A stretch of 64,000 bases of DNA, taken from the NCBI GenBank assembly GCA_944380515.1, contig CALWHT010000016.1, positions 62,001-126,000 of the forward strand, written 5' to 3'. This document shows positions 1-64,000 of the stretch, in pieces. The DNA comes from an uncultured Roseburia sp. (lineage in GTDB: Bacteria > Bacillota > Clostridia > Lachnospirales > Lachnospiraceae). The notes under the pieces were generated by a model. It was not told where the DNA came from and did not search any database. It saw nothing but the letters and a program-made list of their open reading frames with translations. Numbering within the stretch: the first letter of the stretch is position 1; the number at the start of each line of letters is the position of its first letter. A program made the position numbers and the translations under genes.

Positions 1-406
1 TATAGCGCATCAGGCAGAAGAAAAAGGTGCAAAGCGTGACGATGAAGATAATGACGTTCATAGAGGTTTGAATCATTGTAGAGAACAAATAATTGACATC
101 GACCAGGCAGGCTTCTCCGGATGCCTGGACTGCTTCGCTGAAGGGAATGCCTTTACCCGAAACTGCCCGGAAAAACAGAAAAAGAAATATCAGTGTCTGG
201 GAGCCGATGTTTACGGCAAAGGCTTTGGTTGCCGCTCTCCTTACGTTGTTCCAGAATAATTCATCCGGAACCATCTTGGAGTAGGTGAAGAAAAAGAAGA
301 ACAGCAGAAAAGTAATCATCCACGGAGCCATATAGTAAATGCCGATGATTCCGATGAGTCCCAGCCAGCCAAGGTACGACAGTGGATTTTTTTTCGCTCG
401 TTTCAT
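1..406 (-). CDS. small membrane protein, C-terminus cut off by the window edge
   Basis: Read on the minus strand from the ATG at 406-404, behind an AGGAGG site at 420-415. The open frame has no stop for 135 codons and runs off the window start, so the C-terminus is missing. It begins MKRAKKNPLSYLGWLGLIG, followed by a hydrophobic hairpin, a polar middle and a third hydrophobic stretch near the cut end, so an integral membrane protein is likely. The N-terminal pattern (basic residues, NPLSYLG, then a Gly/Leu/Ile helix) resembles short Clostridia proteins of unknown function of the DUF3796 type. That family name is an inference. It is divergent from the thioesterase, and its promoter lies inside a long inverted repeat. 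Confidence 0.75.
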   Translation of the reverse strand, partial: MKRAKKNPLSYLGWLGLIGIIGIYYMAPWMITFLLFFFFFTYSKMVPDELFWNNVRRAATKAFAVNIGSQTLIFLFLFFRAVSGKGIPFSEAVQASGEACLVDVNYLFSTMIQTSMNVIIFIVTLCTFFFCLMRY

Positions 407-420
407 AAATAATCCCTCCT

Positions 421-477
421 TGTGATATATTTCTATCTTTATGTTATAAATATATCACATATTAAAAAGAAATGCAA
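421..477 (-). promoter_or_regulatory. promoter with a 10-bp inverted repeat, likely operator
   Basis: TGTGATATAT at 421-430 and ATATATCACA at 450-459 are perfect inverted arms 19 bases apart. On the minus strand a TTGCAT -35 (477-472) and a TATATT -10 (454-449) are 17 bases apart, and the -10 lies inside one arm. That layout fits repressor control of the small membrane gene. The regulator is not in the window. Confidence 0.55.
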
Positions 478-483
478 GGAATG

Positions 484-512
484 TTGTATTGTTTTTGGAA
501 AAACGTTATAAT
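484..512 (+). promoter_or_regulatory. promoter of the thioesterase-cvfB-ridA group
   Basis: TTGTAT (484-489), a 17-base spacer, then TATAAT (507-512), about 40 bases before the thioesterase start. Confidence 0.6.
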
Positions 513-552
513 ACGTTTAATTGACATTGCGCAAAAGAAAGAAGAGGAAAAT

Positions 553-1275
553 ATGTATAGTTTTGACAGTTATATACGTTACAGTGAGGTGGACAGTGAG
601 CTGAATCTGAAGCTTACTTCATTATTGGATTATTTACAGGATTGCTGTATTTTCCAGTCCGAGGAGCTCGGTATCGGGATAGATTACCTGGCGAAGAATC
701 ATTTGGCCTGGGTGCTTTCCTCCTGGGAGATACGGATTTTCCGTTATCCGCGGATGGGAGAGAGCGTAGCCGTCGGTACCTGGCCCTATCATTTTAAGGG
801 CTTTTACGGCTATCGTAATTTTTTGGTAAAAGATGCGGAGAATCAGACGCTTGCGGAGGCGAATTCCTTATGGGTCCTGATGGATACGCAGACAATGCAT
901 CCGGTGCGCATTTCGGAGGAGCTAAAGCAGATTTATCGGCCGGGATTTGGGGATGCCCTGGAGGGAACATGGGCGGATCGTAAAATACCGCTTCCGGAGA
1001 CGTCCGTTCCGAAGGAACCGGTGAAGGTGGCACGCTTTCATATTGACACGAATCATCACGTCAATAACGGAAAATATGTTCTGGTGGCGGAGGAATATCT
1101 TCCGGAGGGGTTTGCGGTGTCCGGCCTCCGGGCAGAGTATAAAAAAGCGGCGGTACTCGGAGATACGCTTTATCCCCGCGTTTCCTGCACCGACGGCTGT
1201 GTGACGGTGGTCATCGGGGACGAGGAAGGAATGCCCTATGCAGTGATTCAGTTTTTGGGGAAGGAAGGGCGATAA
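553..1275 (+). CDS. acyl-ACP thioesterase
   Basis: A 240-residue protein that should release fatty acids from acyl carrier protein in the cytosol. The layout is the plant-FatA/FatB-like double hot-dog: an N-terminal YIRYSEVDSELNLKLTSLLDY strand-helix unit, and a second unit containing the conserved DTNHHVNNGKYV segment that carries the Asn/His catalytic region of this family. Size matches bacterial members (about 230-250). The frame is open further upstream, but the ATG at 553 is chosen because the promoter -10 lies at 507-512 and an AGAGGAAA element sits just ahead. It is 5 bases upstream of cvfB and likely cotranscribed. Physiological substrate chain length cannot be read from sequence. Confidence 0.88.
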   Translation: MYSFDSYIRYSEVDSELNLKLTSLLDYLQDCCIFQSEELGIGIDYLAKNHLAWVLSSWEIRIFRYPRMGESVAVGTWPYHFKGFYGYRNFLVKDAENQTLAEANSLWVLMDTQTMHPVRISEELKQIYRPGFGDALEGTWADRKIPLPETSVPKEPVKVARFHIDTNHHVNNGKYVLVAEEYLPEGFAVSGLRAEYKKAAVLGDTLYPRVSCTDGCVTVVIGDEEGMPYAVIQFLGKEGR

Positions 1276-1280
1276 ATAAT

Positions 1281-2117
1281 ATGAAGCTGGGAGAATATCA
1301 AAAATTAAAGGTGATAAAACAGGTTGAGTTCGGCGTTTATCTTGCGGAACAGATGGAGGATGAAACGCTTGTCCTGCTTCCTGCAAAGCAGGTGCCGGAG
1401 GGAACCGCTGTCGGCGACAGTATCGAGGTGTTTCTCTATAAGGATTCTAAGGACAGGCTGATTGCCACCACCAACAAACCGAAGCTTGTTCTTGGAGGCC
1501 TGGCAGTGCTTCGGGTGGCCGAGGTCGGAAAAATCGGTGCGTTTCTGGACTGGGGCCTGGAGAAGGATTTGTTTCTTCCTTATAAAGAAATGACGGCGAG
1601 GGTACAGCCTGAGGATGAGGTGCTCGTTACCTTATATATTGATAAGAGCCGCAGGCTCTGTGCGAGCATGAAGCATATATACGATTTGTTGTCTACGGAT
1701 TCCCCTTATCACAAGGGCGATGTGGTAAACGGCAGGGTTTATGAATTCAGCGACAACTTCGGTACCTTTGTCGCGGTGGACGACCGTTATTCGGCGATGC
1801 TTCCGGCATTTGAGGATTGCAGCCTGCTGAAAATCGGCGATGTCATTGAGGCGAGGGTGACGAAGGTGAAGCCGGACGGAAAGCTGGATATTACGATGCG
1901 GGAGGCGGCGTATCTTCAGATAGATGAGGATGCCCAAAAAGTCATGGAAGTGATTGAGGAATATGCGGGTGTGCTGCCGTTTACGGATAAGGCATCCCCG
2001 GAGGTAATCAAGCGGGAGACCGGGCTGAGCAAAAATGCATTTAAACGCGCGGTAGGCCGGCTTTACAAGGAACGCCGCATTGAGATAACCGAAAAAGCCA
2101 TTCGGAAAATAAAATAG
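1281..2117 (+). CDS. cvfB: S1-domain RNA-binding protein, CvfB/YitL family
   Basis: 278 residues. The pattern is that of CvfB: successive OB/S1-type folds (GAFLDWGLEKDLFLPYKEM, then FGTFVAVDDRYSAMLP) and a C-terminal winged-helix-like segment (GLSKNAFKRAVGRLYKERRI). Staphylococcal CvfB binds RNA and affects virulence gene expression; the role here is likely RNA binding in the cytosol, with targets unknown. It follows the thioesterase by 5 bases and precedes ridA by 84 bases, so the three may form one transcript. Upstream of its ATG there is only a loose GGAAGG element. Confidence 0.85.
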   Translation: MKLGEYQKLKVIKQVEFGVYLAEQMEDETLVLLPAKQVPEGTAVGDSIEVFLYKDSKDRLIATTNKPKLVLGGLAVLRVAEVGKIGAFLDWGLEKDLFLPYKEMTARVQPEDEVLVTLYIDKSRRLCASMKHIYDLLSTDSPYHKGDVVNGRVYEFSDNFGTFVAVDDRYSAMLPAFEDCSLLKIGDVIEARVTKVKPDGKLDITMREAAYLQIDEDAQKVMEVIEEYAGVLPFTDKASPEVIKRETGLSKNAFKRAVGRLYKERRIEITEKAIRKIK

Positions 2118-2201
2118 GCATTGTTACGTTATTCCGTGTGTGTCGGGATATCCGGCGCGTACTGGAAAATAGAAACTAAATCAGGAAAGAAGGAATGTAT
2201 G

Positions 2202-2576
2202 ATGAAAAAAGTAATCAGTACCAATCAGGCGCCCGCGGCAATCGGACCGTATTCCCAGGCAATTGAGGTAAACGGCATGGTCTATACATCGGGAATTATC
2301 CCGGTAGTACCTGAGACAGGGGAAATCCCGGAGGGGTCTGCGGCGCAGGCAAAGCAGGCGCTTACCAATCTGTCCCATCTGCTTGAGGCGGCAGGCACAA
2401 GCATGGAAAAGGTGATTAAAACGACGGTGTTCATCAAAGAAATGAACGACTTCGGCGCGATTAACGAAGTGTACGCGACCTTTTTTGAGGGGGCTTTTCC
2501 GGCGAGAAGCTGTGTTGAGGTAGCAAGGCTTCCGAAGGATGTAATGCTTGAAATTGAGGCGATTGCCGAAAAATAA
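2202..2576 (+). CDS. ridA: RidA family enamine/imine deaminase
   Basis: 124 residues, the normal RidA length. It begins MKKVISTNQAPAAIGPYSQA and ends with the family's RSCVEVARLPKDVMLEIEAIA, which includes the arginine that binds the substrate carboxylate. RidA hydrolyses reactive enamine/imine intermediates released by PLP enzymes such as threonine dehydratase. Two adjacent ATG codons (2199 and 2202) follow an AGAAGGA site; 2202 is taken. A terminator hairpin begins 11 bases after the stop. Confidence 0.93.
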   Translation: MKKVISTNQAPAAIGPYSQAIEVNGMVYTSGIIPVVPETGEIPEGSAAQAKQALTNLSHLLEAAGTSMEKVIKTTVFIKEMNDFGAINEVYATFFEGAFPARSCVEVARLPKDVMLEIEAIAEK

Positions 2577-2587
2577 AATACCATACA

Positions 2588-2654
2588 AAAAAGCTGTCCC
2601 GGTGGAGGCGGAAGATTTTTAAACATTCCGGCCGTACACACGGGACAGCTTTTT
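2588..2654. terminator. bidirectional terminator with long loop
   Basis: AAAAAGCTGTCCCG (2588-2601) pairs perfectly with CGGGACAGCTTTTT (2641-2654) around a 39-base loop. A and T runs on both sides suit termination of ridA and of the converging YjfB-type gene. Confidence 0.75.
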
Positions 2655-2667
2655 CGGTTTTTGGCAG

Positions 2668-2880
2668 TTAAATGTAAACGTCAATCGTTCCGCCAAGCTC
2701 CGGCGTGACGGAGCGCTCCATCATCTGAATCATTGCCGCACCCATCTCCTGTGTCATGTCAAGCTGCTGGCTTAAAAGCTCCGTTGAAACGGCATAGGCA
2801 AGGCTCACCGGACTGACGGAGGAATCGGCGTCATAGGCGCTTAACGTGTCAAGCGCTGGTGTTATGCTTCCAATATCCAT
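2668..2880 (-). CDS. putative motility protein, YjfB family
   Basis: 70 residues, the usual size of the YjfB-type small proteins found in flagellated Firmicutes. The sequence is soluble and amphipathic, with a Met-rich helix (MTQEMGAAMIQMMERSV) and the C-terminal GGTIDVYI strand typical of the family. A strong AGGAGG site lies just upstream on the minus strand. The family is linked to motility in Bacillus by regulon membership; its biochemical role is unknown. No flagellar genes lie nearby. Confidence 0.75.
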   Translation of the reverse strand: MDIGSITPALDTLSAYDADSSVSPVSLAYAVSTELLSQQLDMTQEMGAAMIQMMERSVTPELGGTIDVYI

Positions 2881-3074
2881 AAAATATCCCCCTCCTTATG
2901 AATGAATAAAGAGCCGAATGTATCCGCATATCGACCAACTTTATTATGGCAGAAAATAGACAGAAATACAAGCCCGTCGATGAGTGCTGCGGACAAAAAA
3001 AGGAAATAATAAGTGTAGCATATACACAGGATTTCTGTTATAATGAAAAAAGTGTGCAGCAACGGAGGAATTTT

Positions 3075-3989
3075 ATGTATGATGTAATTATAATCGGAAG
3101 CGGTCCGGCGGGACTTACGGCGGCGATATACGGACAGAGGGCACGGCTTTCCGTGCTTGTGATGGAGAAGCAGCCGATGAGCGGCGGACAGATACTGAAT
3201 ACCTATGACGTGGATAATTATCCGGGTCTTCCGGGTATCGGGGGCTTTGAGCTTGGTATGAAGCTGCGGGAGCACGCCGATAAATTGGGCGCCGAGTTCG
3301 TGACGGCCGATGTGACGGCGGTGGAGCTTTCGGGCGAGGTAAAGAAGGTGTTGACAGAGCAGCAGACCTACGAGGCGAGAACGGTGATCCTTGCAACAGG
3401 GGCGGGTTACCGCGCGCTGGGAGTACCTGGAGAGAAGGAGCTGCGCGGTATGGGCGTGTCTTACTGCGCTACCTGTGACGGTGCGTTTTTCCGAGGGAAG
3501 GACACGGCAGTAGTCGGCGGCGGCGACGTGGCATTGGAGGATGCGCTGTTTCTGGCAAGAGGCTGCAGAAGGGTGTATCTGATACATCGGCGGGACGAAT
3601 TCCGCGGCGCGAAGGTTTTGCAGGAAAAGGTTGCGGCGACTCCGAATATCGAGGTGATTTGGGACAGCGTGGTTGTCTCGATTCAGGGAAACGAAAAGGT
3701 AGAAGCTGTCACTATATATAATAAGAAGAAACAGGAACAGAGCGAATGTGCGGTGAGCGGTGTGTTTATTGCTGTCGGGATTCTTCCGAATACCGCGATG
3801 TTTCAGGGGCAGGTGGCGCTGGATGAGGGCGGCTACATCAAGGCAGGAGAAGACTGCGTGACTGCAGCAGCCGGAGTTTTTGCGGCGGGGGATGTGCGCA
3901 CGAAGCAGTTAAGACAGGTGATTACCGCGGCTGCGGACGGTGCGAACGCCATTACCTCCGTGGAGCGTTATCTGAACGGTAAATCATAA
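3075..3989 (+). CDS. trxB: thioredoxin reductase (NADPH or related donor)
   Basis: 304 residues, standard for low-molecular-weight thioredoxin reductase. The N-terminal FAD-binding GSGPAG lies at about residues 8-13, the redox-active CATC at 131-134, and the second nucleotide-binding GGGDVALED at about 148-156. The C-terminal GVFAAGDVR is the FAD-contacting motif. It would transfer electrons to thioredoxin in the cytosol. The ATG at 3075 follows a GGAGG site at 3064-3068. A TATAAT -10 at 3039-3044 supports this start over the longer open frame from 2946. The second motif is GGGDVA followed by HRR, which fits NADPH binding. Confidence 0.92.
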   Translation: MYDVIIIGSGPAGLTAAIYGQRARLSVLVMEKQPMSGGQILNTYDVDNYPGLPGIGGFELGMKLREHADKLGAEFVTADVTAVELSGEVKKVLTEQQTYEARTVILATGAGYRALGVPGEKELRGMGVSYCATCDGAFFRGKDTAVVGGGDVALEDALFLARGCRRVYLIHRRDEFRGAKVLQEKVAATPNIEVIWDSVVVSIQGNEKVEAVTIYNKKKQEQSECAVSGVFIAVGILPNTAMFQGQVALDEGGYIKAGEDCVTAAAGVFAAGDVRTKQLRQVITAAADGANAITSVERYLNGKS

Positions 3990-4038
3990 TGCCTAAAAAT
4001 GAAGGCTTGATTTTGGTAAAATTAACAAGGAAATTCGG

Positions 4039-4067
4039 TTGACACAGAAAGAAGCCTTTGTTATAAT
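4039..4067 (+). promoter_or_regulatory. consensus promoter of the SH3-NlpC/P60 gene
   Basis: TTGACA at 4039-4044 and TATAAT at 4062-4067 with a 17-base spacer, an exact sigma-A consensus. It predicts strong, possibly constitutive, expression. Confidence 0.8.
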
Positions 4068-4129
4068 AACCGTGTAATAAATGTAACAAATTCGTAATAA
4101 ATAAGAAACCAATTGGAGGCACTTGGCGA

Positions 4130-5314
4130 ATGAACAGAAGAATTGTGAGAATTACGGGCTGTCTGCTGGCGGGAGCTCTCGCGGTGAGCAGTTCCGGGTT
4201 CCATACATACGCAGCTCCGCTTGCGGGAATTTCGAATGTGACGGCAATGGAGATTGAGGAAGGAAAAACACCCGCCGCAGGTATTTCACTTGCATTGGCG
4301 CAGTGTCTGGAGGAAAGCAACGATGCGGCAGTTGAGGCTGCGGCGCAGGAGGCGGAGCAGGTAAGTGAAAATGAGACGCCGGTTGTTTCTTCGGAGTATG
4401 CCGATATCGCAATTGCACAGGTTGATAATTATGTGAATGTCCGTTCGGAACCGAACACAGAGAGCGAAGTGCTTGGTAAGTTATATAATAATTCTGCGGC
4501 CACCGTGTTGGAGACAACGGATAACGGCTGGTACCGCATTAAGTCCGGCAGTGTGAACGGATATGTCAAGTGCGAGTACGTAGTAACCGGAAATGAAGAA
4601 CTGGCAAAACAGGTCAGTACAAAATATGCAAAGGTCAATACGACGACGCTCCATGTAAGGACGGAGCCGTCCACGGAGTCCAGCATTCTGACGCTGGTAC
4701 CGGTCGGTGATGACCTGGTAGTAATTGATGATGAATCTGTGGAGAATTGGGCAAAGGTTACCACGGAGGAAGGCGACGGCTGGGTACATACAGATTATGT
4801 CGATATGAACATTGAGTTCGTTCAGGCGGAATCCAAGGAAGAAGAAGCAGCCAGACTTGCAAAGGAAGAGGCTGAGCGTAAAGCGGCTGATGCGGCGGCG
4901 AGCGCGGCGAGAAAGAAAGCGGAGAGCAAATCCTCCGGGTCTTCGAGCAAGAGCTACGCTTCCCCGGGAAGCTCCAACGGACAGGCAGTTGCCAGCTATG
5001 CGTCCCAGTTTATCGGTAATCCTTATGTATACGGCGGAACCAGCCTGACAAACGGTGCGGACTGCTCCGGTTTTGTAATGAGCGTATATGCGGCATTCGG
5101 TGTAGGTCTTCCTCATTCCTCAAGTGCATTGAGAAGCGTCGGCTATGAGGTCAGCTTATCAGACGCACAGCCGGGAGACATTGTTTGCTACAGCGGACAT
5201 GTGGGTATTTATGTAGGCGGCGGAACAATCGTACATGCAAGTACACCGTCAAGCGGAATCAAGTATTCCAGTGTCAACTACAGAAGCCCGATTTGTGTGA
5301 GAAGAATATTCTAA
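4130..5314 (+). CDS. secreted SH3-NlpC/P60 peptidoglycan hydrolase
   Basis: 394 residues. There is a signal peptide (MNRRIVRITGCLLAGALAVS, cleavage near HTYAA), two bacterial SH3 domains (YVNVRSEPNTESEVLGKL at about residue 103 and TTLHVRTEPSTESSILTL at about 174), a Lys/Ala/Glu-rich helical linker, a Ser-rich spacer, and a C-terminal NlpC/P60 domain. The Cys (GADCSGFVMSVY), His (SGHVGIYVGGG) and a second His (IVHAS) of the catalytic triad are all present. It should cleave stem peptides (gamma-D-Glu to diamino acid) outside the cell, with the SH3 domains holding it to the wall. The consensus promoter at 4039 is its own. Confidence 0.9.
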   Translation: MNRRIVRITGCLLAGALAVSSSGFHTYAAPLAGISNVTAMEIEEGKTPAAGISLALAQCLEESNDAAVEAAAQEAEQVSENETPVVSSEYADIAIAQVDNYVNVRSEPNTESEVLGKLYNNSAATVLETTDNGWYRIKSGSVNGYVKCEYVVTGNEELAKQVSTKYAKVNTTTLHVRTEPSTESSILTLVPVGDDLVVIDDESVENWAKVTTEEGDGWVHTDYVDMNIEFVQAESKEEEAARLAKEEAERKAADAAASAARKKAESKSSGSSSKSYASPGSSNGQAVASYASQFIGNPYVYGGTSLTNGADCSGFVMSVYAAFGVGLPHSSSALRSVGYEVSLSDAQPGDIVCYSGHVGIYVGGGTIVHASTPSSGIKYSSVNYRSPICVRRIF

Positions 5315-5386
5315 AAAGATTACTCGTCAGTGGAAAATCCGAACAGGTATTATCCGCTGGCGAGTTTTGATATTACGGTAAAAAGC

Positions 5387-5425
5387 AAGGGAGATGACAT
5401 CTGAAAAAGTGTCTCTCCCTTTTTT
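5387..5425 (+). terminator. terminator stem-loop, copy 1 of a repeated element
   Basis: GGGAGA-T-GACA (5389-5399) pairs with TGTC-TCTCCC (5410-5419), followed by a T run. An almost identical element lies at 11425-11463 with two loop or wobble differences. Confidence 0.75.
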
Positions 5426-5528
5426 GTGGCATAAGAAATTGCACGGGGCCAAAAGTGTTGAATTGGATAGAATCTGCGCGGGACAGAAATATTTCTGCTA
5501 AAACGAGACGAAAAAAAACGAAATTTGC

Positions 5529-5557
5529 TTGCCGCAGTGTATGCGACGTAGTAAAAT
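5529..5557 (+). promoter_or_regulatory. possible promoter of the giant surface gene
   Basis: TTGCCG (5529-5534), 17-base spacer, TAAAAT (5552-5557). It is the best match in the gap and would start transcription just before the structured leader at 5609. Confidence 0.35.
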
Positions 5558-5608
5558 AAAAGAATAATATTTGCCGGGCTGGTACAAAAGAACGAGAAAG
5601 AGACTGGT

Positions 5609-5685
5609 CCTCACAGCACACACATATTTGTGCCGGAGCGTCACAAATATGTCCTGAGGGCATTACGTCATGAAAAACGCTCCGG
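5609..5685 (+). promoter_or_regulatory. structured leader able to form a pseudoknot
   Basis: CCTCA (5609-5613) pairs with TGAGG (5655-5659). Inside it an 11-bp perfect stem is formed by 5622-5632 and 5642-5652. Its loop, CCGGAGCG (5633-5640), is the exact complement of CGCTCCGG (5678-5685), which lies 3 bases before the GGAGG ribosome site at 5689-5693. This geometry suits a translational switch. It does not match the riboswitch consensus sequences known to me, including both c-di-GMP classes. Confidence 0.55.
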
Positions 5686-5699
5686 AATGGAGGATGAAT

Positions 5700-8600
5700 A
5701 TGAGGTGCCAAAACAGGAACGTTTGTTCTATGAGGGGGGGGGTAAAAAGTAACATGGGAAGACTGAAAAGAGTGGGACGGGGAAACAAAATTGCGGCAGC
5801 CGGATTACTTGTATTTACGCTCTTATTACAGACTGCTCCTATCGAAATCTTAGCCGCAGGTGACGGCAGCGGCGTGGCGAAATATGATTCCATCAACGAA
5901 TTTCAGGAGGCGCGGTGGCTGGAAATTCAAAATGACATGCTGGAGAAAACGGACGGGTCGGATGAGGAATTTACTTATCGGACTCCGACACAGATAAATA
6001 CGATGCTGAGTCCCGGCGGCGGTTGGCAGGTTGCAGCCGGAAATGATTATTTTCACTGGGTAGATAATGAGGCGCTTGCACAGCGGAGAATTACGGCCTG
6101 GGACGGCGGGTCTTCCAGCGTGAGCTATACGACAGTGACCTATCAGTATGAGGATATCTGTACACAGGGAAGCGACGGCACCACGCAGAGCGTTTCTCAG
6201 AGCGTGACCTATCGGGAATACAATGTCGGCAATGCAAGAGAACTGAAATATGTGATGTCACAGATTGGGAGCTCGAATGTTAAGATCAATCTTACCAGTG
6301 ACATTAACCTGAACGGTCAGGAGCAGAATTGGCAGCCCATAGACTTAAGCTCTGGCAGTCGATGGGTTTATCTGGAGGGCAACGGCCATACCATTTACAA
6401 TATGCGTTCTTTTAGGTCAGGAAGTAGTGACTCGGTAGGTTTATTCGGGGTGGTAAGCAGAAAGCTGGTTGTTAAAAATGTGAATTTTCAGTCTTCCATG
6501 CTTTTGAATTTTGGGAGTGGGTGGCGTAGCTGTTCGGGTACAGTTTACGGACGATTAAATGAAACTGGTGCCGCTTATTTATATAATGTACATGCCAGGG
6601 AGGGATATGTGCATGGAGTTCGAGACTATGCGGGCGGTTTGATAGGATATACGTATTCTAATAATGCCTTTATAAAGAAATGCTCTACAGAAGGTTATTA
6701 TGTCAGGGGTGCGTCTCATGTAGGTGGCTTGTCCGGAGTTTTTAGAAGTTCTATATATAATAATGATACGGCATATAATAGTGCATTTCCATCAGTTCCT
6801 GAGGCGTTTATGAATAATACCGCAACTTTTGGCGCTATGGCAGAGGACTGTTATTCGATCGACAGCGAGGTGTTTTCCGTCTCGTCGGGAAGCGCGGCGG
6901 ATTCCGGAGGCATGTTCTCCTGCGTTGCAGGTGCTGTTATCCGCAACTGTTATACGAATAACCTCATGTATGGAGATGAACAGACCGGCGCTTTTGTGGG
7001 CAGGGTAATTGCAGGAGGAGAGGCCGCTATAAATTATAGTGGTTACTACTATGACGATGATCACACAATCAGTGTCAATTCTTATTTTGAAAATTGTTAT
7101 TCTGCTGGTGTAGTGGAAGGAACACGGAGAATCGGTGGTTTTGCAGGATACATTGCGGGAGGCAATGTAAATTCGAATCGGGGACGTGGCGGGAATGCCG
7201 TATTTAAAAACTGTTATTCCACGGCTATGGTTGGAATGGACTATGCCGGGACGGATCTGGGCGGTTTTATCGGTCGTGATGAAAGCAACTGTGCGACGGA
7301 GATATCGCTTGATGTCAACGGGACGTCCCGGACGGTCAGCGGAAGCGCTTATATCAACTGCTATGCGGCCGGCGAGGTGGGAAACATCCGGACGGATACG
7401 GCGGTTACGGTGATTGGGCAGAATGAAAACACGCCCCGGCTGGGCGGCTTTATCGGCAGCGGCTACAGATTGCCAGGATATTATGAAGGGTGCTATTACG
7501 ACATGCAGACGACCGCGATGCGCGAGCGCGTCAGCGGGGACGGAACGGTGCGGGCCGGCATCACCGGCGTCTATACGCAGGGCTCGTCGGCAAAGGGGGG
7601 TGAAGGGCTTGCTTATTCCGCGGATGCTTCTGTGCCGAGTGTGGCCATGCCGGATGCCTCCGCCTGGTCCTACGCCGAGGGCTATTATCCGCGCCTTGCC
7701 GTATTTGAAGCGCAGGGAGCAGGCAGTACCTTTTTTGTGCCGTCCGTGACAGATGACGCCGTACGGTATTCCGTGCCGATTGCAGACTGGATCAGCACCG
7801 AAGCCGACGGGACGGTGACGGCGGAATCCCTGGATATGGTGCGTACGACAGGCAACCTGTCGAAGGCGTCGACGGCCACGGTATTCTTAGACCACTGGGA
7901 CAGCATCGTCAACACTGCCACGGGAACCGTACCGGGGGAGAATGAATGGGTGTGCGGAGTCAGCGAGAATGAGCTGGAATGGGATCCGACGGAAAACCGC
8001 TGGGAAATTTTCTACGAAAATGTAAAAGGCGGAACCTACGAGCTTAAGGTGCAGGAGGGAACCTCCTGGGCGTACAACTTCGGCAGCGACGGCTTCAATG
8101 GCGGAAACTGTAAACTGGAGCTGGCGGAAGACTCTGACGTGACCATAGGCTTTTCCTACGACAGCAGCATCTTAGACAACGGTGCAGGCAATGTCCGGTA
8201 TCGTATCGTGGCGGAGATTGCGCCAAAGAGCGGAAACCCTGAATACACAGTCACACTCGGCACGAATGAACTGCCGGGGAATACCGTATATGTGCTGGCG
8301 GGAACCGAGCGGCTGACCGGTTATAACTGGGAGACGGATGCGGAGGAAGCGACTGATATGGTTATGAAGGACGATGATGGGGATGGTACCTACGAGCTTA
8401 CCATAAATAATGTAGCCGGAGGCTATAATTACGCCTATACGGTGCTGCCTGATGACGGCACCAGAGATACCAGCGTGAACCATTTCTTTTACTTAAAAAG
8501 CGCCGACGAAGGAGGAAGGGATTCCTACCGGTTGGTCATTACCTACAACAGTAGTGACGGCACAGTCACAGAGACCGTATATGAGGCGGATCCGGGAGCC

Positions 8601-11408
8601 GGTGGAAACAGCCTTGGAAGAAAGGCGGCAAGCTTAAACACCGACGAGACGGAGACCGAAGAAGCAGAGACAGAAACCGAAGGAACAATCCCGGAAACGG
8701 AAACCACCGAGCCGGAGAGTGAGGAAGTAACCGGGGAAACGGAAATCACCGAGCCGGAGAGTGAGGGAGTAACCGGGGAAACGGAAATCACCGAGCCGGA
8801 AAGCGGGGAAGTAACCGGGGAGACGGAACCGGAGACGGAGGAAGCAGTTCCGGAAACGGAAATCACCGAGCCGGAGGCAGAGGACACAGAAACAGAGAGT
8901 GAAGAAGCAGTTCCGGAGGTTGTAAAGACAAACCGTGCGGCATGGGTAAGAGAGCCGGGAACGGAAGAGGCGACAACGGAAACCGAGCCGGAGACGGAAG
9001 AAGTGACTTCGGAAACCGGGGAAACCGAGCCGGGAACGGAGGAAGCAACACCGGAGGACAAGGTGCTGGGAGCACCCGGGGACGATGTTATGGCAGACTG
9101 CCTGGAAAAGAAGCCACGGATAAGCACCGAGAGCGGGGATGAAGACGCCGACCTGATTGAATTCTTCAGCGTGGCGGGAGACGAGGGCCTGACCGGCTAC
9201 AACTGGCTGGGCGTGGACGGTGATACGGACGAATATAAGCAGGCGGCGGCAAAGGCCGGCAGAATGAATTACAACGATGCCACCGGAAGATACGAAAAGA
9301 CCTGGTTTGATGTGCCGTTAGGAGGCAGTGAAACCTACAGCTATTCCTTTAAGATTGTGGCAAACGGAAACTGGGATTACGGCGTCAATTACGGAATCGA
9401 CGGTTCGAACTATATCCTGATGCTGCAAAACGAGAACGCGGCGCAGTGCAACGTGACCATCAGCTTTGACCCGGATACCGGGGAAATCGGGGTCACAACC
9501 GACCCGGCGGATACCATCGTGACCGCGGCAGAGGACACCTTCCGGTGGTATGTGGCCGCGGCATACAGCCTGGTGAGCAACGACGCCTATACCGCGGCGG
9601 CAACGACCTACGATACGGTCCGGGACATCACCGCTGTCTTTGGCTTTACCGCGGATGCCGGTTTAAGCTGGGCGGTGGATGAGAGACGGAACGAGGAGGA
9701 GGATTACTACGGCAGCTTTGCCGGCGGAGACAGCTTTACCATCCCTTATGAGGTCGCGGGAAAGACGGTGGAAGGAAGCTTTGGAGGGGAAGTGCTGACG
9801 CTTGAGGAAACAGAGGAAAACGGAGTCACTGCCTACCGTGTGACCGACTTTATGCCGGGAAAGAACTGGGTACAGGTGGTAAGCGGGACGGAAGCGGAGC
9901 GGGAAGCCGGCTTTGGCGGAATGCGCCGGATCCGCCTGCTGCCGACGGCCTATGTGGAGGCTGGGACGAATGCCAGTGTATCCGCCGTCTATGACGGAGG
10001 AACGTCGGATTGGCTCAACGAGGTGCGCTGGGCGGCAAACGGGGGAGGACTCTCCTTAAACGGCGTGACAAATGAAACCTTCCCTTACTATAACTTTGCC
10101 CTTGGGGCAGGCTATGTCGTGACGGATAAGATTGGCAAGGGCGTGTACGACAACTATGAAGGACAGAGGCTGCAAAGCTATGACGCTGGCATGCTGCGGG
10201 ATGACGGAAATGACGCGGATTACGGCGTCGGCCAGTATTACGCGATGTATTCCGCTTTTGCGCAGACGGCGGACTATCGGGACGGCTACAGCGGCAGCGT
10301 GCCGGACGGCAATACCTTAAGGCTGGACACGCTGGTGGACCAGGAGATGATAGGCCCTTCCTACGATGACGGGGCAGGAAACGGAAGCAATACGATCGTA
10401 AAGGTTTACCGGGTGCAGACCGCGGCGGACGGAACCGAAAGCTACAGCAAGGTGTTTATGGACAGCATGGACAGCGCGTCCGCGTACCACCGGAATTACT
10501 TAAAGTGGACGGGGCAGGAGCCGTTCACGCAGGCGGACGCGGGGCAGTACATGGTAACGGTGTACTGGCTGATGGCGGACGGACGTTACTTATCAGACAG
10601 TAAATATGTCCGGATTTATGCCGGGAACGTGGGAGATTTGGAAATCAGCAAGGAAGTGACCGGGACAGGGGGAGAGACCAACCGTCCGTTCCGGTTCACG
10701 CTGACGGTGAGTGACAGAAACATCAACGGGTACTATGGCAGCGTGGCGTTCAGCAACGGGACGGCGAGCTTTACCCTGCGGCACGGGGAGACGGCCCAGG
10801 TGATGGGGCTTTCCGCGGGCCTTGAGTATACGGTGGAGGAAGCCGTGGCGGACGGCTACAGTACTACCGTGACAGACGCGTCGGGGAATACGGCGCAGGG
10901 ACTTACTGCCGGCGGGACGATTGCCGAAGACGTGACGGACACGGTAGACTATGTGAACCACAGGGATGCAGTGGAGGAGCCGGAGGACCCGGGAGACACG
11001 GAGGACCCGGGAGACACGGAAGACCCCGGCGACACCGAGACGCCCGGAGATACGGAGAACCCGTCCGATACGGAGGACCCGGGAGATACTGAAGATCCGT
11101 CCGATACAGAGGACCCGGGAGATACGGAAAGCCCGAATGACACGGAGCGTCCGAATGACACGGAAGAGTCGGAGGATACCGAAAACACGGGAAACGGACA
11201 AAGTCCGGGAGCCGGCAGCGGTGCTGACGGGACAGGAGCTTCGGGAGGAACAGACGGAAGCATTACGTATTTAAAATCCCCGAAGACCTATGACAGCGGA
11301 GTGACGGGGTATCTTGTGGTTGCGGCGTGCTGCGCGGTCGGACTGATTGTAATCAATCGAAGGAAAGGGCAGAAAAAGCCGCTTGACAGAAGCACCGGAA
11401 CGTTATAA
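5700..11408 (+). CDS. giant wall-anchored surface protein with GLUG, X25-like and Cna-B-like modules
   Basis: About 1900 residues. A signal peptide core (AAAGLLVFTLLLQTAPIEIL) is encoded near 5790-5850. GLUG-like repeats (GGLIGYT, GGLSGVF, GGFAGYI, GGFIGRD, GGFIGSG) lie at about 6640-7460. Pullulanase X25-like beta modules (GGTYELKVQ, LTGYNW repeated) lie at about 7960-8500 and 9160-9510. A Thr/Glu/Pro-rich stalk lies at 8640-9060, a Cna-B/SpaA-like fold at about 10640-10960, and DPGDTE repeats at 10975-11170. The end is SPKTYDSG, a hydrophobic helix and a basic tail, a variant sortase signal. GGAGG at 5689-5693 favours ATG 5700 (spacing 6) or 5694. ATG 5754 would start directly at the signal peptide. 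A nine-G run sits between them. Adhesion is a likely role; the ligand is unknown. Confidence 0.85.
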   Translation: MRCQNRNVCSMRGGVKSNMGRLKRVGRGNKIAAAGLLVFTLLLQTAPIEILAAGDGSGVAKYDSINEFQEARWLEIQNDMLEKTDGSDEEFTYRTPTQINTMLSPGGGWQVAAGNDYFHWVDNEALAQRRITAWDGGSSSVSYTTVTYQYEDICTQGSDGTTQSVSQSVTYREYNVGNARELKYVMSQIGSSNVKINLTSDINLNGQEQNWQPIDLSSGSRWVYLEGNGHTIYNMRSFRSGSSDSVGLFGVVSRKLVVKNVNFQSSMLLNFGSGWRSCSGTVYGRLNETGAAYLYNVHAREGYVHGVRDYAGGLIGYTYSNNAFIKKCSTEGYYVRGASHVGGLSGVFRSSIYNNDTAYNSAFPSVPEAFMNNTATFGAMAEDCYSIDSEVFSVSSGSAADSGGMFSCVAGAVIRNCYTNNLMYGDEQTGAFVGRVIAGGEAAINYSGYYYDDDHTISVNSYFENCYSAGVVEGTRRIGGFAGYIAGGNVNSNRGRGGNAVFKNCYSTAMVGMDYAGTDLGGFIGRDESNCATEISLDVNGTSRTVSGSAYINCYAAGEVGNIRTDTAVTVIGQNENTPRLGGFIGSGYRLPGYYEGCYYDMQTTAMRERVSGDGTVRAGITGVYTQGSSAKGGEGLAYSADASVPSVAMPDASAWSYAEGYYPRLAVFEAQGAGSTFFVPSVTDDAVRYSVPIADWISTEADGTVTAESLDMVRTTGNLSKASTATVFLDHWDSIVNTATGTVPGENEWVCGVSENELEWDPTENRWEIFYENVKGGTYELKVQEGTSWAYNFGSDGFNGGNCKLELAEDSDVTIGFSYDSSILDNGAGNVRYRIVAEIAPKSGNPEYTVTLGTNELPGNTVYVLAGTERLTGYNWETDAEEATDMVMKDDDGDGTYELTINNVAGGYNYAYTVLPDDGTRDTSVNHFFYLKSADEGGRDSYRLVITYNSSDGTVTETVYEADPGAGGNSLGRKAASLNTDETETEEAETETEGTIPETETTEPESEEVTGETEITEPESEGVTGETEITEPESGEVTGETEPETEEAVPETEITEPEAEDTETESEEAVPEVVKTNRAAWVREPGTEEATTETEPETEEVTSETGETEPGTEEATPEDKVLGAPGDDVMADCLEKKPRISTESGDEDADLIEFFSVAGDEGLTGYNWLGVDGDTDEYKQAAAKAGRMNYNDATGRYEKTWFDVPLGGSETYSYSFKIVANGNWDYGVNYGIDGSNYILMLQNENAAQCNVTISFDPDTGEIGVTTDPADTIVTAAEDTFRWYVAAAYSLVSNDAYTAAATTYDTVRDITAVFGFTADAGLSWAVDERRNEEEDYYGSFAGGDSFTIPYEVAGKTVEGSFGGEVLTLEETEENGVTAYRVTDFMPGKNWVQVVSGTEAEREAGFGGMRRIRLLPTAYVEAGTNASVSAVYDGGTSDWLNEVRWAANGGGLSLNGVTNETFPYYNFALGAGYVVTDKIGKGVYDNYEGQRLQSYDAGMLRDDGNDADYGVGQYYAMYSAFAQTADYRDGYSGSVPDGNTLRLDTLVDQEMIGPSYDDGAGNGSNTIVKVYRVQTAADGTESYSKVFMDSMDSASAYHRNYLKWTGQEPFTQADAGQYMVTVYWLMADGRYLSDSKYVRIYAGNVGDLEISKEVTGTGGETNRPFRFTLTVSDRNINGYYGSVAFSNGTASFTLRHGETAQVMGLSAGLEYTVEEAVADGYSTTVTDASGNTAQGLTAGGTIAEDVTDTVDYVNHRDAVEEPEDPGDTEDPGDTEDPGDTETPGDTENPSDTEDPGDTEDPSDTEDPGDTESPNDTERPNDTEESEDTENTGNGQSPGAGSGADGTGASGGTDGSITYLKSPKTYDSGVTGYLVVAACCAVGLIVINRRKGQKKPLDRSTGTL
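5734..5742 (+). repeat. homopolymeric G9 tract near the start of the surface gene
   Basis: Nine consecutive G residues directly after an in-frame ATG at 5730. Changing the tract length would alter the frame from ATG 5700 or the leader spacing for ATG 5754, the classic layout of a phase-variable surface gene. Confidence 0.6.
8709..8834 (+). repeat. tandem 42-bp repeats encoding a Glu/Thr stalk
   Basis: Copies start at 8709, 8751 and 8793 with few differences. Each encodes 14 residues of the type EPESEEVTGETEIT. Such repeats expand and contract easily. Confidence 0.8.
10975..11170 (+). repeat. 18-bp repeat tract encoding DPGDTE units
   Basis: About ten imperfect 18-bp units, related to GACCCGGGAGACACGGAG, encode DPGDTE, DPSDTE and similar hexapeptides that span the cell wall before the sorting signal. 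Confidence 0.8.
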
Positions 11409-11424
11409 AAGAATGGTAAAAGGT

Positions 11425-11463
11425 AAGGGAGATGGCACCTGAAAAAGTGTCTCTCCCTTTTTC
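11425..11463 (+). terminator. terminator stem-loop, copy 2 of a repeated element
   Basis: The same stem as at 5387-5425: GGGAGA (11427-11432) with TCTCCC (11452-11457), then a T run. It terminates the giant surface gene. Confidence 0.75.
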
Positions 11464-11581
11464 AATCAGCTTTGGTGATGGAATATTATTTGAGCTGGGC
11501 AGGCTCTTTGGAAAAAACAAATAATATGCAAGGTGCACAAAAATAAAGGCGTCGAAAAAAGTAATAAACAAAGGAAAAAAG

Positions 11582-11664
11582 TTATCCCGAAAGTTATCCA
11601 CTCGCAAAACGTCAAAAAAAGGGAAAAAATAGAGTTATACACGAAGTTATCAACGTTATCCACA
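11582..11664 (+). other. cluster of five DnaA-box-like sites
   Basis: Same-strand nonamers: TTATCCCGA (11582), TTATCCACT (11594), TTATACACG (11635), TTATCAACG (11647) and the perfect consensus TTATCCACA (11656). Two pairs are 12 bases apart, and the last two sites are 9 bases apart, so directly abutting. The flanks are A/T-rich. The rest of the 450-base gap holds only the terminator at 11425 and the promoter at 11786. Confidence 0.5.
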
Positions 11665-11785
11665 AAATGGAGATAAAATGGACCGGTTTACATAGTAAAA
11701 AAATCGAATATGTGTTTTGTGAAGAAATCATAAACTTGTTAAAAATTTGAAAAATTGTTGTAAAGATATTGACATTCTATCTTTC

Positions 11786-11814
11786 TTGAAATATTACGGC
11801 AGGTTTGCTATACT
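11786..11814 (+). promoter_or_regulatory. promoter of the glycosyltransferase gene
   Basis: TTGAAA (11786-11791), 17-base spacer, TATACT (11809-11814). An alternative TTGACA at 11769 with TATTAC at 11792 is also 17-spaced. Confidence 0.6.
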
Positions 11815-11846
11815 ACTTGGGTATATTTTTATAATACAGGGAAAAA

Positions 11847-11861
11847 TATGGGTGTAGCATG
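11847..11861 (+). CDS. four-codon leader ORF (MGVA) overlapping the next start
   Basis: ATG GGT GTA GCA TGA, behind an AGGGAAAA ribosome-site-like element. Its TGA overlaps the ATG of the glycosyltransferase (ATGA). The downstream gene has no good site of its own, so translational coupling is plausible. Whether it is translated is unknown. Confidence 0.3.
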
Positions 11862-12536
11862 ATAAAGAAGATAGATATTCTCGGAATCCAATTAGATAAT
11901 TATACCGTGCGTGAGTCAATTATGCGGGTGGAGTCCTGGCTTGACGGCAGCGTTATAAAGACGATAGAGGGAATTTCCATGCAGATGCTGGTGGACTCGG
12001 AAAATGACCCTGTCTTAAAGGAGGTTCTCTCCTCACTGGATTTGGCTGTCATCGGTGAGAAGGAAATATTGCAGGAGGCGGGCATTGAGACGATGCAGCG
12101 CCTGAAGGAGACGGAGGGAAACGATTTTATCGCGGAATTTTTTAAGCGAGTGGAGCGCAATCGAAAGTCTGTTTTTCTTTTGGGGGAGCAGCAGGAAAAA
12201 ATCGACGAGACGAAGGAGATCTTGCTGCGGGAGTATCCGAGACTGATATTCGCGGGGGAATATGCAATCGAGAGCTGCGTCGGGGATCTGGATGCGGTGA
12301 TTAACGATATGAACGCGACGACACCGGATGTGATCGTATCCATTCTTCCGGCTCCGGAGCAGGAGCATTTTTTCTGGGATCACAGGGATAAAATGAATGC
12401 GAGCATCTGGTACGGTATCGGAGGGCTCGGCATACCGGGCAAGCGGCATGGCGTCAAATATTTTTTCCGGAGCATCATCCACCGGGGAAGACTTAAGAGC
12501 AGTATCGAAAAATATGGAAAAGCGCGGTGCCTGTAG
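11859..12536 (+). CDS. WecG/TagA/CpsF family glycosyltransferase
   Basis: 225 residues, typical of GT26 enzymes such as TagA, which add N-acetylmannosamine to undecaprenyl-diphosphate-GlcNAc at the inner membrane face during wall teichoic acid or polysaccharide assembly. Recognisable parts are the N-terminal ILGIQLDNYT, the segment FLLGEQQEKIDETKEIL, PDVIVSILPAPEQEHF, and the C-terminal GIGGLGIPGKRHGVKYFFR. Several family-typical motifs are altered: the usual TPDG..V..A segment reads TIEGISMQMLV. Donor and acceptor are therefore uncertain. It stands alone, between the DnaA-box cluster and a terminator at 12591. Confidence 0.75.
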   Translation: MIKKIDILGIQLDNYTVRESIMRVESWLDGSVIKTIEGISMQMLVDSENDPVLKEVLSSLDLAVIGEKEILQEAGIETMQRLKETEGNDFIAEFFKRVERNRKSVFLLGEQQEKIDETKEILLREYPRLIFAGEYAIESCVGDLDAVINDMNATTPDVIVSILPAPEQEHFFWDHRDKMNASIWYGIGGLGIPGKRHGVKYFFRSIIHRGRLKSSIEKYGKARCL

Positions 12537-12590
12537 CGGCTTTTGTGAACTATGTACATCGTAAAAAAACTGGAAAAAGGAAAATAAGTT

Positions 12591-12630
12591 GAGGAAGTGC
12601 ATAAAAATTATGCATTTCCTCTTTCTTTTT
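12591..12630 (+). terminator. intrinsic terminator
   Basis: GAGGAAGTGCATAA (12591-12604) pairs with TTATGCATTTCCTC (12608-12621), with a T-rich tail. Confidence 0.85.
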
Positions 12631-12791
12631 TTGCTGTTTTGCATTAAAATAGAAACTAGGTATTTTTGGGCACGTCATTTGTGAGGGATTTTATTGTGAA
12701 AGTTGCCCATGCAGACCGTACTTCCGGCCAAGGGGCGGCAGAAGATCGGAAGAATGTTTCGGAGGAAACAACATGAGAAGGAGTGAAGAGT

Positions 12792-13880
12792 ATGATTTCA
12801 AATCAAATACTTCAGAATACGATTGATGGGTTGAAGGGGATTACCAGAATTGATCTGTGCATTATTGACGTGGAGGGAAAGGTGCTTGCGGCAACTTTTC
12901 CGGAGGCAGATCAGTATATCGAGCCCGCGCGGGCGTTCGTGGAATCTCCCGCGGACAGCCAGGTGGTGAACGGGTGCCAGTTTTTTAAGGTTTTCGACGA
13001 ACATCAGCTGGAGTATATCCTGCTTGCCAACGGGGACAGCGAAGACGTTTACATGGTGGGCAAAATTGCCAGTTTTCAAATACAAAATCTTCTGGTAGCA
13101 TATAAGGAGCGGTTTGATAAGGATAATTTTATCAAGAATTTGCTGCTGGATAATCTGCTGCTGGTGGATATTTATAACCGGGCAAAGAAGCTTCATATTG
13201 ATACCGAGGTGCGCAGGGTTGTATTTGTCGTTGAGACCAACCGGGAAAAGGACGGAAATGAGCTGGAGAGGATCCGGGGTATTTTCGGGGGGAAGTCCAG
13301 GGATTTTGTCACGGCGGTCGATGAGAAGAATATTATCGTGGTCAAGGAGCTGGCGGACAATGAAGGCTATGACGAGATGAATAAGACGGCCGAAGTGATT
13401 GTCAATCTGTTCCGCTCCGATGCTGACTGCCATGTCCGCGTGGCATACGGAACGATTGTCGGCGAGATTAAAGAGGTGTCCCGCTCCTATAAGGATGCGC
13501 GTATGGCGCTCGACGTGGGGAAGATTTTCTTTGAGGACAAGGATGTGATTGCATATTCTACCCTGGGAATCGGACGTTTGATCTATCAGCTTCCCATTCC
13601 GCTGTGCAGGATGTTTATCAAGGAAATTTTTGACGGCAAGTCGCCGGACGATTTTGATGAGGAGACGCTGACGACCATCAACAAGTTTTTTGAGAACAGC
13701 CTGAATGTTTCCGAGACCTCCAGACAGTTATATATTCACAGAAATACCCTGGTATACCGCCTGGACAAGCTGCAGAAGTTTACGGGACTGGATTTACGTG
13801 TTTTCGAAGATGCCATTACCTTTAAAATAGCGCTTATGGTAGTAAAATACATGAAGTACATGGAGTCATTGGACTACTAG
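12792..13880 (+). CDS. CdaR/PucR-type transcriptional regulator
   Basis: 362 residues. It has an N-terminal sensor region (sugar-diacid-recognition-like, IDLCIIDVEGKVLAATFP), a central GGDEF-like region (RRVVFVVETN to YGTIVGEIKEVSRSYKDARMALDVG), and a C-terminal helix-turn-helix of the PucR/CdaR type (LNVSETSRQLYIHRNTLVYRLDKLQKFTG). It should be a cytosolic DNA-binding regulator of carbohydrate or storage metabolism; the ligand is unknown. ATG 12792 is preferred over GTG 12783 because AAGGAG lies 8 bases before it. A hairpin TGTTTC-GGAG-GAAACA lies at 12755-12770 in the leader. It ends 12 bases before ftsE. Confidence 0.8.
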   Translation: MISNQILQNTIDGLKGITRIDLCIIDVEGKVLAATFPEADQYIEPARAFVESPADSQVVNGCQFFKVFDEHQLEYILLANGDSEDVYMVGKIASFQIQNLLVAYKERFDKDNFIKNLLLDNLLLVDIYNRAKKLHIDTEVRRVVFVVETNREKDGNELERIRGIFGGKSRDFVTAVDEKNIIVVKELADNEGYDEMNKTAEVIVNLFRSDADCHVRVAYGTIVGEIKEVSRSYKDARMALDVGKIFFEDKDVIAYSTLGIGRLIYQLPIPLCRMFIKEIFDGKSPDDFDEETLTTINKFFENSLNVSETSRQLYIHRNTLVYRLDKLQKFTGLDLRVFEDAITFKIALMVVKYMKYMESLDY

Positions 13881-13892
13881 AAAGGAATTACT

Positions 13893-14603
13893 ATGATAAA
13901 GTTAGAGCATGTCAGCAAGTCGTATTCGGCAGGCATTCCTGCGCTTAATGACGTGAGTCTTAACATTGAGGAGGGGGAGTTTGTATTTGTCGTTGGCGAC
14001 AGCGGTTCGGGTAAATCGACCCTGATTAAGCTCCTGTTAAAGGAGCTTGAGCCGACAGAGGGAGTCATCACCATCAACGGCAGAAAACTGAATAAAATTA
14101 AAAGAAGACAAATCCCGAAATTCCGCCGCAATATCGGCGTGGTATTTCAGGATTTCCGCTTGTTAAAAGACAGGAACATTTATGACAATGTGGCGTTTGC
14201 CCAAAAGGTCATCGGAGAATCGGCGCGCTCCATCAAGAAAAATGTTCCGCTGATGCTTTCCATGGTGGGACTTGCGGCAAAGTACCGTTCTTATCCGAGA
14301 CAGCTTTCGGGCGGGGAGCAGCAGAGGGTTGCGATCGCGCGGGCGCTCATTAATAAGCCGAAGATCCTGCTTGCGGACGAGCCTACCGGTAACCTGGATA
14401 ATAACAACGCCTGGGAAATCATGAAGCTCATGGAGGAGATTAACAGCCACGGAACGACGGTGGTTGTCGTTACGCACAACATGGATATTGTGAAATCCAT
14501 GGATAAGCGGGTCATCCGAATGCAGAAGGGCGTTGTCGTGGAGGATACCGGCGTGTCCGGCAGTTATACGGAAAGCATGGGGGATTACGGCGATGAGGAT
14601 TAG
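13893..14603 (+). CDS. ftsE: cell division ATP-binding protein FtsE
   Basis: 236 residues. The ABC ATPase motifs are in order: Walker A GDSGSGKST at about 35-43, Q-loop VFQDFRLL, signature LSGGEQQR, Walker B ILLADEPTGNLD, and the switch His in VVVTHN. FtsE binds FtsX at the inner face of the septal membrane and drives peptidoglycan hydrolase activation. It overlaps ftsX by 11 bases, and the M23 coiled-coil protein follows directly, which is the expected three-part machine. A good AGGAAT site precedes the start. Confidence 0.95.
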   Translation: MIKLEHVSKSYSAGIPALNDVSLNIEEGEFVFVVGDSGSGKSTLIKLLLKELEPTEGVITINGRKLNKIKRRQIPKFRRNIGVVFQDFRLLKDRNIYDNVAFAQKVIGESARSIKKNVPLMLSMVGLAAKYRSYPRQLSGGEQQRVAIARALINKPKILLADEPTGNLDNNNAWEIMKLMEEINSHGTTVVVVTHNMDIVKSMDKRVIRMQKGVVVEDTGVSGSYTESMGDYGDED

Positions 14604-15501
14604 TACTTTTTTTTATACCATCCGGCAGGGACTGGTGAATATCTGGAAAAATAAAATGTTTTCGCTGGCTTCGATCGCAACCATGACGGCATGTATTTTC
14701 CTGTTTGGACTGTTTTATTCCATTGTGACCAATTTTCAGTCCATGGTAAGGGATGCAGAGTCCGGAGTTGCGGTTACCGTATTTTTTGACGAGGGCATTT
14801 CAGAGCAGCGTATTGAGGAAATCGGGGAGCTGATAGACGAGCGTGTCGAGGTTTCCCATTATGACTATACCTCGGCGGACGAAGCATGGGAGAGCTTTAA
14901 AGATATTTACTTTGACGGCAACGAGGAGGCGGCCTCCAGCTTTGCCGGGGATAACCCCCTTGCAAACTCGGCCAGCTACTCCATTTATATGAACGACATT
15001 TCCATGCAGAGTACGTTGGTGACATACCTGGAGTCCGTAGACGGAATCCGTTCGGTTCATCAGTCGGAGACGGTTGCGAACACGCTGACGGATTTTAACA
15101 GTTTGATTGGATATATATCAGCGGGAATTATCCTGATTCTTCTGGGCGTTGCAATCTTTTTGATCAGCAATACGATTACAGTCGGCATTTCGGTACGTCG
15201 GGAGGAAATCGGAATTATGAAACTGATTGGCGCGACGGATTATTTTGTGCGTGCGCCCTTTGTGGTGGAGGGAATTGTCATCGGTCTGATCGGCGCGGCG
15301 ATTCCGCTTGGAATTTTATATGTGCTCTACGGAAAAATCGTTGAGTACATCGGGGACAAGTTTCATTTTATCAGCAGTATGCTGAAATTTTTGAGTGTGC
15401 AGGAGGTATTCCACACACTTGTGCCTGTGGCACTGGTACTCGGCGTTGGAATTGGATTTATCGGAAGCTGGATTACGATTCGGAAGCATCTGAAAGTATA
15501 A
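14593..15501 (+). CDS. ftsX: cell division protein FtsX
   Basis: 302 residues. It has an N-terminal cytosolic amphipathic start (MRISTFFYTIRQGLVNIWKN), a first membrane segment, a large extracytoplasmic loop (about residues 50-180, with VAVTVFFDEGISEQRI and the SYSIYM segment), then three further membrane segments with an FtsX/MacB permease fold. The ATG at 14593 lies inside the end of ftsE, giving translational coupling; the open frame further upstream belongs to ftsE. The outer loop should bind the coiled coil of a hydrolase such as the one encoded next. Confidence 0.93.
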   Translation: MRISTFFYTIRQGLVNIWKNKMFSLASIATMTACIFLFGLFYSIVTNFQSMVRDAESGVAVTVFFDEGISEQRIEEIGELIDERVEVSHYDYTSADEAWESFKDIYFDGNEEAASSFAGDNPLANSASYSIYMNDISMQSTLVTYLESVDGIRSVHQSETVANTLTDFNSLIGYISAGIILILLGVAIFLISNTITVGISVRREEIGIMKLIGATDYFVRAPFVVEGIVIGLIGAAIPLGILYVLYGKIVEYIGDKFHFISSMLKFLSVQEVFHTLVPVALVLGVGIGFIGSWITIRKHLKV

Positions 15502-15511
15502 ATATAGAAGT

Positions 15512-16777
15512 ATGAGGAATCAAAAAGAAAAGAAACGGTTACACAGGATAGCGGCGGCAGGGCTTGTGATGATGCTCGGGCTGGGAATGACGATGCGGGC
15601 GTCCGCGACAGAGGCGAAGGCTAAGAGCACAGTGCAGGAGACATCCGGGTCGCTGGCGGAAGCACAAAAGGAGAAAGAGGCGCTGGAGCAGGAGCTTGCC
15701 AGAGCGGAAGAAACCATACAGGAGCTTAAGAATACCCAGGGGGATATCCAGGATAAGGTGTCCGAATTAAATGGCCAGCTTTTGAGCATTTCAGAGCGGA
15801 TTACCTCTCTGGAAAATCAGCTTGCGGAGAAAAATCAGGAATTGAGCGAGACGCAGGAGCAGATTGAACAGACACAGGAAAAGCTTGCGGATGCCAGGGC
15901 GGATGAGAAGCAGCAGTATGAGGACATGAAGGTGCGGATTCAGTTCATGTACGAAAATGGGCAGGATTCTTATCTGGAGGCGTTTTTGACGGCCGGGAAT
16001 ATTTCCGAATTTTTAAATTCCGTGGAGTATATTTCTGAAATTCAGAGCTACGACCGGCAGAAGCTGACAGAGTATCAGGAAACCGTAGCGTATATTGAGG
16101 GAGTGGAGGAGCAGTTAAATGCGGACTATGCGGCCCTTGAGGAAATGAAAGCTTCGGTGGAGCAGGAAAAAGCCTCCGTGGAAGAGCAGAAGGCTTCCGT
16201 CGCTTCTCTCATGCAGCAGAAGGAGAGCGAGCTTGCCAGCCTTGAGGGAAATATCAGCGACGCGCAGAGCGAAGCGGATTATTACGCAGCGGAAATCCAG
16301 GCGCAGGAGGAGATTATCGCCGAGATTAAGCGTATTGAGGCGGAAAAGGCGGCTGCAGGAACACCGAGCAATCCTTATACCGGCGGAGCGTTTACCTGGC
16401 CCTGCCCAAGCAGTACCAGGATTACGAGTGATTACGGTACACGTGTGTCGCCCACCAGCGGAGCTTCCTCGAATCACAAAGGAATCGACATCGGGGCAGC
16501 AGGCGGAGCGGACATTGTCGCGGCAGCGGACGGAACGGTGACGACGGCTGCGTACAGCAGCTCCGCCGGAAATTATGTGATGATTGACCACGGCGGCGGT
16601 CTTTATACGGTGTACATGCATGCCTCTGCGCTGCTTGTTTCACCGGGACAGACCGTATCGGCGGGGGAGGTCATCGCGAAGGTTGGAAGTACCGGGATTT
16701 CCACTGGAAATCATTTACATTTTGGTGTATCATTAAACGGAAGCTATGTGAGCCCGTGGAGCTATCTGGGCGGTTAG
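15512..16777 (+). CDS. coiled-coil M23 peptidoglycan hydrolase, likely FtsEX effector
   Basis: 421 residues. It has a signal peptide (AAAGLVMMLGLGMTMRASA), then a long PcsB/EnvC-like coiled coil (about residues 40-280), with the conserved hinge VRIQFMYENGQDSYLEAFL and SEYISEI-type segment, and a C-terminal M23/LytM domain. The zinc ligands are visible as HKGIDIG and HLHFG, together with a MIDHGGGLYTVYMH segment. The domain should cut peptide cross-bridges outside the membrane. Its position 10 bases after ftsX and its coiled coil indicate control by FtsEX. A paralogous coiled coil is attached to a different catalytic domain at 37955-39109. A terminator follows at 16801. Confidence 0.9.
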   Translation: MRNQKEKKRLHRIAAAGLVMMLGLGMTMRASATEAKAKSTVQETSGSLAEAQKEKEALEQELARAEETIQELKNTQGDIQDKVSELNGQLLSISERITSLENQLAEKNQELSETQEQIEQTQEKLADARADEKQQYEDMKVRIQFMYENGQDSYLEAFLTAGNISEFLNSVEYISEIQSYDRQKLTEYQETVAYIEGVEEQLNADYAALEEMKASVEQEKASVEEQKASVASLMQQKESELASLEGNISDAQSEADYYAAEIQAQEEIIAEIKRIEAEKAAAGTPSNPYTGGAFTWPCPSSTRITSDYGTRVSPTSGASSNHKGIDIGAAGGADIVAAADGTVTTAAYSSSAGNYVMIDHGGGLYTVYMHASALLVSPGQTVSAGEVIAKVGSTGISTGNHLHFGVSLNGSYVSPWSYLGG

Positions 16778-16800
16778 CGCTGACGTTTGTGATGCCGGTC

Positions 16801-16830
16801 AAAGTGCCGCTGTCAGGCGGTACTTTTTTT
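16801..16830 (+). terminator. intrinsic terminator after the FtsEX effector
   Basis: AAAGTGCCGC (16801-16810) pairs, with one G-T, to GCGGTACTTT (16817-16826), running into a T tract. Confidence 0.8.
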
Positions 16831-16990
16831 CACAGGAAATACCTTGTTGCATTAACGTATGAAAGTATTGGCTTTCCTGTGAAAAAGCCCTCCGGGCAGG
16901 AGCGCACTGCGGCGGAAGAGAAGAATGCCGCTCATCCGGCCCGCCGCAGGCGGAGAATCTCGCAAAGCGAGATTCTTTGCGGTATTTTTT
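16828..16990. repeat. highly palindromic intergenic element
   Basis: Contains four stacked inverted repeats: TTTCACAGGAAA (16828-16839) with TTTCCTGTGAAA (16873-16884); GCCC-TCC-GGGC (16887-16897); CTGCGGCGG (16907-16915) with CCGCCGCAG (16941-16949); and AGAATCTCGC-AAA-GCGAGATTCT (16954-16976). The 15-mer GGCTTTCCTGTGAAA (16870-16884) recurs in reverse complement at 40726-40740. A dispersed repeat is likely. Confidence 0.6.
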
Positions 16991-17130
16991 GGCCGCATGG
17001 GACAGAAAATTTTCACATATGAATGTTATAATCATAAAAAACAATAAAAGACATGAAGTTTATGAGACGGGGCTTTGTACTTTCGGGCCTGGTTTCACAT
17101 GCACAAAAACCTGTGCGCATGGAGGATGAA

Positions 17131-18411
17131 ATGGACAGACAGGATTTTCAGATGGAACAAAAGGAACCTGCGGAGAAAGGAAGAAAAGGGAAAAGCGGCG
17201 TGGGCAGAGGCGTGCTGTACGGGATTGCGGGTACGCTGCTGGTTGGTTTTGCGGCGGTAACGATTGGCTGCAGGCTGACGGGAACGACGCTTTTGCTGAC
17301 AAACAGTGTGCCGGAGTCGGAGACTTCGGTGTTGGATGGCGATACGATTCAGAAGGTGCGGGAGCTGGAGGCGTATGCGGACCTTTATTATTACGATGAG
17401 ATGGATGAGACGGCGTTAAAGGACGGAATCTACGAGGGGCTGATCAGCGGACTCGGGGATAAGTATTCCGTATATTATAACGCCGAAGACTATCAGGAAA
17501 TGCAGGTGAGCACGACCGGTCAGTATTACGGAATCGGAGCGGGGCTGCGTCAGGATACGGATACGATGGTGGTTTCCGTATCAAAGGTTTATGAGGGAAC
17601 GCCGTCGGAGGAAGCGGGACTGCTCGCGGAGGATATCATTCTTTCGGTTGACAGTACGGATGCTACGAGCATGGAGCTTACGGATTTGGTAAAGCTGATT
17701 CGCGGTGAGGAGGGAACCTCCGTCCATCTGGAGGTGTACCGCGCGTCCACGGGAGAATATCTTTCCTTTGATGTGGAGCGCAGGAATGTGACACTGCCGA
17801 GTATTTCCGCGGAGATGCTCGATAACGGCATCGGCTATATCCATATTGATTCCTTTGAGACGGAGACGGCAGACCAGTTTGAAGATAAAATCGAGGAGCT
17901 TAACGACCAGGGAATGAAAGCGTTGATTCTCGACGTGCGCTATAACGGCGGCGGTCTTGTATCTTCCGTCGTGCAGATCCTGGACGATATTCTGCCGGAG
18001 GGAACCGTCGTATATACCGAGGATAAAAACGGAAACCGGCAGGATTATACCTCCAGCGGAGATACTTATATGGATATCCCGATTGCGGTTTTAATCAACG
18101 GGGACAGCGCATCGGCCTCTGAAATTCTGGCGGGTGCAATTAAGGATTACGAATACGGCACCCTGATTGGTACGACGACCTTTGGAAAGGGAATTGTCCA
18201 GACCATCTTTGAACTGGAAGACGGGGATGCCGTGAAGCTGACGACGGCGAAATATTTTACGCCGAACGGAAATTATATCCACGGAGTAGGGATTTCCCCG
18301 GATATCGAGCTGGAATACGAATATCTTGACCCGGAAGGCACAGAATATGAAATGCAGTACGATAACCAGATTCAGAAAGCGGTGGAAGTACTGACGGAGG
18401 AGTTAGATTAA
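17131..18411 (+). CDS. S41 family C-terminal processing protease with PDZ domain
   Basis: 426 residues. A cytosolic basic N-terminus is followed by one membrane anchor (VLYGIAGTLLVGFAAVTIGC), a helical S41 N-domain, a PDZ domain (about 127-205, KVYEGTPSEEAGLLAEDIIL), and the S41 catalytic core. The Ser/Lys dyad is S328 in GDSASAS and K353 in FGKG, 25 residues apart as in the Tsp/CtpA family. It should clip exported proteins at their C-termini. The start at 17131 is chosen because GGAGG sits at 17121-17125; the frame is open back to 17053 without a ribosome site. Confidence 0.92.
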   Translation: MDRQDFQMEQKEPAEKGRKGKSGVGRGVLYGIAGTLLVGFAAVTIGCRLTGTTLLLTNSVPESETSVLDGDTIQKVRELEAYADLYYYDEMDETALKDGIYEGLISGLGDKYSVYYNAEDYQEMQVSTTGQYYGIGAGLRQDTDTMVVSVSKVYEGTPSEEAGLLAEDIILSVDSTDATSMELTDLVKLIRGEEGTSVHLEVYRASTGEYLSFDVERRNVTLPSISAEMLDNGIGYIHIDSFETETADQFEDKIEELNDQGMKALILDVRYNGGGLVSSVVQILDDILPEGTVVYTEDKNGNRQDYTSSGDTYMDIPIAVLINGDSASASEILAGAIKDYEYGTLIGTTTFGKGIVQTIFELEDGDAVKLTTAKYFTPNGNYIHGVGISPDIELEYEYLDPEGTEYEMQYDNQIQKAVEVLTEELD

Positions 18412-18414
18412 GTT

Positions 18415-18915
18415 ATGAAAAAAACGTTGTGGTCCATAGGAACAGGGACGGCGCTCGCAGTGTGGATGGCAGTAATTTTTCTGTTTTCCGCACAGCCTTC
18501 CGCTGAGTCGTCAGAAATCAGCGGTTCCCTTTCCTATCGGCTGGTGGATGAAGCGGCTGAGGTATTTCATCTTAAGCTGAGCGAATGGGAGATTTTAAAA
18601 AAGGCCGAATTTCTGGAGGCCCCAATCCGGAAAGCGGCGCATATGACGGAGTACGCCATACTGGGTATGCTTTTTTTTGCATTCCTTTCGAGTCTGGGAC
18701 AGAAAGGTCCGCGCCGATTTTGGCTGTCGTTTGTATTGGCGGTCTGCTATGCGGCGACGGATGAAATCCATCAGCTTTTTGTCCCGGGACGTTCCGGTCA
18801 GTTTCTGGATGTCTGCATTGACGCCGCGGGGGTGGCAGCAGGGCTTCTGCTTCTTGGGATTCTCTTAAAAATCGTGAGAAAACGTTGCGCAAAACGCGAC
18901 ATTCCATTACAATAA
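18415..18915 (+). CDS. VanZ-like membrane protein
   Basis: 166 residues with about four hydrophobic segments and the VanZ signatures: FLFSAQP near residue 25, RKAAHMTEYAILG at about 74-86, and the TDEIHQLFVPGRSGQFLDVCID motif before the last helix. VanZ-type proteins lie in the membrane; VanZ itself gives low-level teicoplanin resistance, but most relatives have no assigned function. It starts 3 bases after the protease stop and is likely cotranscribed with it. No other glycopeptide resistance gene is present. Confidence 0.85.
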   Translation: MKKTLWSIGTGTALAVWMAVIFLFSAQPSAESSEISGSLSYRLVDEAAEVFHLKLSEWEILKKAEFLEAPIRKAAHMTEYAILGMLFFAFLSSLGQKGPRRFWLSFVLAVCYAATDEIHQLFVPGRSGQFLDVCIDAAGVAAGLLLLGILLKIVRKRCAKRDIPLQ

Positions 18916-18944
18916 AACAAGAAAAATAAGAAAGAGGTGATACT

Positions 18945-20082
18945 GTGGTAGAACTTGATCAATTTAAAGTGACCCTGAATGCATACAGGGGACCGCTGCA
19001 GGAAGTGAGGGATTCACTTTGACCTGGCTGGTAAAGAGCAGCGTATCCAGGAATTAGAGCGGGAAATGGAAGCGCCGGGCTTTTGGGACGACCCGGAGGT
19101 TTCCCAGAAAAAAATGAAGGAATTAAAGAGCTTAAAGGACGATGCCGCAACCTATGCTTCTTTAAAGACACAGTTTGAGGATATTGAAACCTTAATAGAG
19201 ATGGGGTATGAGGAAAATGACGCCTCGCTGATTCCGGAGATTCAGGAACAGCTGGAAGAGTTTACGGCAACCTATGAGGGAATTCGGATTAAGACCTTGC
19301 TGTCGGGCGAATATGATAAGGACAATGCCATCGTATCGCTCCACGCGGGGGCGGGCGGAACGGAATCCTGCGACTGGGCGTCCATGCTGTACCGCATGTA
19401 TACCAGATGGGCGCAGGATAAGGGCTTTACCGTGGAGGTGCTGGACTCTCTGGACGGTGAGGAGGCCGGTATCAAGTCCGTTACCTTCCAGGTCAACGGA
19501 GAGAATGCCTACGGTTATTTGAAGTCAGAGAAGGGAGTGCACCGTCTGGTGCGCATATCGCCCTTTAACGCGGCGGGAAAAAGGCAGACCTCGTTTGTCT
19601 CATGCGACGTCATGCCGGACATCGAGGAAGATTTGGATGTTGAGATTAATGAGGATGACTTGCGGATAGATACCTACCGCTCCAGCGGCGCGGGCGGACA
19701 GCACATTAATAAGACTTCCTCGGCTATCCGTATTACCCATATTCCGACCGGGATTGTCGTACAGTGCCAGAACGAGCGCTCGCAGTTCCAGAACAAGGAT
19801 AAGGCAATGCAGATGTTAAAGGCAAAGCTGTACCTGAAAAAGCAGCAGGAGAACGCCGAAAAGGCGGCAGGCATCCGCGGGGAGGTTACGGAAATCGGCT
19901 GGGGGAACCAGATACGCTCCTACGTCATGCAGCCCTACACGATGGTGAAGGATCACAGAACCGGGGTGGAGACGGGCAATGTAGACAGCGTGATGGACGG
20001 AAAGATTGATTTATTTATCAACGGCTATCTGAAATGGCTTTCTCTGGGCTGCCCCAAGGGACTTGGAGGAGAGGATGAGTGA
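18945..20082 (+). CDS. prfB: peptide chain release factor 2, with programmed +1 frameshift
   Basis: Starts at GTG 18945 behind GAGGTGA. Twenty-five codons are read, ending at CTT 19017-19019 followed by TGA 19020-19022. A +1 slip at CTT-T then reads GAC at 19021 and gives DLAGKEQRIQELE onward, for 378 residues in total. The GAGG upstream acts as the internal anti-SD element. The catalytic GGQ is present (GAGGQHINKTSSAIRITH) and the stop-codon-recognition SPF is seen in VRISPFNAAGKR. The protein ends translation at UGA and UAA, and the shift is autoregulatory because low RF2 favours it. An inverted repeat AAGTGA/TCACTT (19003-19019) abuts the shift codon. The stop overlaps the next gene. Confidence 0.95.
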
Positions 20083-20863
20083 CGGAATTACAGCGGTGAT
20101 TGCAGTACTTGTGCTTGCGGCAGTCATTGCCGCCTGTGTGGGGTACCGCAGAGTAAAACGGCGCATTGCGGGCTTCTCCCGGGCGGCCTTCGGCACCGAT
20201 TCCCTGCTTGAGGGACTGGAGCGTCAGACGAAGGAGCTTGCGGAAACGCCAAAGTCCGTCGCGGGGATGACACGTATTTTTCAACCTCAGATACAGCGCG
20301 ATTTCCCGGATTTTCATCTGGAGCAGTTCCGGGATAAGGCGGAGCATGCGCTCACAATGGCGCTTCAGGCGATTTCAGCGGGCGATGCCGCCTGTTTAAA
20401 CGCCGCCATGGAGGATGAGACGGCTGCGATTTCGGAGACCTTTGCGGGGCAGGTGGAAAACCGGATTCGTGAAAATAAGGCGGAGGGAATTACGGAGCGC
20501 TTTGCGCAGATACGGATTCATCAGACAGAAATCGCGAATTACGTCAAACGGCAGGGAACGTGCGTGATTACCTTTCAGAGCGCCGTAGGCTACATTCACT
20601 ATAAAGAAAAAGACGGTGTGCTTCTGGCGGGAAACCGGGAGGTGACCGAGCAGACCAGATATAATGTGGAGCTGATGTACATCCAGGACGGGCGGCTGGC
20701 GGGAGAGGGAACCGCCGTCGGCACGACCTGTCCTAACTGCGGTGCACCGGTGACGGCGCTCGGGGCTATGTACTGCGAGTATTGCGGCTCGGCGGTTACA
20801 CCGGTCAATCTGAAGGTGTGGGCGGTCCACAGCTTTGACGAAGTAGATTACAGGCACCCGTGA
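20075..20863 (+). CDS. membrane-anchored Tim44-like protein with zinc ribbon
   Basis: 262 residues. It has an N-terminal membrane helix (ITAVIAVLVLAAVIAACVGY), a Tim44-like alpha/beta domain (about residues 60-210, HLEQFRDKAEHALTMALQAI), a zinc ribbon (CPNCGAPV...CEYCG, about 221-239), and a short tail. The ATG at 20075 follows a GGAGGAGAGG site inside the end of prfB, giving an 8-base overlap and coupled translation. It precedes an SPFH protein and a second zinc-ribbon protein, so it probably acts with them at the membrane. Specific function is unknown. Confidence 0.75.
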   Translation: MSDGITAVIAVLVLAAVIAACVGYRRVKRRIAGFSRAAFGTDSLLEGLERQTKELAETPKSVAGMTRIFQPQIQRDFPDFHLEQFRDKAEHALTMALQAISAGDAACLNAAMEDETAAISETFAGQVENRIRENKAEGITERFAQIRIHQTEIANYVKRQGTCVITFQSAVGYIHYKEKDGVLLAGNREVTEQTRYNVELMYIQDGRLAGEGTAVGTTCPNCGAPVTALGAMYCEYCGSAVTPVNLKVWAVHSFDEVDYRHP

Positions 20864-20905
20864 CGGACGGGAGTCATTCATACATAACATACAGGAGGAA
20901 AGGTT

Positions 20906-22219
20906 ATGGGAATTATAAAAGCAATCGGGCAGGCGATTGGGGGCGGCTTTGCAGACCAGTGGCTTGAGGTTTATGAAGCGGATGAGATGGGGGATAAAAC
21001 TGTCTTCACAAGCGGTGTCATGATCCGCAGAGGCCAGAATAAAAAGGGAACGGACGGGACGGTCAGCAACGGTTCCGTCATTCATGTGTATGACAATCAG
21101 TTTATGATGCTCGTGGACGGCGGGAGAGTGGTCGATTATACCGCGGAGCCGGGCTATTATAAGGTCGATAATTCATCACTGCCCTCCATGTTCAACGGAG
21201 AGTTTGGCGAGTCATTAAAGGAGGCGTTTAACCGTATTAAATTCGGCGGGCAGACGCCTACCATGCAGAAAGTCTTTTTCATTAATCTGCAGGAGATCAA
21301 AGGAATTAAATTCGGAACCAGAAACCCCATTAATTATTTTGATAATTTTTATAATGCGGAGCTGTTTTTGCGGGCGCACGGCACATACTCCATCAAGATT
21401 ACGAACCCGCTGCAATTTTATGCGGAGGTTATTCCCAAAAATCAGGAGCGGGTGGAGATCGACAGCGTCAACGAGCAGTATCTGTCGGAATTTTTAGAGG
21501 CATTGCAGTCCTCTATCAATCAGATGTCGGCGGATGGAACCAGAATTTCCTATGTGACCTCCAAGGCGAGAGAGCTCGGAAAATACATGGCAACAACCCT
21601 GGACGAGGATTGGAACCAGATGCGCGGAATGGAAATCCAGAGCGTCGGTATTGCGAGCGTTTCCTATGATGAGGAATCTCAGAAGTTGATTAATATGAGA
21701 AACGAAGGCGCGATGCTGGGCGGGGATTTCAATGTGATGCGTGGAATGGCCGTGAAAAACCTGACGGAGGGCGTACGTGACGCGGGAAGCAATGCCGGCG
21801 GCGCGATGGCAGGTTTTATGGGCGTCGGCATGGGGATGAACGCAATGAACCAGACACTGTCCGGGCTTGGGGCACTCCAGACGCCTGGCGATATGCAGCA
21901 GACCGGGACAAATCCGGTACCTCCCGCACCGCAGGGCGGCGCGCCCCGTGCGGCAGAGCCGGAGCAGAAGGACGGCGCTTATCAGAAATCCTGGGTCTGC
22001 GGCTGCGGTCAGGTGAACACCGGGAAGTTCTGCAGCGAATGCGGAAAGCCTGCACCGGTGCAGGAAAAAAAGGAATGGACGTGCGAATGCGGCCATGTCA
22101 ATACGGGAAAATTCTGCAGCGAGTGCGGGAAGCCCGCGCCGGCGGCAGAGTGGACGTGTGAATGCGGTCAGGTGAACAAAGGAAAATTCTGCAGTAACTG
22201 CGGAAAAGCGAGGAACTAA
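20906..22219 (+). CDS. SPFH-domain protein with three C-terminal zinc ribbons (YdjI-like)
   Basis: 437 residues. An SPFH/band-7 core spans about residues 20-250 (QWLEVYEADEMGDKTVFTSG, FLRAHGTYSIKITNP, GIASVSYDEES), followed by a Gly/Met-rich segment (AGGAMAGFMGVGMGMNAMNQ), a Pro-rich linker, and three tandem ribbons of the form CxCGxVNxGKFCxxCGK near residues 366-437. Bacillus YdjI belongs to a sigma-W-linked envelope stress operon with PspA. SPFH proteins assemble membrane microdomains. A clear AGGAGG lies before the start. No pspA is encoded beside it. Confidence 0.85.
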   Translation: MGIIKAIGQAIGGGFADQWLEVYEADEMGDKTVFTSGVMIRRGQNKKGTDGTVSNGSVIHVYDNQFMMLVDGGRVVDYTAEPGYYKVDNSSLPSMFNGEFGESLKEAFNRIKFGGQTPTMQKVFFINLQEIKGIKFGTRNPINYFDNFYNAELFLRAHGTYSIKITNPLQFYAEVIPKNQERVEIDSVNEQYLSEFLEALQSSINQMSADGTRISYVTSKARELGKYMATTLDEDWNQMRGMEIQSVGIASVSYDEESQKLINMRNEGAMLGGDFNVMRGMAVKNLTEGVRDAGSNAGGAMAGFMGVGMGMNAMNQTLSGLGALQTPGDMQQTGTNPVPPAPQGGAPRAAEPEQKDGAYQKSWVCGCGQVNTGKFCSECGKPAPVQEKKEWTCECGHVNTGKFCSECGKPAPAAEWTCECGQVNKGKFCSNCGKARN

Positions 22220-22221
22220 GG

Positions 22222-23328
22222 ATGGCGGTTATCAGTTTTAAGTGTCCAAACTGCGACGGGGAATTGATATTTGATCCGTCGTCCCAGAAATACAAGTGTG
22301 AGTACTGTGCCTCCCTGTTTTCGCAGGAGGAACTGGATGCCATGCGTCCCGGGCAGACCAAAGAAGCCGAGGCCAACGGACAGGAGCCGGGAACGACAGA
22401 GGACGGGCCAGCAGGACAGACAGAAGCCCGGGATGAAAGCGGCGAGGCGCATGACGGGGAGGCCGTGTCCTACACCTGCCCGAGCTGTGGTGCACAGATT
22501 GTAACGGATGCTACGACGGCCGCGGCGTTCTGTTATTATTGCCATAATCCGGTCGTGCTCAGCGGCCGGCTGGAGGGAAAATATCTGCCGGATAAGGTAA
22601 TTCCGTTTTCCATCACGAGGGAAGCGGCGAGAAAGGGTTTTCAGGAGTATATCAGCAAAAAGAAATTTGTGCCGAAGGCGTTTTTCAACAAAAAGCAGAT
22701 TGAGAGCCTGACCGGCGTATATTTTCCCTACTGGCATTACCATGCGGTATTGGACGGAAAGCTGCAGGCGGATGCCAGAAGGCTTCGTGTGTGGCGCGTG
22801 GGGGATATGGAGTACACGGAGACGAAGCATTACAGCGTGTCGAGAGAGGGGCAGGCGGAGCTTGATAACCTTACGGAGAACGCGTTAAAAAAGGCGAACA
22901 GTAAGCTTGCAGCGGGTGTCATGCCCTACGAGTTTGAAAAAATGCAGGATTTTCAGATGGGTTATCTCTCCGGCTTTCTCGCCGAGCGTCGTGACATTGA
23001 GCGTCAGGAGGTTGAGGGAAGAATGCAGGGCGAGATGCGCTCGGGTGCCGAGCGTCTGCTCCGGGAAACCATAACCGGCTACGATTCCGTTTCCGTAAGA
23101 AATTCCGGCTTTACCCCGGAAAAAGAGGACTGGTCGTATGTGCTCTTCCCGGTCTGGACGCTTACATACAAAGGAAAGAACGGAAAGATTTACTATTACT
23201 CAATGAACGGGCAGACGGGCAAGGTTTATGGGGAACTTCCGGTCGATTACGGTAAGGCCGCGGCGGTCAGCGGCATTTTGGCGGCTGTTGTTTTGATACT
23301 CGGGCTGATAGGAGGGTACTTTCTATGA
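22222..23328 (+). CDS. TFIIB-type zinc-ribbon membrane protein (YdjG-like)
   Basis: 368 residues. There are two zinc ribbons: CPNCDGEL...CEYCASLF at about 8-31 and CPSCGAQIV...CYYCHNPV at about 90-113. A long alpha/beta region follows (KVIPFSITREAARKGFQEYI and YFPYWHYHAVLDG), and one C-terminal membrane helix (AAAVSGILAAVVLILGLIGG). It starts two bases after the SPFH gene and overlaps the TPM gene by 4 bases (ATGA), so the order SPFH-ribbon-TPM is a tight operon. YdjG of Bacillus is the nearest named relative by pattern. It is a tail-anchored partner of unknown activity. Confidence 0.8.
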   Translation: MAVISFKCPNCDGELIFDPSSQKYKCEYCASLFSQEELDAMRPGQTKEAEANGQEPGTTEDGPAGQTEARDESGEAHDGEAVSYTCPSCGAQIVTDATTAAAFCYYCHNPVVLSGRLEGKYLPDKVIPFSITREAARKGFQEYISKKKFVPKAFFNKKQIESLTGVYFPYWHYHAVLDGKLQADARRLRVWRVGDMEYTETKHYSVSREGQAELDNLTENALKKANSKLAAGVMPYEFEKMQDFQMGYLSGFLAERRDIERQEVEGRMQGEMRSGAERLLRETITGYDSVSVRNSGFTPEKEDWSYVLFPVWTLTYKGKNGKIYYYSMNGQTGKVYGELPVDYGKAAAVSGILAAVVLILGLIGGYFL

Positions 23329-24188
23329 CAAAGATAAGAATGAGGAAACTCCTGGTCCGCGTATGGTGTATCTGCTGCCTGTGCTGTCTGTTTTTGACGG
23401 GAACCCGGGGAGTGTCGGCTCAAAATGCGGCGGATGGCACCGGGGATTCGCAGGAGACGGGCCATGTGGCAGACGATGCGGGGCTGCTGACGGAAGCACA
23501 GAGAGCCGACCTTTTGGAAGCTGTCACGGAGGCAGAGCAGCAGACCGGCTGGAATCTCTATGCCGTGACAACCCTGGATGCAGGAGGGAAATCCGCGCAG
23601 GCGTATGCGGATGATTTTTTCGACGCTTCATCGGACAATGAAAGCGGTGTTGTACTGCTCATTGACATGGATAACCGCGAAATTTATATTTCGACAGCCG
23701 GAGAGGCAATCCGTTACCTGACCGACACAAGACTTGATACCATTCTGGATAACGCGTACGGCTATGTGTCGGACGGGGACTATGCGAACTGCTTTTCGGA
23801 AATGTTAAGCGGTGTGACCCGCGCGTATGAACAGGGGGTTCCTGACGGACAGTACAATTATGATGTGGAGACGGGAAAAATCTCAGTTTATCGTTCCGTG
23901 ACGCCGCTGGAGGCAGTGATTGCCGTGCTGGCTGCACTCGTTGCCGGGATCGGTGTATTTGCGGTGATCGTAGGAAGATACCGGCTCAAATTCGGGGGCT
24001 ATACCTATGATTATCACAGGTTCGGCAGTGTGAACGTCACGGATGAAAAAGACGTGCTTGTCAACACAGTCGTGACGCACCGCAGGATTCCCAGGAATAC
24101 GGGCGGAAGCGGCGGAGGCGGTTCGAGAAGCAGTGTACATACCGGAAGCTCCGGCGCGCGGCATGGCGGCGGAGGCAGAAAATTTTAG
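23325..24188 (+). CDS. TPM-domain membrane protein (YgcG/YdjH-like)
   Basis: 287 residues. A signal-like N-terminus (VRVWCICCLCCLFLTG) is followed by a TPM domain at about residues 45-180 (VADDAGLLTEAQRADLLEAV, SGVVLLIDMDNREIYISTAG, RLDTILDNAYGYVSDGDYAN), one membrane helix (PLEAVIAVLAALVAGIGVFA), and a Gly/Ser-rich tail (GGSGGGGSRSS and HGGGGRKF). The Gly/Ser tail is typical of YgcG-type proteins. It is the last gene of the SPFH operon, with a 4-base overlap upstream. The TPM domain should face outward and may act in membrane protein quality control or repair. Confidence 0.85.
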   Translation: MTKIRMRKLLVRVWCICCLCCLFLTGTRGVSAQNAADGTGDSQETGHVADDAGLLTEAQRADLLEAVTEAEQQTGWNLYAVTTLDAGGKSAQAYADDFFDASSDNESGVVLLIDMDNREIYISTAGEAIRYLTDTRLDTILDNAYGYVSDGDYANCFSEMLSGVTRAYEQGVPDGQYNYDVETGKISVYRSVTPLEAVIAVLAALVAGIGVFAVIVGRYRLKFGGYTYDYHRFGSVNVTDEKDVLVNTVVTHRRIPRNTGGSGGGGSRSSVHTGSSGARHGGGGRKF

Positions 24189-24226
24189 CTTCACGTACAG
24201 TCCGGCCGGCGTATTGATAACTTATG

Positions 24227-24387
24227 TAACAGTTCAGCCAGCGCCATTCGCAAAGTCGCGCCAGGGCGCTTTTCCGCTGCTTCGCAGCTACTTTGCTCAT
24301 AATCGGGCGCTCCGCTCATGTCTCACATGCCAGTCAAATTCATGCAAGCATGATTTGCCAGTCATATAAGACATGGCTGAACTGTTA
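24227..24387. repeat. 161-bp element with 14-bp terminal inverted repeats
   Basis: TAACAGTTCAGCCA (24227-24240) and TGGCTGAACTGTTA (24374-24387) are perfect inverted ends. Inside are a GCTGC-TTC-GCAGC hairpin and a CAAATTCATG/CATGATTTG hairpin. No ORF is convincing within it. GCGCCATTCGCAAA (24241-24254) recurs near 31108. It may be a miniature mobile or REP-like element. Confidence 0.6.
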
Positions 24388-24410
24388 TAAAATTATAAAT
24401 TACAGAGAAA

Positions 24411-24436
24411 AAAGAGGTTGCACCCGCAGCCTCTTT
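24411..24436. terminator. hairpin, possible terminator before the threonine genes
   Basis: AAAGAGGTTGC pairs with GCAGCCTCTTT around ACCC. The A run on its left would be a T run on the minus strand, while the + strand side has only a short T run. Confidence 0.4.
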
Positions 24437-24524
24437 ATGTTATTATCTTCCCCATGAGGACAAGTGTAAGTGTGCAACAAACACGATAACAAGAATAGAA
24501 TTAAGAAAGAGGGATGAAAAAAGA

Positions 24525-24968
24525 ATGAAAGAGAAAGGCCAATACTTTGTTTTAAAGGAGAAGGCTGTTCCCGAGGTCCTCTTAAAGGTAGTGGAGGCAA
24601 AAAGGCTGCTTGATTCCGGAAAGATTGCTTCCGTTCAGGAGGCCACCGAAAAGGTGGGAATCAGCAGAAGTTCTTTTTATAAATATAAGGACGATATTTT
24701 TCCGTTCCATGAGACAGCGAAGGGAAAGACGATTACCATGGTGATTCAGCTCGATGACGAGCCTGGGCTTTTGTCGGTTGTGTTAAAGACAGTGGCAGAG
24801 TTCCATGCAAATATTTTAACGATTCACCAGAGTATTCCCATCAACGGAATCGCGTCTCTGACCTTAAGCGTGGATGTGCTGCCGCAGACGGGGGATGTGG
24901 CGGAGATGGTAGCGCATATCGAGGAGCAGGAGGGCATTCAGTATGTAAAAATTTTGGCAAGGGAATAG
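24525..24968 (+). CDS. ACT-domain regulatory protein (PheB/UPF0735-like)
   Basis: 147 residues. It has an N-terminal helix-turn-helix-like part (SVQEATEKVGISRSSFYKYK, about residues 38-57) and a C-terminal ACT domain (ITMVIQLDDEPGLLSVVLKT, then a second beta-alpha-beta half). ACT domains bind amino acids. It precedes homoserine dehydrogenase by 39 bases, and that enzyme lacks a clear ACT domain of its own, so this protein may supply amino-acid sensing. The ATG overlaps the stop of a mini-frame ATG AAA AAA GAA TGA, and GAGGG lies 11 bases upstream. Confidence 0.85.
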   Translation: MKEKGQYFVLKEKAVPEVLLKVVEAKRLLDSGKIASVQEATEKVGISRSSFYKYKDDIFPFHETAKGKTITMVIQLDDEPGLLSVVLKTVAEFHANILTIHQSIPINGIASLTLSVDVLPQTGDVAEMVAHIEEQEGIQYVKILARE

Positions 24969-25007
24969 TAGTGTTGACAGATACGGACAGAGTGGAGGAA
25001 AAGCAGA

Positions 25008-26210
25008 ATGAAAGCAGCAATCATGGGATACGGAACGATTGGTTCCGGTGTGGCAGAGGTATTGGAGATCAACGGAGGCAGCATTGCAAAGCGAGTAGGT
25101 GAGCCAATCGAAATAAAATATATATTGGACTTAAGAGATTTTCCGGGCGACCCGATTCAGGAGAAAATCGTGCATGACTACAAGGCGATTGCGGAGGACC
25201 CGGAGGTTCGGATCGTTGTGGAGACCATGGGAGGCGTAGAGCCTGCGTACACCTTTGTAAAAACTATGCTTGAGGCGGGGAAACATGTGACGACTTCCAA
25301 TAAGGCGCTGGTAGCGGCTAAGGGAGCGGAGCTGATTGCCCTTGCGAAGGAAAAAAATGTAAACTTTATGTTTGAGGCGAGCGTCGGAGGCGGGATTCCG
25401 ATTATCCGTCCCTTAAATTCCTGCCTGACGGCGGATGAAATCGAGGAGATTACAGGCATCATCAACGGAACGACGAACTATATGCTGACCAAGATGTCGG
25501 AGGAGGGGCTGGAGTTTGACGCTGTCTTAAAGGAGGCGCAGGAAAAGGGCTATGCCGAAAAAGATCCGACAGCGGATATCGAGGGCTATGACGCCTGCCG
25601 GAAAATTGCGATTCTGACCTCTCTGGTGTGCGGACAGCAGGTGGATTTCGAGGATATCCACACCGAGGGAATCACAAAAATCACTGCGGCAGATATGAAG
25701 TATGCAAAAACGATGGGGCGTGCAATCAAGCTGCTTGCGACAAGTAAAAAGACCGAGGAAGGCTATACGGCAATGGTCGCTCCGTTTCTGCTGCCGCCGG
25801 AACATCCGCTCTACAGCGTAAACGGGGTGTTCAATGCAATTTTCGTGCATGGCAATGTGCTTGGTGATGCCATGTTTTACGGAAGCGGGGCAGGAAAGCT
25901 TCCGACAGCGAGCGCCGTGGTTGCCGATGTTGTGGAGATGGCGAAGAATTCCGATAAAAATATTCCGGTGGAGTGGAGTTCGAAAAAGCTGAAACTGGTA
26001 GACAGTGATAATGCGGTCAACCGTTTCTTCATCCGGACCGAAGTTCCTGACAGAGATAAAATCAGGGAGTGCTTCGGCGAGGTGGAATATGTGGAAGCAG
26101 AGGGCGTGACAGGAGAGCTTGGTTTTGTGACAAACGCCATGCGTGAAGGAGAGCTTGCGCAGAAAACAGAAGCGCTTGGCGGTGTGTTACAGATGATCCG
26201 CATGGCGTAA
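25008..26210 (+). CDS. hom: homoserine dehydrogenase
   Basis: 400 residues. It has a Rossmann NAD(P) site GYGTIGSGVAEVLE at about 7-20, the TSNKALVAAKG segment with the catalytic-region Lys, and the family signature (GIINGTTNYMLTKMSEEGLEFDAVLKEAQEKGYAEKDPTADIEG; positions about 148-190). It reduces aspartate semialdehyde to homoserine on the way to threonine and methionine. The C-terminal 80 residues do not show an obvious ACT fold; the ACT protein just upstream may fill that role. A GGAGG site precedes the start. Confidence 0.94.
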   Translation: MKAAIMGYGTIGSGVAEVLEINGGSIAKRVGEPIEIKYILDLRDFPGDPIQEKIVHDYKAIAEDPEVRIVVETMGGVEPAYTFVKTMLEAGKHVTTSNKALVAAKGAELIALAKEKNVNFMFEASVGGGIPIIRPLNSCLTADEIEEITGIINGTTNYMLTKMSEEGLEFDAVLKEAQEKGYAEKDPTADIEGYDACRKIAILTSLVCGQQVDFEDIHTEGITKITAADMKYAKTMGRAIKLLATSKKTEEGYTAMVAPFLLPPEHPLYSVNGVFNAIFVHGNVLGDAMFYGSGAGKLPTASAVVADVVEMAKNSDKNIPVEWSSKKLKLVDSDNAVNRFFIRTEVPDRDKIRECFGEVEYVEAEGVTGELGFVTNAMREGELAQKTEALGGVLQMIRMA

Positions 26211-26249
26211 GGGCCTGAATGCGGAAAATAGCGGAAGGTGGAAAGAAGA

Positions 26250-27452
26250 GTGAAATATCTGATTATATTGGGAGACGGAATGGCGGACCGTCCCATTGAA
26301 AGCTTAAACGGCAAGACGCCGCTGGAATATGCAAATACTCCGATGATGGATGAACTTGCCTCAAAAGGTGAGATTGGCATGGTACATACGATTCCCGACG
26401 GCATGAAGCCGGGAAGCGATACGGCAAATCTTTCGGTGCTGGGCTATGACCCGAGAAAATTTTATTCGGGGCGTTCTCCGCTGGAGGCGCTTTCGATTGG
26501 CGTTCCGATGAAGGATACGGACATTGCGCTCCGCTGTAATTTCGTCACGCTCTCCGAAGAGGAAGCCTGCTATGAGGAGCGAACGATCATCGACCACAGC
26601 TCCGGGGAAATCAGCACCGAGGAATGTGCTGCCTTGCTGGATGCGGTGAAAAAGGAGCTGGAGGGCGGAGATTTCCGTTTTTATCTGGGAACCAGCTATC
26701 GGCACTGCCTGATTTGGGAGAACGGTGAAGTTCCGGATTTGGTGCAGCCCCATGACGTGCTGGGACAGAAAATCGGAGATAAGCTGCCCGAAAATGAAGC
26801 GCTGCGCAGCATGGTGAAAAAAAGCTACGAAATATTGGTAAATCACCCGATTAATAAAAAAAGGAAGGAAAAAGGCCTGAATCCTGCAAATTCCTGCTGG
26901 TTCTGGGGGGCGGGCACAAAGCCGGCGCTCTATCCGTTTGAGGAACGTACGGGATTGAAAGGAGCGATGATTTCGGCCGTAGATTTATTGAAGGGAATTG
27001 CCGTTGGTACTTCCATGCAGGTCATTACCGTGGACGGGGCGAACGGAGGGCTTGACACCAATTATGAGGGGAAGGCGCAGGCTGCGGTGGATGTGCTGAC
27101 GAATGGCGGCTGCGATTTTGTCTATGTACATTTGGAGGCGCCCGATGAGATGGGCCATCAGGGCAGCGTGGAGAAGAAGGTGAAAGCCATCGAAAACTTA
27201 GACAGCCGCGTGATACGTCCGATATTTGAAGGACTTGCGGCCGCGGGAGAGGAGTTCCGCATGGCTGTTTTGCCGGATCACCCGACGCCAATCTGTATCA
27301 GAACCCATTCGGCGGATAATGTGCCGTATCTGCTTTATGACAGTACAAATGAGCGCAGGGAAACCTGGCATTATAATGAGAGAGAAGCGGAGCAGACAGG
27401 AAAGCTGATCGCGGAAGGTCATCGGTTCATGGATTATCTGCTGCAGCGTTAA
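26250..27452 (+). CDS. phosphoglycerate mutase-like protein, proposed homoserine kinase
   Basis: 400 residues, alkaline-phosphatase superfamily, archaeal ApgM type. MKYLIILGDGMADRPI carries the first metal site (GDGMAD) and GSDTANLSVLGYDP the catalytic Ser/Thr region; EAPDEMGHQG and LPDHPTPICIRTHS supply further metal ligands. The family includes cofactor-independent phosphoglycerate mutase and the group proposed as an alternative homoserine kinase. Position directly after hom, with no thrB in the window, favours the kinase role. GTG 26250 with AAGGTGG upstream is preferred to GTG 26238. Assignment between the two activities is inferred from context. Confidence 0.85.
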   Translation: MKYLIILGDGMADRPIESLNGKTPLEYANTPMMDELASKGEIGMVHTIPDGMKPGSDTANLSVLGYDPRKFYSGRSPLEALSIGVPMKDTDIALRCNFVTLSEEEACYEERTIIDHSSGEISTEECAALLDAVKKELEGGDFRFYLGTSYRHCLIWENGEVPDLVQPHDVLGQKIGDKLPENEALRSMVKKSYEILVNHPINKKRKEKGLNPANSCWFWGAGTKPALYPFEERTGLKGAMISAVDLLKGIAVGTSMQVITVDGANGGLDTNYEGKAQAAVDVLTNGGCDFVYVHLEAPDEMGHQGSVEKKVKAIENLDSRVIRPIFEGLAAAGEEFRMAVLPDHPTPICIRTHSADNVPYLLYDSTNERRETWHYNEREAEQTGKLIAEGHRFMDYLLQR

Positions 27453-27524
27453 AACACGGATAAAGAGTGAAGGAGTTACAGCACAGGGGAATGTTTCCCC
27501 TGGAAGCTGTCCCCCGGAACTTAT

Positions 27525-27851
27525 TCATGTTTTTTGGCGGTATTTCGGTTCGATAACGGTAACATAAACTGCCATAGTAATAATCACTTCTGCCATAAGA
27601 CCCAAGACGGAAAAGATAATAGCGGCTGTATCCTGCCCTTTTAAAAGCGGGAGCCCTAAAAGTACAAAAACGGTTCCGAAGCAGCACCAGAGTTTGCCGA
27701 CTGCCCGGTTATATGCTTTTATGTCATTTACGGGGAACGTTTCCGCATTTGCCCAGAAACCGAATGCAGTATTTTTCTTTGATAAAAAACAATAAATTCC
27801 AATCAGAACAAAAAGACAACCGATGAAAAGCCATATTGCAAATGCTATCAT
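27525..27851 (-). CDS. small membrane protein of unknown function
   Basis: 108 residues with three hydrophobic segments (FAIWLFIGCLFVLIGIYCF; LWCCFGTVFVLLGLPLL; AIIFSVLGLMAEVIITMAVY). Between the first two is FGFWANAETFPVNDIKAYNRAVG, a pattern seen in short Clostridia proteins of the DUF3784 type. A GAAAGGAGC ribosome site precedes the ATG on the minus strand. It converges on the threonine operon; a hairpin CAGGGGAA/TTCCCCTG lies between them near 27485-27503. No function can be assigned. Confidence 0.7.
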   Translation of the reverse strand: MIAFAIWLFIGCLFVLIGIYCFLSKKNTAFGFWANAETFPVNDIKAYNRAVGKLWCCFGTVFVLLGLPLLKGQDTAAIIFSVLGLMAEVIITMAVYVTVIEPKYRQKT

Positions 27852-27997
27852 GTGATTGCTCCTTTCTTTTTCATTCTCTTCAATATTCTGATAAAATTAT
27901 ATCATAGTCCATTTTTGTTTGACAACATAATCCCCGATACCAAATTTTTTTGCTCGAATATGATACAATAGAGAGATTCAGTTTCGAGGTAATAATC

Positions 27998-28618
27998 GTG
28001 CAAATGTTTCTATTGATCATAGCGGTGAGCATTGACGTGTTCTTAGCGTGCATGGCATGCGGGACAGAAAAGATAAAAATCGGAAATATTGCGGCACTCT
28101 GCATCAGCGGAATCTGCAGCGGCGTGCTGTTTTTGGCACTTTTGGCGGGGAGAGCCCTGGATGGAATCATTATGGAGAAGTACACCACGGCGCTGTGCTT
28201 TCTAGCACTGTTTCTGGTAGGCGCCTTTAAGCTGACGGAGTATGCCATCCGAAAATATATTCAAAAGCATAAATTCATCTGTAAAAGTGTAAAAATTTCT
28301 TTTTCCCAACTGAATTTTATTTTCAGCATCTATAATAATCCGGTCATGGCGGATAAAGATCATTCCGCCACGATGTCGATTGCGGAATCTGTTTTTTTTG
28401 CGCTCGCAATGTCGATGGATGGATTTTTCGGTGGTTTGGGCGCCGGGTTTTTGAAGATGAACCTCTGGCTTACCACGCTGGGAAATTTTTTTGTCAGCTT
28501 TCTTGCGGTAAAGTTGGGATGCGCTGCCGGGATTTTTGCGTCGAAAAGGCAGAAGGCAGACCTCTCCTGGGTAGGCGGCGTGCTGTTTCTTGTGCTCGCG
28601 TTTTCTAAGATATTGTAA
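27998..28618 (+). CDS. YtaF/MntP-type membrane protein
   Basis: 206 residues with about six membrane segments in two related halves, each opening with a small/acidic motif: AVSIDVFLACMACG and, after a charged central loop, ALAMSMDGFFGGLGAGF. That repeat with a conserved Asp is the hallmark of the MntP-like LysE superfamily, and the long central loop fits the sporulation protein YtaF better than the manganese exporter MntP. The likely start is GTG 27998, 7 bases after GAGGT; ATG 28004 is the alternative. Substrate, if any, is unknown. Confidence 0.8.
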   Translation: MQMFLLIIAVSIDVFLACMACGTEKIKIGNIAALCISGICSGVLFLALLAGRALDGIIMEKYTTALCFLALFLVGAFKLTEYAIRKYIQKHKFICKSVKISFSQLNFIFSIYNNPVMADKDHSATMSIAESVFFALAMSMDGFFGGLGAGFLKMNLWLTTLGNFFVSFLAVKLGCAAGIFASKRQKADLSWVGGVLFLVLAFSKIL

Positions 28619-28630
28619 TAGCATTTTTGG

Positions 28631-28658
28631 TTGATTTTACCGAAAATTATGCTATAAT
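28631..28658 (+). promoter_or_regulatory. promoter of glpK
   Basis: TTGATT (28631-28636), 16-base spacer, TATAAT (28653-28658), directly ahead of the structured glpK leader. Confidence 0.6.
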
Positions 28659-28690
28659 AAAAGTGAATTTAACAATTACGGGAATCAGAG

Positions 28691-30341
<1,651 letters not shown>

Positions 30342-30438
30342 TGAAATTGTGCCTGTTCTTTTTCCTGCCAATGTGTTATGATAGGAAAAACGCAAAAGGG
30401 GCAGGCAGGCTGCCGACAGCCCGGAAAGGATGAAGTGC

Positions 30439-31068
30439 ATGAGGGAAATCCGCTTGTTACAGGAACAGGAGCTGCAATCGGCAGTGAGAATCGCAGACGA
30501 GGTATTTGAGAGCTGTGTGCAAAGCTGCGTCACAGAGCAGGAGCGGAGCGGTTATCGGAGCTATGTCCGTATGGAAAATCTGCGTCAGGGTGTGTGTTCC
30601 GGGCAGCTTAGCGTATGGGGCGCCGTGGAAGACGGGGCACTTGCGGGTGTCGGGGCGCTTCAGAGCGACGGCCGGATCACCATGCTGTATGTTCTTCCGG
30701 GATTTCAGCGCAGGGGCATCGGCTCCGGCTTGCTGACCGCGATGTGCGGCTATGCCGCCAGGGCCCTGGGGCTGCATGCGCTGCAGGCGTATGTGTCGCC
30801 GGTGACCCTCGCTCCGTTTTTCTATCACAGGGGATTTTCTCTTCTGCCGGACGGGGCAAGGGGAGACGGTTATGTCGGGCTTGGCTGTCCGTTGCAGACG
30901 GCGGGGGAAGGCCCCGGTCAGTTTGCGGAATACCGGAAAAGGTATGCCGGCATCAGCTACCCGTCAAAGCGTGTTCCGGCAAAGGCAGTCCTGTGGCTGA
31001 CTGCGGTTGTGCTGGGGATTTCTTTTGTTCTGGCATCGGGAATCACCATATATCACCTGGCGGTGTAG
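30439..31068 (+). CDS. GNAT acetyltransferase with C-terminal membrane helix
   Basis: 209 residues. The GNAT fold is at about residues 1-150: LYVLPGFQRRGIGSGLLTAM is the acetyl-CoA-binding segment and FFYHRGFSLLP the final motif. The C-terminus carries a membrane helix (AVLWLTAVVLGISFVLASGI), which is unusual for GNAT enzymes and would hold the catalytic domain at the inner membrane face. ATG 30439 is preferred to 30430 because AAAGGA is better spaced from it. Substrate unknown. Confidence 0.8.
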   Translation: MREIRLLQEQELQSAVRIADEVFESCVQSCVTEQERSGYRSYVRMENLRQGVCSGQLSVWGAVEDGALAGVGALQSDGRITMLYVLPGFQRRGIGSGLLTAMCGYAARALGLHALQAYVSPVTLAPFFYHRGFSLLPDGARGDGYVGLGCPLQTAGEGPGQFAEYRKRYAGISYPSKRVPAKAVLWLTAVVLGISFVLASGITIYHLAV

Positions 31069-31143
31069 GGATTTTGCGGGCGCGTGCGGCAAAACCGGTT
31101 CACCCGCGCCATTCGCAAAATATGATTTGTTTCCCGAAAAAGG

Positions 31144-31172
31144 TTGAAAAATGCCTTCCGTTATGTTACACT
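31144..31172 (+). promoter_or_regulatory. promoter of carAB
   Basis: TTGAAA (31144-31149), 17-base spacer, TACACT (31167-31172). Confidence 0.55.
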
Positions 31173-31189
31173 TTTTACAATTTAAAGGT

Positions 31190-31295
31190 CAGACCCAAGC
31201 AGCTTGGGCAGAGCATTTTCATAAGGCAACAGATTCAGTCAGTATACTGTCTGGATTTTGATAAAAAAAGAAAAAACGGCGACGTTTTTTTTTTT
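31190..31295 (+). promoter_or_regulatory. carA leader with hairpin and terminator-like T run
   Basis: CCCAAG-CAG-CTTGGG forms a compact hairpin near 31193-31207. AAAAAACG-GCGA-CGTTTTTT (31271-31290), extended by five more T, resembles a weak terminator 29 bases before carA. Attenuation by pyrimidine or arginine status is plausible; no PyrR-site consensus was recognised. Confidence 0.4.
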
Positions 31296-31323
31296 GGAAA
31301 AATAGTGAAAGGACAGGGAAAGA

Positions 31324-32406
31324 ATGAAAGCTCATTTAATACTCGAAGATGGGAATGTATTCACCGGAACCAGTATCGGTTCAACCAGGGAAGTCATCAG
31401 TGAGATTGTATTTAACACATCCATGACAGGATATCTGGAGGTCTTAACAGACCCGTCCTACGCGGGACAGGCTGTCGTGATGACGTATCCGTTAATCGGA
31501 AACTATGGCATTACACCGGATATGGAGTCAGAAAGACCCTGGCCCGACGGATATATTGTCAGGGAGTTATCCAGAATGCCGAGCAATTTCCGCTCGCAGG
31601 GAACGATTCAGGATTTCCTTGTAAAATATGATATTCCGGGCATCGCGGGGATTGATACCCGTGCACTGACAAAAATCCTTCGTGAGAAGGGTACGATGAA
31701 CGGGATGATTACCACCAATGATAATTATAATATAGAAGAAATTATTCCCAGATTAAAAGCATATACCACAGGTAATGTCGTAGACAAAGTTACCTGCGCG
31801 GAAAAAAGAGTATTAAAAGGGCAGGGCAGGGCAGCAGGCGCAAAACGTGTCGCACTGCTTGATTTGGGCGCAAAGAAGAATATTGCCAGGTCGCTCAGTG
31901 AGCGTGGCTGTGAGGTGACCATTTATCCGGCGCATACGACGGCAGAAGAAATCCTTGCGGCAAATCCGGACGGCATTATGTTAAGCAACGGCCCCGGCGA
32001 CCCCAAGGAGTGCGGACAGATTATCGCCGAAATCAAAAAGCTTTACGAATCGGACACTCCGATTTTTGCAATCTGCCTGGGTCATCAGCTGATGGCGCTC
32101 GCGGTTGGCGCCGATACCCATAAGATGAAATACGGGCACCGCGGGGGCAATCATCCGGTCAAGGATTTACAGACCGGCAGAGTCTATATTTCCTCCCAGA
32201 ATCACGGTTATGTGGTAGATACCGACAACCTTGATCCGAACATTGCAAAACCGGCGTTTATCAATGTCAATGACGGAACCAACGAGGGACTTGCGTACGT
32301 GGGAAAAAATATTTTTACCGTTCAGTTCCACCCCGAGGCGTGTCCCGGACCGCAGGATTCCGCGTATCTGTTTGATCGGTTTATTTCCATGATGTCACAG
32401 AATTAG
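31324..32406 (+). CDS. carA: carbamoyl-phosphate synthase small subunit
   Basis: 360 residues. It has the N-terminal CarA domain (ILEDGNVFTGTSIGSTREVI) and a class I glutamine amidotransferase domain, with the nucleophile Cys in FAICLGHQLMALA (about residue 245) and the His/Glu pair in VQFHPEACPGP near the C-terminus. It releases ammonia from glutamine and passes it to CarB. It lies 67 bases upstream of carB. An AGGACAGGGAAAG ribosome site precedes it. Confidence 0.96.
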   Translation: MKAHLILEDGNVFTGTSIGSTREVISEIVFNTSMTGYLEVLTDPSYAGQAVVMTYPLIGNYGITPDMESERPWPDGYIVRELSRMPSNFRSQGTIQDFLVKYDIPGIAGIDTRALTKILREKGTMNGMITTNDNYNIEEIIPRLKAYTTGNVVDKVTCAEKRVLKGQGRAAGAKRVALLDLGAKKNIARSLSERGCEVTIYPAHTTAEEILAANPDGIMLSNGPGDPKECGQIIAEIKKLYESDTPIFAICLGHQLMALAVGADTHKMKYGHRGGNHPVKDLQTGRVYISSQNHGYVVDTDNLDPNIAKPAFINVNDGTNEGLAYVGKNIFTVQFHPEACPGPQDSAYLFDRFISMMSQN

Positions 32407-32473
32407 GAGCAAAGGCCGCATTTTACGGTTTGTGGAAGTTGCAGTTTTAGATTGAGTATGAGGAGGAAATAAG

Positions 32474-35400
32474 ATGCCTAGAAATCATGACATAAAGAAA
32501 GTGTTGGTTATCGGGTCCGGGCCTATTGTAATCGGGCAGGCGGCGGAGTTTGACTATGCGGGTACGCAGGCGTGCCGCTCCTTAAAGGAGGAGGGCGTTG
32601 AGGTAGTTTTGGTCAATTCCAATCCGGCGACGATTATGACGGACAAGGACATTGCGGACCAGGTGTATATTGAGCCTTTGACCGTTCCCGTGCTGGAGCA
32701 GATTATTGCGAAGGAGCGGCCGGACAGCGTGCTTCCGACCCTCGGCGGGCAGGCGGGATTAAACCTCGGCATGGAGCTGGAGGAAAAAGGAATCCTGAAA
32801 AAATATAATGTAAAGTTAATCGGTACGACGGCTGAGACCATTTTTAAAGCGGAGGATCGTCAGGCGTTTAAAGATACGATGGAAAAAATCGGGGAGCCGT
32901 GTGCGGCCTCTCAGGTCGTTCACAATGTGCAGGACGGTATTAAATTTACAAACACCATCGGTTATCCGGTCGTACTGCGTCCGGCCTATACGCTGGGCGG
33001 CAGCGGCGGCGGAATCGCGCATAACGAGACGGAGCTGGTGGAAATCTTAACGAACGGTCTGCGCCTTTCCCGTGTCGGTGAGGTGCTTGTAGAGCGCTGT
33101 ATCGCGGGCTGGAAGGAAATCGAGTATGAGGTGATGCGCGATGCGAAGGGCAACTGCATTACCGTATGTAACATGGAAAACATCGACCCGGTCGGCGTGC
33201 ACACCGGAGATTCCATTGTCGTGGCGCCGTCGCAGACGCTGGGTGACAAGGAATACCAGATGCTGCGGACATCGGCGTTAAATATTATATCAGAATTAAA
33301 TATCACCGGAGGCTGCAACGTGCAGTATGCGCTTCACCCGGAGAGCTTTGAATACTGTGTCATCGAGGTAAATCCGCGTGTATCACGTTCCTCCGCACTG
33401 GCATCCAAAGCGACCGGCTACCCGATTGCCAAGGTGGCGGCAAAAATTGCGCTGGGCTATACGCTTGACGAGATTAAAAACGCGATTACCGGAAAAACCT
33501 ATGCAAGCTTCGAGCCGATGCTCGATTACTGCGTGGTAAAAATACCGAGACTTCCGTTCGATAAATTTATCACGGCAAAAAGAACGCTCACAACACAGAT
33601 GAAGGCGACCGGAGAGGTTATGAGTATCTGCAATAACTTCGAGGGGGCGCTGATGAAGGCGATTCGTTCACTGGAGCAGCATGTAGACAGCTTAATGTCC
33701 TATGATTTTACCGGCTTGAGTGACGCGGAGCTGAAAGAGCAGTTAGAGGTTGTGGATGACCGGCGTATCTGGGTCATTGCGGAGGCGCTTCGCAGAGGCA
33801 TGAGCTATGAGACAATCCATGACATTACCAAAATTGATAACTGGTTCATCGATAAGCTTGCGATTCTTGTAGAGATGGAGGCGCGGCTGAAAAAAGAACC
33901 GCTTACGGTAGAATTATTAAAAGAGGCAAAACGCATCGAATTCCCGGACAATGTGATCGCGGACCTGACAGGCAGAACGGAAAAAGAAATCCGCGATATG
34001 CGTTATGAGAACGGCATTGTCGCAGCGTTTAAGATGGTTGACACCTGTGCGGCGGAATTTGAAGCGGCTACGCCCTACTACTATTCCGTATATGGAAGCA
34101 AAAACGAGGCGGCGGAAACGAGGCCGCAGAAAAAGGTGCTGGTGCTTGGCTCCGGACCGATTCGTATCGGCCAGGGTATCGAGTTCGACTACTGCTCCGT
34201 ACACTGTACCTGGGCGTTTTCAAAGGCGGGCTGGGAGACTGTGATTGTCAACAATAATCCGGAGACAGTATCGACGGACTTTGATATCGCGGACAAGCTT
34301 TACTTTGAGCCACTGACACCGGAGGATGTGGAAAGTATTGTAAGGCTGGAAAAACCGGACGGTGCGGTCGTTCAGTTCGGCGGGCAGACCGCAATTAAGC
34401 TGACGGAGAGCCTGATGAAGATGGGCGTGAAGATTCTCGGTACAAAGGCGGAGGATGTCGATGCCGCCGAGGACCGCGAGCTGTTTGACGGGATTCTCGA
34501 AAAGACCGGAATCCCCAGAGCGGCGGGCGGAACGGTGTTTACCGCGGAGGAGGCAAAAGAGGTGGCGAACCGCCTCGGCTATCCGGTTCTGGTGAGACCC
34601 TCCTATGTGCTTGGCGGACAGGGTATGAAAATTGCCTTCAACGATGAAGAAATCGAAGAGTTTATCGGAATTATCAACCGAATTGCGCAGGATCATCCGA
34701 TCCTGGTAGATAAATATCTGCAGGGAAAGGAAATCGAGGTTGACGCAGTGTGCGACGGAACGGATATTCTGATTCCGGGCATTATGGAGCATATTGAGCG
34801 TACGGGAGTTCATTCGGGAGACAGTATCTCCGTATATCCCGCGCCGACCATCAGCGAGCATGTAAAGGAAACTATTGTGGAATATACCAGGCGGCTGGCA
34901 AAAGCGCTGCATGTGGTGGGACTGATTAATATTCAGTTTATCGCGATGGACGAGGAGGTTTATGTGATTGAGGTAAATCCGCGCTCCTCGAGAACCGTGC
35001 CCTATATCAGCAAGGTGACGGGAATCCCGATTGTAGACCTTGCGACCAGAGTGATTATCGGGGATACGATACGCGGAATGGGGTACGAGCCGGGACTGGC
35101 GCCGACTGCGGATTACATCGCGATCAAGATGCCGGTATTCTCCTTCGAGAAGCTGCGCGGCGCGGAAATTTCCCTCGGACCGGAAATGAAATCCACCGGA
35201 GAATGCTTAGGCATTGCAAAGACCTTCAACGAGGCGCTCTATAAGGCGTTCCTCGGTGCAGGCGTGACGCTGCCGAAATATAAACAGATGATTATCACGG
35301 TAAAGGACGCGGATAAGCCGGAGGCGGTCGATGTCGCAAAACGCTTTGAAGCGCTCGGGTACAAGATTTACGCGACAAGGAGTACGGCAAAATATTTACA

Positions 35401-35680
35401 GGAGCACGGTGTGAATGCCCTGCGCGTGAATAAGATTTCGCAGGAGTCCCCGAATGTCATGGATTTAATCCTGGGACATAAGATAGACCTTGTCATCGAT
35501 ACCCCGACGCAGGGGAACGGCGATAAGACCAGAGACGGATTCCTGATTCGGAGAAACGCTATTGAGACGGGTGTTTACTGCATTACGGCGATGGATACCG
35601 CAAATGCGCTGGCGCTCAGTCTGGAAACGGCGATAGACCAGCTTACGCCTGTGGATATCGCAAAGGTGAAGAACTTATAA
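32474..35680 (+). CDS. carB: carbamoyl-phosphate synthase large subunit
   Basis: 1068 residues, full length. The two homologous ATP-grasp halves are evident: each opens with a GSGPI.IGQ segment ([19 protein letters not shown] near residue 12; [19 protein letters not shown] near 560) and each has an IEVNPR site ([33 protein letters not shown]). The C-terminal allosteric domain ([18 protein letters not shown]) follows. Product carbamoyl phosphate feeds pyrimidine and arginine synthesis. No other pyr or arg genes are adjacent. Confidence 0.97.
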
Positions 35681-35723
35681 GAGCAGTGGGCAATGCCCGG
35701 GGACGGCGGGACAGGAGGCTGTC

Positions 35724-36290
35724 ATGAAATACGATGATGATTTGGATTTTGAGGAAATCAAACTGTCCGACAGCAGGAAAAAGACAGATTGGCGCGTGTT
35801 TCTTGTAATTGCGATTGTGGCGGCTGCGGTTTTGGCACTGGTTATCTTTTTAATAGTGAACGCAGGAGGCAAGGACCGGCCGCCGGAGGACGAAAAAATG
35901 CCCGTCGCTGAGACGCAGGCCGGAGATGAATGGCCGGAGCAGGCCGAAAGTGAGTCCGCAGCGGAAGAAAACGATACGGAAGCGGAGTCTGAAGTAACTG
36001 TCATATCAAGCTATCTGACGACGGATTTGGACTATCGGCCGAAGGAGGCCGACGCGGGAGACGGCATTAAGACACAGTTCACCGAGGTCAACGATATTGT
36101 GACGGCAAAGATAGAGGTCAATCTGCGTGCGCTGCCGAGCGTTACCAATCCTGACGCCACGGTAATTGCCGTGCTGCACAACGGCGAGACGGTTACCAGA
36201 ACGGGGATCAATGAGGATTACGGCTGGTCGAGAGTCGACTATAACGGGCAGACCCTGTACTGTATCAGCAGCTATCTGACAACGCCGTGA
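35724..36290 (+). CDS. membrane-anchored SH3-domain protein
   Basis: 188 residues. It has a short cytosolic acidic N-terminus, one membrane helix (VFLVIAIVAAAVLALVIFLI, about 26-45), an acidic low-complexity linker rich in Glu/Ala, and a C-terminal bacterial SH3 domain (VNLRALPSVTNPDATVIAVL, then WSRVDYNGQTLYCISSYL). The SH3 domain would face the wall and may bind peptidoglycan. YLTTxxDYRP and the final SSYLTTP are a repeated short motif. A terminator follows at 36315. Confidence 0.75.
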   Translation: MKYDDDLDFEEIKLSDSRKKTDWRVFLVIAIVAAAVLALVIFLIVNAGGKDRPPEDEKMPVAETQAGDEWPEQAESESAAEENDTEAESEVTVISSYLTTDLDYRPKEADAGDGIKTQFTEVNDIVTAKIEVNLRALPSVTNPDATVIAVLHNGETVTRTGINEDYGWSRVDYNGQTLYCISSYLTTP

Positions 36291-36314
36291 CATTTGCTTT
36301 CAGACGTGAAGAAA

Positions 36315-36354
36315 AAAATCCCATGAAGGACAGGGAAGTCTTTCATGGGATTTT
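36315..36354. terminator. bidirectional terminator
   Basis: AAAATCCCATGAA (36315-36327) pairs perfectly with TTCATGGGATTTT (36342-36354). It serves the SH3 gene and the converging HD-type gene. Confidence 0.85.
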
Positions 36355-36413
36355 CTTACTATTATAGAAGATGCGCAAGCCGGGCGGCAGGAAGCAAAGA
36401 GTACCGTTGGAAA

Positions 36414-37706
36414 TCAGCGCAGCTTCATTTTTTTCGGCGGTCGTTTGGGAGCGGCCGTTTTCTGCGGAGCGTCGTTTTCGGGAAGAACCGATGCGCTTCC
36501 GATCAATGCATCCGCAGCCTGTTTTTCCAGCTTTGCCTGATTCCGCTGGGCAATTTGAAGCTTCTTTTGGCGGAAGCGGTTCGCGGTTTCTTTGATGTAG
36601 GAATCCGCAACAAAATGCTTTAGGGTATCCTGGTCGATGGCAATCCGGTTGTCCATTGTTTTCATAATATCAATAATCTTTAACGACTTTGCAATCGCGG
36701 GGTCGCTGAGATCGTAAATAATATTGTTGGAAAATTTCAGCACCATCGGATGCATGAAGTCCGCGGGATTTTCCACCAGTACAAGCGCCTTTTCACCGTC
36801 GGACAAATCCACGCAGGCTCCGGTCGGAAGAATATGGATACATTCTGCAAGGGCTGAGAGCACCAGCGGGTTATAGCGGTTTCGCTGTTTTTTTAGCTGC
36901 GCCATGGCCGCGACCTCGGAAATCGGCGGCTTATTGATGTTCATGGCGGTCAGGTGGTCAAACCTGTCCGCAACCGTGAGAATGTCAACAAGGAGGCTTA
37001 AGGCCTCGGAGGCTTCCTTTACCTTGAAGTTCTTGCTGTTGCGGAAAATAATTTGCTGAATGATCTCCAGAGACGGCTCCGCAAGTCCGAAATCCTGATA
37101 ATTGGGACGCAGTGTTTCGTAACCGCGCTCCATATTAAGCTGGATAAAGTCTTTGTCCGCTTCTGTCAGGTCCTCGCCCTTATCGAGAATTGTCTGAGGT
37201 ACATAAAGATAGCCGAAATCGTAAAGCAGCGCGGCGGTAACAAGCGCGGCCTGTTCAGACTCCGGAAGATGCATTTGGTTTGCAATCATGGCGCAGAGCA
37301 TTGCCACGCTGATCGCGTGTTTGTATACAAAATCTGCGGAGCTGCGCAGATTCTGGGCAAAATTAACCTTGTGGTCGAGCACGCCATAGCGGGTCTGGAT
37401 ATTTTTCACCAGCTCCGCCAGAGACACGGGAGCGCGGTTGGCCTGAAGATTGTCCATATTCTCCTTTAGCTTAAAGACATATATGGTCTGAAACTGTTCA
37501 AATTCCAAATCCTCTCTCGAAAGCGGCGGTACGGGTTCTGCGGGCTCTAAGATAAAAATACCGATGAGGCCGAAATTTTCTATGCTGTTGATACCCTGAA
37601 TCGTCAGCTTCGTATCTCTTTCGTACAAAAGCACGCCCATCTTGTTATAGATTGGTTTAGCCAGGCGCATACCCGGTTTTAAATCGGCTGTCCTTACGAA
37701 TTGCAT
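36414..37706 (-). CDS. degenerate HD-GYP-like protein
   Basis: 430 residues. The N-terminus (MQFVRTADLKPGMRLAKPIYN) is the DUF3391-like segment common before HD-GYP domains, and the middle has the helical fold with VYKHAISVAMLCAMIANQM. The metal-binding HD pair, normally HDIGK, reads YDFGY (ALLYDFGYLYVP), and no HHE or GYP motif follows. Cyclic di-GMP hydrolysis is therefore unlikely; a binding or scaffold role is more plausible. The last 60 residues are Lys/Gln/Pro-rich and basic. Confidence 0.7.
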   Translation of the reverse strand: MQFVRTADLKPGMRLAKPIYNKMGVLLYERDTKLTIQGINSIENFGLIGIFILEPAEPVPPLSREDLEFEQFQTIYVFKLKENMDNLQANRAPVSLAELVKNIQTRYGVLDHKVNFAQNLRSSADFVYKHAISVAMLCAMIANQMHLPESEQAALVTAALLYDFGYLYVPQTILDKGEDLTEADKDFIQLNMERGYETLRPNYQDFGLAEPSLEIIQQIIFRNSKNFKVKEASEALSLLVDILTVADRFDHLTAMNINKPPISEVAAMAQLKKQRNRYNPLVLSALAECIHILPTGACVDLSDGEKALVLVENPADFMHPMVLKFSNNIIYDLSDPAIAKSLKIIDIMKTMDNRIAIDQDTLKHFVADSYIKETANRFRQKKLQIAQRNQAKLEKQAADALIGSASVLPENDAPQKTAAPKRPPKKMKLR

Positions 37707-37857
37707 GGCGCGGAGTCCCTCCTTTGTCTGTGATGATTAGCACCCTGATCCTGTGATGTAAATAAATGTCAGATTTGTAGAAAATATGCTATATGCATGA
37801 TATAATACATATGTTATAATAACATATCAACAGAGGAAAAACAATTATCTATGCACT

Positions 37858-37928
37858 TGAGTTTCCGCATTTTGTTTTATTGTGCCATGTTCTTTTGGCA
37901 CGCTGCAAATACAATTTGCGGAAACTCA
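37858..37928 (+). promoter_or_regulatory. nested hairpin leader before the SleB-type gene
   Basis: TGAGTTTCCGCA (37858-37869) pairs perfectly with TGCGGAAACTCA (37917-37928), and inside it GTGCCA (37882-37887) pairs with TGGCAC (37896-37901). A palindrome TATGTTATAATAACATA (37810-37826), which includes a TATAAT, lies upstream. The structure sits 27 bases before the chosen start and may control translation. Confidence 0.45.
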
Positions 37929-37954
37929 TGTCTATACAAATTACGGGAAGATAT

Positions 37955-39109
37955 ATGAGACATTTTTTGACAAGGAGAATCCTGTGCGCTGTCTTTGTAT
38001 GCTGCTTTTTGGTTACGGTGACGGTGTATGCGGATACGACGCAGCAGCAGATTGACAAGGCGAGGGATGAGATTACGGATTTACAGCAGCAAAAGGAGGA
38101 CGCTGAAAATCAGGTCGACAGCTTAAACGACGAAAAGGAGGGGCTGGAGCAGGATTTAAGCGGTTTAAACGGAGAACTTGGTACCATTACGGCGGCTATG
38201 AATCAGGTGGAGGCGGACATTGCAGCAAAGGAGCAGGAAATTGCGGAAGCGGAGGAGGAGCTTGCGGCGGCCGAGGCAAAATCCGCAGAGCAGTATGAAG
38301 CGATGAAGCTCCGCATACAGTATATGTATGAAAATGGCAACACGACGGCTTTTGCCATGCTGCTGGAATCGAAATCCATCGCGGATTTCTTAAACCGTAC
38401 GGAATATATCAGCGAGCTGAATCAATATGACAGACAAATGCTGACAGACTTTCAGGAGCTTACCGCGCAGATTGCAGAGCAGAAGGAGGCGCTTGAGGGC
38501 GAGCGGGAGGAGCTTTTGGCGCTTCAGGAGCAAAAGCAGACCGAGCAGGAGAATGTCAACCGCCTGATAGCGGATACACAGGAGAAAATCGAGCAGTCAA
38601 ACCAGAAGCTTACGGAGGCACAGTCGAACGTGGATGAGCTTTCGGACGAGCTGGCAAGGATGATTGCCTATGAGGAAGAACTCGAGATACAAAAGGCAAA
38701 AGAGGATGCGGCGCGTCTTGCCGCAATCAGGGAGCAGGAAAAAGAGGACACGTCCCAGAATACATATGTACCCGCGGAGAGCGACGCCTATCTGCTCGGA
38801 GCGATTATTGAATGTGAGGCGGGCGGCGAATCCTACGAAGGAAAGCTTGCGGTGGGCAGTGTCATCATGAACCGTGTAAAAAGCTCCTATTTTCCGAATA
38901 CGGTTTCCGGTGTGATTTATCAGAGCGGACAGTTTTCTCCGGTAGCCAGCGGCCGTCTTGCATATCGGCTGGAGGCCGGCGTGAGCAGTGAATGTCTGCA
39001 GGCGGCACAGGAGGTACTGAACGGAAACATTACGACAAACTGTCTGTATTTCAGGGCGAATAACGGCATCATACAAGGAATGGTAATCGGAAATCACGTA
39101 TTTTATTAG
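37955..39109 (+). CDS. PcsB-like coiled-coil protein fused to a SleB-type cell wall hydrolase
   Basis: 384 residues. Signal peptide (TRRILCAVFVCCFLVTVTVY), then a coiled coil (about 28-260) closely related to that of the M23 protein at 15512: both share the hinge LRIQYMYENGN/VRIQFMYENGQ and the following SEL..YDRQ segment. The C-terminal domain (LLGAIIECEAGGESYEGKLA, VGSVIMNRV, GVIYQSGQFSPV) is the SleB/CwlJ hydrolase_2 type with the Glu in IECEAGGE. It should cleave glycan strands. ATG 37955 gives the best signal peptide but only a weak GGGAAG site; ATG 37928 is the alternative. Confidence 0.82.
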   Translation: MRHFLTRRILCAVFVCCFLVTVTVYADTTQQQIDKARDEITDLQQQKEDAENQVDSLNDEKEGLEQDLSGLNGELGTITAAMNQVEADIAAKEQEIAEAEEELAAAEAKSAEQYEAMKLRIQYMYENGNTTAFAMLLESKSIADFLNRTEYISELNQYDRQMLTDFQELTAQIAEQKEALEGEREELLALQEQKQTEQENVNRLIADTQEKIEQSNQKLTEAQSNVDELSDELARMIAYEEELEIQKAKEDAARLAAIREQEKEDTSQNTYVPAESDAYLLGAIIECEAGGESYEGKLAVGSVIMNRVKSSYFPNTVSGVIYQSGQFSPVASGRLAYRLEAGVSSECLQAAQEVLNGNITTNCLYFRANNGIIQGMVIGNHVFY

Positions 39110-39483
39110 TCTCTCCGAAAACTTTGCAGGCGGGGCCAAAAGGCATTATGATTCTGTCTTTGGCCCTGTATTTGATGAAAACAGAAAATGCATGATAAAT
39201 TTTTAACAAAAGCTGACGCAGAAGAAAGAAATCTGTTGCATTTAAGGGGGAAATATGTTAGCATGAAAAAGTACCAGAGAGCCAGAAAAACGGCTGGTTA
39301 TCAAGTGATACAGGCAAAATGAAAAAAGGAAAAGGATAAATTTCAACGGAACGGTTTGAATTTATTTTTTTTCAAAAGATTGTTAAAAAATTAACAGCGT
39401 TTTTCGGCGAATTTATTTGAGAAGGAGACAAATTCTCTGCAAATGCGCAGAGTTTTGTGCGAAAACTGAAAGGAGAATTCAAA
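39110..39483 (+). promoter_or_regulatory. promoter and structured leader of the thiolase gene
   Basis: After a GGGCCAAA/TTTGGCCC hairpin (39133-39166), TTGCAT (39236-39241) and TAGCAT (39259-39264) with 17 spacing give a promoter. A leader of about 210 bases follows. It holds a weak A/T hairpin with T8 near 39338-39372 and a CTCTGC/GCAGAG hairpin (39435-39452) followed by TTTTG. Attenuation is possible. Confidence 0.4.
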
Positions 39484-40668
39484 ATGGCAAAGAAAGTAGT
39501 TTTAGCAGGCGCTTGCCGTACCGCAATCGGTAAGATGGGCGGAGCATTGAGCAACACACCGGCGGCAGACTTAGGTGCAATCGTAATTAAGGAAGCATTA
39601 AACAGAGCCGGCGTAAAACCGGAGCAGGTGGATGAAGTGTTAATGGGATGCGTCATCCAGGCGGCACAGGGACAGAACGTTGCACGTCAGGCATCTATCA
39701 AGGCAGGCCTGCCCATCGAGGTTCCGGCAGTTACCCTGAATGTTGTGTGCGGTTCCGGATTAAAGTGCGTGAACGAAGCGGCTACCATGATTATGGCAGG
39801 ACAGGCAGATATCGTCGTAGCGGGCGGAATGGAAAACATGTCGATGGCTCCGTATGCCATGACAAAAGCTCGTTTTGGATATCGTATGAACAATGCGACC
39901 ATCATCGATACGATGGTAAACGATGCATTGACCGACGCATTCAATCATTATCACATGATGATTACCGCAGAGAACATCTGCGACAAATATGGCCTCACCA
40001 GAGAGGAGCTTGACGAGTTCGCAGCGAACAGCCAGCAGAAATGCGAGAAAGCAGTCGCTGAGGGCAAGTTTAAGGATGAAATCGTTCCGGTTCCGGTAAA
40101 GGTGAAAAAAGAAATCGTTGATTTCGTGACGGATGAAGGTCCGCGTCCGGGAACAACTGTAGAGACGCTTTCCAAATTAAAATGCTGCTCCGGCAAAGAG
40201 GGCGGACTGGTAACGGCAGGCAACGCTTCCGGTATCAATGACGGTGCTGCAGCTATCGTTGTTATGAGCGAAGAAAAAGCAAAAGAGCTTGGTGTTACCC
40301 CGATGGCTACCTGGGTAGCAGGCGCACTTGGCGGTGTTGAACCGGAAATCATGGGCATCGGTCCTGTTGCTTCCACCAGAAAGGTACTGGAGAAGACCGG
40401 ACTCAGCATTGATGATATGGACTTGATCGAAGCAAACGAAGCATTTGCGGCACAGTCTGTTGCGGTAGCAAAGGATCTCGGCTTTGATATGTCTAAGGTA
40501 AATGTCAACGGAGGTGCAATTGCACTGGGACATCCGGTTGGAGCTTCCGGATGCCGTATCCTTGTTACCTTACTGCATGAGATGCAGAAAAGAGATGCAA
40601 AAAGAGGTCTTGCGACACTTTGCATCGGCGGTGGAATGGGCTGCTCTACCATCGTTGAGAGAGATTAA
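39484..40668 (+). CDS. thl: acetyl-CoA C-acetyltransferase (thiolase)
   Basis: 394 residues. Thiolase active-site Cys is in [14 protein letters not shown] (about residue 89), and the C-terminal [11 protein letters not shown] and [13 protein letters not shown] carry the His and second Cys. It condenses two acetyl-CoA to acetoacetyl-CoA, the first step of butyrate formation. ATG 39484 follows AAAGGAG. A strong terminator lies directly downstream, so it may be expressed apart from hbd-bcd-etfBA. The codon use (GCA, GGC, AAA) looks like that of a highly expressed gene. Confidence 0.95.
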
Positions 40669-40684
40669 TCTTTGCCAATAAAAT

Positions 40685-40724
40685 AATTCCCGGAGAGGCT
40701 GCTCTCCGGGGAATTGTGTTTTTT
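40685..40724 (+). terminator. terminator between thiolase and hbd
   Basis: AATTCCCGGAGAG (40685-40697) pairs with CTCTCCGGGGAATT (40702-40715, one bulged G), then a T-rich tail. It is followed at 40726-40740 by TTTCACAGGAAAGCC, a 15-mer shared with the element at 16828-16990, and a GAAAGCCC/GGGCTTTC-type hairpin to about 40772. Confidence 0.75.
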
Positions 40725-40747
40725 GTTTCACAGGAAAGCCCTGCGGG

Positions 40748-40777
40748 TTGCATAATACCAGGGCGGGCTTTCATAAT
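40748..40777 (+). promoter_or_regulatory. possible promoter of hbd-bcd-etfBA
   Basis: TTGCAT (40748-40753) and CATAAT (40772-40777) with an 18-base spacer, after the terminator and 35 bases before hbd. Confidence 0.4.
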
Positions 40778-40811
40778 AGAATAGTTTACATAAAATCAGG
40801 AGGTTACGGAA

Positions 40812-41684
40812 ATGAAGGTTGGCGTTATTGGTGCAGGAACTATGGGACAGGGCATTGCAAAAGCATTTGCTCAGGTAGAAGGCTATGAAGTAGCTCTCTG
40901 CGATATCAAGCAGGAGTGGGCTGACGGCGGAAAAGCAAAAATCGCAAAGGGCTATGCGAGATTAGTAGAAAAAGGAAAAATGACCCAGGAAGCAGTAGAC
41001 GGTATCCTTGCAAAAATTACTCCGGGCTTAAAGGAAGATTTATGCAGCGACTGTGATTTAATCGTAGAGGCTGCATTTGAGGATATGGAAGTAAAGAAAA
41101 CAACCTTCCAGGAGCTGGATAAGATTGCAAAACCGGAGTGTATCTTCGCTTCCAACACATCAAGCCTTTCCATTACCGAGATTGGAAACGGCCTTACCCG
41201 TCCGATGGTAGGTATGCATTTCTTCAACCCGGCAGACCGCATGAAGCTGATCGAGGTAATTGCGGGTGTGAATACGCCGGACGAAACGGTTGATGCGATT
41301 AAGAAGATTTCCGAGGAGATCGGCAAGACTCCGGTACAGGTAAATGAGGCTGCCGGCTTTGTTGTAAACCGTATCTTAATCCCGATGATCAACGAGGCTG
41401 CTTTCATTAAGATGGAAGGTGTTTCTGATATTGCCGGCATCGACGCGGCTATGAAGCTTGGTGCAAACCATCCGATGGGACCGCTTGAGCTGGGCGACTT
41501 TATCGGTCTGGATATCTGCCTCGCGATTATGGATGTGCTTTACAAAGAGACCGGCGACAGCAAATACCGTGCATGTCCGCTCATCCGTAAGATGGTTCGC
41601 GGCGGAAACCTCGGCGCTAAGAGCGGAAAAGGTTTCTATGTATACAATGCGGACCGTACGAAGACACCGGTTGATGCTCAGTAA
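40812..41684 (+). CDS. hbd: 3-hydroxybutyryl-CoA dehydrogenase
   Basis: 290 residues. N-terminal Rossmann fold MKVGVIGAGTMGQGIAKAFA with the NAD site at about 7-12; the catalytic region MHFFNPADRMKLIEVI and the C-terminal domain GFVVNRILIPMINEA and HPMGPLELGDFIGLD are all intact. It reduces acetoacetyl-CoA to 3-hydroxybutyryl-CoA. It is followed by bcd after 28 bases. The crotonase gene that usually lies between thl and hbd or next to them is absent. Confidence 0.95.
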   Translation: MKVGVIGAGTMGQGIAKAFAQVEGYEVALCDIKQEWADGGKAKIAKGYARLVEKGKMTQEAVDGILAKITPGLKEDLCSDCDLIVEAAFEDMEVKKTTFQELDKIAKPECIFASNTSSLSITEIGNGLTRPMVGMHFFNPADRMKLIEVIAGVNTPDETVDAIKKISEEIGKTPVQVNEAAGFVVNRILIPMINEAAFIKMEGVSDIAGIDAAMKLGANHPMGPLELGDFIGLDICLAIMDVLYKETGDSKYRACPLIRKMVRGGNLGAKSGKGFYVYNADRTKTPVDAQ

Positions 41685-41712
41685 AATTAAAATTGATGGA
41701 GGAATTTAAATC

Positions 41713-42867
41713 ATGGATTTTTCTTTAGATAAGAAACATGAAATGGCGCGTTCATTATTTAAGGAATTCGCTGAAGCAGAAGTAAAACCGCTTGCACAGG
41801 AAACGGACGAGACCGAAGCGTTCCCGATGGAAACGGTGAAAAAAATGCAGAAATACGGCTTTATGGGAATCCCGGTTCCGAAGGAATACGGCGGACAGGG
41901 CTGTGACCCGCTTACATACATAATGTGCGTGGAGGAATTATCTAAGGTATGCGCGACTACGGGCGTTATTGTGTCTGCCCATACCTCTCTCTGTATTGAC
42001 CCGATTTTAACCTACGGTACCGAGGAGCAGAAGCAGAAATATGTAGTGCCGCTTGCGAGCGGAGAAAAAATCGGCGCATTCGGATTGACAGAGCCGGGCG
42101 CAGGTACGGATGCACAGGGCTGCCAGACCAAGGCGGTATTAGACGGCGACGAGTGGGTATTAAACGGTTCCAAATGCTTTATCACAAACGGTAAGGTTGC
42201 GGACGTATATATTGTAATCGCTGTAACAAGCGTAACCGAGGATAAGAGAGGCAGAAAGAAAAAGAACTTCTCAGCATTTATCGTGGATAAGGGAGCTCCG
42301 GGCTTCTCTTTCGGAACCAAGGAAAAGAAAATGGGTATCCGCGGTTCCTCTACCTATGAGCTGATTTTTGAAGATTGCAGAATCCCGAAAGAGAATCTGT
42401 TAGGACCGGAAGGAAAGGGCTTCCCGATTGCAATGCACACCCTGGACGGCGGACGTATCGGTATCGCTGCACAGGCGCTCGGTATTGCCGAGGGCGCATT
42501 GGAAAGAGCTGTCGCTTATACAAAAGAGAGAAAACAGTTCGGACGTTCGATCGCACAGCAGCAGAATACACAGTTTAAACTTGCTGATATGGCTGCGAGG
42601 ATCGAAGCTGCACAGCTTCTGGTGTACAAGGCTGCTATGGCAAAGGCGACTCAGAAGGTATATTCCGTAGAGGCTGCAAAGGCAAAATTATTTGCGGCAG
42701 AGACAGCGATGGCTGTTACCACCGAGGTGGTTCAGTTATTCGGCGGATACGGATACATCAGAGAGTACGATGTAGAGCGTATGATGCGTGATGCGAAGAT
42801 TACCGAAATCTATGAAGGAACGAGCGAAGTTCAGAGAATGGTAATCTCTGGTGCACTGTTGAAATAG
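41713..42867 (+). CDS. bcd: butyryl-CoA dehydrogenase
   Basis: 384 residues, acyl-CoA dehydrogenase family. [16 protein letters not shown] (signature 1) binds FAD and substrate. The C-terminal [20 protein letters not shown] includes signature 2, and the catalytic base is the Glu in [13 protein letters not shown]. It reduces crotonyl-CoA to butyryl-CoA. The adjacent etfB and etfA indicate the electron-bifurcating Bcd-Etf complex, which couples this step to ferredoxin reduction. Confidence 0.96.
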
Positions 42868-42906
42868 CTGTAGCTTTCATTATAAAAAATAAGGAGTGGA
42901 AAATAC

Positions 42907-43689
42907 ATGAATATCGTAGTATGTATTAAACAGGTTCCTGACACAAAGGGCGGCGTAAAGTTCAACCCGGACGGAACTCTTGATAGAGCGGCGATGCTCG
43001 CGATCATGAACCCGGACGACAAGGCGGGTCTTGAGGCAGCACTTAGAATTAAAGACGAGACAGGAGCAAAGGTTACCGTGCTCACCATGGGACTTCCGAA
43101 GGCGGACGCAGTTCTGCGTGAGGCGCTTGCAATGGGAGCGGACGATGCTATTCTGGTAACGGACAGAGTATTGGGCGGAGCAGACACCTGGGCAACCTCC
43201 ACAACGATTGCCGGAGCGCTTCGCAATCTTGAGTATGACCTCATCATTACGGGACGCCAGGCGATTGACGGAGATACCGCGCAGGTTGGACCGCAGATTG
43301 CAGAGCATCTCGGCTTACCGGTTATTTCCTATGCAGAGGAAATCAAGATTGAGGGTGATTCCGTTATTGTAAAACGCCAGTATGAAGACAGATATCACGA
43401 GCTGAAGGCAAAAATGCCTTGTCTTATCACTGCTCTTTCTGAATTAAACGAGCCGCGTTACATGACTCCGGGCGGAATTTTCGATGCGTTCGACAAAGAA
43501 GTTACCGTTTGGGGCAGAGCAGACTTAAAGGATGTCGATGATTCTGACCTTGGCTTAAAGGGTTCTCCGACCAAGATTGCAAAAGCATCCGATAAGGTTG
43601 CAAAGGGTGCCGGCGAGAAAGTAAACCTTGACCCGACGGAATCCGTAGCTTATTTGATGGGTAAGTTTAAAGAGAAACACATTATCTAA
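42907..43689 (+). CDS. etfB: electron transfer flavoprotein beta subunit
   Basis: 260 residues, full length. MNIVVCIKQVPDTKGGVKFN opens the fold, GADDAILVTDRVLGGADTWA is the AMP/FAD-region loop of bifurcating Etfs, and IDGDTAQVGPQIAEHLG and YEDRYHELKAKMPCLITALSELN (the second at about 159-181) are family signatures. It pairs with EtfA and Bcd. The gene lies 39 bases after bcd. Confidence 0.95.
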   Translation: MNIVVCIKQVPDTKGGVKFNPDGTLDRAAMLAIMNPDDKAGLEAALRIKDETGAKVTVLTMGLPKADAVLREALAMGADDAILVTDRVLGGADTWATSTTIAGALRNLEYDLIITGRQAIDGDTAQVGPQIAEHLGLPVISYAEEIKIEGDSVIVKRQYEDRYHELKAKMPCLITALSELNEPRYMTPGGIFDAFDKEVTVWGRADLKDVDDSDLGLKGSPTKIAKASDKVAKGAGEKVNLDPTESVAYLMGKFKEKHII

Positions 43690-43717
43690 TAAAAAATAAG
43701 GAAAAGTGGTGAAAAAA

Positions 43718-44764
43718 ATGGCATTAGAAGAATATAAGGGAGTATTTGTCTTTGCTCAGCAGGTAGATAACGTATTGGACGGCGTTGCGTTTGAGTTACT
43801 TGGAAAAGGCAAAGACCTGGCAAAAGATCTGGGAACCGACGTGACCGCCGTATTAATCGGTTCCGATGTAAAAGGCCTTGCAGACCAGCTTGCAGAGTAT
43901 GGCGCGGACAAGGTTATCGTAGTGGATGACCCGGTATTAAAGGATTACAGAACGGAGCCGTACGCACATGCGCTGGCATCTGTAATCAACGAGTACAAGC
44001 CGGAAATCGTACTGGTGGGAGCGACCGCAATCGGACGTGATTTGGGCCCGACCGTTTCCGCAAGAGTAAAGACCGGTTTGACGGCAGACTGTACCTCTCT
44101 GGAAATCGGAGATTTCCCGTTGGTTGCAGCACCGGGCAAAGAGTCCGAGCAGAAGCATAACCAGCTTTTAATGACCCGTCCGGCATTCGGCGGCAATACG
44201 ATTGCAACAATTGCCTGCCCGGATAACCGTCCGCAGATGGCTACCGTACGTCCGGGTGTTATGCAGAAAATCGCTCCGATTCAGGGTGCGAAAGCGAATA
44301 TCGTGGAGTTCAATCCGGGATTTACGCCGAACGACAGATATGTGGAAATCCTCAATATCGTAAAGGCTGTAAAGACCACCGCCAACATTATGGATGCAAA
44401 AATCCTTGTTTCCGGCGGCCGTGGAGTCGGCTCCAAAGAAAACTTCAAGCTGCTGGAGGATTTGGCAGAGGTGCTTGGCGGTACCGTAAGCTGCTCCCGT
44501 GCAGTAGTAGAGAATGGCTGGCTGCCGGTAGATTTGCAGGTAGGACAGACCGGTAAGACGGTTCGCCCGCAGATTTATTTTGCAATCGGTATTTCCGGAG
44601 CAATCCAGCATGTAGCAGGTATGGAGGATTCCGATTTGATTATTGCAATCAATAAGGATGAGGACGCTCCGATTTTTGATGTGGCTGATTACGGTCTTGT
44701 GGGAGATCTGAACAAGATTGTTCCGGCATTGACTGCGGCATTAAAAGCAGAATTAGGAAAATAA
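43718..44764 (+). CDS. etfA: electron transfer flavoprotein alpha subunit
   Basis: 348 residues. N-terminal nucleotide-binding fold, then the C-terminal FAD domain with ILVSGGRGVGSKENFKLLEDLAEVLGG (about 232-258), PVDLQVGQTGKTVRPQIYFA, and GISGAIQHVAGMEDSDLIIAINKD. It completes the bifurcating complex. The ATG at 43718 is the usual start (MALEEYKGVF); GTG 43706 in frame is less likely. A strong terminator follows. Confidence 0.95.
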   Translation: MALEEYKGVFVFAQQVDNVLDGVAFELLGKGKDLAKDLGTDVTAVLIGSDVKGLADQLAEYGADKVIVVDDPVLKDYRTEPYAHALASVINEYKPEIVLVGATAIGRDLGPTVSARVKTGLTADCTSLEIGDFPLVAAPGKESEQKHNQLLMTRPAFGGNTIATIACPDNRPQMATVRPGVMQKIAPIQGAKANIVEFNPGFTPNDRYVEILNIVKAVKTTANIMDAKILVSGGRGVGSKENFKLLEDLAEVLGGTVSCSRAVVENGWLPVDLQVGQTGKTVRPQIYFAIGISGAIQHVAGMEDSDLIIAINKDEDAPIFDVADYGLVGDLNKIVPALTAALKAELGK

Positions 44765-44776
44765 AATCGCAGACAC

Positions 44777-44815
44777 AAACACGCCCGGGGACGAGATGCC
44801 CCGGGCGTGTTTTTA
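44777..44815. terminator. strong bidirectional terminator
   Basis: AAACACGCCCGGGG (44777-44790) pairs with CCCCGGGCGTGTTT (44799-44812) and runs into T. It closes etfA and overlaps the stop of the converging LacI-type gene. Confidence 0.9.
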
Positions 44816-45820
44816 TGTGCTTTTTCCCTTGCATAAAATCGGCAGCGTTGTGAATTGCTGGACGAGCAGAGACGGGTTTTCCAGCTTGCGCACGATGGTA
44901 TTTCCGGCTTGCACGCCCATATCGTACACGTCAATATCAATGACCGTAGGATGAGGGTCTATGACAGCCGAATAGGGATAGCTGTCGAAGGTTAAAAAGG
45001 CTACCTCCTCCGGCACCTTTTTTCCCATGTGCTCGAGAGCGCGCGCAACGCCGAGGGCAATCGTATTGTTTTCGCAGATAATGGCGCGCGGGGGATTTTC
45101 CGATGTGAGAAGCTCTTTCGTGGCGCTGTAGGCAGCCTCGCGTGAGGAGTCCGTGTACACGATATGTTCCCGCGGAATCCGGTGGCCGCTCTTTAAAAAC
45201 GTCCCGGTGACACCCTTCTGGCGCTGTTGGGAAATTACGTCCGTTTTTCGTCCTCCGATAAATGCCGTGCGCTCGTAGCCGCAGGAGAGCATGTGCTCCG
45301 CCGCAAACTGTCCGCCGAGCAGATGGTTGGTATCAATCCAGCAGAGCTGGTTGGAAAATCCCGGATTTCCGATAATGATATGAGGAAATTGATGTGCGAG
45401 AATCAGGGAAGCGTTTTCCCTGCTTAGGGCAGAACCGTGGATGACAATGCCGTCGGCGCTTCGGGTGGCGATAATTCGGGAAACCATTTCGCCTGGGACG
45501 GCTTCCTTGCGCGTATCAATCAGCGTCATGGAATATCCGTGCTTTGCCAGTTCTCCGTATACCCCGCACATGATTTCGAACATGTGCGGGTTTTTATATG
45601 CCTCCTCCTTTCCCAGGGAGGTCAGAAAAACAATATTCATCGTGGCCTTCCGGGCGAAGCTGACCGCTCTGGCGTTGGGGGTGTAGTCCAGAGCCCGGAT
45701 GGCGTCCTGCACACGCGCGGCGGTTGCCGGTGAAATGGTAGACCAGCCATTGATTACTTTTGAGACGGTGGAAACCGATACACCGGCCGCTTTTGCCACA
45801 TCGCGAATCGTAACAGCCAT
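44813..45820 (-). CDS. LacI family repressor, likely regulator of the maltodextrin genes
   Basis: 335 residues. LacI-type helix-turn-helix (TIRDVAKAAGVSVSTVSKVI at 4-23, hinge helix AARVQDAIRALDYTPN), then a periplasmic-binding-like effector domain (MNIVFLTSLGKEEA to PVxxID-like VIDPHPTVIDIDVYDMG). It is divergent from the binding-protein gene 46024 and probably controls it with a maltooligosaccharide or related ligand. A good AGGAGG site precedes the ATG on the minus strand. The ligand is inferred from context only. Confidence 0.9.
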   Translation of the reverse strand: MAVTIRDVAKAAGVSVSTVSKVINGWSTISPATAARVQDAIRALDYTPNARAVSFARKATMNIVFLTSLGKEEAYKNPHMFEIMCGVYGELAKHGYSMTLIDTRKEAVPGEMVSRIIATRSADGIVIHGSALSRENASLILAHQFPHIIIGNPGFSNQLCWIDTNHLLGGQFAAEHMLSCGYERTAFIGGRKTDVISQQRQKGVTGTFLKSGHRIPREHIVYTDSSREAAYSATKELLTSENPPRAIICENNTIALGVARALEHMGKKVPEEVAFLTFDSYPYSAVIDPHPTVIDIDVYDMGVQAGNTIVRKLENPSLLVQQFTTLPILCKGKST

Positions 45821-45968
45821 ATATTATCCTCCTTAAATTTGCACAAATCTATATATATGGTATAGCGTTTTCCTGACAAAGTCAATAAAAAATACAGGAA
45901 AAACATTGTAATATAAGGGAGAAAGTGATAAAAATAAGACATAGAGAAAACGGGAAATAATAAAAATT

Positions 45969-45983
45969 AGGAAACTGTTTTCT
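45969..45983. promoter_or_regulatory. candidate LacI-type operator
   Basis: AGGAAAC-TGTTTTCT is a near palindrome (6 of 7 pairs) 40 bases before the binding-protein start. A related half site AGCGTTTTCCTG lies near 45864 at the repressor promoter. Confidence 0.4.
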
Positions 45984-46023
45984 TTGTTAATGGGGTATCA
46001 GTAAGGAAAAGGAGGAAGAAATC

Positions 46024-47304
46024 ATGAAAAGAATTTTAAGCAGCATACTGTGCGGAGTGTTGATAACCGGCTTGCTTGGCGGCTGCGGTGGCGAAACGGG
46101 GAATGTCGGAGCAAACGCCGCCGGCACGGCGGAGAACGAGTCGGTGACAGAGGAAACACAGCAGAAGGGAGAGCCCCAGGTTATCCGTATCTGGCATGAC
46201 GGTGATGAGGCCATAATGGAAACCATTGCGGAGGAAGTAAACAATATTCTGGCGGATGACATGGTCTCGGTGCAGTTTGAGAAAAAGACAGGGCTGACGG
46301 ATCAGCTTCAGCTTTACGGAACCGATGAGGTGAACGGGCCGGATATGTATTTTTATGCGCATGATTCGCTGGGAACCTTTGCGGAAATGGGGATTTTGGC
46401 GCCGATTACCGATTTGATTACGGAAAAGGATGAGGGATATCTTCTGCCGATGACTGTTGAAGCGGGCACCTATCAGGGTATCCAGTATATGCTGCCGGTT
46501 TACTATGAGACGCTGCTTTTTATTTATAATCAGGATTTGTGGGAGGGAGAGGTTCCCGATACGACGGATGGACTTTATGACTATATGACGGCACATACCG
46601 ATACGGAGGCCGGAACCTATGCGGTTTTAAATCAGCATTCCACCGCCTATAATGTGGCCCCCTTCATCAACGGTTTCGGTGGCTATATCATCAATGAAAA
46701 CGCAAAACCGGGACTTAACGATGCGGCAACGATAGAGGCGATTACCTATAACCAAAAGTTTGCGGCGCTGCAGGCGGACGGTGATTACAATACGATAAAT
46801 ACGCTGTTCCTGGAGCAGAAGGCAGCAGCAATCATCGGAGGACCGTGGCTCATTTCCGGTATTAACGAGGCGGGCATCCATTACGGAATCAAATCACTGT
46901 CTGAATTTACACTGCCCAACGGGGAAAAGCTTGCACCGTATTCGGGCATCCAGGGAGTCGGAGTGTTAAAATACGCGGTGGAAAATAAAAAGGATGCCGT
47001 GTCAAAGGTACTACTGGCGCTCTGTGACGAATCTGTCGGCGTTGCGTTGGCGCAAAAGGCAAACTGTGCACCGGCAAATCAGCAGTCCTACGCGGACACT
47101 GATGTTGTGGATAACGAAATGATCATGGCAATGCGCGAAACGGCCGAGACGGCGCAGCCGATGCCGAATATCCCGGAAATGAGCGTAATGTGGGGACCGG
47201 CGGAGAGCCTGCTTGCGGCGGTAAACAAGTCCGGCGAGGATGTGCAGACAGCCGCGGAAACGTATCAGAAGGAGGCCGAGACGGCAATCGCCGATATGCA
47301 CTAA
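46024..47304 (+). CDS. maltodextrin-type ABC transporter substrate-binding lipoprotein
   Basis: 426 residues. Lipoprotein signal peptide with lipobox LLGGC near residue 20, then an MBP-like two-lobe fold (IRIWHDGDEAIMETIAEEVN, GPDMYFYAHDSLGTFAEMGI, NGFGGYIINENAKPGL, AAAIIGGPWLISGINEAG). It captures oligosaccharides outside the membrane for the two permeases that follow. The neighbouring GH13 enzyme points to alpha-glucans. The gene has an AGGAGG site and a possible operator upstream. Confidence 0.92.
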   Translation: MKRILSSILCGVLITGLLGGCGGETGNVGANAAGTAENESVTEETQQKGEPQVIRIWHDGDEAIMETIAEEVNNILADDMVSVQFEKKTGLTDQLQLYGTDEVNGPDMYFYAHDSLGTFAEMGILAPITDLITEKDEGYLLPMTVEAGTYQGIQYMLPVYYETLLFIYNQDLWEGEVPDTTDGLYDYMTAHTDTEAGTYAVLNQHSTAYNVAPFINGFGGYIINENAKPGLNDAATIEAITYNQKFAALQADGDYNTINTLFLEQKAAAIIGGPWLISGINEAGIHYGIKSLSEFTLPNGEKLAPYSGIQGVGVLKYAVENKKDAVSKVLLALCDESVGVALAQKANCAPANQQSYADTDVVDNEMIMAMRETAETAQPMPNIPEMSVMWGPAESLLAAVNKSGEDVQTAAETYQKEAETAIADMH

Positions 47305-47326
47305 GCACGGGGAAGGAAGGCAGAAT

Positions 47327-48217
47327 ATGAGAAGTAAGAGGAAGGCAGCGCCGTGGCTGCACATGATACCGGCATTTTTGCTGATAGGCGCAATCATTAT
47401 TTTTCCAATCGCCTACACGGCGTACATATCGCTTACCAATATGAATCTGTTCCATTGGGATGATTACAGCTTTATCGGACTGAATAATTATGTGCGGGCA
47501 CTGTTTAAGGTAGACACCGGTTTCCTCTCGGCGATCGGTGTGACCCTCCTTTGGACGGTGCTCAATATGGGAATCCAGGTGGTGCTTGCGTTTTTTATTG
47601 CATTGGGTTTAAATGCGCGCGGGTTAAAGCTTGCCCGATTGTACAAGACCCTTTTGATGTTCCCGTGGGCGATGCCTGCCTATGTATCAATTTTGTTGTG
47701 GAAGGTCGGAATCTATAATACGGAATTCGGGCTGGCAAATAAGCTTCTGGGATTGTTTGGAATTGACAAAATCAACTATCTCTCCCGCAATGTTCCGGCG
47801 TTTATTTCCTGCATGATCTTAAATCTGTGGATGGCGCTGCCGTTTATGATTATGACCTTTGACGGCGCGCTGCAAAGCATTGACAGGAGCTATTATGAGA
47901 GCGCGAAAATGGACGGCGCCGGGTTTTGGGTAAGCACGCTTAAAATTACTGTACCCGGCGTGCGCCCGGTGATGGCGCCCGCGGTGATTATGACGACGTT
48001 TACAACCTTTAAGCAGTTTGACATCATTTACCTGCTGACACAGCAGAAGGGATCCTTAAGCGGGGCGACGCTGCAGACCGTCATTACCTACGCGCATCAG
48101 AATGCATTTGTTTCCAATAATTACGGCTTGTCCGCGGCGGTATCCATGATTATCTTTGTGCTGATTATCGCGTTTTCGCTGTTTATGAACCGGGGATTAA
48201 AGGAGGAGGAAGCATGA
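47327..48217 (+). CDS. sugar ABC transporter permease, MalF type
   Basis: 296 residues with six membrane segments. The EAA loop appears as YYESAKMDGAGFWVSTLKIT (about 214-233). SLTNMNLFHWDDYSFIGLNN is the typical N-terminal extracytoplasmic start of this family. ATG 47327 follows GGAAGG; the longer frame upstream overlaps the binding-protein gene and is not used. It overlaps the next permease by 4 bases. Confidence 0.92.
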   Translation: MRSKRKAAPWLHMIPAFLLIGAIIIFPIAYTAYISLTNMNLFHWDDYSFIGLNNYVRALFKVDTGFLSAIGVTLLWTVLNMGIQVVLAFFIALGLNARGLKLARLYKTLLMFPWAMPAYVSILLWKVGIYNTEFGLANKLLGLFGIDKINYLSRNVPAFISCMILNLWMALPFMIMTFDGALQSIDRSYYESAKMDGAGFWVSTLKITVPGVRPVMAPAVIMTTFTTFKQFDIIYLLTQQKGSLSGATLQTVITYAHQNAFVSNNYGLSAAVSMIIFVLIIAFSLFMNRGLKEEEA

Positions 48218-49059
48218 AAAAGAAAAAGGTAAGGCGCGTATTTGGACTTGCGTTTTTAAATCTTGCATTTATGATCCTGTGCTTTGTGGGACTGCTTCCC
48301 ATTCTCTACGCACTGCTGCTTTCCGTTTCCGAGGGGGCTTCGGCGCTCTCCTCCGGCCTGTTTACCGCGTCACGGGGGTTTACGCTGGAAAATTACCGCA
48401 GCATTCTGGTGGAGGAGCCGTTTTTGCGGTGGCTGTTTAATTCCGTGATTCTGAGTGTCGGAACCATGGTGGTGGCAATGGCCTGCTCCGTGGTGGCGGC
48501 CTATGCGTTTTCCAGATACCGTTTTCGCGGACGCATGCAGGCACTGCGGGGCCTTCTGGTGCTCAACGCGTTTCCACAGATATTGACCATGTTTGCGGTG
48601 TTCCGGCTTTTTCGGACGCTGCATTTGCTGGATTCGAGGGCGGGGCTGATTTTTGTTTATGCCGGAAGCATGTGTATTTTCAGTATTTTGAACCTCAAGG
48701 GTTATTTTGACACGATTCCGGTGGAAATTGAGGAGGCGTCAAAAATAGACGGGGCCACGGAGCTGCAGCTTCTGTGGAAAATTATTCTCCCGCTCGCCAG
48801 ACCTGCGATTATTGTCACTGCGGTCATGGTACTGATTTATGTGTGGAATGAGTATTTGTTTGCGACCACTTTTATGCTCAGCGAAAGCAGCTATACGCTT
48901 GCAGGCGGTCTTTATCAGTTGCAGGCAAACGATTACAGCAGAAGCTGGCCGCTTTTTTCGGCGGCGGCAATTTTGGTCTCCGTGCCGATTCTTGTGATAT
49001 TTTTTGCGGTGCAGAAGCATATGGTATCCGGGCTTACGGCCGGCGGAGTGAAAGGATAG
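48214..49059 (+). CDS. sugar ABC transporter permease, MalG type
   Basis: 281 residues with six membrane segments. EAA loop EIEEASKIDGATELQLLWKI (about 171-190), C-terminus ending in a Gly-rich tail AGGVKG, as in MalG proteins. The start ATGA overlaps the stop of the MalF-type gene. Together with 46024 and 47327 it forms an importer, but no ATPase gene is in the window; a shared MsmX/MsmK-type ATPase elsewhere is the usual solution in Firmicutes. Confidence 0.92.
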   Translation: MKKKKVRRVFGLAFLNLAFMILCFVGLLPILYALLLSVSEGASALSSGLFTASRGFTLENYRSILVEEPFLRWLFNSVILSVGTMVVAMACSVVAAYAFSRYRFRGRMQALRGLLVLNAFPQILTMFAVFRLFRTLHLLDSRAGLIFVYAGSMCIFSILNLKGYFDTIPVEIEEASKIDGATELQLLWKIILPLARPAIIVTAVMVLIYVWNEYLFATTFMLSESSYTLAGGLYQLQANDYSRSWPLFSAAAILVSVPILVIFFAVQKHMVSGLTAGGVKG

Positions 49060-49068
49060 AGGAAAAAC

Positions 49069-50832
49069 ATGCAATTACAGGCAATTACGCATACGCCGCT
49101 GTCGAGGGACGCCTATCTCGAGCGGGGCAGGCTGGTGATTCGTATCAGAACGGCGAAGGGAGATATGAAAAACGTATGGCTTTATTACGGAGACCGGGTG
49201 TGTCCGAGGGAGCCGATGGATGTAGCGGGGCTTAGGATGGAGAAGGTCGCAAGCGATCTGCTGCACGATTATTATGAGTGTGTAATTATAAGCGGCTATA
49301 CCAGAATCTGTTACTACTTTTTTCTTGAGGGCCGGGACGGCGAAGAAATCTATTACAGTGAATACGGCTTTCACGGCCAAAGCAGGGTGGAGCGGGCCCG
49401 TTATTTTCAATTTCCGTACCTGCGCCGGGAGGACGAGGTGAGGGTTCCGGACTGGACGAAAAGCATGGTGATGTATCATATTTTTCCGGACAGCTTTGCC
49501 GACGGGCCGAAACATATATCGGGCAGGCCAAAGCAGAGGATGCTGAAAAACGGAAACGTGAGCAGGAGCCATAACGGCGGAACGCTTAGCGGCGTGCGTG
49601 ACAACCTGGATTATCTGAACCGTCTGGGAATCAACTGTATTTACTTAAATCCTGTTTTTGAGGCTGCATCGTACCATAAATACGATACGATTGATTATCG
49701 GAAGATAGATCCGTGCTTCGGGACGCTTGAAGATTTAAAGGCTCTGGTGGCGGACTGCCACCGTCTGGGAATCCGGGTGATTCTGGACGGTGTGTTCAAC
49801 CACTGCGGCAGCGGCTTTTTTGCCTTTCAGGATGTCTTAAAAAACGGGGAGGCCTCGCCGTATAAGGATTGGTTTTATGAGCTTCATTTTCCGGTGCGCT
49901 ATCAGGATCCGCCCAACTACGAAAGCTTTGCCTACGTCAAGGAGATGCCGAAGCTGAATACCGGAAATCCCGAGGTGGAGGAATATTTCTGTGAGATTGG
50001 GCGTTACTGGATTCGTGAGGCGGATATCGACGGCTGGCGGCTGGATGTGGCAAACGAGGTAAATCACGGCTTTTGGAGAAAATTTAAAGAGGCGGTCCGC
50101 GCGGAAAAGCCCGAAGCATTTTTGATTGGCGAAATCTGGGAGGATTCCGGGGCATGGCTGCTGGGCGACCAGTTCGATTCTACGATGAATTATTCCTTCA
50201 GTTATCTTTGCCGGGAATTTTTTGCGGAAGACTCCATCGGCCTTGTGGAATTTGACCAGAAAATCAATCACATGAATATGCGTTATCAAAAGGAAACGGC
50301 GCTTGCGCAGATGAATTTTCTGGATACCCATGATGTGCCGCGCTTTTTATCCTACTGCGGCGGGGAGGAAAGCCGCTTCCGCCTGGCGTTTTTCTTTTTA
50401 ATGACAGCCATGGGGATTCCGTCTGTTTTTTACGGGGACGAGCAAAAAATCATGGGTATGACCGAGCCGGAATACCGCAGTCCGATGCCGTGGTCCGCAG
50501 AGAAGCGGGAAAACGAAACGCTTATGGAGTATATGGCAAAGTGGATACGCGTCCGCAGACAGGAACCTGCGCTCGGCAGGGGAAGCTACCGGACAAAGCT
50601 TGTTGATGAAAGCAAGGGACTGTACGGATTTGTGCGGAAAGACGGGAAGGATGAGGTGACAGTCATATTAAATAAGGGAGAAAAAGTGCAGGAGATAAGG
50701 CTTGACGTTTCCGAAAACGCCAGGTGGACCGAACTTGGCTCCGGGCAGCAGGGAAAGGGGCAAACGGTGCTGTGTCCGCCCATGCAGGGGATTGTCCTGA
50801 AAATAAGAGACGCTAAGACTTGCATTTCGTAA
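49069..50832 (+). CDS. GH13 neopullulanase/cyclomaltodextrinase-type enzyme
   Basis: 587 residues without signal peptide, so cytosolic. An N-terminal CBM34-like beta domain (about 1-125), a TIM barrel, and a C-terminal beta domain. Region I is DGVFNH; the nucleophile Asp326 is in GWRLDVANEVN, the acid Glu355 in LIGEIWED, and Asp422 in FLDTHDVPR. Family GH13_20 enzymes cleave short maltooligosaccharides, pullulan or cyclodextrins, suiting breakdown of sugars brought in by the adjoining transporter. It starts 9 bases after the MalG-type gene. Confidence 0.92.
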   Translation: MQLQAITHTPLSRDAYLERGRLVIRIRTAKGDMKNVWLYYGDRVCPREPMDVAGLRMEKVASDLLHDYYECVIISGYTRICYYFFLEGRDGEEIYYSEYGFHGQSRVERARYFQFPYLRREDEVRVPDWTKSMVMYHIFPDSFADGPKHISGRPKQRMLKNGNVSRSHNGGTLSGVRDNLDYLNRLGINCIYLNPVFEAASYHKYDTIDYRKIDPCFGTLEDLKALVADCHRLGIRVILDGVFNHCGSGFFAFQDVLKNGEASPYKDWFYELHFPVRYQDPPNYESFAYVKEMPKLNTGNPEVEEYFCEIGRYWIREADIDGWRLDVANEVNHGFWRKFKEAVRAEKPEAFLIGEIWEDSGAWLLGDQFDSTMNYSFSYLCREFFAEDSIGLVEFDQKINHMNMRYQKETALAQMNFLDTHDVPRFLSYCGGEESRFRLAFFFLMTAMGIPSVFYGDEQKIMGMTEPEYRSPMPWSAEKRENETLMEYMAKWIRVRRQEPALGRGSYRTKLVDESKGLYGFVRKDGKDEVTVILNKGEKVQEIRLDVSENARWTELGSGQQGKGQTVLCPPMQGIVLKIRDAKTCIS

Positions 50833-50848
50833 TGCGCAGTGCTATACT
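50820..50848 (+). promoter_or_regulatory. promoter of the ECF S-component gene
   Basis: TTGCAT (50820-50825), 17-base spacer, TATACT (50843-50848), overlapping the end of the GH13 gene. The leader is too short for a large riboswitch. Confidence 0.6.
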
Positions 50849-50898
50849 GCGGAAGACGGTGTTTCGTCAGGAATATGTAGAAGAAAGAGGAAAAGACT

Positions 50899-51507
50899 AT
50901 GAACAAAACAAAGTTCTCCACAAAGTATCTTGTGGAAATGGCGCTGTTAGTCGCTATCATTTTAATCATGGCTTTTACCCCAATCGGTTACATCAGAACG
51001 GCGGGTCTTGAAATTACGCTGATTGTTGTTCCGGTGGCGGTGGGAGCTGTAACGCTGGGACCGATGGCGGGCGCGATTTTAGGAGGCGTATTCGGAGTAA
51101 CAAGCTTTATCCAGTGCTTTGGCATGAGCCCGTTTGGGACGGCGCTGCTTAGCATCAACGGATTTCTTACCTTCCTGGTATGTGTGCCGACCCGGATTTT
51201 GATGGGCTGGCTGACAGGACTGATTTATCAGGGACTTCGCAGGACAAAGCTTCCGTCGGGGGTTTCGGTGACGATTTCCAATCTCTGCTGCCCATTGTTA
51301 AACACGACCTTCTTTATGGGGGTAATCGTTCTCTGCTTTTACAATACGGAGTACATACAGTCGCTTGTGACCTCGCTCGGGGCGCAAAATGCACTGCTGT
51401 TTGTCGTTGCCTTTGTAGGAGTGAACGGACTAATCGAAGCTGTTTTATGCTTTGTGGTGGGAACCGCAATTTCGGCAGCGTTAAAAAAAGCGCTCCGTTA
51501 TCAATAA
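50899..51507 (+). CDS. ECF transporter substrate-binding (S) component
   Basis: 202 residues with about six membrane segments. The N-terminal helix after MNKTKFSTKYLVEMALLVAI and the small/Gly-rich second segment (GAVTLGPMAGAILGGVFGVT) are the S-component pattern that docks to the EcfT subunit. It would import a vitamin or similar cofactor; by pattern it is closest to pantothenate-type or related S proteins, but the substrate cannot be read from sequence. An AGAGGAAAAG site precedes it. A terminator follows. Confidence 0.85.
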   Translation: MNKTKFSTKYLVEMALLVAIILIMAFTPIGYIRTAGLEITLIVVPVAVGAVTLGPMAGAILGGVFGVTSFIQCFGMSPFGTALLSINGFLTFLVCVPTRILMGWLTGLIYQGLRRTKLPSGVSVTISNLCCPLLNTTFFMGVIVLCFYNTEYIQSLVTSLGAQNALLFVVAFVGVNGLIEAVLCFVVGTAISAALKKALRYQ

Positions 51508-51516
51508 TGCTTTTTC

Positions 51517-51543
51517 GGGACCGCGTCAGTGGTCCCTTTTTGT
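51517..51543 (+). terminator. intrinsic terminator
   Basis: GGGACC (51517-51522) and GGTCCC (51531-51536), then five T. Confidence 0.8.
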
Positions 51544-51579
51544 ATCAAATAAAGAACCGTCAAACTTGTGCCCAAAGCC

Positions 51580-51608
51580 TTGGAAAAAAAGGCGGAGGAG
51601 TGTATAAT
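51580..51608 (+). promoter_or_regulatory. promoter of mtnA
   Basis: TTGGAA (51580-51585), 17-base spacer, TATAAT (51603-51608). Confidence 0.6.
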
Positions 51609-51661
51609 AGTCTGGTGATGTGAAAACATAAGGAAAAGCAGAGAGTGTAATGAGGATTGCT

Positions 51662-52750
51662 ATGAGCGAAAAGAATATTATGGATTACGATACGGTCCGT
51701 CTTGACGATGAGAATAACGAGGTAGTTATCATCGATCAGACCAGGCTCCCTGGCAGCATTGAACTTATCGGACTTCATACGGCAGAGGAAATCTGGGAGG
51801 CTGTCTATCGTCTTCGGGTGAGAGGAGCGCCGGCAATCGGTGTGGCCGCGGCATATGGAATCTATATTCTGGCAAAACAGATCCAAACGGAGGATTTTCA
51901 AACGTTCCGGCAGGAATTTGTGCGTCAGAAGGAATATCTCGATTCCGCAAGGCCGACGGCGGTCAATCTGAGCTGGGCATTAAACCGGATGCTGACGGTT
52001 GTGGAGAAGAATCAGGATAAGACGATTTGTGAAATCAAAAAGCTTCTGAAGCAGGAGGCGGAGGAAATCCAGAGAGAGGATATTCTCGTCTGCCGAAAAA
52101 TCGGGGAGTACGGACTTTCTCTTGTGAAGCCCGGAGACGGAATCCTGACGCACTGCAATGCCGGGCAGCTTGCCACGAGCAGATACGGGACGGCGACGGC
52201 GCCGATTTATCTCGGTCAGGAGCGCGGCTATCATTTTAAGGTATTTGCCGACGAGACAAGACCTCTGCTGCAGGGGGCGCGGCTGACCGCGTTTGAATTG
52301 CAGGCTTCCGGCGTGGATGTTACCTTAATCTGCGATAATATGTCGGCGGCGGTCATGCGAAACGGCTGGGTCAACGCCGTATTTGTCGGCTGTGACAGGG
52401 TGGCGGCAAACGGGGATACCGCCAATAAAATCGGCACTTCCGTCGTGGCGGCGGTGGCGAAGCAGTACGGGGTTCCGGTGTATGTCTGTGCGCCGACCTC
52501 GACAATAGACTTAGACACGCCGACGGGGAATGAAATTCCGATTGAGGAGCGTCCGGCGGAGGAAGTCACCGAGCTTTGGTATCGGGACCGTATGGCGCCG
52601 GAGGGAGTGAAGGTGTATAATCCGGCCTTTGACGTTACGGATTCGGCGCTGATTGCGGGAATCGTGACAGAGTACGGTGTGGCGCGTGCGCCGTATACGG
52701 AATCGCTTGCGGAAATTTTCAGGCGCAAACAGCAAGCTCCGCTGCAATAA
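51662..52750 (+). CDS. mtnA: S-methyl-5-thioribose-1-phosphate isomerase
   Basis: 362 residues, eIF-2B-like fold. YRLRVRGAPAIGVAAAYG (about 44-61) and LTHCNAGQLATSRYGTA (about 162-178, with the catalytic-region Cys) are the isomerase signatures, and VGCDRVAANGDTANKIGT carries the catalytic Asp. It converts methylthioribose 1-phosphate to the ribulose form in methionine salvage, although no other salvage genes are here; a ribose-1-phosphate isomerase role is another option for isolated copies. ATG 51662 follows GAGGA. Confidence 0.92.
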   Translation: MSEKNIMDYDTVRLDDENNEVVIIDQTRLPGSIELIGLHTAEEIWEAVYRLRVRGAPAIGVAAAYGIYILAKQIQTEDFQTFRQEFVRQKEYLDSARPTAVNLSWALNRMLTVVEKNQDKTICEIKKLLKQEAEEIQREDILVCRKIGEYGLSLVKPGDGILTHCNAGQLATSRYGTATAPIYLGQERGYHFKVFADETRPLLQGARLTAFELQASGVDVTLICDNMSAAVMRNGWVNAVFVGCDRVAANGDTANKIGTSVVAAVAKQYGVPVYVCAPTSTIDLDTPTGNEIPIEERPAEEVTELWYRDRMAPEGVKVYNPAFDVTDSALIAGIVTEYGVARAPYTESLAEIFRRKQQAPLQ

Positions 52751-52808
52751 AAAGCGGAGAAAATAAGGGAATCATCGAAAAAGATTATGATTCAGAATGG
52801 AGGATAAA

Positions 52809-53663
52809 ATGGCGGAAAACAGCAGTTGCAGCAGTGCATCCAGCTGCACCAGGGAAAGTTGCGAGGGATGTCCAAGCAAGGCAAAGGGAGGAAACGGAAT
52901 CGCGAAGGAGCCGATGAATCCGTTTTCTGATATTAAAAAGGTAATTGGTGTAGTAAGCGGCAAGGGAGGCGTCGGAAAGTCTTTTGTCACAGCGTCTTTG
53001 GCATGTGCCATGAGAGCGGCCGGTTACCGTGTGGGAATTATGGACGCGGACGTTACGGGGCCTTCGATACCGAAGATGCTGGGCGTTCACGGACAGGTGG
53101 TCGGAGACGAGCAGGGAATGATTCCGCTGGAGGCTGAAAACGGAATTAAGGTCATGTCGGTCAATCTGCTTTTGGATAACGAGGAGGACCCGGTAATCTG
53201 GCGTGGGCCGGTTATCGCGGGCGTGGTCAAGCAGTTCTGGAACGAGACCGTGTGGGGGGATATTGACTATTTATTTGTAGACATGCCGCCCGGAACCGGC
53301 GATGTGCCGCTTACCGTATTCCAGTCGCTTCCGGTGGACGGGATTATCATTGTCACCTCCCCGCAGGAGCTGGTGCAGATGATCGTAAAGAAAGCCTACC
53401 ACATGGCGGAGATGATGCGTGTGCCGGTGCTGGGAGTCGTCGAGAATTTCAGCTATCTGAAATGTCCGGACTGCGGGAAAGAAATCAAGCTGTTCGGTGA
53501 GAGCAGAATCGAGGAGGCAGCGGCGGAGTTACAGCTTCCGGTATTCGGAAAAATACCGTTGGATCCGGCGTATGCACAAAAGGCCGACGAGGGAAAATTC
53601 GGCGAGCTTACACATCCGTATCTGGATACTGCGGTGCGGGCGCTTGAGGCGCTGCAGGGGTAA
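52809..53663 (+). CDS. Mrp/NBP35 family ATPase, iron-sulfur carrier type
   Basis: 284 residues. An N-terminal Cys cluster (CSSASSC, CEGCPSKAKG) precedes a deviant Walker A GKGGVGKS (about 47-54), switch DADVTGPSIPKMLG and the CPDC pair near residue 219 that binds a bridging Fe-S cluster in NBP35/Mrp proteins. It probably ferries Fe-S clusters in the cytosol. ATG 52809 is preferred to 52797 because GGAGG at 52799-52803 is correctly spaced for it. Confidence 0.92.
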   Translation: MAENSSCSSASSCTRESCEGCPSKAKGGNGIAKEPMNPFSDIKKVIGVVSGKGGVGKSFVTASLACAMRAAGYRVGIMDADVTGPSIPKMLGVHGQVVGDEQGMIPLEAENGIKVMSVNLLLDNEEDPVIWRGPVIAGVVKQFWNETVWGDIDYLFVDMPPGTGDVPLTVFQSLPVDGIIIVTSPQELVQMIVKKAYHMAEMMRVPVLGVVENFSYLKCPDCGKEIKLFGESRIEEAAAELQLPVFGKIPLDPAYAQKADEGKFGELTHPYLDTAVRALEALQG

Positions 53664-53736
53664 CGCGGTTTGCGGACACGGAGAAAATGAGTCTGCCCTA
53701 AGGGCAGCCGCTTTGGCGGCGGGAAAGGAGAAGGCA

Positions 53737-54480
53737 ATGCTGAAAAACAAAGTAGCGGTAGTAACAGGGGGAACAAGGGGAATCGGATACGCAATCGTCA
53801 AAAAATATCTGGAAAACGGGGCGAAGGTCGTGCTGTTTGGCTCCAGAAAAGAGACGGTGGATAAGGCGCTGGCGTCTTTGCGGGAAGAAAACCCGGCCTG
53901 GGAGGTTGAGGGGGCATTTCCCAATCTGTCAGACGCAAAAGCGGTAGCGGATGAGATTGCAGCCATTGGCAGAAAATACGGCAGAATCGACATTCTCGTC
54001 AACAATGCCGGCATTTCGGACAGTACACCGACGATTGACTGTGCACCGGAGCATTTCGACGAGGTGCTGGGGCTCAATGTAAGCGCTGCGTTCTATGCAA
54101 TTCAGCCGGTTGTTGCCATTATGAAGGAGCAGGGAGGCGGCTGCATCATCAATACCAGTTCCATGGTCAGCAAATTCGGACAGCCAAGCGGCGTGGCGTA
54201 TCCGGCCAGCAAGTTTGCAGTCAACGGTCTGACGGTCTCCCTTGCGAGAGAGCTTGGGCAGTATCAGATTCGCGTCAATGCGGTAGCGCCGGGAGTCACA
54301 AGAACCGACATGGTGGCGAAGCTTCCGGAGGAAATGATAAAGCCGCTGGTTGCGAGAATCCCGTTGGGCAGAGTCGGAGAGCCGGAGGATATTGCAAATG
54401 CGTGCCTGTTTCTGGCAAGTGATCTGGCAGGCTATGTGACCGGCGAGGTGCTTTCCGTAGACGGGGCGATGATGGTCTGA
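53737..54480 (+). CDS. SDR family oxidoreductase, FabG-like
   Basis: 247 residues, classical short-chain dehydrogenase. TGGTRGIG (cofactor, about 10-17), NNAG (about 88-91), Ser in IINTSSMVSKFG, and the YPASK active site (about 152-156). NVxAPGxxxT follows as NAVAPGVTRTDM. Likely substrate 3-oxoacyl-ACP or a related ketone or alcohol; the context gives no pathway. The start is the ATG at 53737 behind GAAAGGAGAAGG; the longer frame upstream overlaps the Mrp gene and is discounted. Confidence 0.9.
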   Translation: MLKNKVAVVTGGTRGIGYAIVKKYLENGAKVVLFGSRKETVDKALASLREENPAWEVEGAFPNLSDAKAVADEIAAIGRKYGRIDILVNNAGISDSTPTIDCAPEHFDEVLGLNVSAAFYAIQPVVAIMKEQGGGCIINTSSMVSKFGQPSGVAYPASKFAVNGLTVSLARELGQYQIRVNAVAPGVTRTDMVAKLPEEMIKPLVARIPLGRVGEPEDIANACLFLASDLAGYVTGEVLSVDGAMMV

Positions 54481-54498
54481 AATTTACCTCTTACCGGG

Positions 54499-54549
54499 AA
54501 AAACGAACCACTTGATGTAAAACGGTTTACATCGGCGGTTCGTTTTTTT
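54499..54549 (+). terminator. terminator with two-part stem
   Basis: AAAAACGAACC (54499-54509) pairs with GGTTCGTTTTT (54537-54547). Inside it, GATGTAAA (54514-54521) pairs with TTTACATC (54526-54533). A T run follows. Confidence 0.85.
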
Positions 54550-54597
54550 ATGATATAGAAAACGGCGGTATCGCAGAGGAAGGAGGGGAGCGGAGTT

Positions 54598-55059
54598 ATG
54601 AAAATTAAAATCGAGATTGACGAGGAGGCGCAGGAGGATGAGGTCATCATCCGCTGCCGCGGACTGACCGGGGAAATTGCCGCAATTCAAAAAGCAGTCA
54701 GCGAAGTGGCAAATGCTGCTCAGAAATTTACGGTTTACAAGGGAAACACGGAGTATTATCTGACACTGGACGACATTCTCTTTTTTGAGACGGACGGCTC
54801 GGGCGTCTGCGCCCACACAAGAACGGATATGTATCAGACCAAATATAAATTGTATGAGCTCGAGGACTTGCTTCCCGGTTGTTTTATGCGGGTATCGAAA
54901 TCCGCGATTTTAAATATCCATCACATTTATTCCATTAACCGGAACTTAACGGCATCGAGTGTGGTTGCGTTTACTGGAAGCCACAAACAGGTGTATGTTT
55001 CCCGGTATTATTATAAACCGCTGATCAGCAAATTAGAAGAAAGAAGGTTGCATGTATGA
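54598..55059 (+). CDS. LytTR-domain DNA-binding regulator
   Basis: 153 residues. The N-terminal 55 residues form a small alpha/beta part with a MKIKIEIDEEAQEDEVIIRC start, not a receiver domain. The C-terminal LytTR domain (YLTLDDILFFETDGSGVCAH, LLPGCFMRVSKSAILNIHHI, HKQVYVSRYY) binds DNA. Single LytTR proteins of this type (DUF3021-linked or stand-alone) often control a membrane protein encoded next to them. It overlaps the following LiaF-like gene by 4 bases, so the two are coupled. Confidence 0.88.
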   Translation: MKIKIEIDEEAQEDEVIIRCRGLTGEIAAIQKAVSEVANAAQKFTVYKGNTEYYLTLDDILFFETDGSGVCAHTRTDMYQTKYKLYELEDLLPGCFMRVSKSAILNIHHIYSINRNLTASSVVAFTGSHKQVYVSRYYYKPLISKLEERRLHV

Positions 55060-55763
55060 AAAAGAAAAAAATCATTTGGGGAGTATTTTTCCTCCTCGCC
55101 GCAGTATTTCTGGTAGTCGGAAAGCTTGGGTTTGGCCCGGATATCGGTCTGTTCAGCGTCCTGATGACCATATTTTTTATCGGGCTCCTCATCGAGGGAA
55201 TCCGCAGTGTTAATTTTTATGAAATCCTGTTTTCGATTGCGTTTCTCTATATTATATATGACGAGCCGCTTGGAATTGCAAACGCCGCGTTGACGCCCTG
55301 GACAGTGCTTTTGGCCGCTCTTTTGGCTTCGATTGGATTATCTATGATTTTCCGGGGAAAACGCAAGTCCTCCTGGGGAAGCAGTGAGAGCTGGGGCGAC
55401 GGGAGCGGTAGCTCGGGGGAGCAGTGCAGCGGGGAGCATATCCGCTGTGAAAATAATTTCGGCTCGGCTATCCGCTACATTAATTCCGACAACTTCTGCA
55501 ATGCGCAGATTGAAAATAATTTCGGAGAAATGAGCGTTTATTTTGACAATGCGATGATCCAGGGCGATTCTGCCTATGTGGAGGTAGAGAACAATTTCGG
55601 GGAGACCAACCTTTATATTCCAAAGGAATGGAAGGTGGAAAACTGTTTGGATCATTCCTTCGGAACCATCGGCGTAAAGGGAAAATGTGAGGGAACCTCG
55701 CAGGCTGTGCTTTATGTCCGGGGATCGGCAAACTTTGGAGCTATTAACATTTATTATATTTGA
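55056..55763 (+). CDS. LiaF-like membrane protein with toast-rack repeats
   Basis: 235 residues. About four N-terminal membrane segments (IIWGVFFLLAAVFLVVGKLG, FSVLMTIFFIGLLIEGI, and more) in the LiaF/PspC-type arrangement, a Ser/Gly linker, then repeated beta units with the motif ENNFGxxxxY/xxxY (CENNFGSAIRY, ENNFGEMSVYF, ENNFGETNLYI, SFGTIGV, NFGAINIYYI). LiaF senses envelope damage and restrains LiaRS in Bacillus. Here the partner is a LytTR regulator instead of a two-component system. Confidence 0.82.
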   Translation: MKKKKIIWGVFFLLAAVFLVVGKLGFGPDIGLFSVLMTIFFIGLLIEGIRSVNFYEILFSIAFLYIIYDEPLGIANAALTPWTVLLAALLASIGLSMIFRGKRKSSWGSSESWGDGSGSSGEQCSGEHIRCENNFGSAIRYINSDNFCNAQIENNFGEMSVYFDNAMIQGDSAYVEVENNFGETNLYIPKEWKVENCLDHSFGTIGVKGKCEGTSQAVLYVRGSANFGAINIYYI

Positions 55764-55803
55764 GGTGTTCGGAAAGAACACGGAAATGAGGGAAGAGCGA
55801 AGA

Positions 55804-56526
55804 ATGAAACTGGATATTATGAAAACAGAGGAGATTCAAAGGCTGGAAATTCAGATTGACTACGCCGATATGGAAATTGCGGATTCGGCGGATGAAAACA
55901 TTCATGTGGAAGCGGAGGGGATAAAGGAAGACTGCTTTTCGTGCGGCGTGACCGGAGAAACGCTTCGCGCGGCTTACCGCGTGCGGGCGGCAAAGTTGAT
56001 TTCCATCAGAAAGGGGAATGGTCCCAAAATCCGTCTGTATCTGCCGGCGGGGCTTATGTTTTCGGAGGCTTCCGTCTCATGCGGGGCGGGCGATCTAAAT
56101 ATCAGGCGGAAAGAATTTGCGTGCGGAAAACTGGTACTTTCTGTCGGGGCCGGAAATATGCGGGTGGAACAGGTCGTGGTGGAACAGGAACTGAGAGCGG
56201 ACATCGGGGCCGGAAAGCTGGAACTCATTTCCGTAAAGACGAAGAATATGGAAGTACAGTGCGGTGTGGGGGAATTTTTGATGAGAGGAGACGTTGCGGG
56301 CAGTCTTCGCACAAACTGTGGCGTTGGAAACTGTCAGATTTTTCTGGAGCGCAGGGAAAGCGATTATGATTATGACATTTCCTGTGCACTCGGAAGCGTC
56401 AGGGTCAATGAGCAGAAAATATCCTGTATCGGAAGCGAACACCGCCATTCCGGTGCCGGAACCATCGGAACGGTTACACTGGAATGCGGCATCGGCGAAA
56501 TCAGCCTTGAGACGGCAGGAAGGTAA
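55804..56526 (+). CDS. DUF4097-like beta-repeat protein
   Basis: 240 residues, with no signal peptide or membrane segment seen. Repeating beta units with Cys/Gly turns (SVSCGAGDLNIRR, LSVGAGNMRVEQV, ADIGAGKLELISV, VQCGVGEFLMRGD, TNCGVGNCQIFLE, LECGIGEISLE) form the toast-rack type solenoid of DUF4097 proteins. It follows the LiaF-like gene by 40 bases and should act with it. ATG 55804 is chosen for the GAAGAGCGAAGA element upstream; ATG 55786 is also possible. The many GVG/CG turns are striking. Confidence 0.75.
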   Translation: MKLDIMKTEEIQRLEIQIDYADMEIADSADENIHVEAEGIKEDCFSCGVTGETLRAAYRVRAAKLISIRKGNGPKIRLYLPAGLMFSEASVSCGAGDLNIRRKEFACGKLVLSVGAGNMRVEQVVVEQELRADIGAGKLELISVKTKNMEVQCGVGEFLMRGDVAGSLRTNCGVGNCQIFLERRESDYDYDISCALGSVRVNEQKISCIGSEHRHSGAGTIGTVTLECGIGEISLETAGR

Positions 56527-56539
56527 GCGGCTGTCTGTG

Positions 56540-57313
56540 TCAGAAAAAGATGGAGCCGCCGGATGCTTCCGGAGCCGGATAGGTGCGGACAGGAATGCGG
56601 TCGAGCTCTCCGGTGCAGTCGAGATAAAAGATAACGAATGTCTGGTTCATGTAAGGTCTTACCCATAAGGCTGCGATTCCGAGCGAGCAGAGGATCAAAA
56701 GGCTCCAGCCGATAAAGCTTAAAAAAAGATAAAACAGCCTTCCGCGGTTTCCTTTCATAAGCAGCCTACATTCGCGGAATGCCGCCAAAACCTTCATTTG
56801 CGGATAATCCAGTAAAAAGAAATCAACAAAGTAAAAATTCAGCGTAACAAGGACGGCGAGTACGAGGGAAATAATGGCTCCTGCCGCCAGAACAGCGATG
56901 GAGACAGCATCGGTTTCTGCAAAAATAAAATATATGAGACCGCCGATGAGCGGGAGGCAGGCAGCCAGTCCAAGCAGGAACTGTATCAGCCCTGCTCCGA
57001 AAAAGCGTTCCGTACCGCTGCGGAAGGGGTCAAATACCTGAAGAAATCGAAATTCCGCGCCGCGGGTCATATTCAAATGTACACGTGTGACGCCGGCGCT
57101 TAAAACGAAGCTTACCAGCGTAATGAGAAATTCCGCCAGCAGTACGATGATAAGCTGGGAGGTTGTGGGGTTTGCCCCTAAGGACATGGAAAAGGGGATT
57201 TCCATCACTGCGACAATGATGCTCACAGCAACGAAAGCCCCCATTGGTACACCGTACCGGTCATTTAGTATATCGCGTGCAATACGTTTTATTTCTTTCG
57301 ATGGTCGTTTCAT
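56540..57313 (-). CDS. DUF975 family membrane protein
   Basis: 257 residues with about five to six membrane segments. N-terminal basic helix (KRPSKEIKRIARDILNDRYG) and the segment FFLLDYPQMKVLAAFRECRLLMKGNRGRLF before the last helices are the DUF975 pattern (positions about 165-194). The function of this family is unknown. It converges on the toast-rack genes with a 13-base gap. Confidence 0.85.
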   Translation of the reverse strand: MKRPSKEIKRIARDILNDRYGVPMGAFVAVSIIVAVMEIPFSMSLGANPTTSQLIIVLLAEFLITLVSFVLSAGVTRVHLNMTRGAEFRFLQVFDPFRSGTERFFGAGLIQFLLGLAACLPLIGGLIYFIFAETDAVSIAVLAAGAIISLVLAVLVTLNFYFVDFFLLDYPQMKVLAAFRECRLLMKGNRGRLFYLFLSFIGWSLLILCSLGIAALWVRPYMNQTFVIFYLDCTGELDRIPVRTYPAPEASGGSIFF

Positions 57314-57374
57314 GGAAGAACTCCTTTGGGTCTTATATGATGTCTGTTTGCAGCGTCAGTTTACACTGACGCTA

Positions 57375-57875
57375 TTATGCCACATAGTCAATGTTGTTTC
57401 CGGTAAAGCGGATGGCATCCTGCGCTTTTCGCTCCTGCTGATACGGATTCGACTCATTCGGATACCGAATCATGGTATTGGTGGTTCCGCCGGAGACATA
57501 GGTGCGTCCGCATTCGGGACAGATTGCCGTATGAATCGTCACCGAAGCCGAGACAACCGTACCGTTTTTCTGCGCCGCCTTGCTGTAGGCGTTGGAAACA
57601 TGTTCTCCTTCGTGGCTGCGGACAGCGGATGCAGCCGCTTCGGGTGAAATATGGGAAGCCGATTTAAAGGATACATTTTCATTGGAGCCGTCCTGATACT
57701 TCCTCTCTTTGCAGGTCTGGCATTCCTCCGGCGAGGATTTGCGCCCTGCTTTTCGGACAGAATCATTTCCTGCTTCTGACGAAGGCTCCAAAGCGCCCGT
57801 GAGACGGCTGCTTTCGCCCGGAACTTTGGAATAACTGGGATAGGATAAAACAGAATCAAAACGAATTCCCTGCAT
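57375..57875 (-). CDS. SprA-like protein with an HExxH metallopeptidase motif
   Basis: 166 residues, hydrophilic, no signal or membrane segment seen. The central HEGEH (about residue 88-92, in VRSHEGEHVSNAY) matches the HExxH zinc motif, preceded by SPEAAASAVRS and followed by a CPECGRTYVSGGTT segment. Two further Cys occur in EECQTCKERKYQDGSNE. The pattern resembles a family of putative metalloproteases annotated as SprA-related. The zinc ligand downstream and substrate are unknown. Confidence 0.7.
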   Translation of the reverse strand: MQGIRFDSVLSYPSYSKVPGESSRLTGALEPSSEAGNDSVRKAGRKSSPEECQTCKERKYQDGSNENVSFKSASHISPEAAASAVRSHEGEHVSNAYSKAAQKNGTVVSASVTIHTAICPECGRTYVSGGTTNTMIRYPNESNPYQQERKAQDAIRFTGNNIDYVA

Positions 57876-58017
57876 CCTGACTCAACTCCTTTCGAATCAT
57901 TCAAAACTGTAATAATTATAGCATAAGAGGGAAAATGACGCCACCTATTTTACCGGAAACTTTACAAAGCGCGGAACATGCAATATACTCACATTAAAAA
58001 ACAGACGGAGGCAGCGG

Positions 58018-58491
58018 ATGTACCGGCACGGAAAAAACAGGACAGTGGGAAGGAAAACAACGATTTCAGACAGGCGGCAAAAAGAGCTTGACACAGGCTG
58101 GTATATTGCCGGCTGGTGTATTTTGGCATTGTTCGGGGGATATTTGCTGATTTCCCATGTCACCGGATTTCGTATCGAAAGCGTGCTCTATCCCTGCCTG
58201 TTCCATTCCGCGACGGGGCTGTACTGTCCCGGCTGCGGGGGAACACGGGCGTTTCAGGCGCTTCTTCGGGGCGACCTTATGGGCGTCCTGCGCTATCAGC
58301 CCTTTTTTGTATATGTGCTGATTGCGGGCAGCTGGTTTATGTTCAGCCAGACAATCGAGCGGCTCAGCCGAGGAAAAATCAAAATCGGGCTGCATTACCG
58401 TGACGCATATCTCTGGATTGGGCTTGCCATATTGTTGATAAGCTGGCTGGTAAAAAATGCCGCGCTCTTAATCTGGGGATTTGACTTATGA
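58018..58491 (+). CDS. DUF2752 membrane protein
   Basis: 157 residues with about three membrane segments. The family motif is CLFHSATGLYCPGCGGTRA (about 57-75), with the PGCGGTRA core, followed by YQPFFVYVLI. GGAGG lies 7 bases before the ATG. The function is unknown; it is often linked with small DUF4190 proteins, and one lies just downstream on the other strand. Confidence 0.85.
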   Translation: MYRHGKNRTVGRKTTISDRRQKELDTGWYIAGWCILALFGGYLLISHVTGFRIESVLYPCLFHSATGLYCPGCGGTRAFQALLRGDLMGVLRYQPFFVYVLIAGSWFMFSQTIERLSRGKIKIGLHYRDAYLWIGLAILLISWLVKNAALLIWGFDL

Positions 58492-58518
58492 AAGCCATAG
58501 GGGCATAGAGCAGGAATA

Positions 58519-58878
58519 CTATGGCTGCCCAAACAGGGCGTCATAATCAAGTCCCATCATTTCACAGCTTTCCCGCAGCATATTTTCAAGACCGCCGTAA
58601 TAGAGATTGGCGAATACAATTGTATAGATAAAAAAGAAAACGACCATGGCAAGCGCTGAAATGCTCATGGTAAGCCCGGCCTTTGCGCGGTTGGAGAGCT
58701 GTGTTTCGCCGCCCCGCGAGAGCAGTGCAAATACGATGCCCAATGCGCCGCAGATGATAGAAGGATATACCATGCAAAGCGTTGATAATGAAATAATTCC
58801 CATGACAATGGACCAGGTTTCCATCCGTCTGGAATGTCTGTCATTTGGTTTTGGCTGTTGATAAAATTGATAGTCCAT
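58519..58878 (-). CDS. DUF4190-like small membrane protein
   Basis: 119 residues with two hydrophobic stretches (WSIVMGIISLSTLCMVYPSI and AGLTMSISALAMVVFFFIYT) separated by a GxxFALLSRGGE loop. That arrangement of a short N-terminal polar part and two hairpin helices is the DUF4190 pattern. It converges on the DUF2752 gene. No function is known. Confidence 0.75.
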   Translation of the reverse strand: MDYQFYQQPKPNDRHSRRMETWSIVMGIISLSTLCMVYPSIICGALGIVFALLSRGGETQLSNRAKAGLTMSISALAMVVFFFIYTIVFANLYYGGLENMLRESCEMMGLDYDALFGQP

Positions 58879-59022
58879 AGCAATTCCGTTTCCTGATACT
58901 GATGTTTGTGTGATAACACATAGTGTATCATGTTTTCTTTCAAATGTAAATTACGCAAACTGTTACAAAAGATTTGAAAAATCCGCTATCTGTGTTAAAC
59001 TATACAGCATGGAAATGAGCCG

Positions 59023-59064
59023 GGACGTCATGCCGATATGACATGCCAATACGGCGAGACGTCC
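59023..59064 (+). promoter_or_regulatory. leader hairpin before tex
   Basis: GGACGTC (59023-59029) pairs with GACGTCC (59058-59064), and inside it GCCG (59032-59035) pairs with CGGC (59052-59055) around a 16-base loop. A possible TTGAAA/TAAACT promoter lies upstream near 58975-59002. Confidence 0.4.
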
Positions 59065-59095
59065 TGGCGGGAAAGAAAAGAAAAAGGGGATTGTT

Positions 59096-61243
59096 ATGGA
59101 CATCATTGCAAAAATATCGGAGGAGCTTGGAATCCGCAAAAACCAGGCGGAGGCAGCGGTAAAGCTGATTGACGAGGGAAATACCATTCCGTTTATCGCC
59201 CGCTACCGCAAGGAGGCGACGGGCGCGTTAAGCGACGAGATCCTCCGTAATTTATACGAAAGGCTTAACTATTTAAGGAATCTTGAAGAACGCAAGGAAA
59301 CGGTGCTTTCCGGGATAGAGGAACAGGGAAAACTCACGGAAGAGCTGCGGGAGCAGATTCTTGCCGCGGAGACCATGGTGGCGGTTGAGGATTTATACCG
59401 TCCGTACAAGCCGAAGCGCCGTACCCGCGCGACGATTGCAAAAGAGAAGGGCTTGGAGCCCCTTGCCGACATGATTTCCCTTCAGATGTTAAAGACGCCC
59501 CTAACGGAGGAGGCGGAAAAGTTCGTTGATGAGGAGAAAGAAATACATACGGCGGAGGAAGCGATTGCGGGCGCGAAGGACATTCTTGCGGAGCGTATCT
59601 CGGATGAAGCGGATTACAGGAGCCGTATCCGCGATATGACGGTAAAAAAGGGACGCATCGTTTCCACAGCGAAGGATCCCGAAGCCGAATCCGTATATGA
59701 GATGTATTACGCATTCGACGAGCCGGTGGCAAAGCTTGCGGGACACCGTATTCTGGCTTTAAACCGCGGCGAAAAGGAAAAGTTTTTGAGCGTAAAGGTC
59801 GAGGCTCCCATCGAGGATATCCTGCGTTATCTGGAAAAGAATATCATCGTCAGAGACAACCGGGAGACCGCGCCGGTATTACAGGAAGTGATCGCGGACG
59901 CTTATGACAGGCTGATTGCTCCCGCCATCGAGCGGGAAATCCGAAGCGAACTGACCGAGCGCGCGGAGGACGGGGCAATCCGGGTATTCGGCAAAAACTT
60001 AGAGCAGCTTCTGATGCAGCCTCCGATTGCCGGACAGGTCGTGCTCGGCTGGGATCCTGCATTCCGCACCGGCTGCAAGCTTGCGGTTGTGGATGCCACG
60101 GGAAAGGTACTGGACACTACCGTTATTTATCCGACGGCACCGCAGAATAAGGTGGAGGAAGCGAAGGCTGTTTTAAAGAAGCTGATTTCCAAATACCATA
60201 TTACACTGATTTCGCTCGGGAACGGCACGGCCTCCCGGGAATCGGAGCGGGTAATTGTGGATTTGTTAAAGGAACTTCCGGTCAGGGTTTCCTATGTTAT
60301 TGTAAATGAAGCGGGGGCCTCCGTTTATTCCGCAAGCAAGCTGGCAACCGAGGAATTTCCGAATTTTGACGTGGGACAGCGGAGCGCCGCGTCCATGGCA
60401 AGAAGGCTTCAGGATCCGCTCGCGGAGCTGGTAAAAATCGATCCGAAGTCGATTGGTGTCGGGCAGTACCAGCATGACATGAACCAGAAAAAATTGAGCG
60501 AGGCGCTTGGCGGTGTTGTGGAGGATTGCGTCAACCGTGTCGGGGTGGACTTAAATACTGCGTCGGCGTCCCTGCTTGAGTATGTTTCCGGCATCAGCAA
60601 AACGCTTGCTAAGAATATCGTAGCCTACCGGGAGGAAAACGGGCGGTTCGAAGCGCGGGGGCAGCTTCTTAAGGTGGCGAAGCTCGGGCCGAAAGCGTTC
60701 GAACAGTGCGCCGGATTTCTGCGCATCACGGAGGGAAAAAATCCGCTCGACGCTACCGGGGTTCATCCGGAAAGCTATCAGGCGGCGGAAAAACTGCTGG
60801 AGCGTCTTGGGTATACGCCGGAGGATGTCAGAGAGCGCAGGCTTGACGGGATTTCCAAAAAGATTTCGGACAGTAAAAAGCTGGCGGAGGAGCTTGGCGT
60901 CGGCGAAATGACCCTGCAGGACATCGTAAAGGAGCTGGAAAAGCCGGCGCGGGATCCGCGGGAGGATATGCCAAAGCCGATACTGCGAAGCGACGTGCTG
61001 GAATTAAAGGATTTAAAACCGGGCATGATATTGAAGGGCACGGTCCGCAATGTCATCGATTTTGGGGCGTTTGTCGACATCGGCGTCCATCAGGACGGCC
61101 TGGTGCATATTTCGCAGATGAGCGAGCGGTTTATCAGGCATCCGCTGGAGGCAGTCAGCGTGGGGGACATCGTGGAGGTCAAGGTGCTGGATGTAGATTT
61201 AAAAAAACAGCGGATAGCCCTCACTATGAAACTGAATGGTTGA
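59096..61243 (+). CDS. tex: Tex family RNA-binding transcription accessory protein
   Basis: 715 residues, standard length. The layout is an N-terminal HtH region (MDIIAKISEELGIRKNQAEA), a YqgF/RNase H-like domain (VVLGWDPAFRTGCKLAVVDA at about 318-337), a helix-hairpin-helix module (NIVAYREENGRFEARGQLL), and a C-terminal S1 domain (GMILKGTVRNVIDFGAFVDI). It binds nucleic acid and may act in transcription or RNA turnover. An AGGGGATT site precedes the ATG. The 3' end overlaps the promoter of the next transcript (TTGACA at 61239). Confidence 0.95.
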   Translation: MDIIAKISEELGIRKNQAEAAVKLIDEGNTIPFIARYRKEATGALSDEILRNLYERLNYLRNLEERKETVLSGIEEQGKLTEELREQILAAETMVAVEDLYRPYKPKRRTRATIAKEKGLEPLADMISLQMLKTPLTEEAEKFVDEEKEIHTAEEAIAGAKDILAERISDEADYRSRIRDMTVKKGRIVSTAKDPEAESVYEMYYAFDEPVAKLAGHRILALNRGEKEKFLSVKVEAPIEDILRYLEKNIIVRDNRETAPVLQEVIADAYDRLIAPAIEREIRSELTERAEDGAIRVFGKNLEQLLMQPPIAGQVVLGWDPAFRTGCKLAVVDATGKVLDTTVIYPTAPQNKVEEAKAVLKKLISKYHITLISLGNGTASRESERVIVDLLKELPVRVSYVIVNEAGASVYSASKLATEEFPNFDVGQRSAASMARRLQDPLAELVKIDPKSIGVGQYQHDMNQKKLSEALGGVVEDCVNRVGVDLNTASASLLEYVSGISKTLAKNIVAYREENGRFEARGQLLKVAKLGPKAFEQCAGFLRITEGKNPLDATGVHPESYQAAEKLLERLGYTPEDVRERRLDGISKKISDSKKLAEELGVGEMTLQDIVKELEKPARDPREDMPKPILRSDVLELKDLKPGMILKGTVRNVIDFGAFVDIGVHQDGLVHISQMSERFIRHPLEAVSVGDIVEVKVLDVDLKKQRIALTMKLNG

Positions 61244-61268
61244 CAGAACACCGGGCTTATGTTAGCAT
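61239..61268 (+). promoter_or_regulatory. promoter of the leader ORF and CorC-type gene
   Basis: TTGACA (61239-61244), 18-base spacer, TAGCAT (61263-61268, preceded by TATGT). It places the start of RNA just ahead of the short leader ORF. The same TATGTTAGCAT string is part of the thiolase promoter at 39254-39264. Confidence 0.5.
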
Positions 61269-61307
61269 ACGCATATCAGAGAAAAGAAAAGGAGTGTGAT
61301 TACATAC

Positions 61308-61370
61308 ATGGACGACAGTGACGATAACGATACGGATTATCGAAGTTTTATTCTCCATGTGGTATTATGA
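61308..61370 (+). CDS. 20-residue very acidic leader peptide
   Basis: ATG at 61308, GGAG at 61291-61294 (spacing 13, somewhat long). The first ten residues are MDDSDDNDTD, with six Asp, then a hydrophobic YRSFILHVVL end. A run of Asp directly after the start is the type of sequence known to destabilise translating ribosomes when Mg2+ is low, the mechanism described for MgtL of E. coli, which also starts with acidic and Pro residues. The next gene is a CNNM/CorC-type transporter. The ORF ends 7 bases before a 10-bp hairpin. No database match was tested. Confidence 0.5.
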   Translation: MDDSDDNDTDYRSFILHVVL

Positions 61371-61377
61371 ATAGATA

Positions 61378-61449
61378 AAGCATAGCCTGTGTTCCGGCGG
61401 GATGGTGAAGTTTTTGTAATCACTGCCCTGGGGAATATGGGCTATGCTT
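61378..61449 (+). promoter_or_regulatory. leader hairpin with competing pairing
   Basis: AAGCATAGCC (61378-61387) pairs perfectly with GGCTATGCTT (61440-61449). Inside it, TGTAATCAC (61415-61423) is the exact complement of GTGATTACA (61296-61304), which lies between the leader ribosome site and its ATG. GTGA (61405-61408) can pair locally with TCAC (61420-61423) instead. Another local hairpin, GTGCTT/AAGCAC, lies at 61465-61483. No clear T-run terminator follows, so control may be translational or Rho-dependent. Confidence 0.5.
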
Positions 61450-61526
61450 GTTTCGGTTTAAAGGGTGCTTTGTAAATAAGCACAGAAGATTCAGATACTG
61501 CAGAAGTTTTATTTTGGAGGAGAACA

Positions 61527-62807
61527 ATGATAGGAGCAATAATTTTACAGATTGTATTGATTGCCTTAAACGCAGTCTTTGCAGCGGCGGAGATAGCCGT
61601 GATTTCTATGAATGACGCAAAGCTAAAGCGCCTGGTCGCGGAAGGGGACAGGCGTGCCGCAAGGCTGGCTGTATTGACGGAGCAGCCCTCCCGGTTTCTT
61701 GCGACCATCCAGGTAGCCATTACACTGGCGGGCCTGTTGAGCGGTGCGTTCGCGGCGGATAATTTCGCGGATCCGCTGGTCGATCTTCTTGTGGGCATCG
61801 GCATTTCACTGCCGAGACAGGTGCTGCGCTCGGTGTGCGTTGTATTGATTACGCTGGTGCTGACCTACTTTAATCTGGTGCTCGGTGAGCTTGTGCCGAA
61901 GCGGATCGCGATGAAAAAGGCCGAGCAGCTTGCACTGGGCATGTCCGGCACGCTTTATATGGTATCGAAGGTGTTTGCGCCGCTCGTTTGGCTGCTGACG
62001 GCTTCGACGAACGGACTGCTTCGAGTATTCGGGTTAAATCCCGAGGAGGAGGAAGCCGCCGTAACCGAGGAGGATATCCGCATGATGCTTGCGGAGGGCA
62101 AGGAAAAAGGCAGCATTCCACGTGAGGAAACAGAATTAATTAAGAATGTGTTTGAGTTTGATGATATTACCGCGGAACAGGTCTGCACCCACCGTAAGGA
62201 TGTGGTCAGCCTGTATATGGAGGATGATATGGCGGAATGGGAGCAGACGATTTTTGAGAATCGCCATACCTATTATCTGGTCTGCGGAGAGACAGGAGAG
62301 GAAATCCTTGGAGTGCTGGATACGAAAGAGTATTTTCGTATGAAGGATAAAACCAGGGAGAATGTTTTAAAGCATGCGGTGAAAACGGCGTTTTTCATTC
62401 CCGAAACCATGAAGGCGAATGTCCTGTTTCGGGTAATGCGCGAGCAGAGAAATTACTTTGCCGTTATTGTGGACGAATACGGGGGACTTTCCGGTATTGT
62501 TACCCTGCATGATCTGCTGGAGGCGCTGGTAGGAGACATCAACGACGATAAAGAGCCGGAGGAAATTCAGAAAATCGGCGAAGGAACGTGGAAAATCCAG
62601 GGAAGCGCTTCGCTTGCCGATGTGGCGGAGGAGCTGCAGGTTGACCTCCCGCTGGAGGAATATGATACCTTTAACGGTTTTGTATGTGGTGTTGCGGGAA
62701 GGATTCCGGACGACGGAGAGAAGTTCTGTGTAAAGGCAGACGGCCTGACAATTGAGGTACATGACGTCGAAAGGCATGTGATTCGGGAGGCTACCGTGTG
62801 CGTATAA
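61527..62807 (+). CDS. CNNM/CorC-type transporter (DUF21, CBS, CorC_HlyC)
   Basis: 426 residues. N-terminal DUF21 domain with about four membrane segments (IILQIVLIALNAVFAAAEIA, GSGxG-like GLLSGAFAADN, YFNLVLGELVPKRIAM), a pair of CBS domains (about 200-330; CTHRKDVVSLYMEDDMAEWE and FAVIVDEYGGLSGIVTLHDL), and a C-terminal CorC_HlyC domain. Family members such as MpfA export or balance Mg2+; older annotations call them hemolysins. GGAGGAG lies just before the ATG. The acidic leader ORF and the paired leader RNA at 61296-61449 suggest expression tied to Mg2+ or translation status. Confidence 0.9.
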   Translation: MIGAIILQIVLIALNAVFAAAEIAVISMNDAKLKRLVAEGDRRAARLAVLTEQPSRFLATIQVAITLAGLLSGAFAADNFADPLVDLLVGIGISLPRQVLRSVCVVLITLVLTYFNLVLGELVPKRIAMKKAEQLALGMSGTLYMVSKVFAPLVWLLTASTNGLLRVFGLNPEEEEAAVTEEDIRMMLAEGKEKGSIPREETELIKNVFEFDDITAEQVCTHRKDVVSLYMEDDMAEWEQTIFENRHTYYLVCGETGEEILGVLDTKEYFRMKDKTRENVLKHAVKTAFFIPETMKANVLFRVMREQRNYFAVIVDEYGGLSGIVTLHDLLEALVGDINDDKEPEEIQKIGEGTWKIQGSASLADVAEELQVDLPLEEYDTFNGFVCGVAGRIPDDGEKFCVKADGLTIEVHDVERHVIREATVCV

Positions 62808-62815
62808 AAAAGGGA

Positions 62816-62844
62816 TTGACAGATACGTCCGATATGCATACAAT
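62816..62844 (+). promoter_or_regulatory. promoter of the FMN riboswitch-ribU unit
   Basis: TTGACA (62816-62821), 17-base spacer, TACAAT (62839-62844). Confidence 0.75.
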
Positions 62845-62874
62845 GAAATAGGAAACAGAAAAAATGAATAAGGA

Positions 62875-63068
62875 ATTCTTCGGGGCAGGGTGATGCAGCA
62901 GGAGCCGCAGTAGCGGCAATGTGCAGATTCCCGACCGACGGTGATTCGAAGCCCGGGATACCGTGCGCGGAAGCGCAGAACGGGGCATTCGAGAGTCCGT
63001 GACCTGCAAAAGCAGCTGAGCCGGTGAGAATCCGGTACCGACAGTATAGTCTGGATGGGAGAAGATAA
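62875..63068 (+). ncRNA. FMN riboswitch aptamer
   Basis: The conserved blocks are all present in order: TCTTCGGGGCAGGG (start), TTCCCGACCGACGGT, AGTCCGTGACC, GCCGGTGAGAATCCGGTACC, GACAGTATAGTCTGGATGGG and closing GAGAAGAT, which pairs with the first block. Length is about 194 bases, longer than most because the arm between ACGGT and AGTCCG (62942-62994) is expanded. It binds flavin mononucleotide and should reduce ribU expression when FMN is high. Confidence 0.95.
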
Positions 63069-63120
63069 GCATGTGAAGTGTAAGACGCCGGAGGCGGCTT
63101 CGCTTTCATTGGAATGACAA

Positions 63121-63150
63121 CCCCGGATGATGTGACATCCGGGGATTTTT
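63121..63150 (+). terminator. riboswitch expression-platform terminator
   Basis: CCCCGGATG (63121-63129) pairs with CATCCGGGG (63136-63144), then ATTTTTG. It is placed between the FMN aptamer and ribU, as for transcription-attenuating FMN riboswitches. Confidence 0.85.
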
Positions 63151-63208
63151 GCGTTCGGCACGCTTAATATCCCTCGAATTCCTCAGAAAAGAAAAGGAGA
63201 CGAGTAAA

Positions 63209-63835
63209 ATGGATACGGCAAACAAAGCAATGACAGGTAAAAAAACGGGTAAAGCGGTGAATGTACGCTATCTGACGGTGACGGCGATGCTCTCGGCGGT
63301 CGCCTACATCTTAATGTTTCTCGATTTTTCAGTTCCGTTTATGCCATCTTTTATCAAAATGGATTTATCGGAGCTCCCGGCGTTAATCGGTTCTTTCGCG
63401 ATGGGACCGCTGTGCGGAGTGATTGTCTGCCTCATCAAAAACATTCTTCATTTGTTTATTACTTCCACAGGAGGTGTCGGAGAACTCTCCAACTTCATCC
63501 TCGGCGTAGCGTTCGTGCTTCCGGCGGGACTTATTTACAAGCGCAGAAAGTCCAGGAAAACCGCACTGCTCGGTTCCCTGCTTGGAGCGGTATTTATGGG
63601 AATATTCAGTATCGTGTCAAATTACTGGCTGGTTTATCCGGTTTATTACAATTTCATGCCAGAGGAGACCGTGCTTGCGGCGTATCAGGCTATCCTGCCG
63701 TCCATGAAGAGCATCTTACAGTGTCTGGTGTGCTTTAATATGCCGTTTACGGTCATTAAGGGCTTATTTTCCGTCGTGATTACATTTCTTACTTATAAGC
63801 ATATCTCGCCGATTTTAAAGGGAGCGGAGCGATAG
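63209..63835 (+). CDS. ribU: riboflavin ECF transporter S component RibU
   Basis: 208 residues with about six membrane segments. The RibU pattern is clear: VRYLTVTAMLSAVAYILMFL (helix 1), MPSFIKMDLSELPALIGSFA with the conserved FLK(L/M)D(L)S.(L/I)P-type segment at about 52-65, and GPLCGVIVCLIKNILHL. It captures riboflavin outside the membrane for the shared ECF module. The FMN riboswitch upstream supports the substrate. The start ATG 63209 follows AAAGGAGACGAG; the open frame upstream crosses the terminator. Confidence 0.95.
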   Translation: MDTANKAMTGKKTGKAVNVRYLTVTAMLSAVAYILMFLDFSVPFMPSFIKMDLSELPALIGSFAMGPLCGVIVCLIKNILHLFITSTGGVGELSNFILGVAFVLPAGLIYKRRKSRKTALLGSLLGAVFMGIFSIVSNYWLVYPVYYNFMPEETVLAAYQAILPSMKSILQCLVCFNMPFTVIKGLFSVVITFLTYKHISPILKGAER

Positions 63836-63869
63836 GAAACCGAATAGACGGGGACATACAAAGAACGGG

Positions 63870-63905
63870 AAAAGACGCAGAATGAGAATGCGTCTTTTCT
63901 TTTTT
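63870..63905 (+). terminator. intrinsic terminator
   Basis: AAAAGACGCA (63870-63879) pairs with TGCGTCTTTT (63889-63898), followed by CTTTTTT. Confidence 0.85.
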
Positions 63906-63954
63906 GCGGAAAAATGTTATACTAAACTGATTCCAAACAGCAGGGAGATTGAAG

Positions 63955-64000
63955 ATGACGATAGAATTTGATATCACACTGACACCCAGGGATATGTATC
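63955..64000 (+). CDS. start of a further gene, cut by the window end
   Basis: ATG 63955, with GGGAG 9-13 bases upstream and an extended TGTTATACT -10 at 63915-63923. Only MTIEFDITLTPRDMY is visible before the window ends. This start resembles YcxB-family membrane proteins (MxIxFDxTLTPxDMY), but 15 residues do not decide it. Confidence 0.5.
   Translation, partial: MTIEFDITLTPRDMY

Follow-up and report, generated by a model that had tools for sequence, protein, structure and literature searches.

How does a cell tie the expression of a putative Mg2+ exporter to its Mg2+ supply, and could a short acidic ORF upstream of the gene be part of the answer? We asked this for a CNNM/CorC-type gene of an uncultured Roseburia sp., which lies in a 64,000-nt stretch of contig CALWHT010000016.1 (the window). 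Little is understood of how bacteria regulate Mg2+ export, and the Mg2+ leader peptides described in the cited portions of the literature act on importers. A first-pass annotation had proposed that the acidic ORF senses Mg2+ by ribosome destabilisation. The observation as a whole was confirmed and proved larger than first claimed, since the arrangement recurs before CNNM relatives.

Organization of the leader locus

The window contains, in this order, a promoter-like site, a 20-codon acidic ORF, a strong terminator-like hairpin and the CNNM/CorC gene (Table 1). The gene was correctly named at first pass: its product has CNNM, CBS and CorC_HlyC domains above the Pfam cut-off and is likely a Mg2+ exporter. 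In S. aureus, the main factor of Mg2+ export is the CNNM relative MpfA, and the part of the source cited here leaves open whether it is an exporter or a regulator (PMC6711546).

Table 1. Features of the leader and its target gene, in window coordinates
Feature	Position	Strand	Basis
Promoter-like site, TTGACA (61240-61245) / 17 nt / extended -10 TG-T-TAGCAT (TAGCAT, 61263-61268)	61240..61268	+	Sequence and promoter counts
Leader Shine-Dalgarno region, AAGGAGTGTGA	61289..61299	+	Sequence; similar extended Shine-Dalgarno in many relatives
Candidate start-codon helix, 5' arm, TACATGGA	61305..61312	+	8 pairs with 61354-61361
Leader ORF, MDDSDDNDTDYRSFILHVVL	61308..61370	+	Sequence; homologous leaders in relatives
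Acidic run with 6 Asp in codons 2-10; would destabilise the ribosome	61311..61337	+	D/E frame counts
Candidate start-codon helix, 3' arm, TCCATGTG	61354..61361	+	Pairing with 61305-61312
Four-codon ORF ATG AAT AGA TAA, overlapping the leader stop (ATGA)	61367..61378	+	Sequence
Terminator-like hairpin, stem base 61378-61387 with 61440-61449	61378..61449	+	Folding; aligned to covarying terminator helix
U-rich tract, TTGTTTCGGTTT; many relatives have a stronger one, TTTTTG	61448..61459	+	Sequence, relatives
Shine-Dalgarno of the CNNM gene, GGAGGAG	61516..61522	+	Sequence
CNNM-CBS-CorC gene, 426 aa	61527..62807	+	Pfam PF01595, PF00571, PF03471

A promoter had been placed at the end of tex, and the promoter-like site indeed overlaps the tex stop (the tex ORF ends at 61243), but by itself it is at chance level, with one site found against 0.9 expected from shuffles. 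Promoter-like sites were found within 130 nt upstream of 84 of the 98 distinct leaders, compared with 50 of 490 random stretches. The leader region occurred only once in its own genome at E<=0.001, and a repeat or mobile element was rejected as its identity. A DNA search of 60 genomes returned one full-length match beyond the own genome (G006, 94%; G006 and L073 were taken as one relative), and the other matches covered 22 to 32 nt.

Acidic leaders recur before CNNM genes

CNNM loci were picked by protein alone; 87 of 88 were examined, and 66 non-redundant ones were kept after removal of 21 that were near-identical or from the window species. Acidic ORFs led by a Shine-Dalgarno sequence, at a score of at least 3, preceded 32 of these 66 loci as opposed to 8 of 195 control genes, and at a score of at least 4 the numbers were 21/66 and 2/195. 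A leader with a score of at least 3 was absent in 34 of the 66, and 25 of the 66 were below a score of 2. By these counts against control genes, the 20-residue acidic ORF reported in the window is more than a chance occurrence. Such ORFs recurred in Lachnospiraceae and also in other Clostridia. In 38 distinct leaders, the D/E fraction was 0.43 in frame 0 and only 0.02 and 0.006 in the other frames. D/E residues were confined to codons 2-10 and dropped to 0-5% from residue 12 on; the leaders had been selected for acidity in residues 2-10, so that the informative part is the values of the other frames and this fall.

The leader ORF ends at a covarying terminator

The 10-bp hairpin described at first pass is present, with AAGCATAGCC (61378-61387) pairing 10/10 with GGCTATGCTT (61440-61449) from 7 nt 3' of the leader stop, and the full stem is longer, at 18 bp. 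The folding energy of the hairpin stretch was -39.8 kcal/mol (z of -5.9 versus dinucleotide shuffles), and the U-rich tract of the window copy is weak (TTGTTTCG). The terminator helix had 95.6% of its cells paired in the alignment, and 0/500 shuffles surpassed it in covariation score, 0/500 in the number of paired cells and 0/500 in the number of cells with changes on both sides; 7 of its 11 pairs were changed on both sides, a value reached by 34/500 shuffles. Judged from this alignment, the window hairpin is a homologue of a covarying intrinsic terminator.

A strict terminator was found in 83/98 leaders and in 5/196 random places. The strict definition was used for the counts, since a lax one also picked out 80/196 random places. 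Part of this count reflects how the leaders were chosen, as 60 of the 98 were found with the covariance model; in the 38 that came from the CNNM protein search, a strict terminator was present in 29 and missing in 9. In 93 of the 94 leaders with a hairpin, its 5' arm began 9 nt or less past the leader stop, and in 21 the ORF runs across the entire hairpin. A known Rfam riboswitch or leader family was rejected as the identity of this element: no Rfam model matched at the gathering score at the leader in the window or ten further loci, and a search up to E 10 gave only two chance-like matches at the leader.

Proposed mechanism

We consider it probable that the leader is an attenuator of a Mg2+ exporter gene and uses the stability of the ribosome to read Mg2+. 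Ribosomes are destabilised by acidic N-terminal codons, as described in the cited parts of PMC11282234 and PMC8092293. Transcription would start just upstream of the leader, and a ribosome would initiate on it and reach codons 2-10 with their acidic run. If Mg2+ suffices, the ribosome would get as far as the stop codon, which lies at the base of the terminator hairpin; there, the finishing ribosome would block pairing of the 5'-arm base beside the U-rich tract and the polymerase would enter the CNNM gene (ON). At low Mg2+, the acidic nascent chain would destabilise the ribosome, and its drop-off would allow the terminator to form and turn the exporter off. From the homology of the hairpin with an intrinsic terminator, we predict ON after full translation and OFF after drop-off, opposite to MgtL. 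This ON-at-high-Mg2+ polarity would suit an exporter. The sequences themselves show the promoter-like site, the ORF with its conserved acidic start, the covarying terminator, where the stop lies relative to the 5' arm, and the recurrence before ion-transport genes. Ribosome drop-off, Mg2+ as the signal, the polarity and export by this CNNM protein are the parts that we infer. The Mg2+-sensor interpretation is partly supported, by the acidic ORFs with their pN/pS below 1, the covarying hairpin and the position of its 5' arm at the leader stop, and is refined to an output opposite to that of MgtL.

The window hairpin starts 7 nt past the stop, and a terminating ribosome would therefore cover its base only. 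Coupling between transcription and translation is considered weak in some Firmicutes, and such an attenuator would there need the polymerase to pause. The four-codon ORF would possibly permit re-initiation into the hairpin, and Blautia leaders carry ATGAATACATAA, which resembles it.

Range of target genes and the nature of the signal

The covariance model R1 was built on CNNM leaders only. L084 was included although its leader (MISGDLDVP...) scores below 2, and L073, L013, L014, L082, L096 and other leaders were kept out. Alignment A2 omits three Blautia-type rows as well as L038 and L049, the terminator having been misregistered in A1. At 38 bits or more, R1 matched 57 places besides the window, of which 32 lay before CNNM genes, 8 before second-clade CNNM genes, 9 before P-type cation ATPases, 2 before UppP, 4 before other genes and 2 at contig ends (neither L175, which coincides with L133, nor L100, which is the window copy, was counted). 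These 57 correspond to 54 leaders by the acidity criterion with 50 distinct peptides; L113, L157 and L169 had no clearly acidic leader. Four R1 matches share their peptide with a training leader (L099, L101, L104, L127). The genes downstream of the element also included those for an AI-2E-type protein and the beta subunit of a Na+ pump, and two weak matches were followed, as judged by reading only, by a gene for a TrkH/KtrB-like protein. Weak matches had no recognised gene in 13/19 cases at 25-31 bits and 6/21 at 31-38 bits. With the own genome included and 8 to 10 candidates scored per genome, R1 matches were few: at E<=0.01 they occurred in 64/397 family genomes and 31/391 class genomes, and at E<=0.001 in 2/299 phylum genomes.

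The own genome has three CNNM genes. The second is preceded by an acidic leader running through a terminator-like hairpin, with a weak R1 match (24.8 bits), and the third encodes a protein beginning MEDGGSPT. Among the CNNM genes with no upstream acidic leader, 3/23 were clearly acidic at their own start (MDDSDTNS, MDDGGSP and MDDGVSP); abortion at the acidic start of the gene itself could only lower expression.

The breadth of these targets would also fit a gauge that responds in general to ribosome stability or to the ionic balance (K+, polyamines, ABC-F or EF-P supply) in place of Mg2+, since they include the P-type ATPases, UppP, the AI-2E-type protein, the Na+-pump subunit and the TrkH/KtrB-like proteins. 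However, of the 55 targets identified at or above 38 bits, 40 are CNNM genes of the two clades, albeit with a model trained on CNNM leaders, and we regard such a general gauge as unlikely. On balance, we lean slightly towards a cis-acting leader family of Clostridia that would combine drop-off on an acidic run with an intrinsic terminator. Successful translation would report high Mg2+ or a ribosome-stabilising cation balance and switch on ion-transport genes: those of two CNNM clades and P-type ATPases, in some genomes UppP, AI-2E-type and Na+-pump genes, and perhaps TrkH-like ones. Some leaderless CNNM genes would carry the acidic run at their own start. The family is undescribed in the literature as far as we searched.

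Other pairings and the polarity of the switch

The first-pass annotation proposed to look for covariation in two helices. The hairpin pairing covaries, but the second helix, a 9/9 pairing between the leader start and the hairpin loop, was dropped: 61296-61304 (GTGATTACA) is the exact complement of 61415-61423 in the window, and the loop is altered in the only close relative (L073, TGTCATCAC). A start-codon helix reached p<=0.05 in 17/98 distinct leaders, with no significance for the whole set, and the comparison of own with cross-paired arms was not significant (p of 0.11); it was rejected on these grounds as a general feature. Two-sided changes preserving the pairing were seen in L026 and L033 and one-sided ones in L106 and L117, and we keep the helix as a putative sub-lineage feature.

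This helix, in its subset of leaders, would be compatible with an MgtL-like polarity, where drop-off frees the leader RNA for an antiterminator and low Mg2+ turns the gene ON; such an output is known for MgtL from the cited part of PMC11282234. However, in 93/94 leaders the 5' arm of the terminator is located at the leader end or within it, where a finishing ribosome would disturb this arm, and the start-codon helix of the window does not overlap the terminator. Furthermore, inspection by eye gave no convincing conserved antiterminator, and inducing an exporter at low Mg2+ makes little sense. The MgtL-like polarity is therefore quite improbable. In the attenuator that is ON at high Mg2+, the ribosome itself may substitute for an antiterminator.

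Constraint on the leader peptide

The pN/pS ratio was 0.27 for codons 2-11 and 0.43 for later codons (17 pairs, with the Blautia pair L179/L182, the same as L027/L025, entered once), and 0.34 and 0.44 without the Blautia pairs (15 pairs). In the closest pair, the window and L073, the leaders differ by 0 synonymous and 2 non-synonymous changes, one losing an Asp. An Asp-rich leader ahead of a terminator might suggest an attenuator sensing aspartate supply. However, Asp and Glu alternate among homologous leaders, together with Ser, Gly, Asn and Pro, and ion transporters are the commonest targets. In addition, with an acidic run near the start and a terminator at the end, stalling would favour termination, which is wrong for a starvation response; aspartate sensing is thus very unlikely. 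It is just as hard to believe that the ORF encodes a functional small protein next to an unrelated processing or terminator hairpin, as the pN/pS below 1 would allow, because the length ranges from 15 to 58 residues, the sequence past codon 11 is highly variable and the ORF end is tied to the hairpin.

Comparison with known systems

The M-box riboswitch exerts cis-acting Mg2+ control on transport genes of Firmicutes through a structured aptamer, in contrast to the Clostridia leader with its lack of Rfam matches. In pyrBI (pyrL) attenuation, the terminator overlaps the leader end and is disrupted by a ribosome that follows the polymerase closely, and the gate is polymerase pausing at low UTP. 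The terminator-disrupting ribosome would be common to both, whereas the gate proposed here is ribosome survival.

The E. coli and Salmonella CorC (YbeX) shares the CorC domain and the Mg2+-export link. In Salmonella, high Mg2+ induces corC and mgpA, and CorC is cited for an N-terminus that destabilises ribosomes, which places the destabilising start in the gene itself (PMC12421838, in the part cited); some CNNM genes of the present survey also start acidic. In contrast, that part of the source describes no leader peptide with a terminator for corC. For the MgtQ uORF of Salmonella mgtC-mgtB, acidic codons are likewise proposed to destabilise ribosomes and switch RNA structure, but its target is the ribosome-binding site of an importer gene, controlled via alternative stem-loops, with no terminator described in the cited part (PMC8092293).

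MgtL of enterobacterial mgtA likewise has acidic codons at the N-terminus of a short ORF that precedes a gene for Mg2+ transport, a role assigned to the CNNM gene from its domains. Drop-off at low Mg2+ was seen for MgtL, according to the cited part of PMC11282234, and would be expected for the Clostridia leader. If the proposal is true, the many natural variants would offer a way to test, in Gram-positive bacteria, the rules by which acidic nascent chains destabilise ribosomes. MgtL is Rho-dependent, whereas the Clostridia leader has an intrinsic terminator in most cases, an exporter-type target and the opposite predicted output; it would be a widespread gauge exploiting the ribosome's own Mg2+ dependence, with its output reversed relative to MgtL.

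The leader region in the window

In the window, a short acidic ORF with a Shine-Dalgarno site, followed by a hairpin and a U-rich tract, lies between the end of tex and a CNNM/CorC gene. The coordinates given in the first-pass annotation were correct on the sequence. One promoter-like site was found where chance alone would give 0.9. The hairpin stretch had a folding energy of -39.8 kcal/mol, with a z-score of -5.9 against shuffles. The four-codon ORF overlapping the leader stop could carry a re-initiating ribosome deeper into the 5' arm. Farther downstream, an FMN riboswitch precedes an ECF transporter gene, which is probably RibU.

Features of the leader region and its surroundings (window positions)
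Feature	Position	Strand	Remarks
Promoter-like site, TTGACA / 17 nt / TAGCAT with extended TG	61240-61268	+	overlaps tex stop codon
Extended Shine-Dalgarno region, AAGGAGTGTGA	5' of leader ATG	+	sequence
Leader ORF, 20 codons, MDDSDDNDTDYRSFILHVVL	ATG at 61308, TGA at 61368-61370	+	sequence
Four-codon ORF, ATG AAT AGA TAA	61367-61378	+	overlaps leader stop
Hairpin, stem up to 18 bp	61378-61449	+	begins 7 bases past leader stop
U-rich tract, TTGTTTCGGTTT	follows hairpin	+	sequence
Gene with CNNM, CBS, and CorC_HlyC domains	61527-62807	+	domain search
FMN riboswitch, RF00050	62872-63070		79.7 bits
ECF transporter gene	63149-63835		PF12822

The nearest relative found, an uncultured Roseburia (L073), showed 94% identity across the region. 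From the Shine-Dalgarno site to the hairpin 5' arm, it differed from the window at two bases, both within the leader and both non-synonymous (N7T and D10A). These changes speak against strict peptide conservation, though the L073 leader remains acidic. The outer stem was retained and the hairpin loop was altered. The 9-base complement between the leader start and the loop (61296-61304 with 61415-61423), proposed earlier as a second pairing, is present in the window but is broken by the loop change in L073, and it was rejected.

Acidic leaders across CNNM relatives

CNNM relatives were chosen on the protein alone, and their upstream DNA was then read. Short acidic ORFs preceded by a Shine-Dalgarno site recurred, among them MDDGDSNPENPPLYQK..., MEDSDSNTDHPALYHR..., MDGDPDTCSCKYRNS..., and METDPDSSPACPYINA. 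After redundancy removal, an acidity score (D+E minus K+R in residues 2-10) of 3 or more was found at 32 of 66 CNNM loci, compared to 8 of 195 other genes of the same loci (Fisher, 1.4e-15), and a score of 4 or more at 21/66 compared to 2/195; 25 of the 66 CNNM loci scored below 2. Across 38 distinct leaders, D and E accounted for 43% of the in-frame residues 2-10. The two other reading frames gave 2% and 0.6%, and each of positions 12-20 gave 0-5%. Because acidity in residues 2-10 was what the leaders were selected on, the information lies in the other two frames and in the drop after that stretch. For 17 near-relative pairs, pN/pS was 0.27 in codons 2-11 and 0.43 afterwards (0.34 and 0.44 without the Blautia pairs).

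Three CNNM genes are present in the genome of the window. The second (L196, G000:C8, minus strand) is preceded by a 57-residue acidic ORF, MPDSEDGDTSPCHSQKG..., which by eye extends through a terminator-like hairpin and scored 24.8 bits (E of 0.02) with R1, a covariance model built from 27 CNNM leaders. The third (L199, G000:C54, minus strand) has an acidic start of its own, MEDGGSPT.... Among 23 CNNM genes that lack an acidic leader upstream, 3 have a clearly acidic start of their own (MDDSDTNS in L010, MDDGGSP in L016, and MDDGVSP in L017).

L105 has a typical acidic leader, with a terminator-like hairpin, upstream of an apparently truncated CNNM gene (58-residue match only). Contigs labelled Treponema and Spirochaetaceae (L064 and L083) carry CNNM genes with 52% and 47% identity to that of the window, with no acidic leader found in their upstream DNA; transfer or a binning error is possible.

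The hairpin and its position relative to the leader stop

The alignment of 27 CNNM leaders revealed an 11-pair helix followed by the consensus CTTTTTGCG. In this helix 95.6% of cells were paired, as opposed to 27-50% in slid versions, and the covariation score was 0.53. None of 500 shuffles reached this score, the count of paired cells, or the count of cells with both sides changed; 34 of 500 reached the 7 of 11 pairs that had changes on both sides. The set of 98 leaders with different starts (38 found via the CNNM protein and 60 via R1) included 83 with a strict terminator, compared to 5 of 196 random places; a promoter-like site lay within 130 nt in 84 of the leaders, compared to 50 of 490. 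The strict terminator was present in 29 of the 38 leaders found via the protein, and also in the window, though with a weak U tract. Judged from sequence, the hairpin is a terminator.

The geometry was read in the 94 leaders whose hairpin folds at -10 kcal/mol or better; this threshold is lax and is also passed by 80 of 196 random places. The 5' arm started no more than 9 nt past the stop codon in 93 of them and within the ORF, stop codon included, in 68; the whole hairpin lay inside the ORF in 21. There were two main layouts. In one, the leader ends just ahead of the 5' arm (the window, Blautia, and Enterocloster); in the other, leaders of ~28 codons end in ...GHSLxLRE, and their last codons form the 5' arm. 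With either layout, a ribosome on the stop codon would cover the foot of the terminator stem, adjoining the U tract.

In a sub-lineage, the start-codon region can pair with the leader end (window arms TACATGGA and TCCATGTG), and this helix reached p<=0.05 in 17 of the 98 leaders. Pairing was kept through two-sided changes in L026 (GTG start; GCGTGGAA with TTTCACGC) and L033; the changes in L106 and L117 were one-sided. Own arms compared to cross-paired arms over all 98 leaders gave no significant excess (p of 0.11).

Matches beyond the CNNM genes

R1 was searched in whole genomes, and its genome counts are lower bounds because only 8-10 candidates were scored per genome. With the window's genome included, matches occurred in at least 64 of 397 family genomes and at least 31 of 391 class genomes at E<=0.01, and in at least 2 of 299 phylum genomes at E<=0.001. 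Besides the window, at least 57 matches reached 38 bits, with 50 distinct leader peptides. They preceded 32 CNNM genes from the clade of the window, 8 from a second CNNM clade, 9 P-type cation ATPases, 2 UppP (BacA family) genes, and 4 others (an ABC ATPase, two AI-2E-type genes, and a Na+-transporting decarboxylase beta subunit); 2 lay at contig ends. A match in the same phylum (L229, 40 bits) had MEDSDSSDGDRS... upstream of a CNNM gene. One genome (G131) had separate matches before UppP, P-type ATPase, AI-2E-type, and CNNM genes, the AI-2E-type leader being weakly acidic.

Acidic leaders with terminator-like hairpins were observed before P-type cation ATPases at L103, L118, L123, L128, L133, L134, L166, L168, and L192 (a weak match of 28.5 bits), and before UppP genes at L120, where the ORF covers the entire hairpin, and L121. 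Matches also stood before AI-2E-type genes at L169 (weakly acidic) and L171, the decarboxylase gene at L173, and the ABC ATPase gene at L160. Two sub-threshold matches, L214 (22.3 bits) and L221 (23.9 bits), carried acidic ORFs upstream of genes that, by reading of their sequence, look like TrkH/KtrB potassium transporters.

Proposed mechanism and comparison with known systems

The anatomy suggests that with enough Mg2+ the leader would be completed, the terminator foot blocked, and the exporter expressed; with little Mg2+ the ribosome would drop off, the terminator would form, and the exporter would be off. Aborted translation at an acidic start of the CNNM gene itself could only reduce expression, in agreement with this polarity. 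Polymerase outruns ribosomes in B. subtilis; if it also does so in these bacteria, a pause would be needed.

Rfam gave no match at the leader in the window or 10 other loci. Among the matches listed from open-licence PMC articles, titles and abstract starts included the enterobacterial cases and showed none with an acidic leader upstream of CNNM or any other gene in Firmicutes. None of five terms for these genes occurs in PMC2965389, and in PMC13009471 the magnesium passages concern buffers and mpfA is absent.

In Staphylococcus aureus, the main factor in Mg2+ export is MpfA, which is distantly related to CNNM and acts as exporter or regulator (PMC6711546). In Salmonella, high Mg2+ induces corC and mgpA, and the CorC N-terminus is cited as ribosome-destabilising (PMC12421838). 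Translating ribosomes lose stability on acidic N-terminal codons, and at MgtL, low-Mg2+ drop-off leads to higher importer expression (PMC11282234); MgtQ provides a second example from enterobacteria (PMC8092293). The sensing principle is already known. What appears to be new is the wiring to a terminator, the reversal of the output, the exporters as targets, and the leader family itself. Drop-off at MgtL raises expression of an importer, whereas the leader described here is predicted to act on an exporter, through a terminator, with reversed output.
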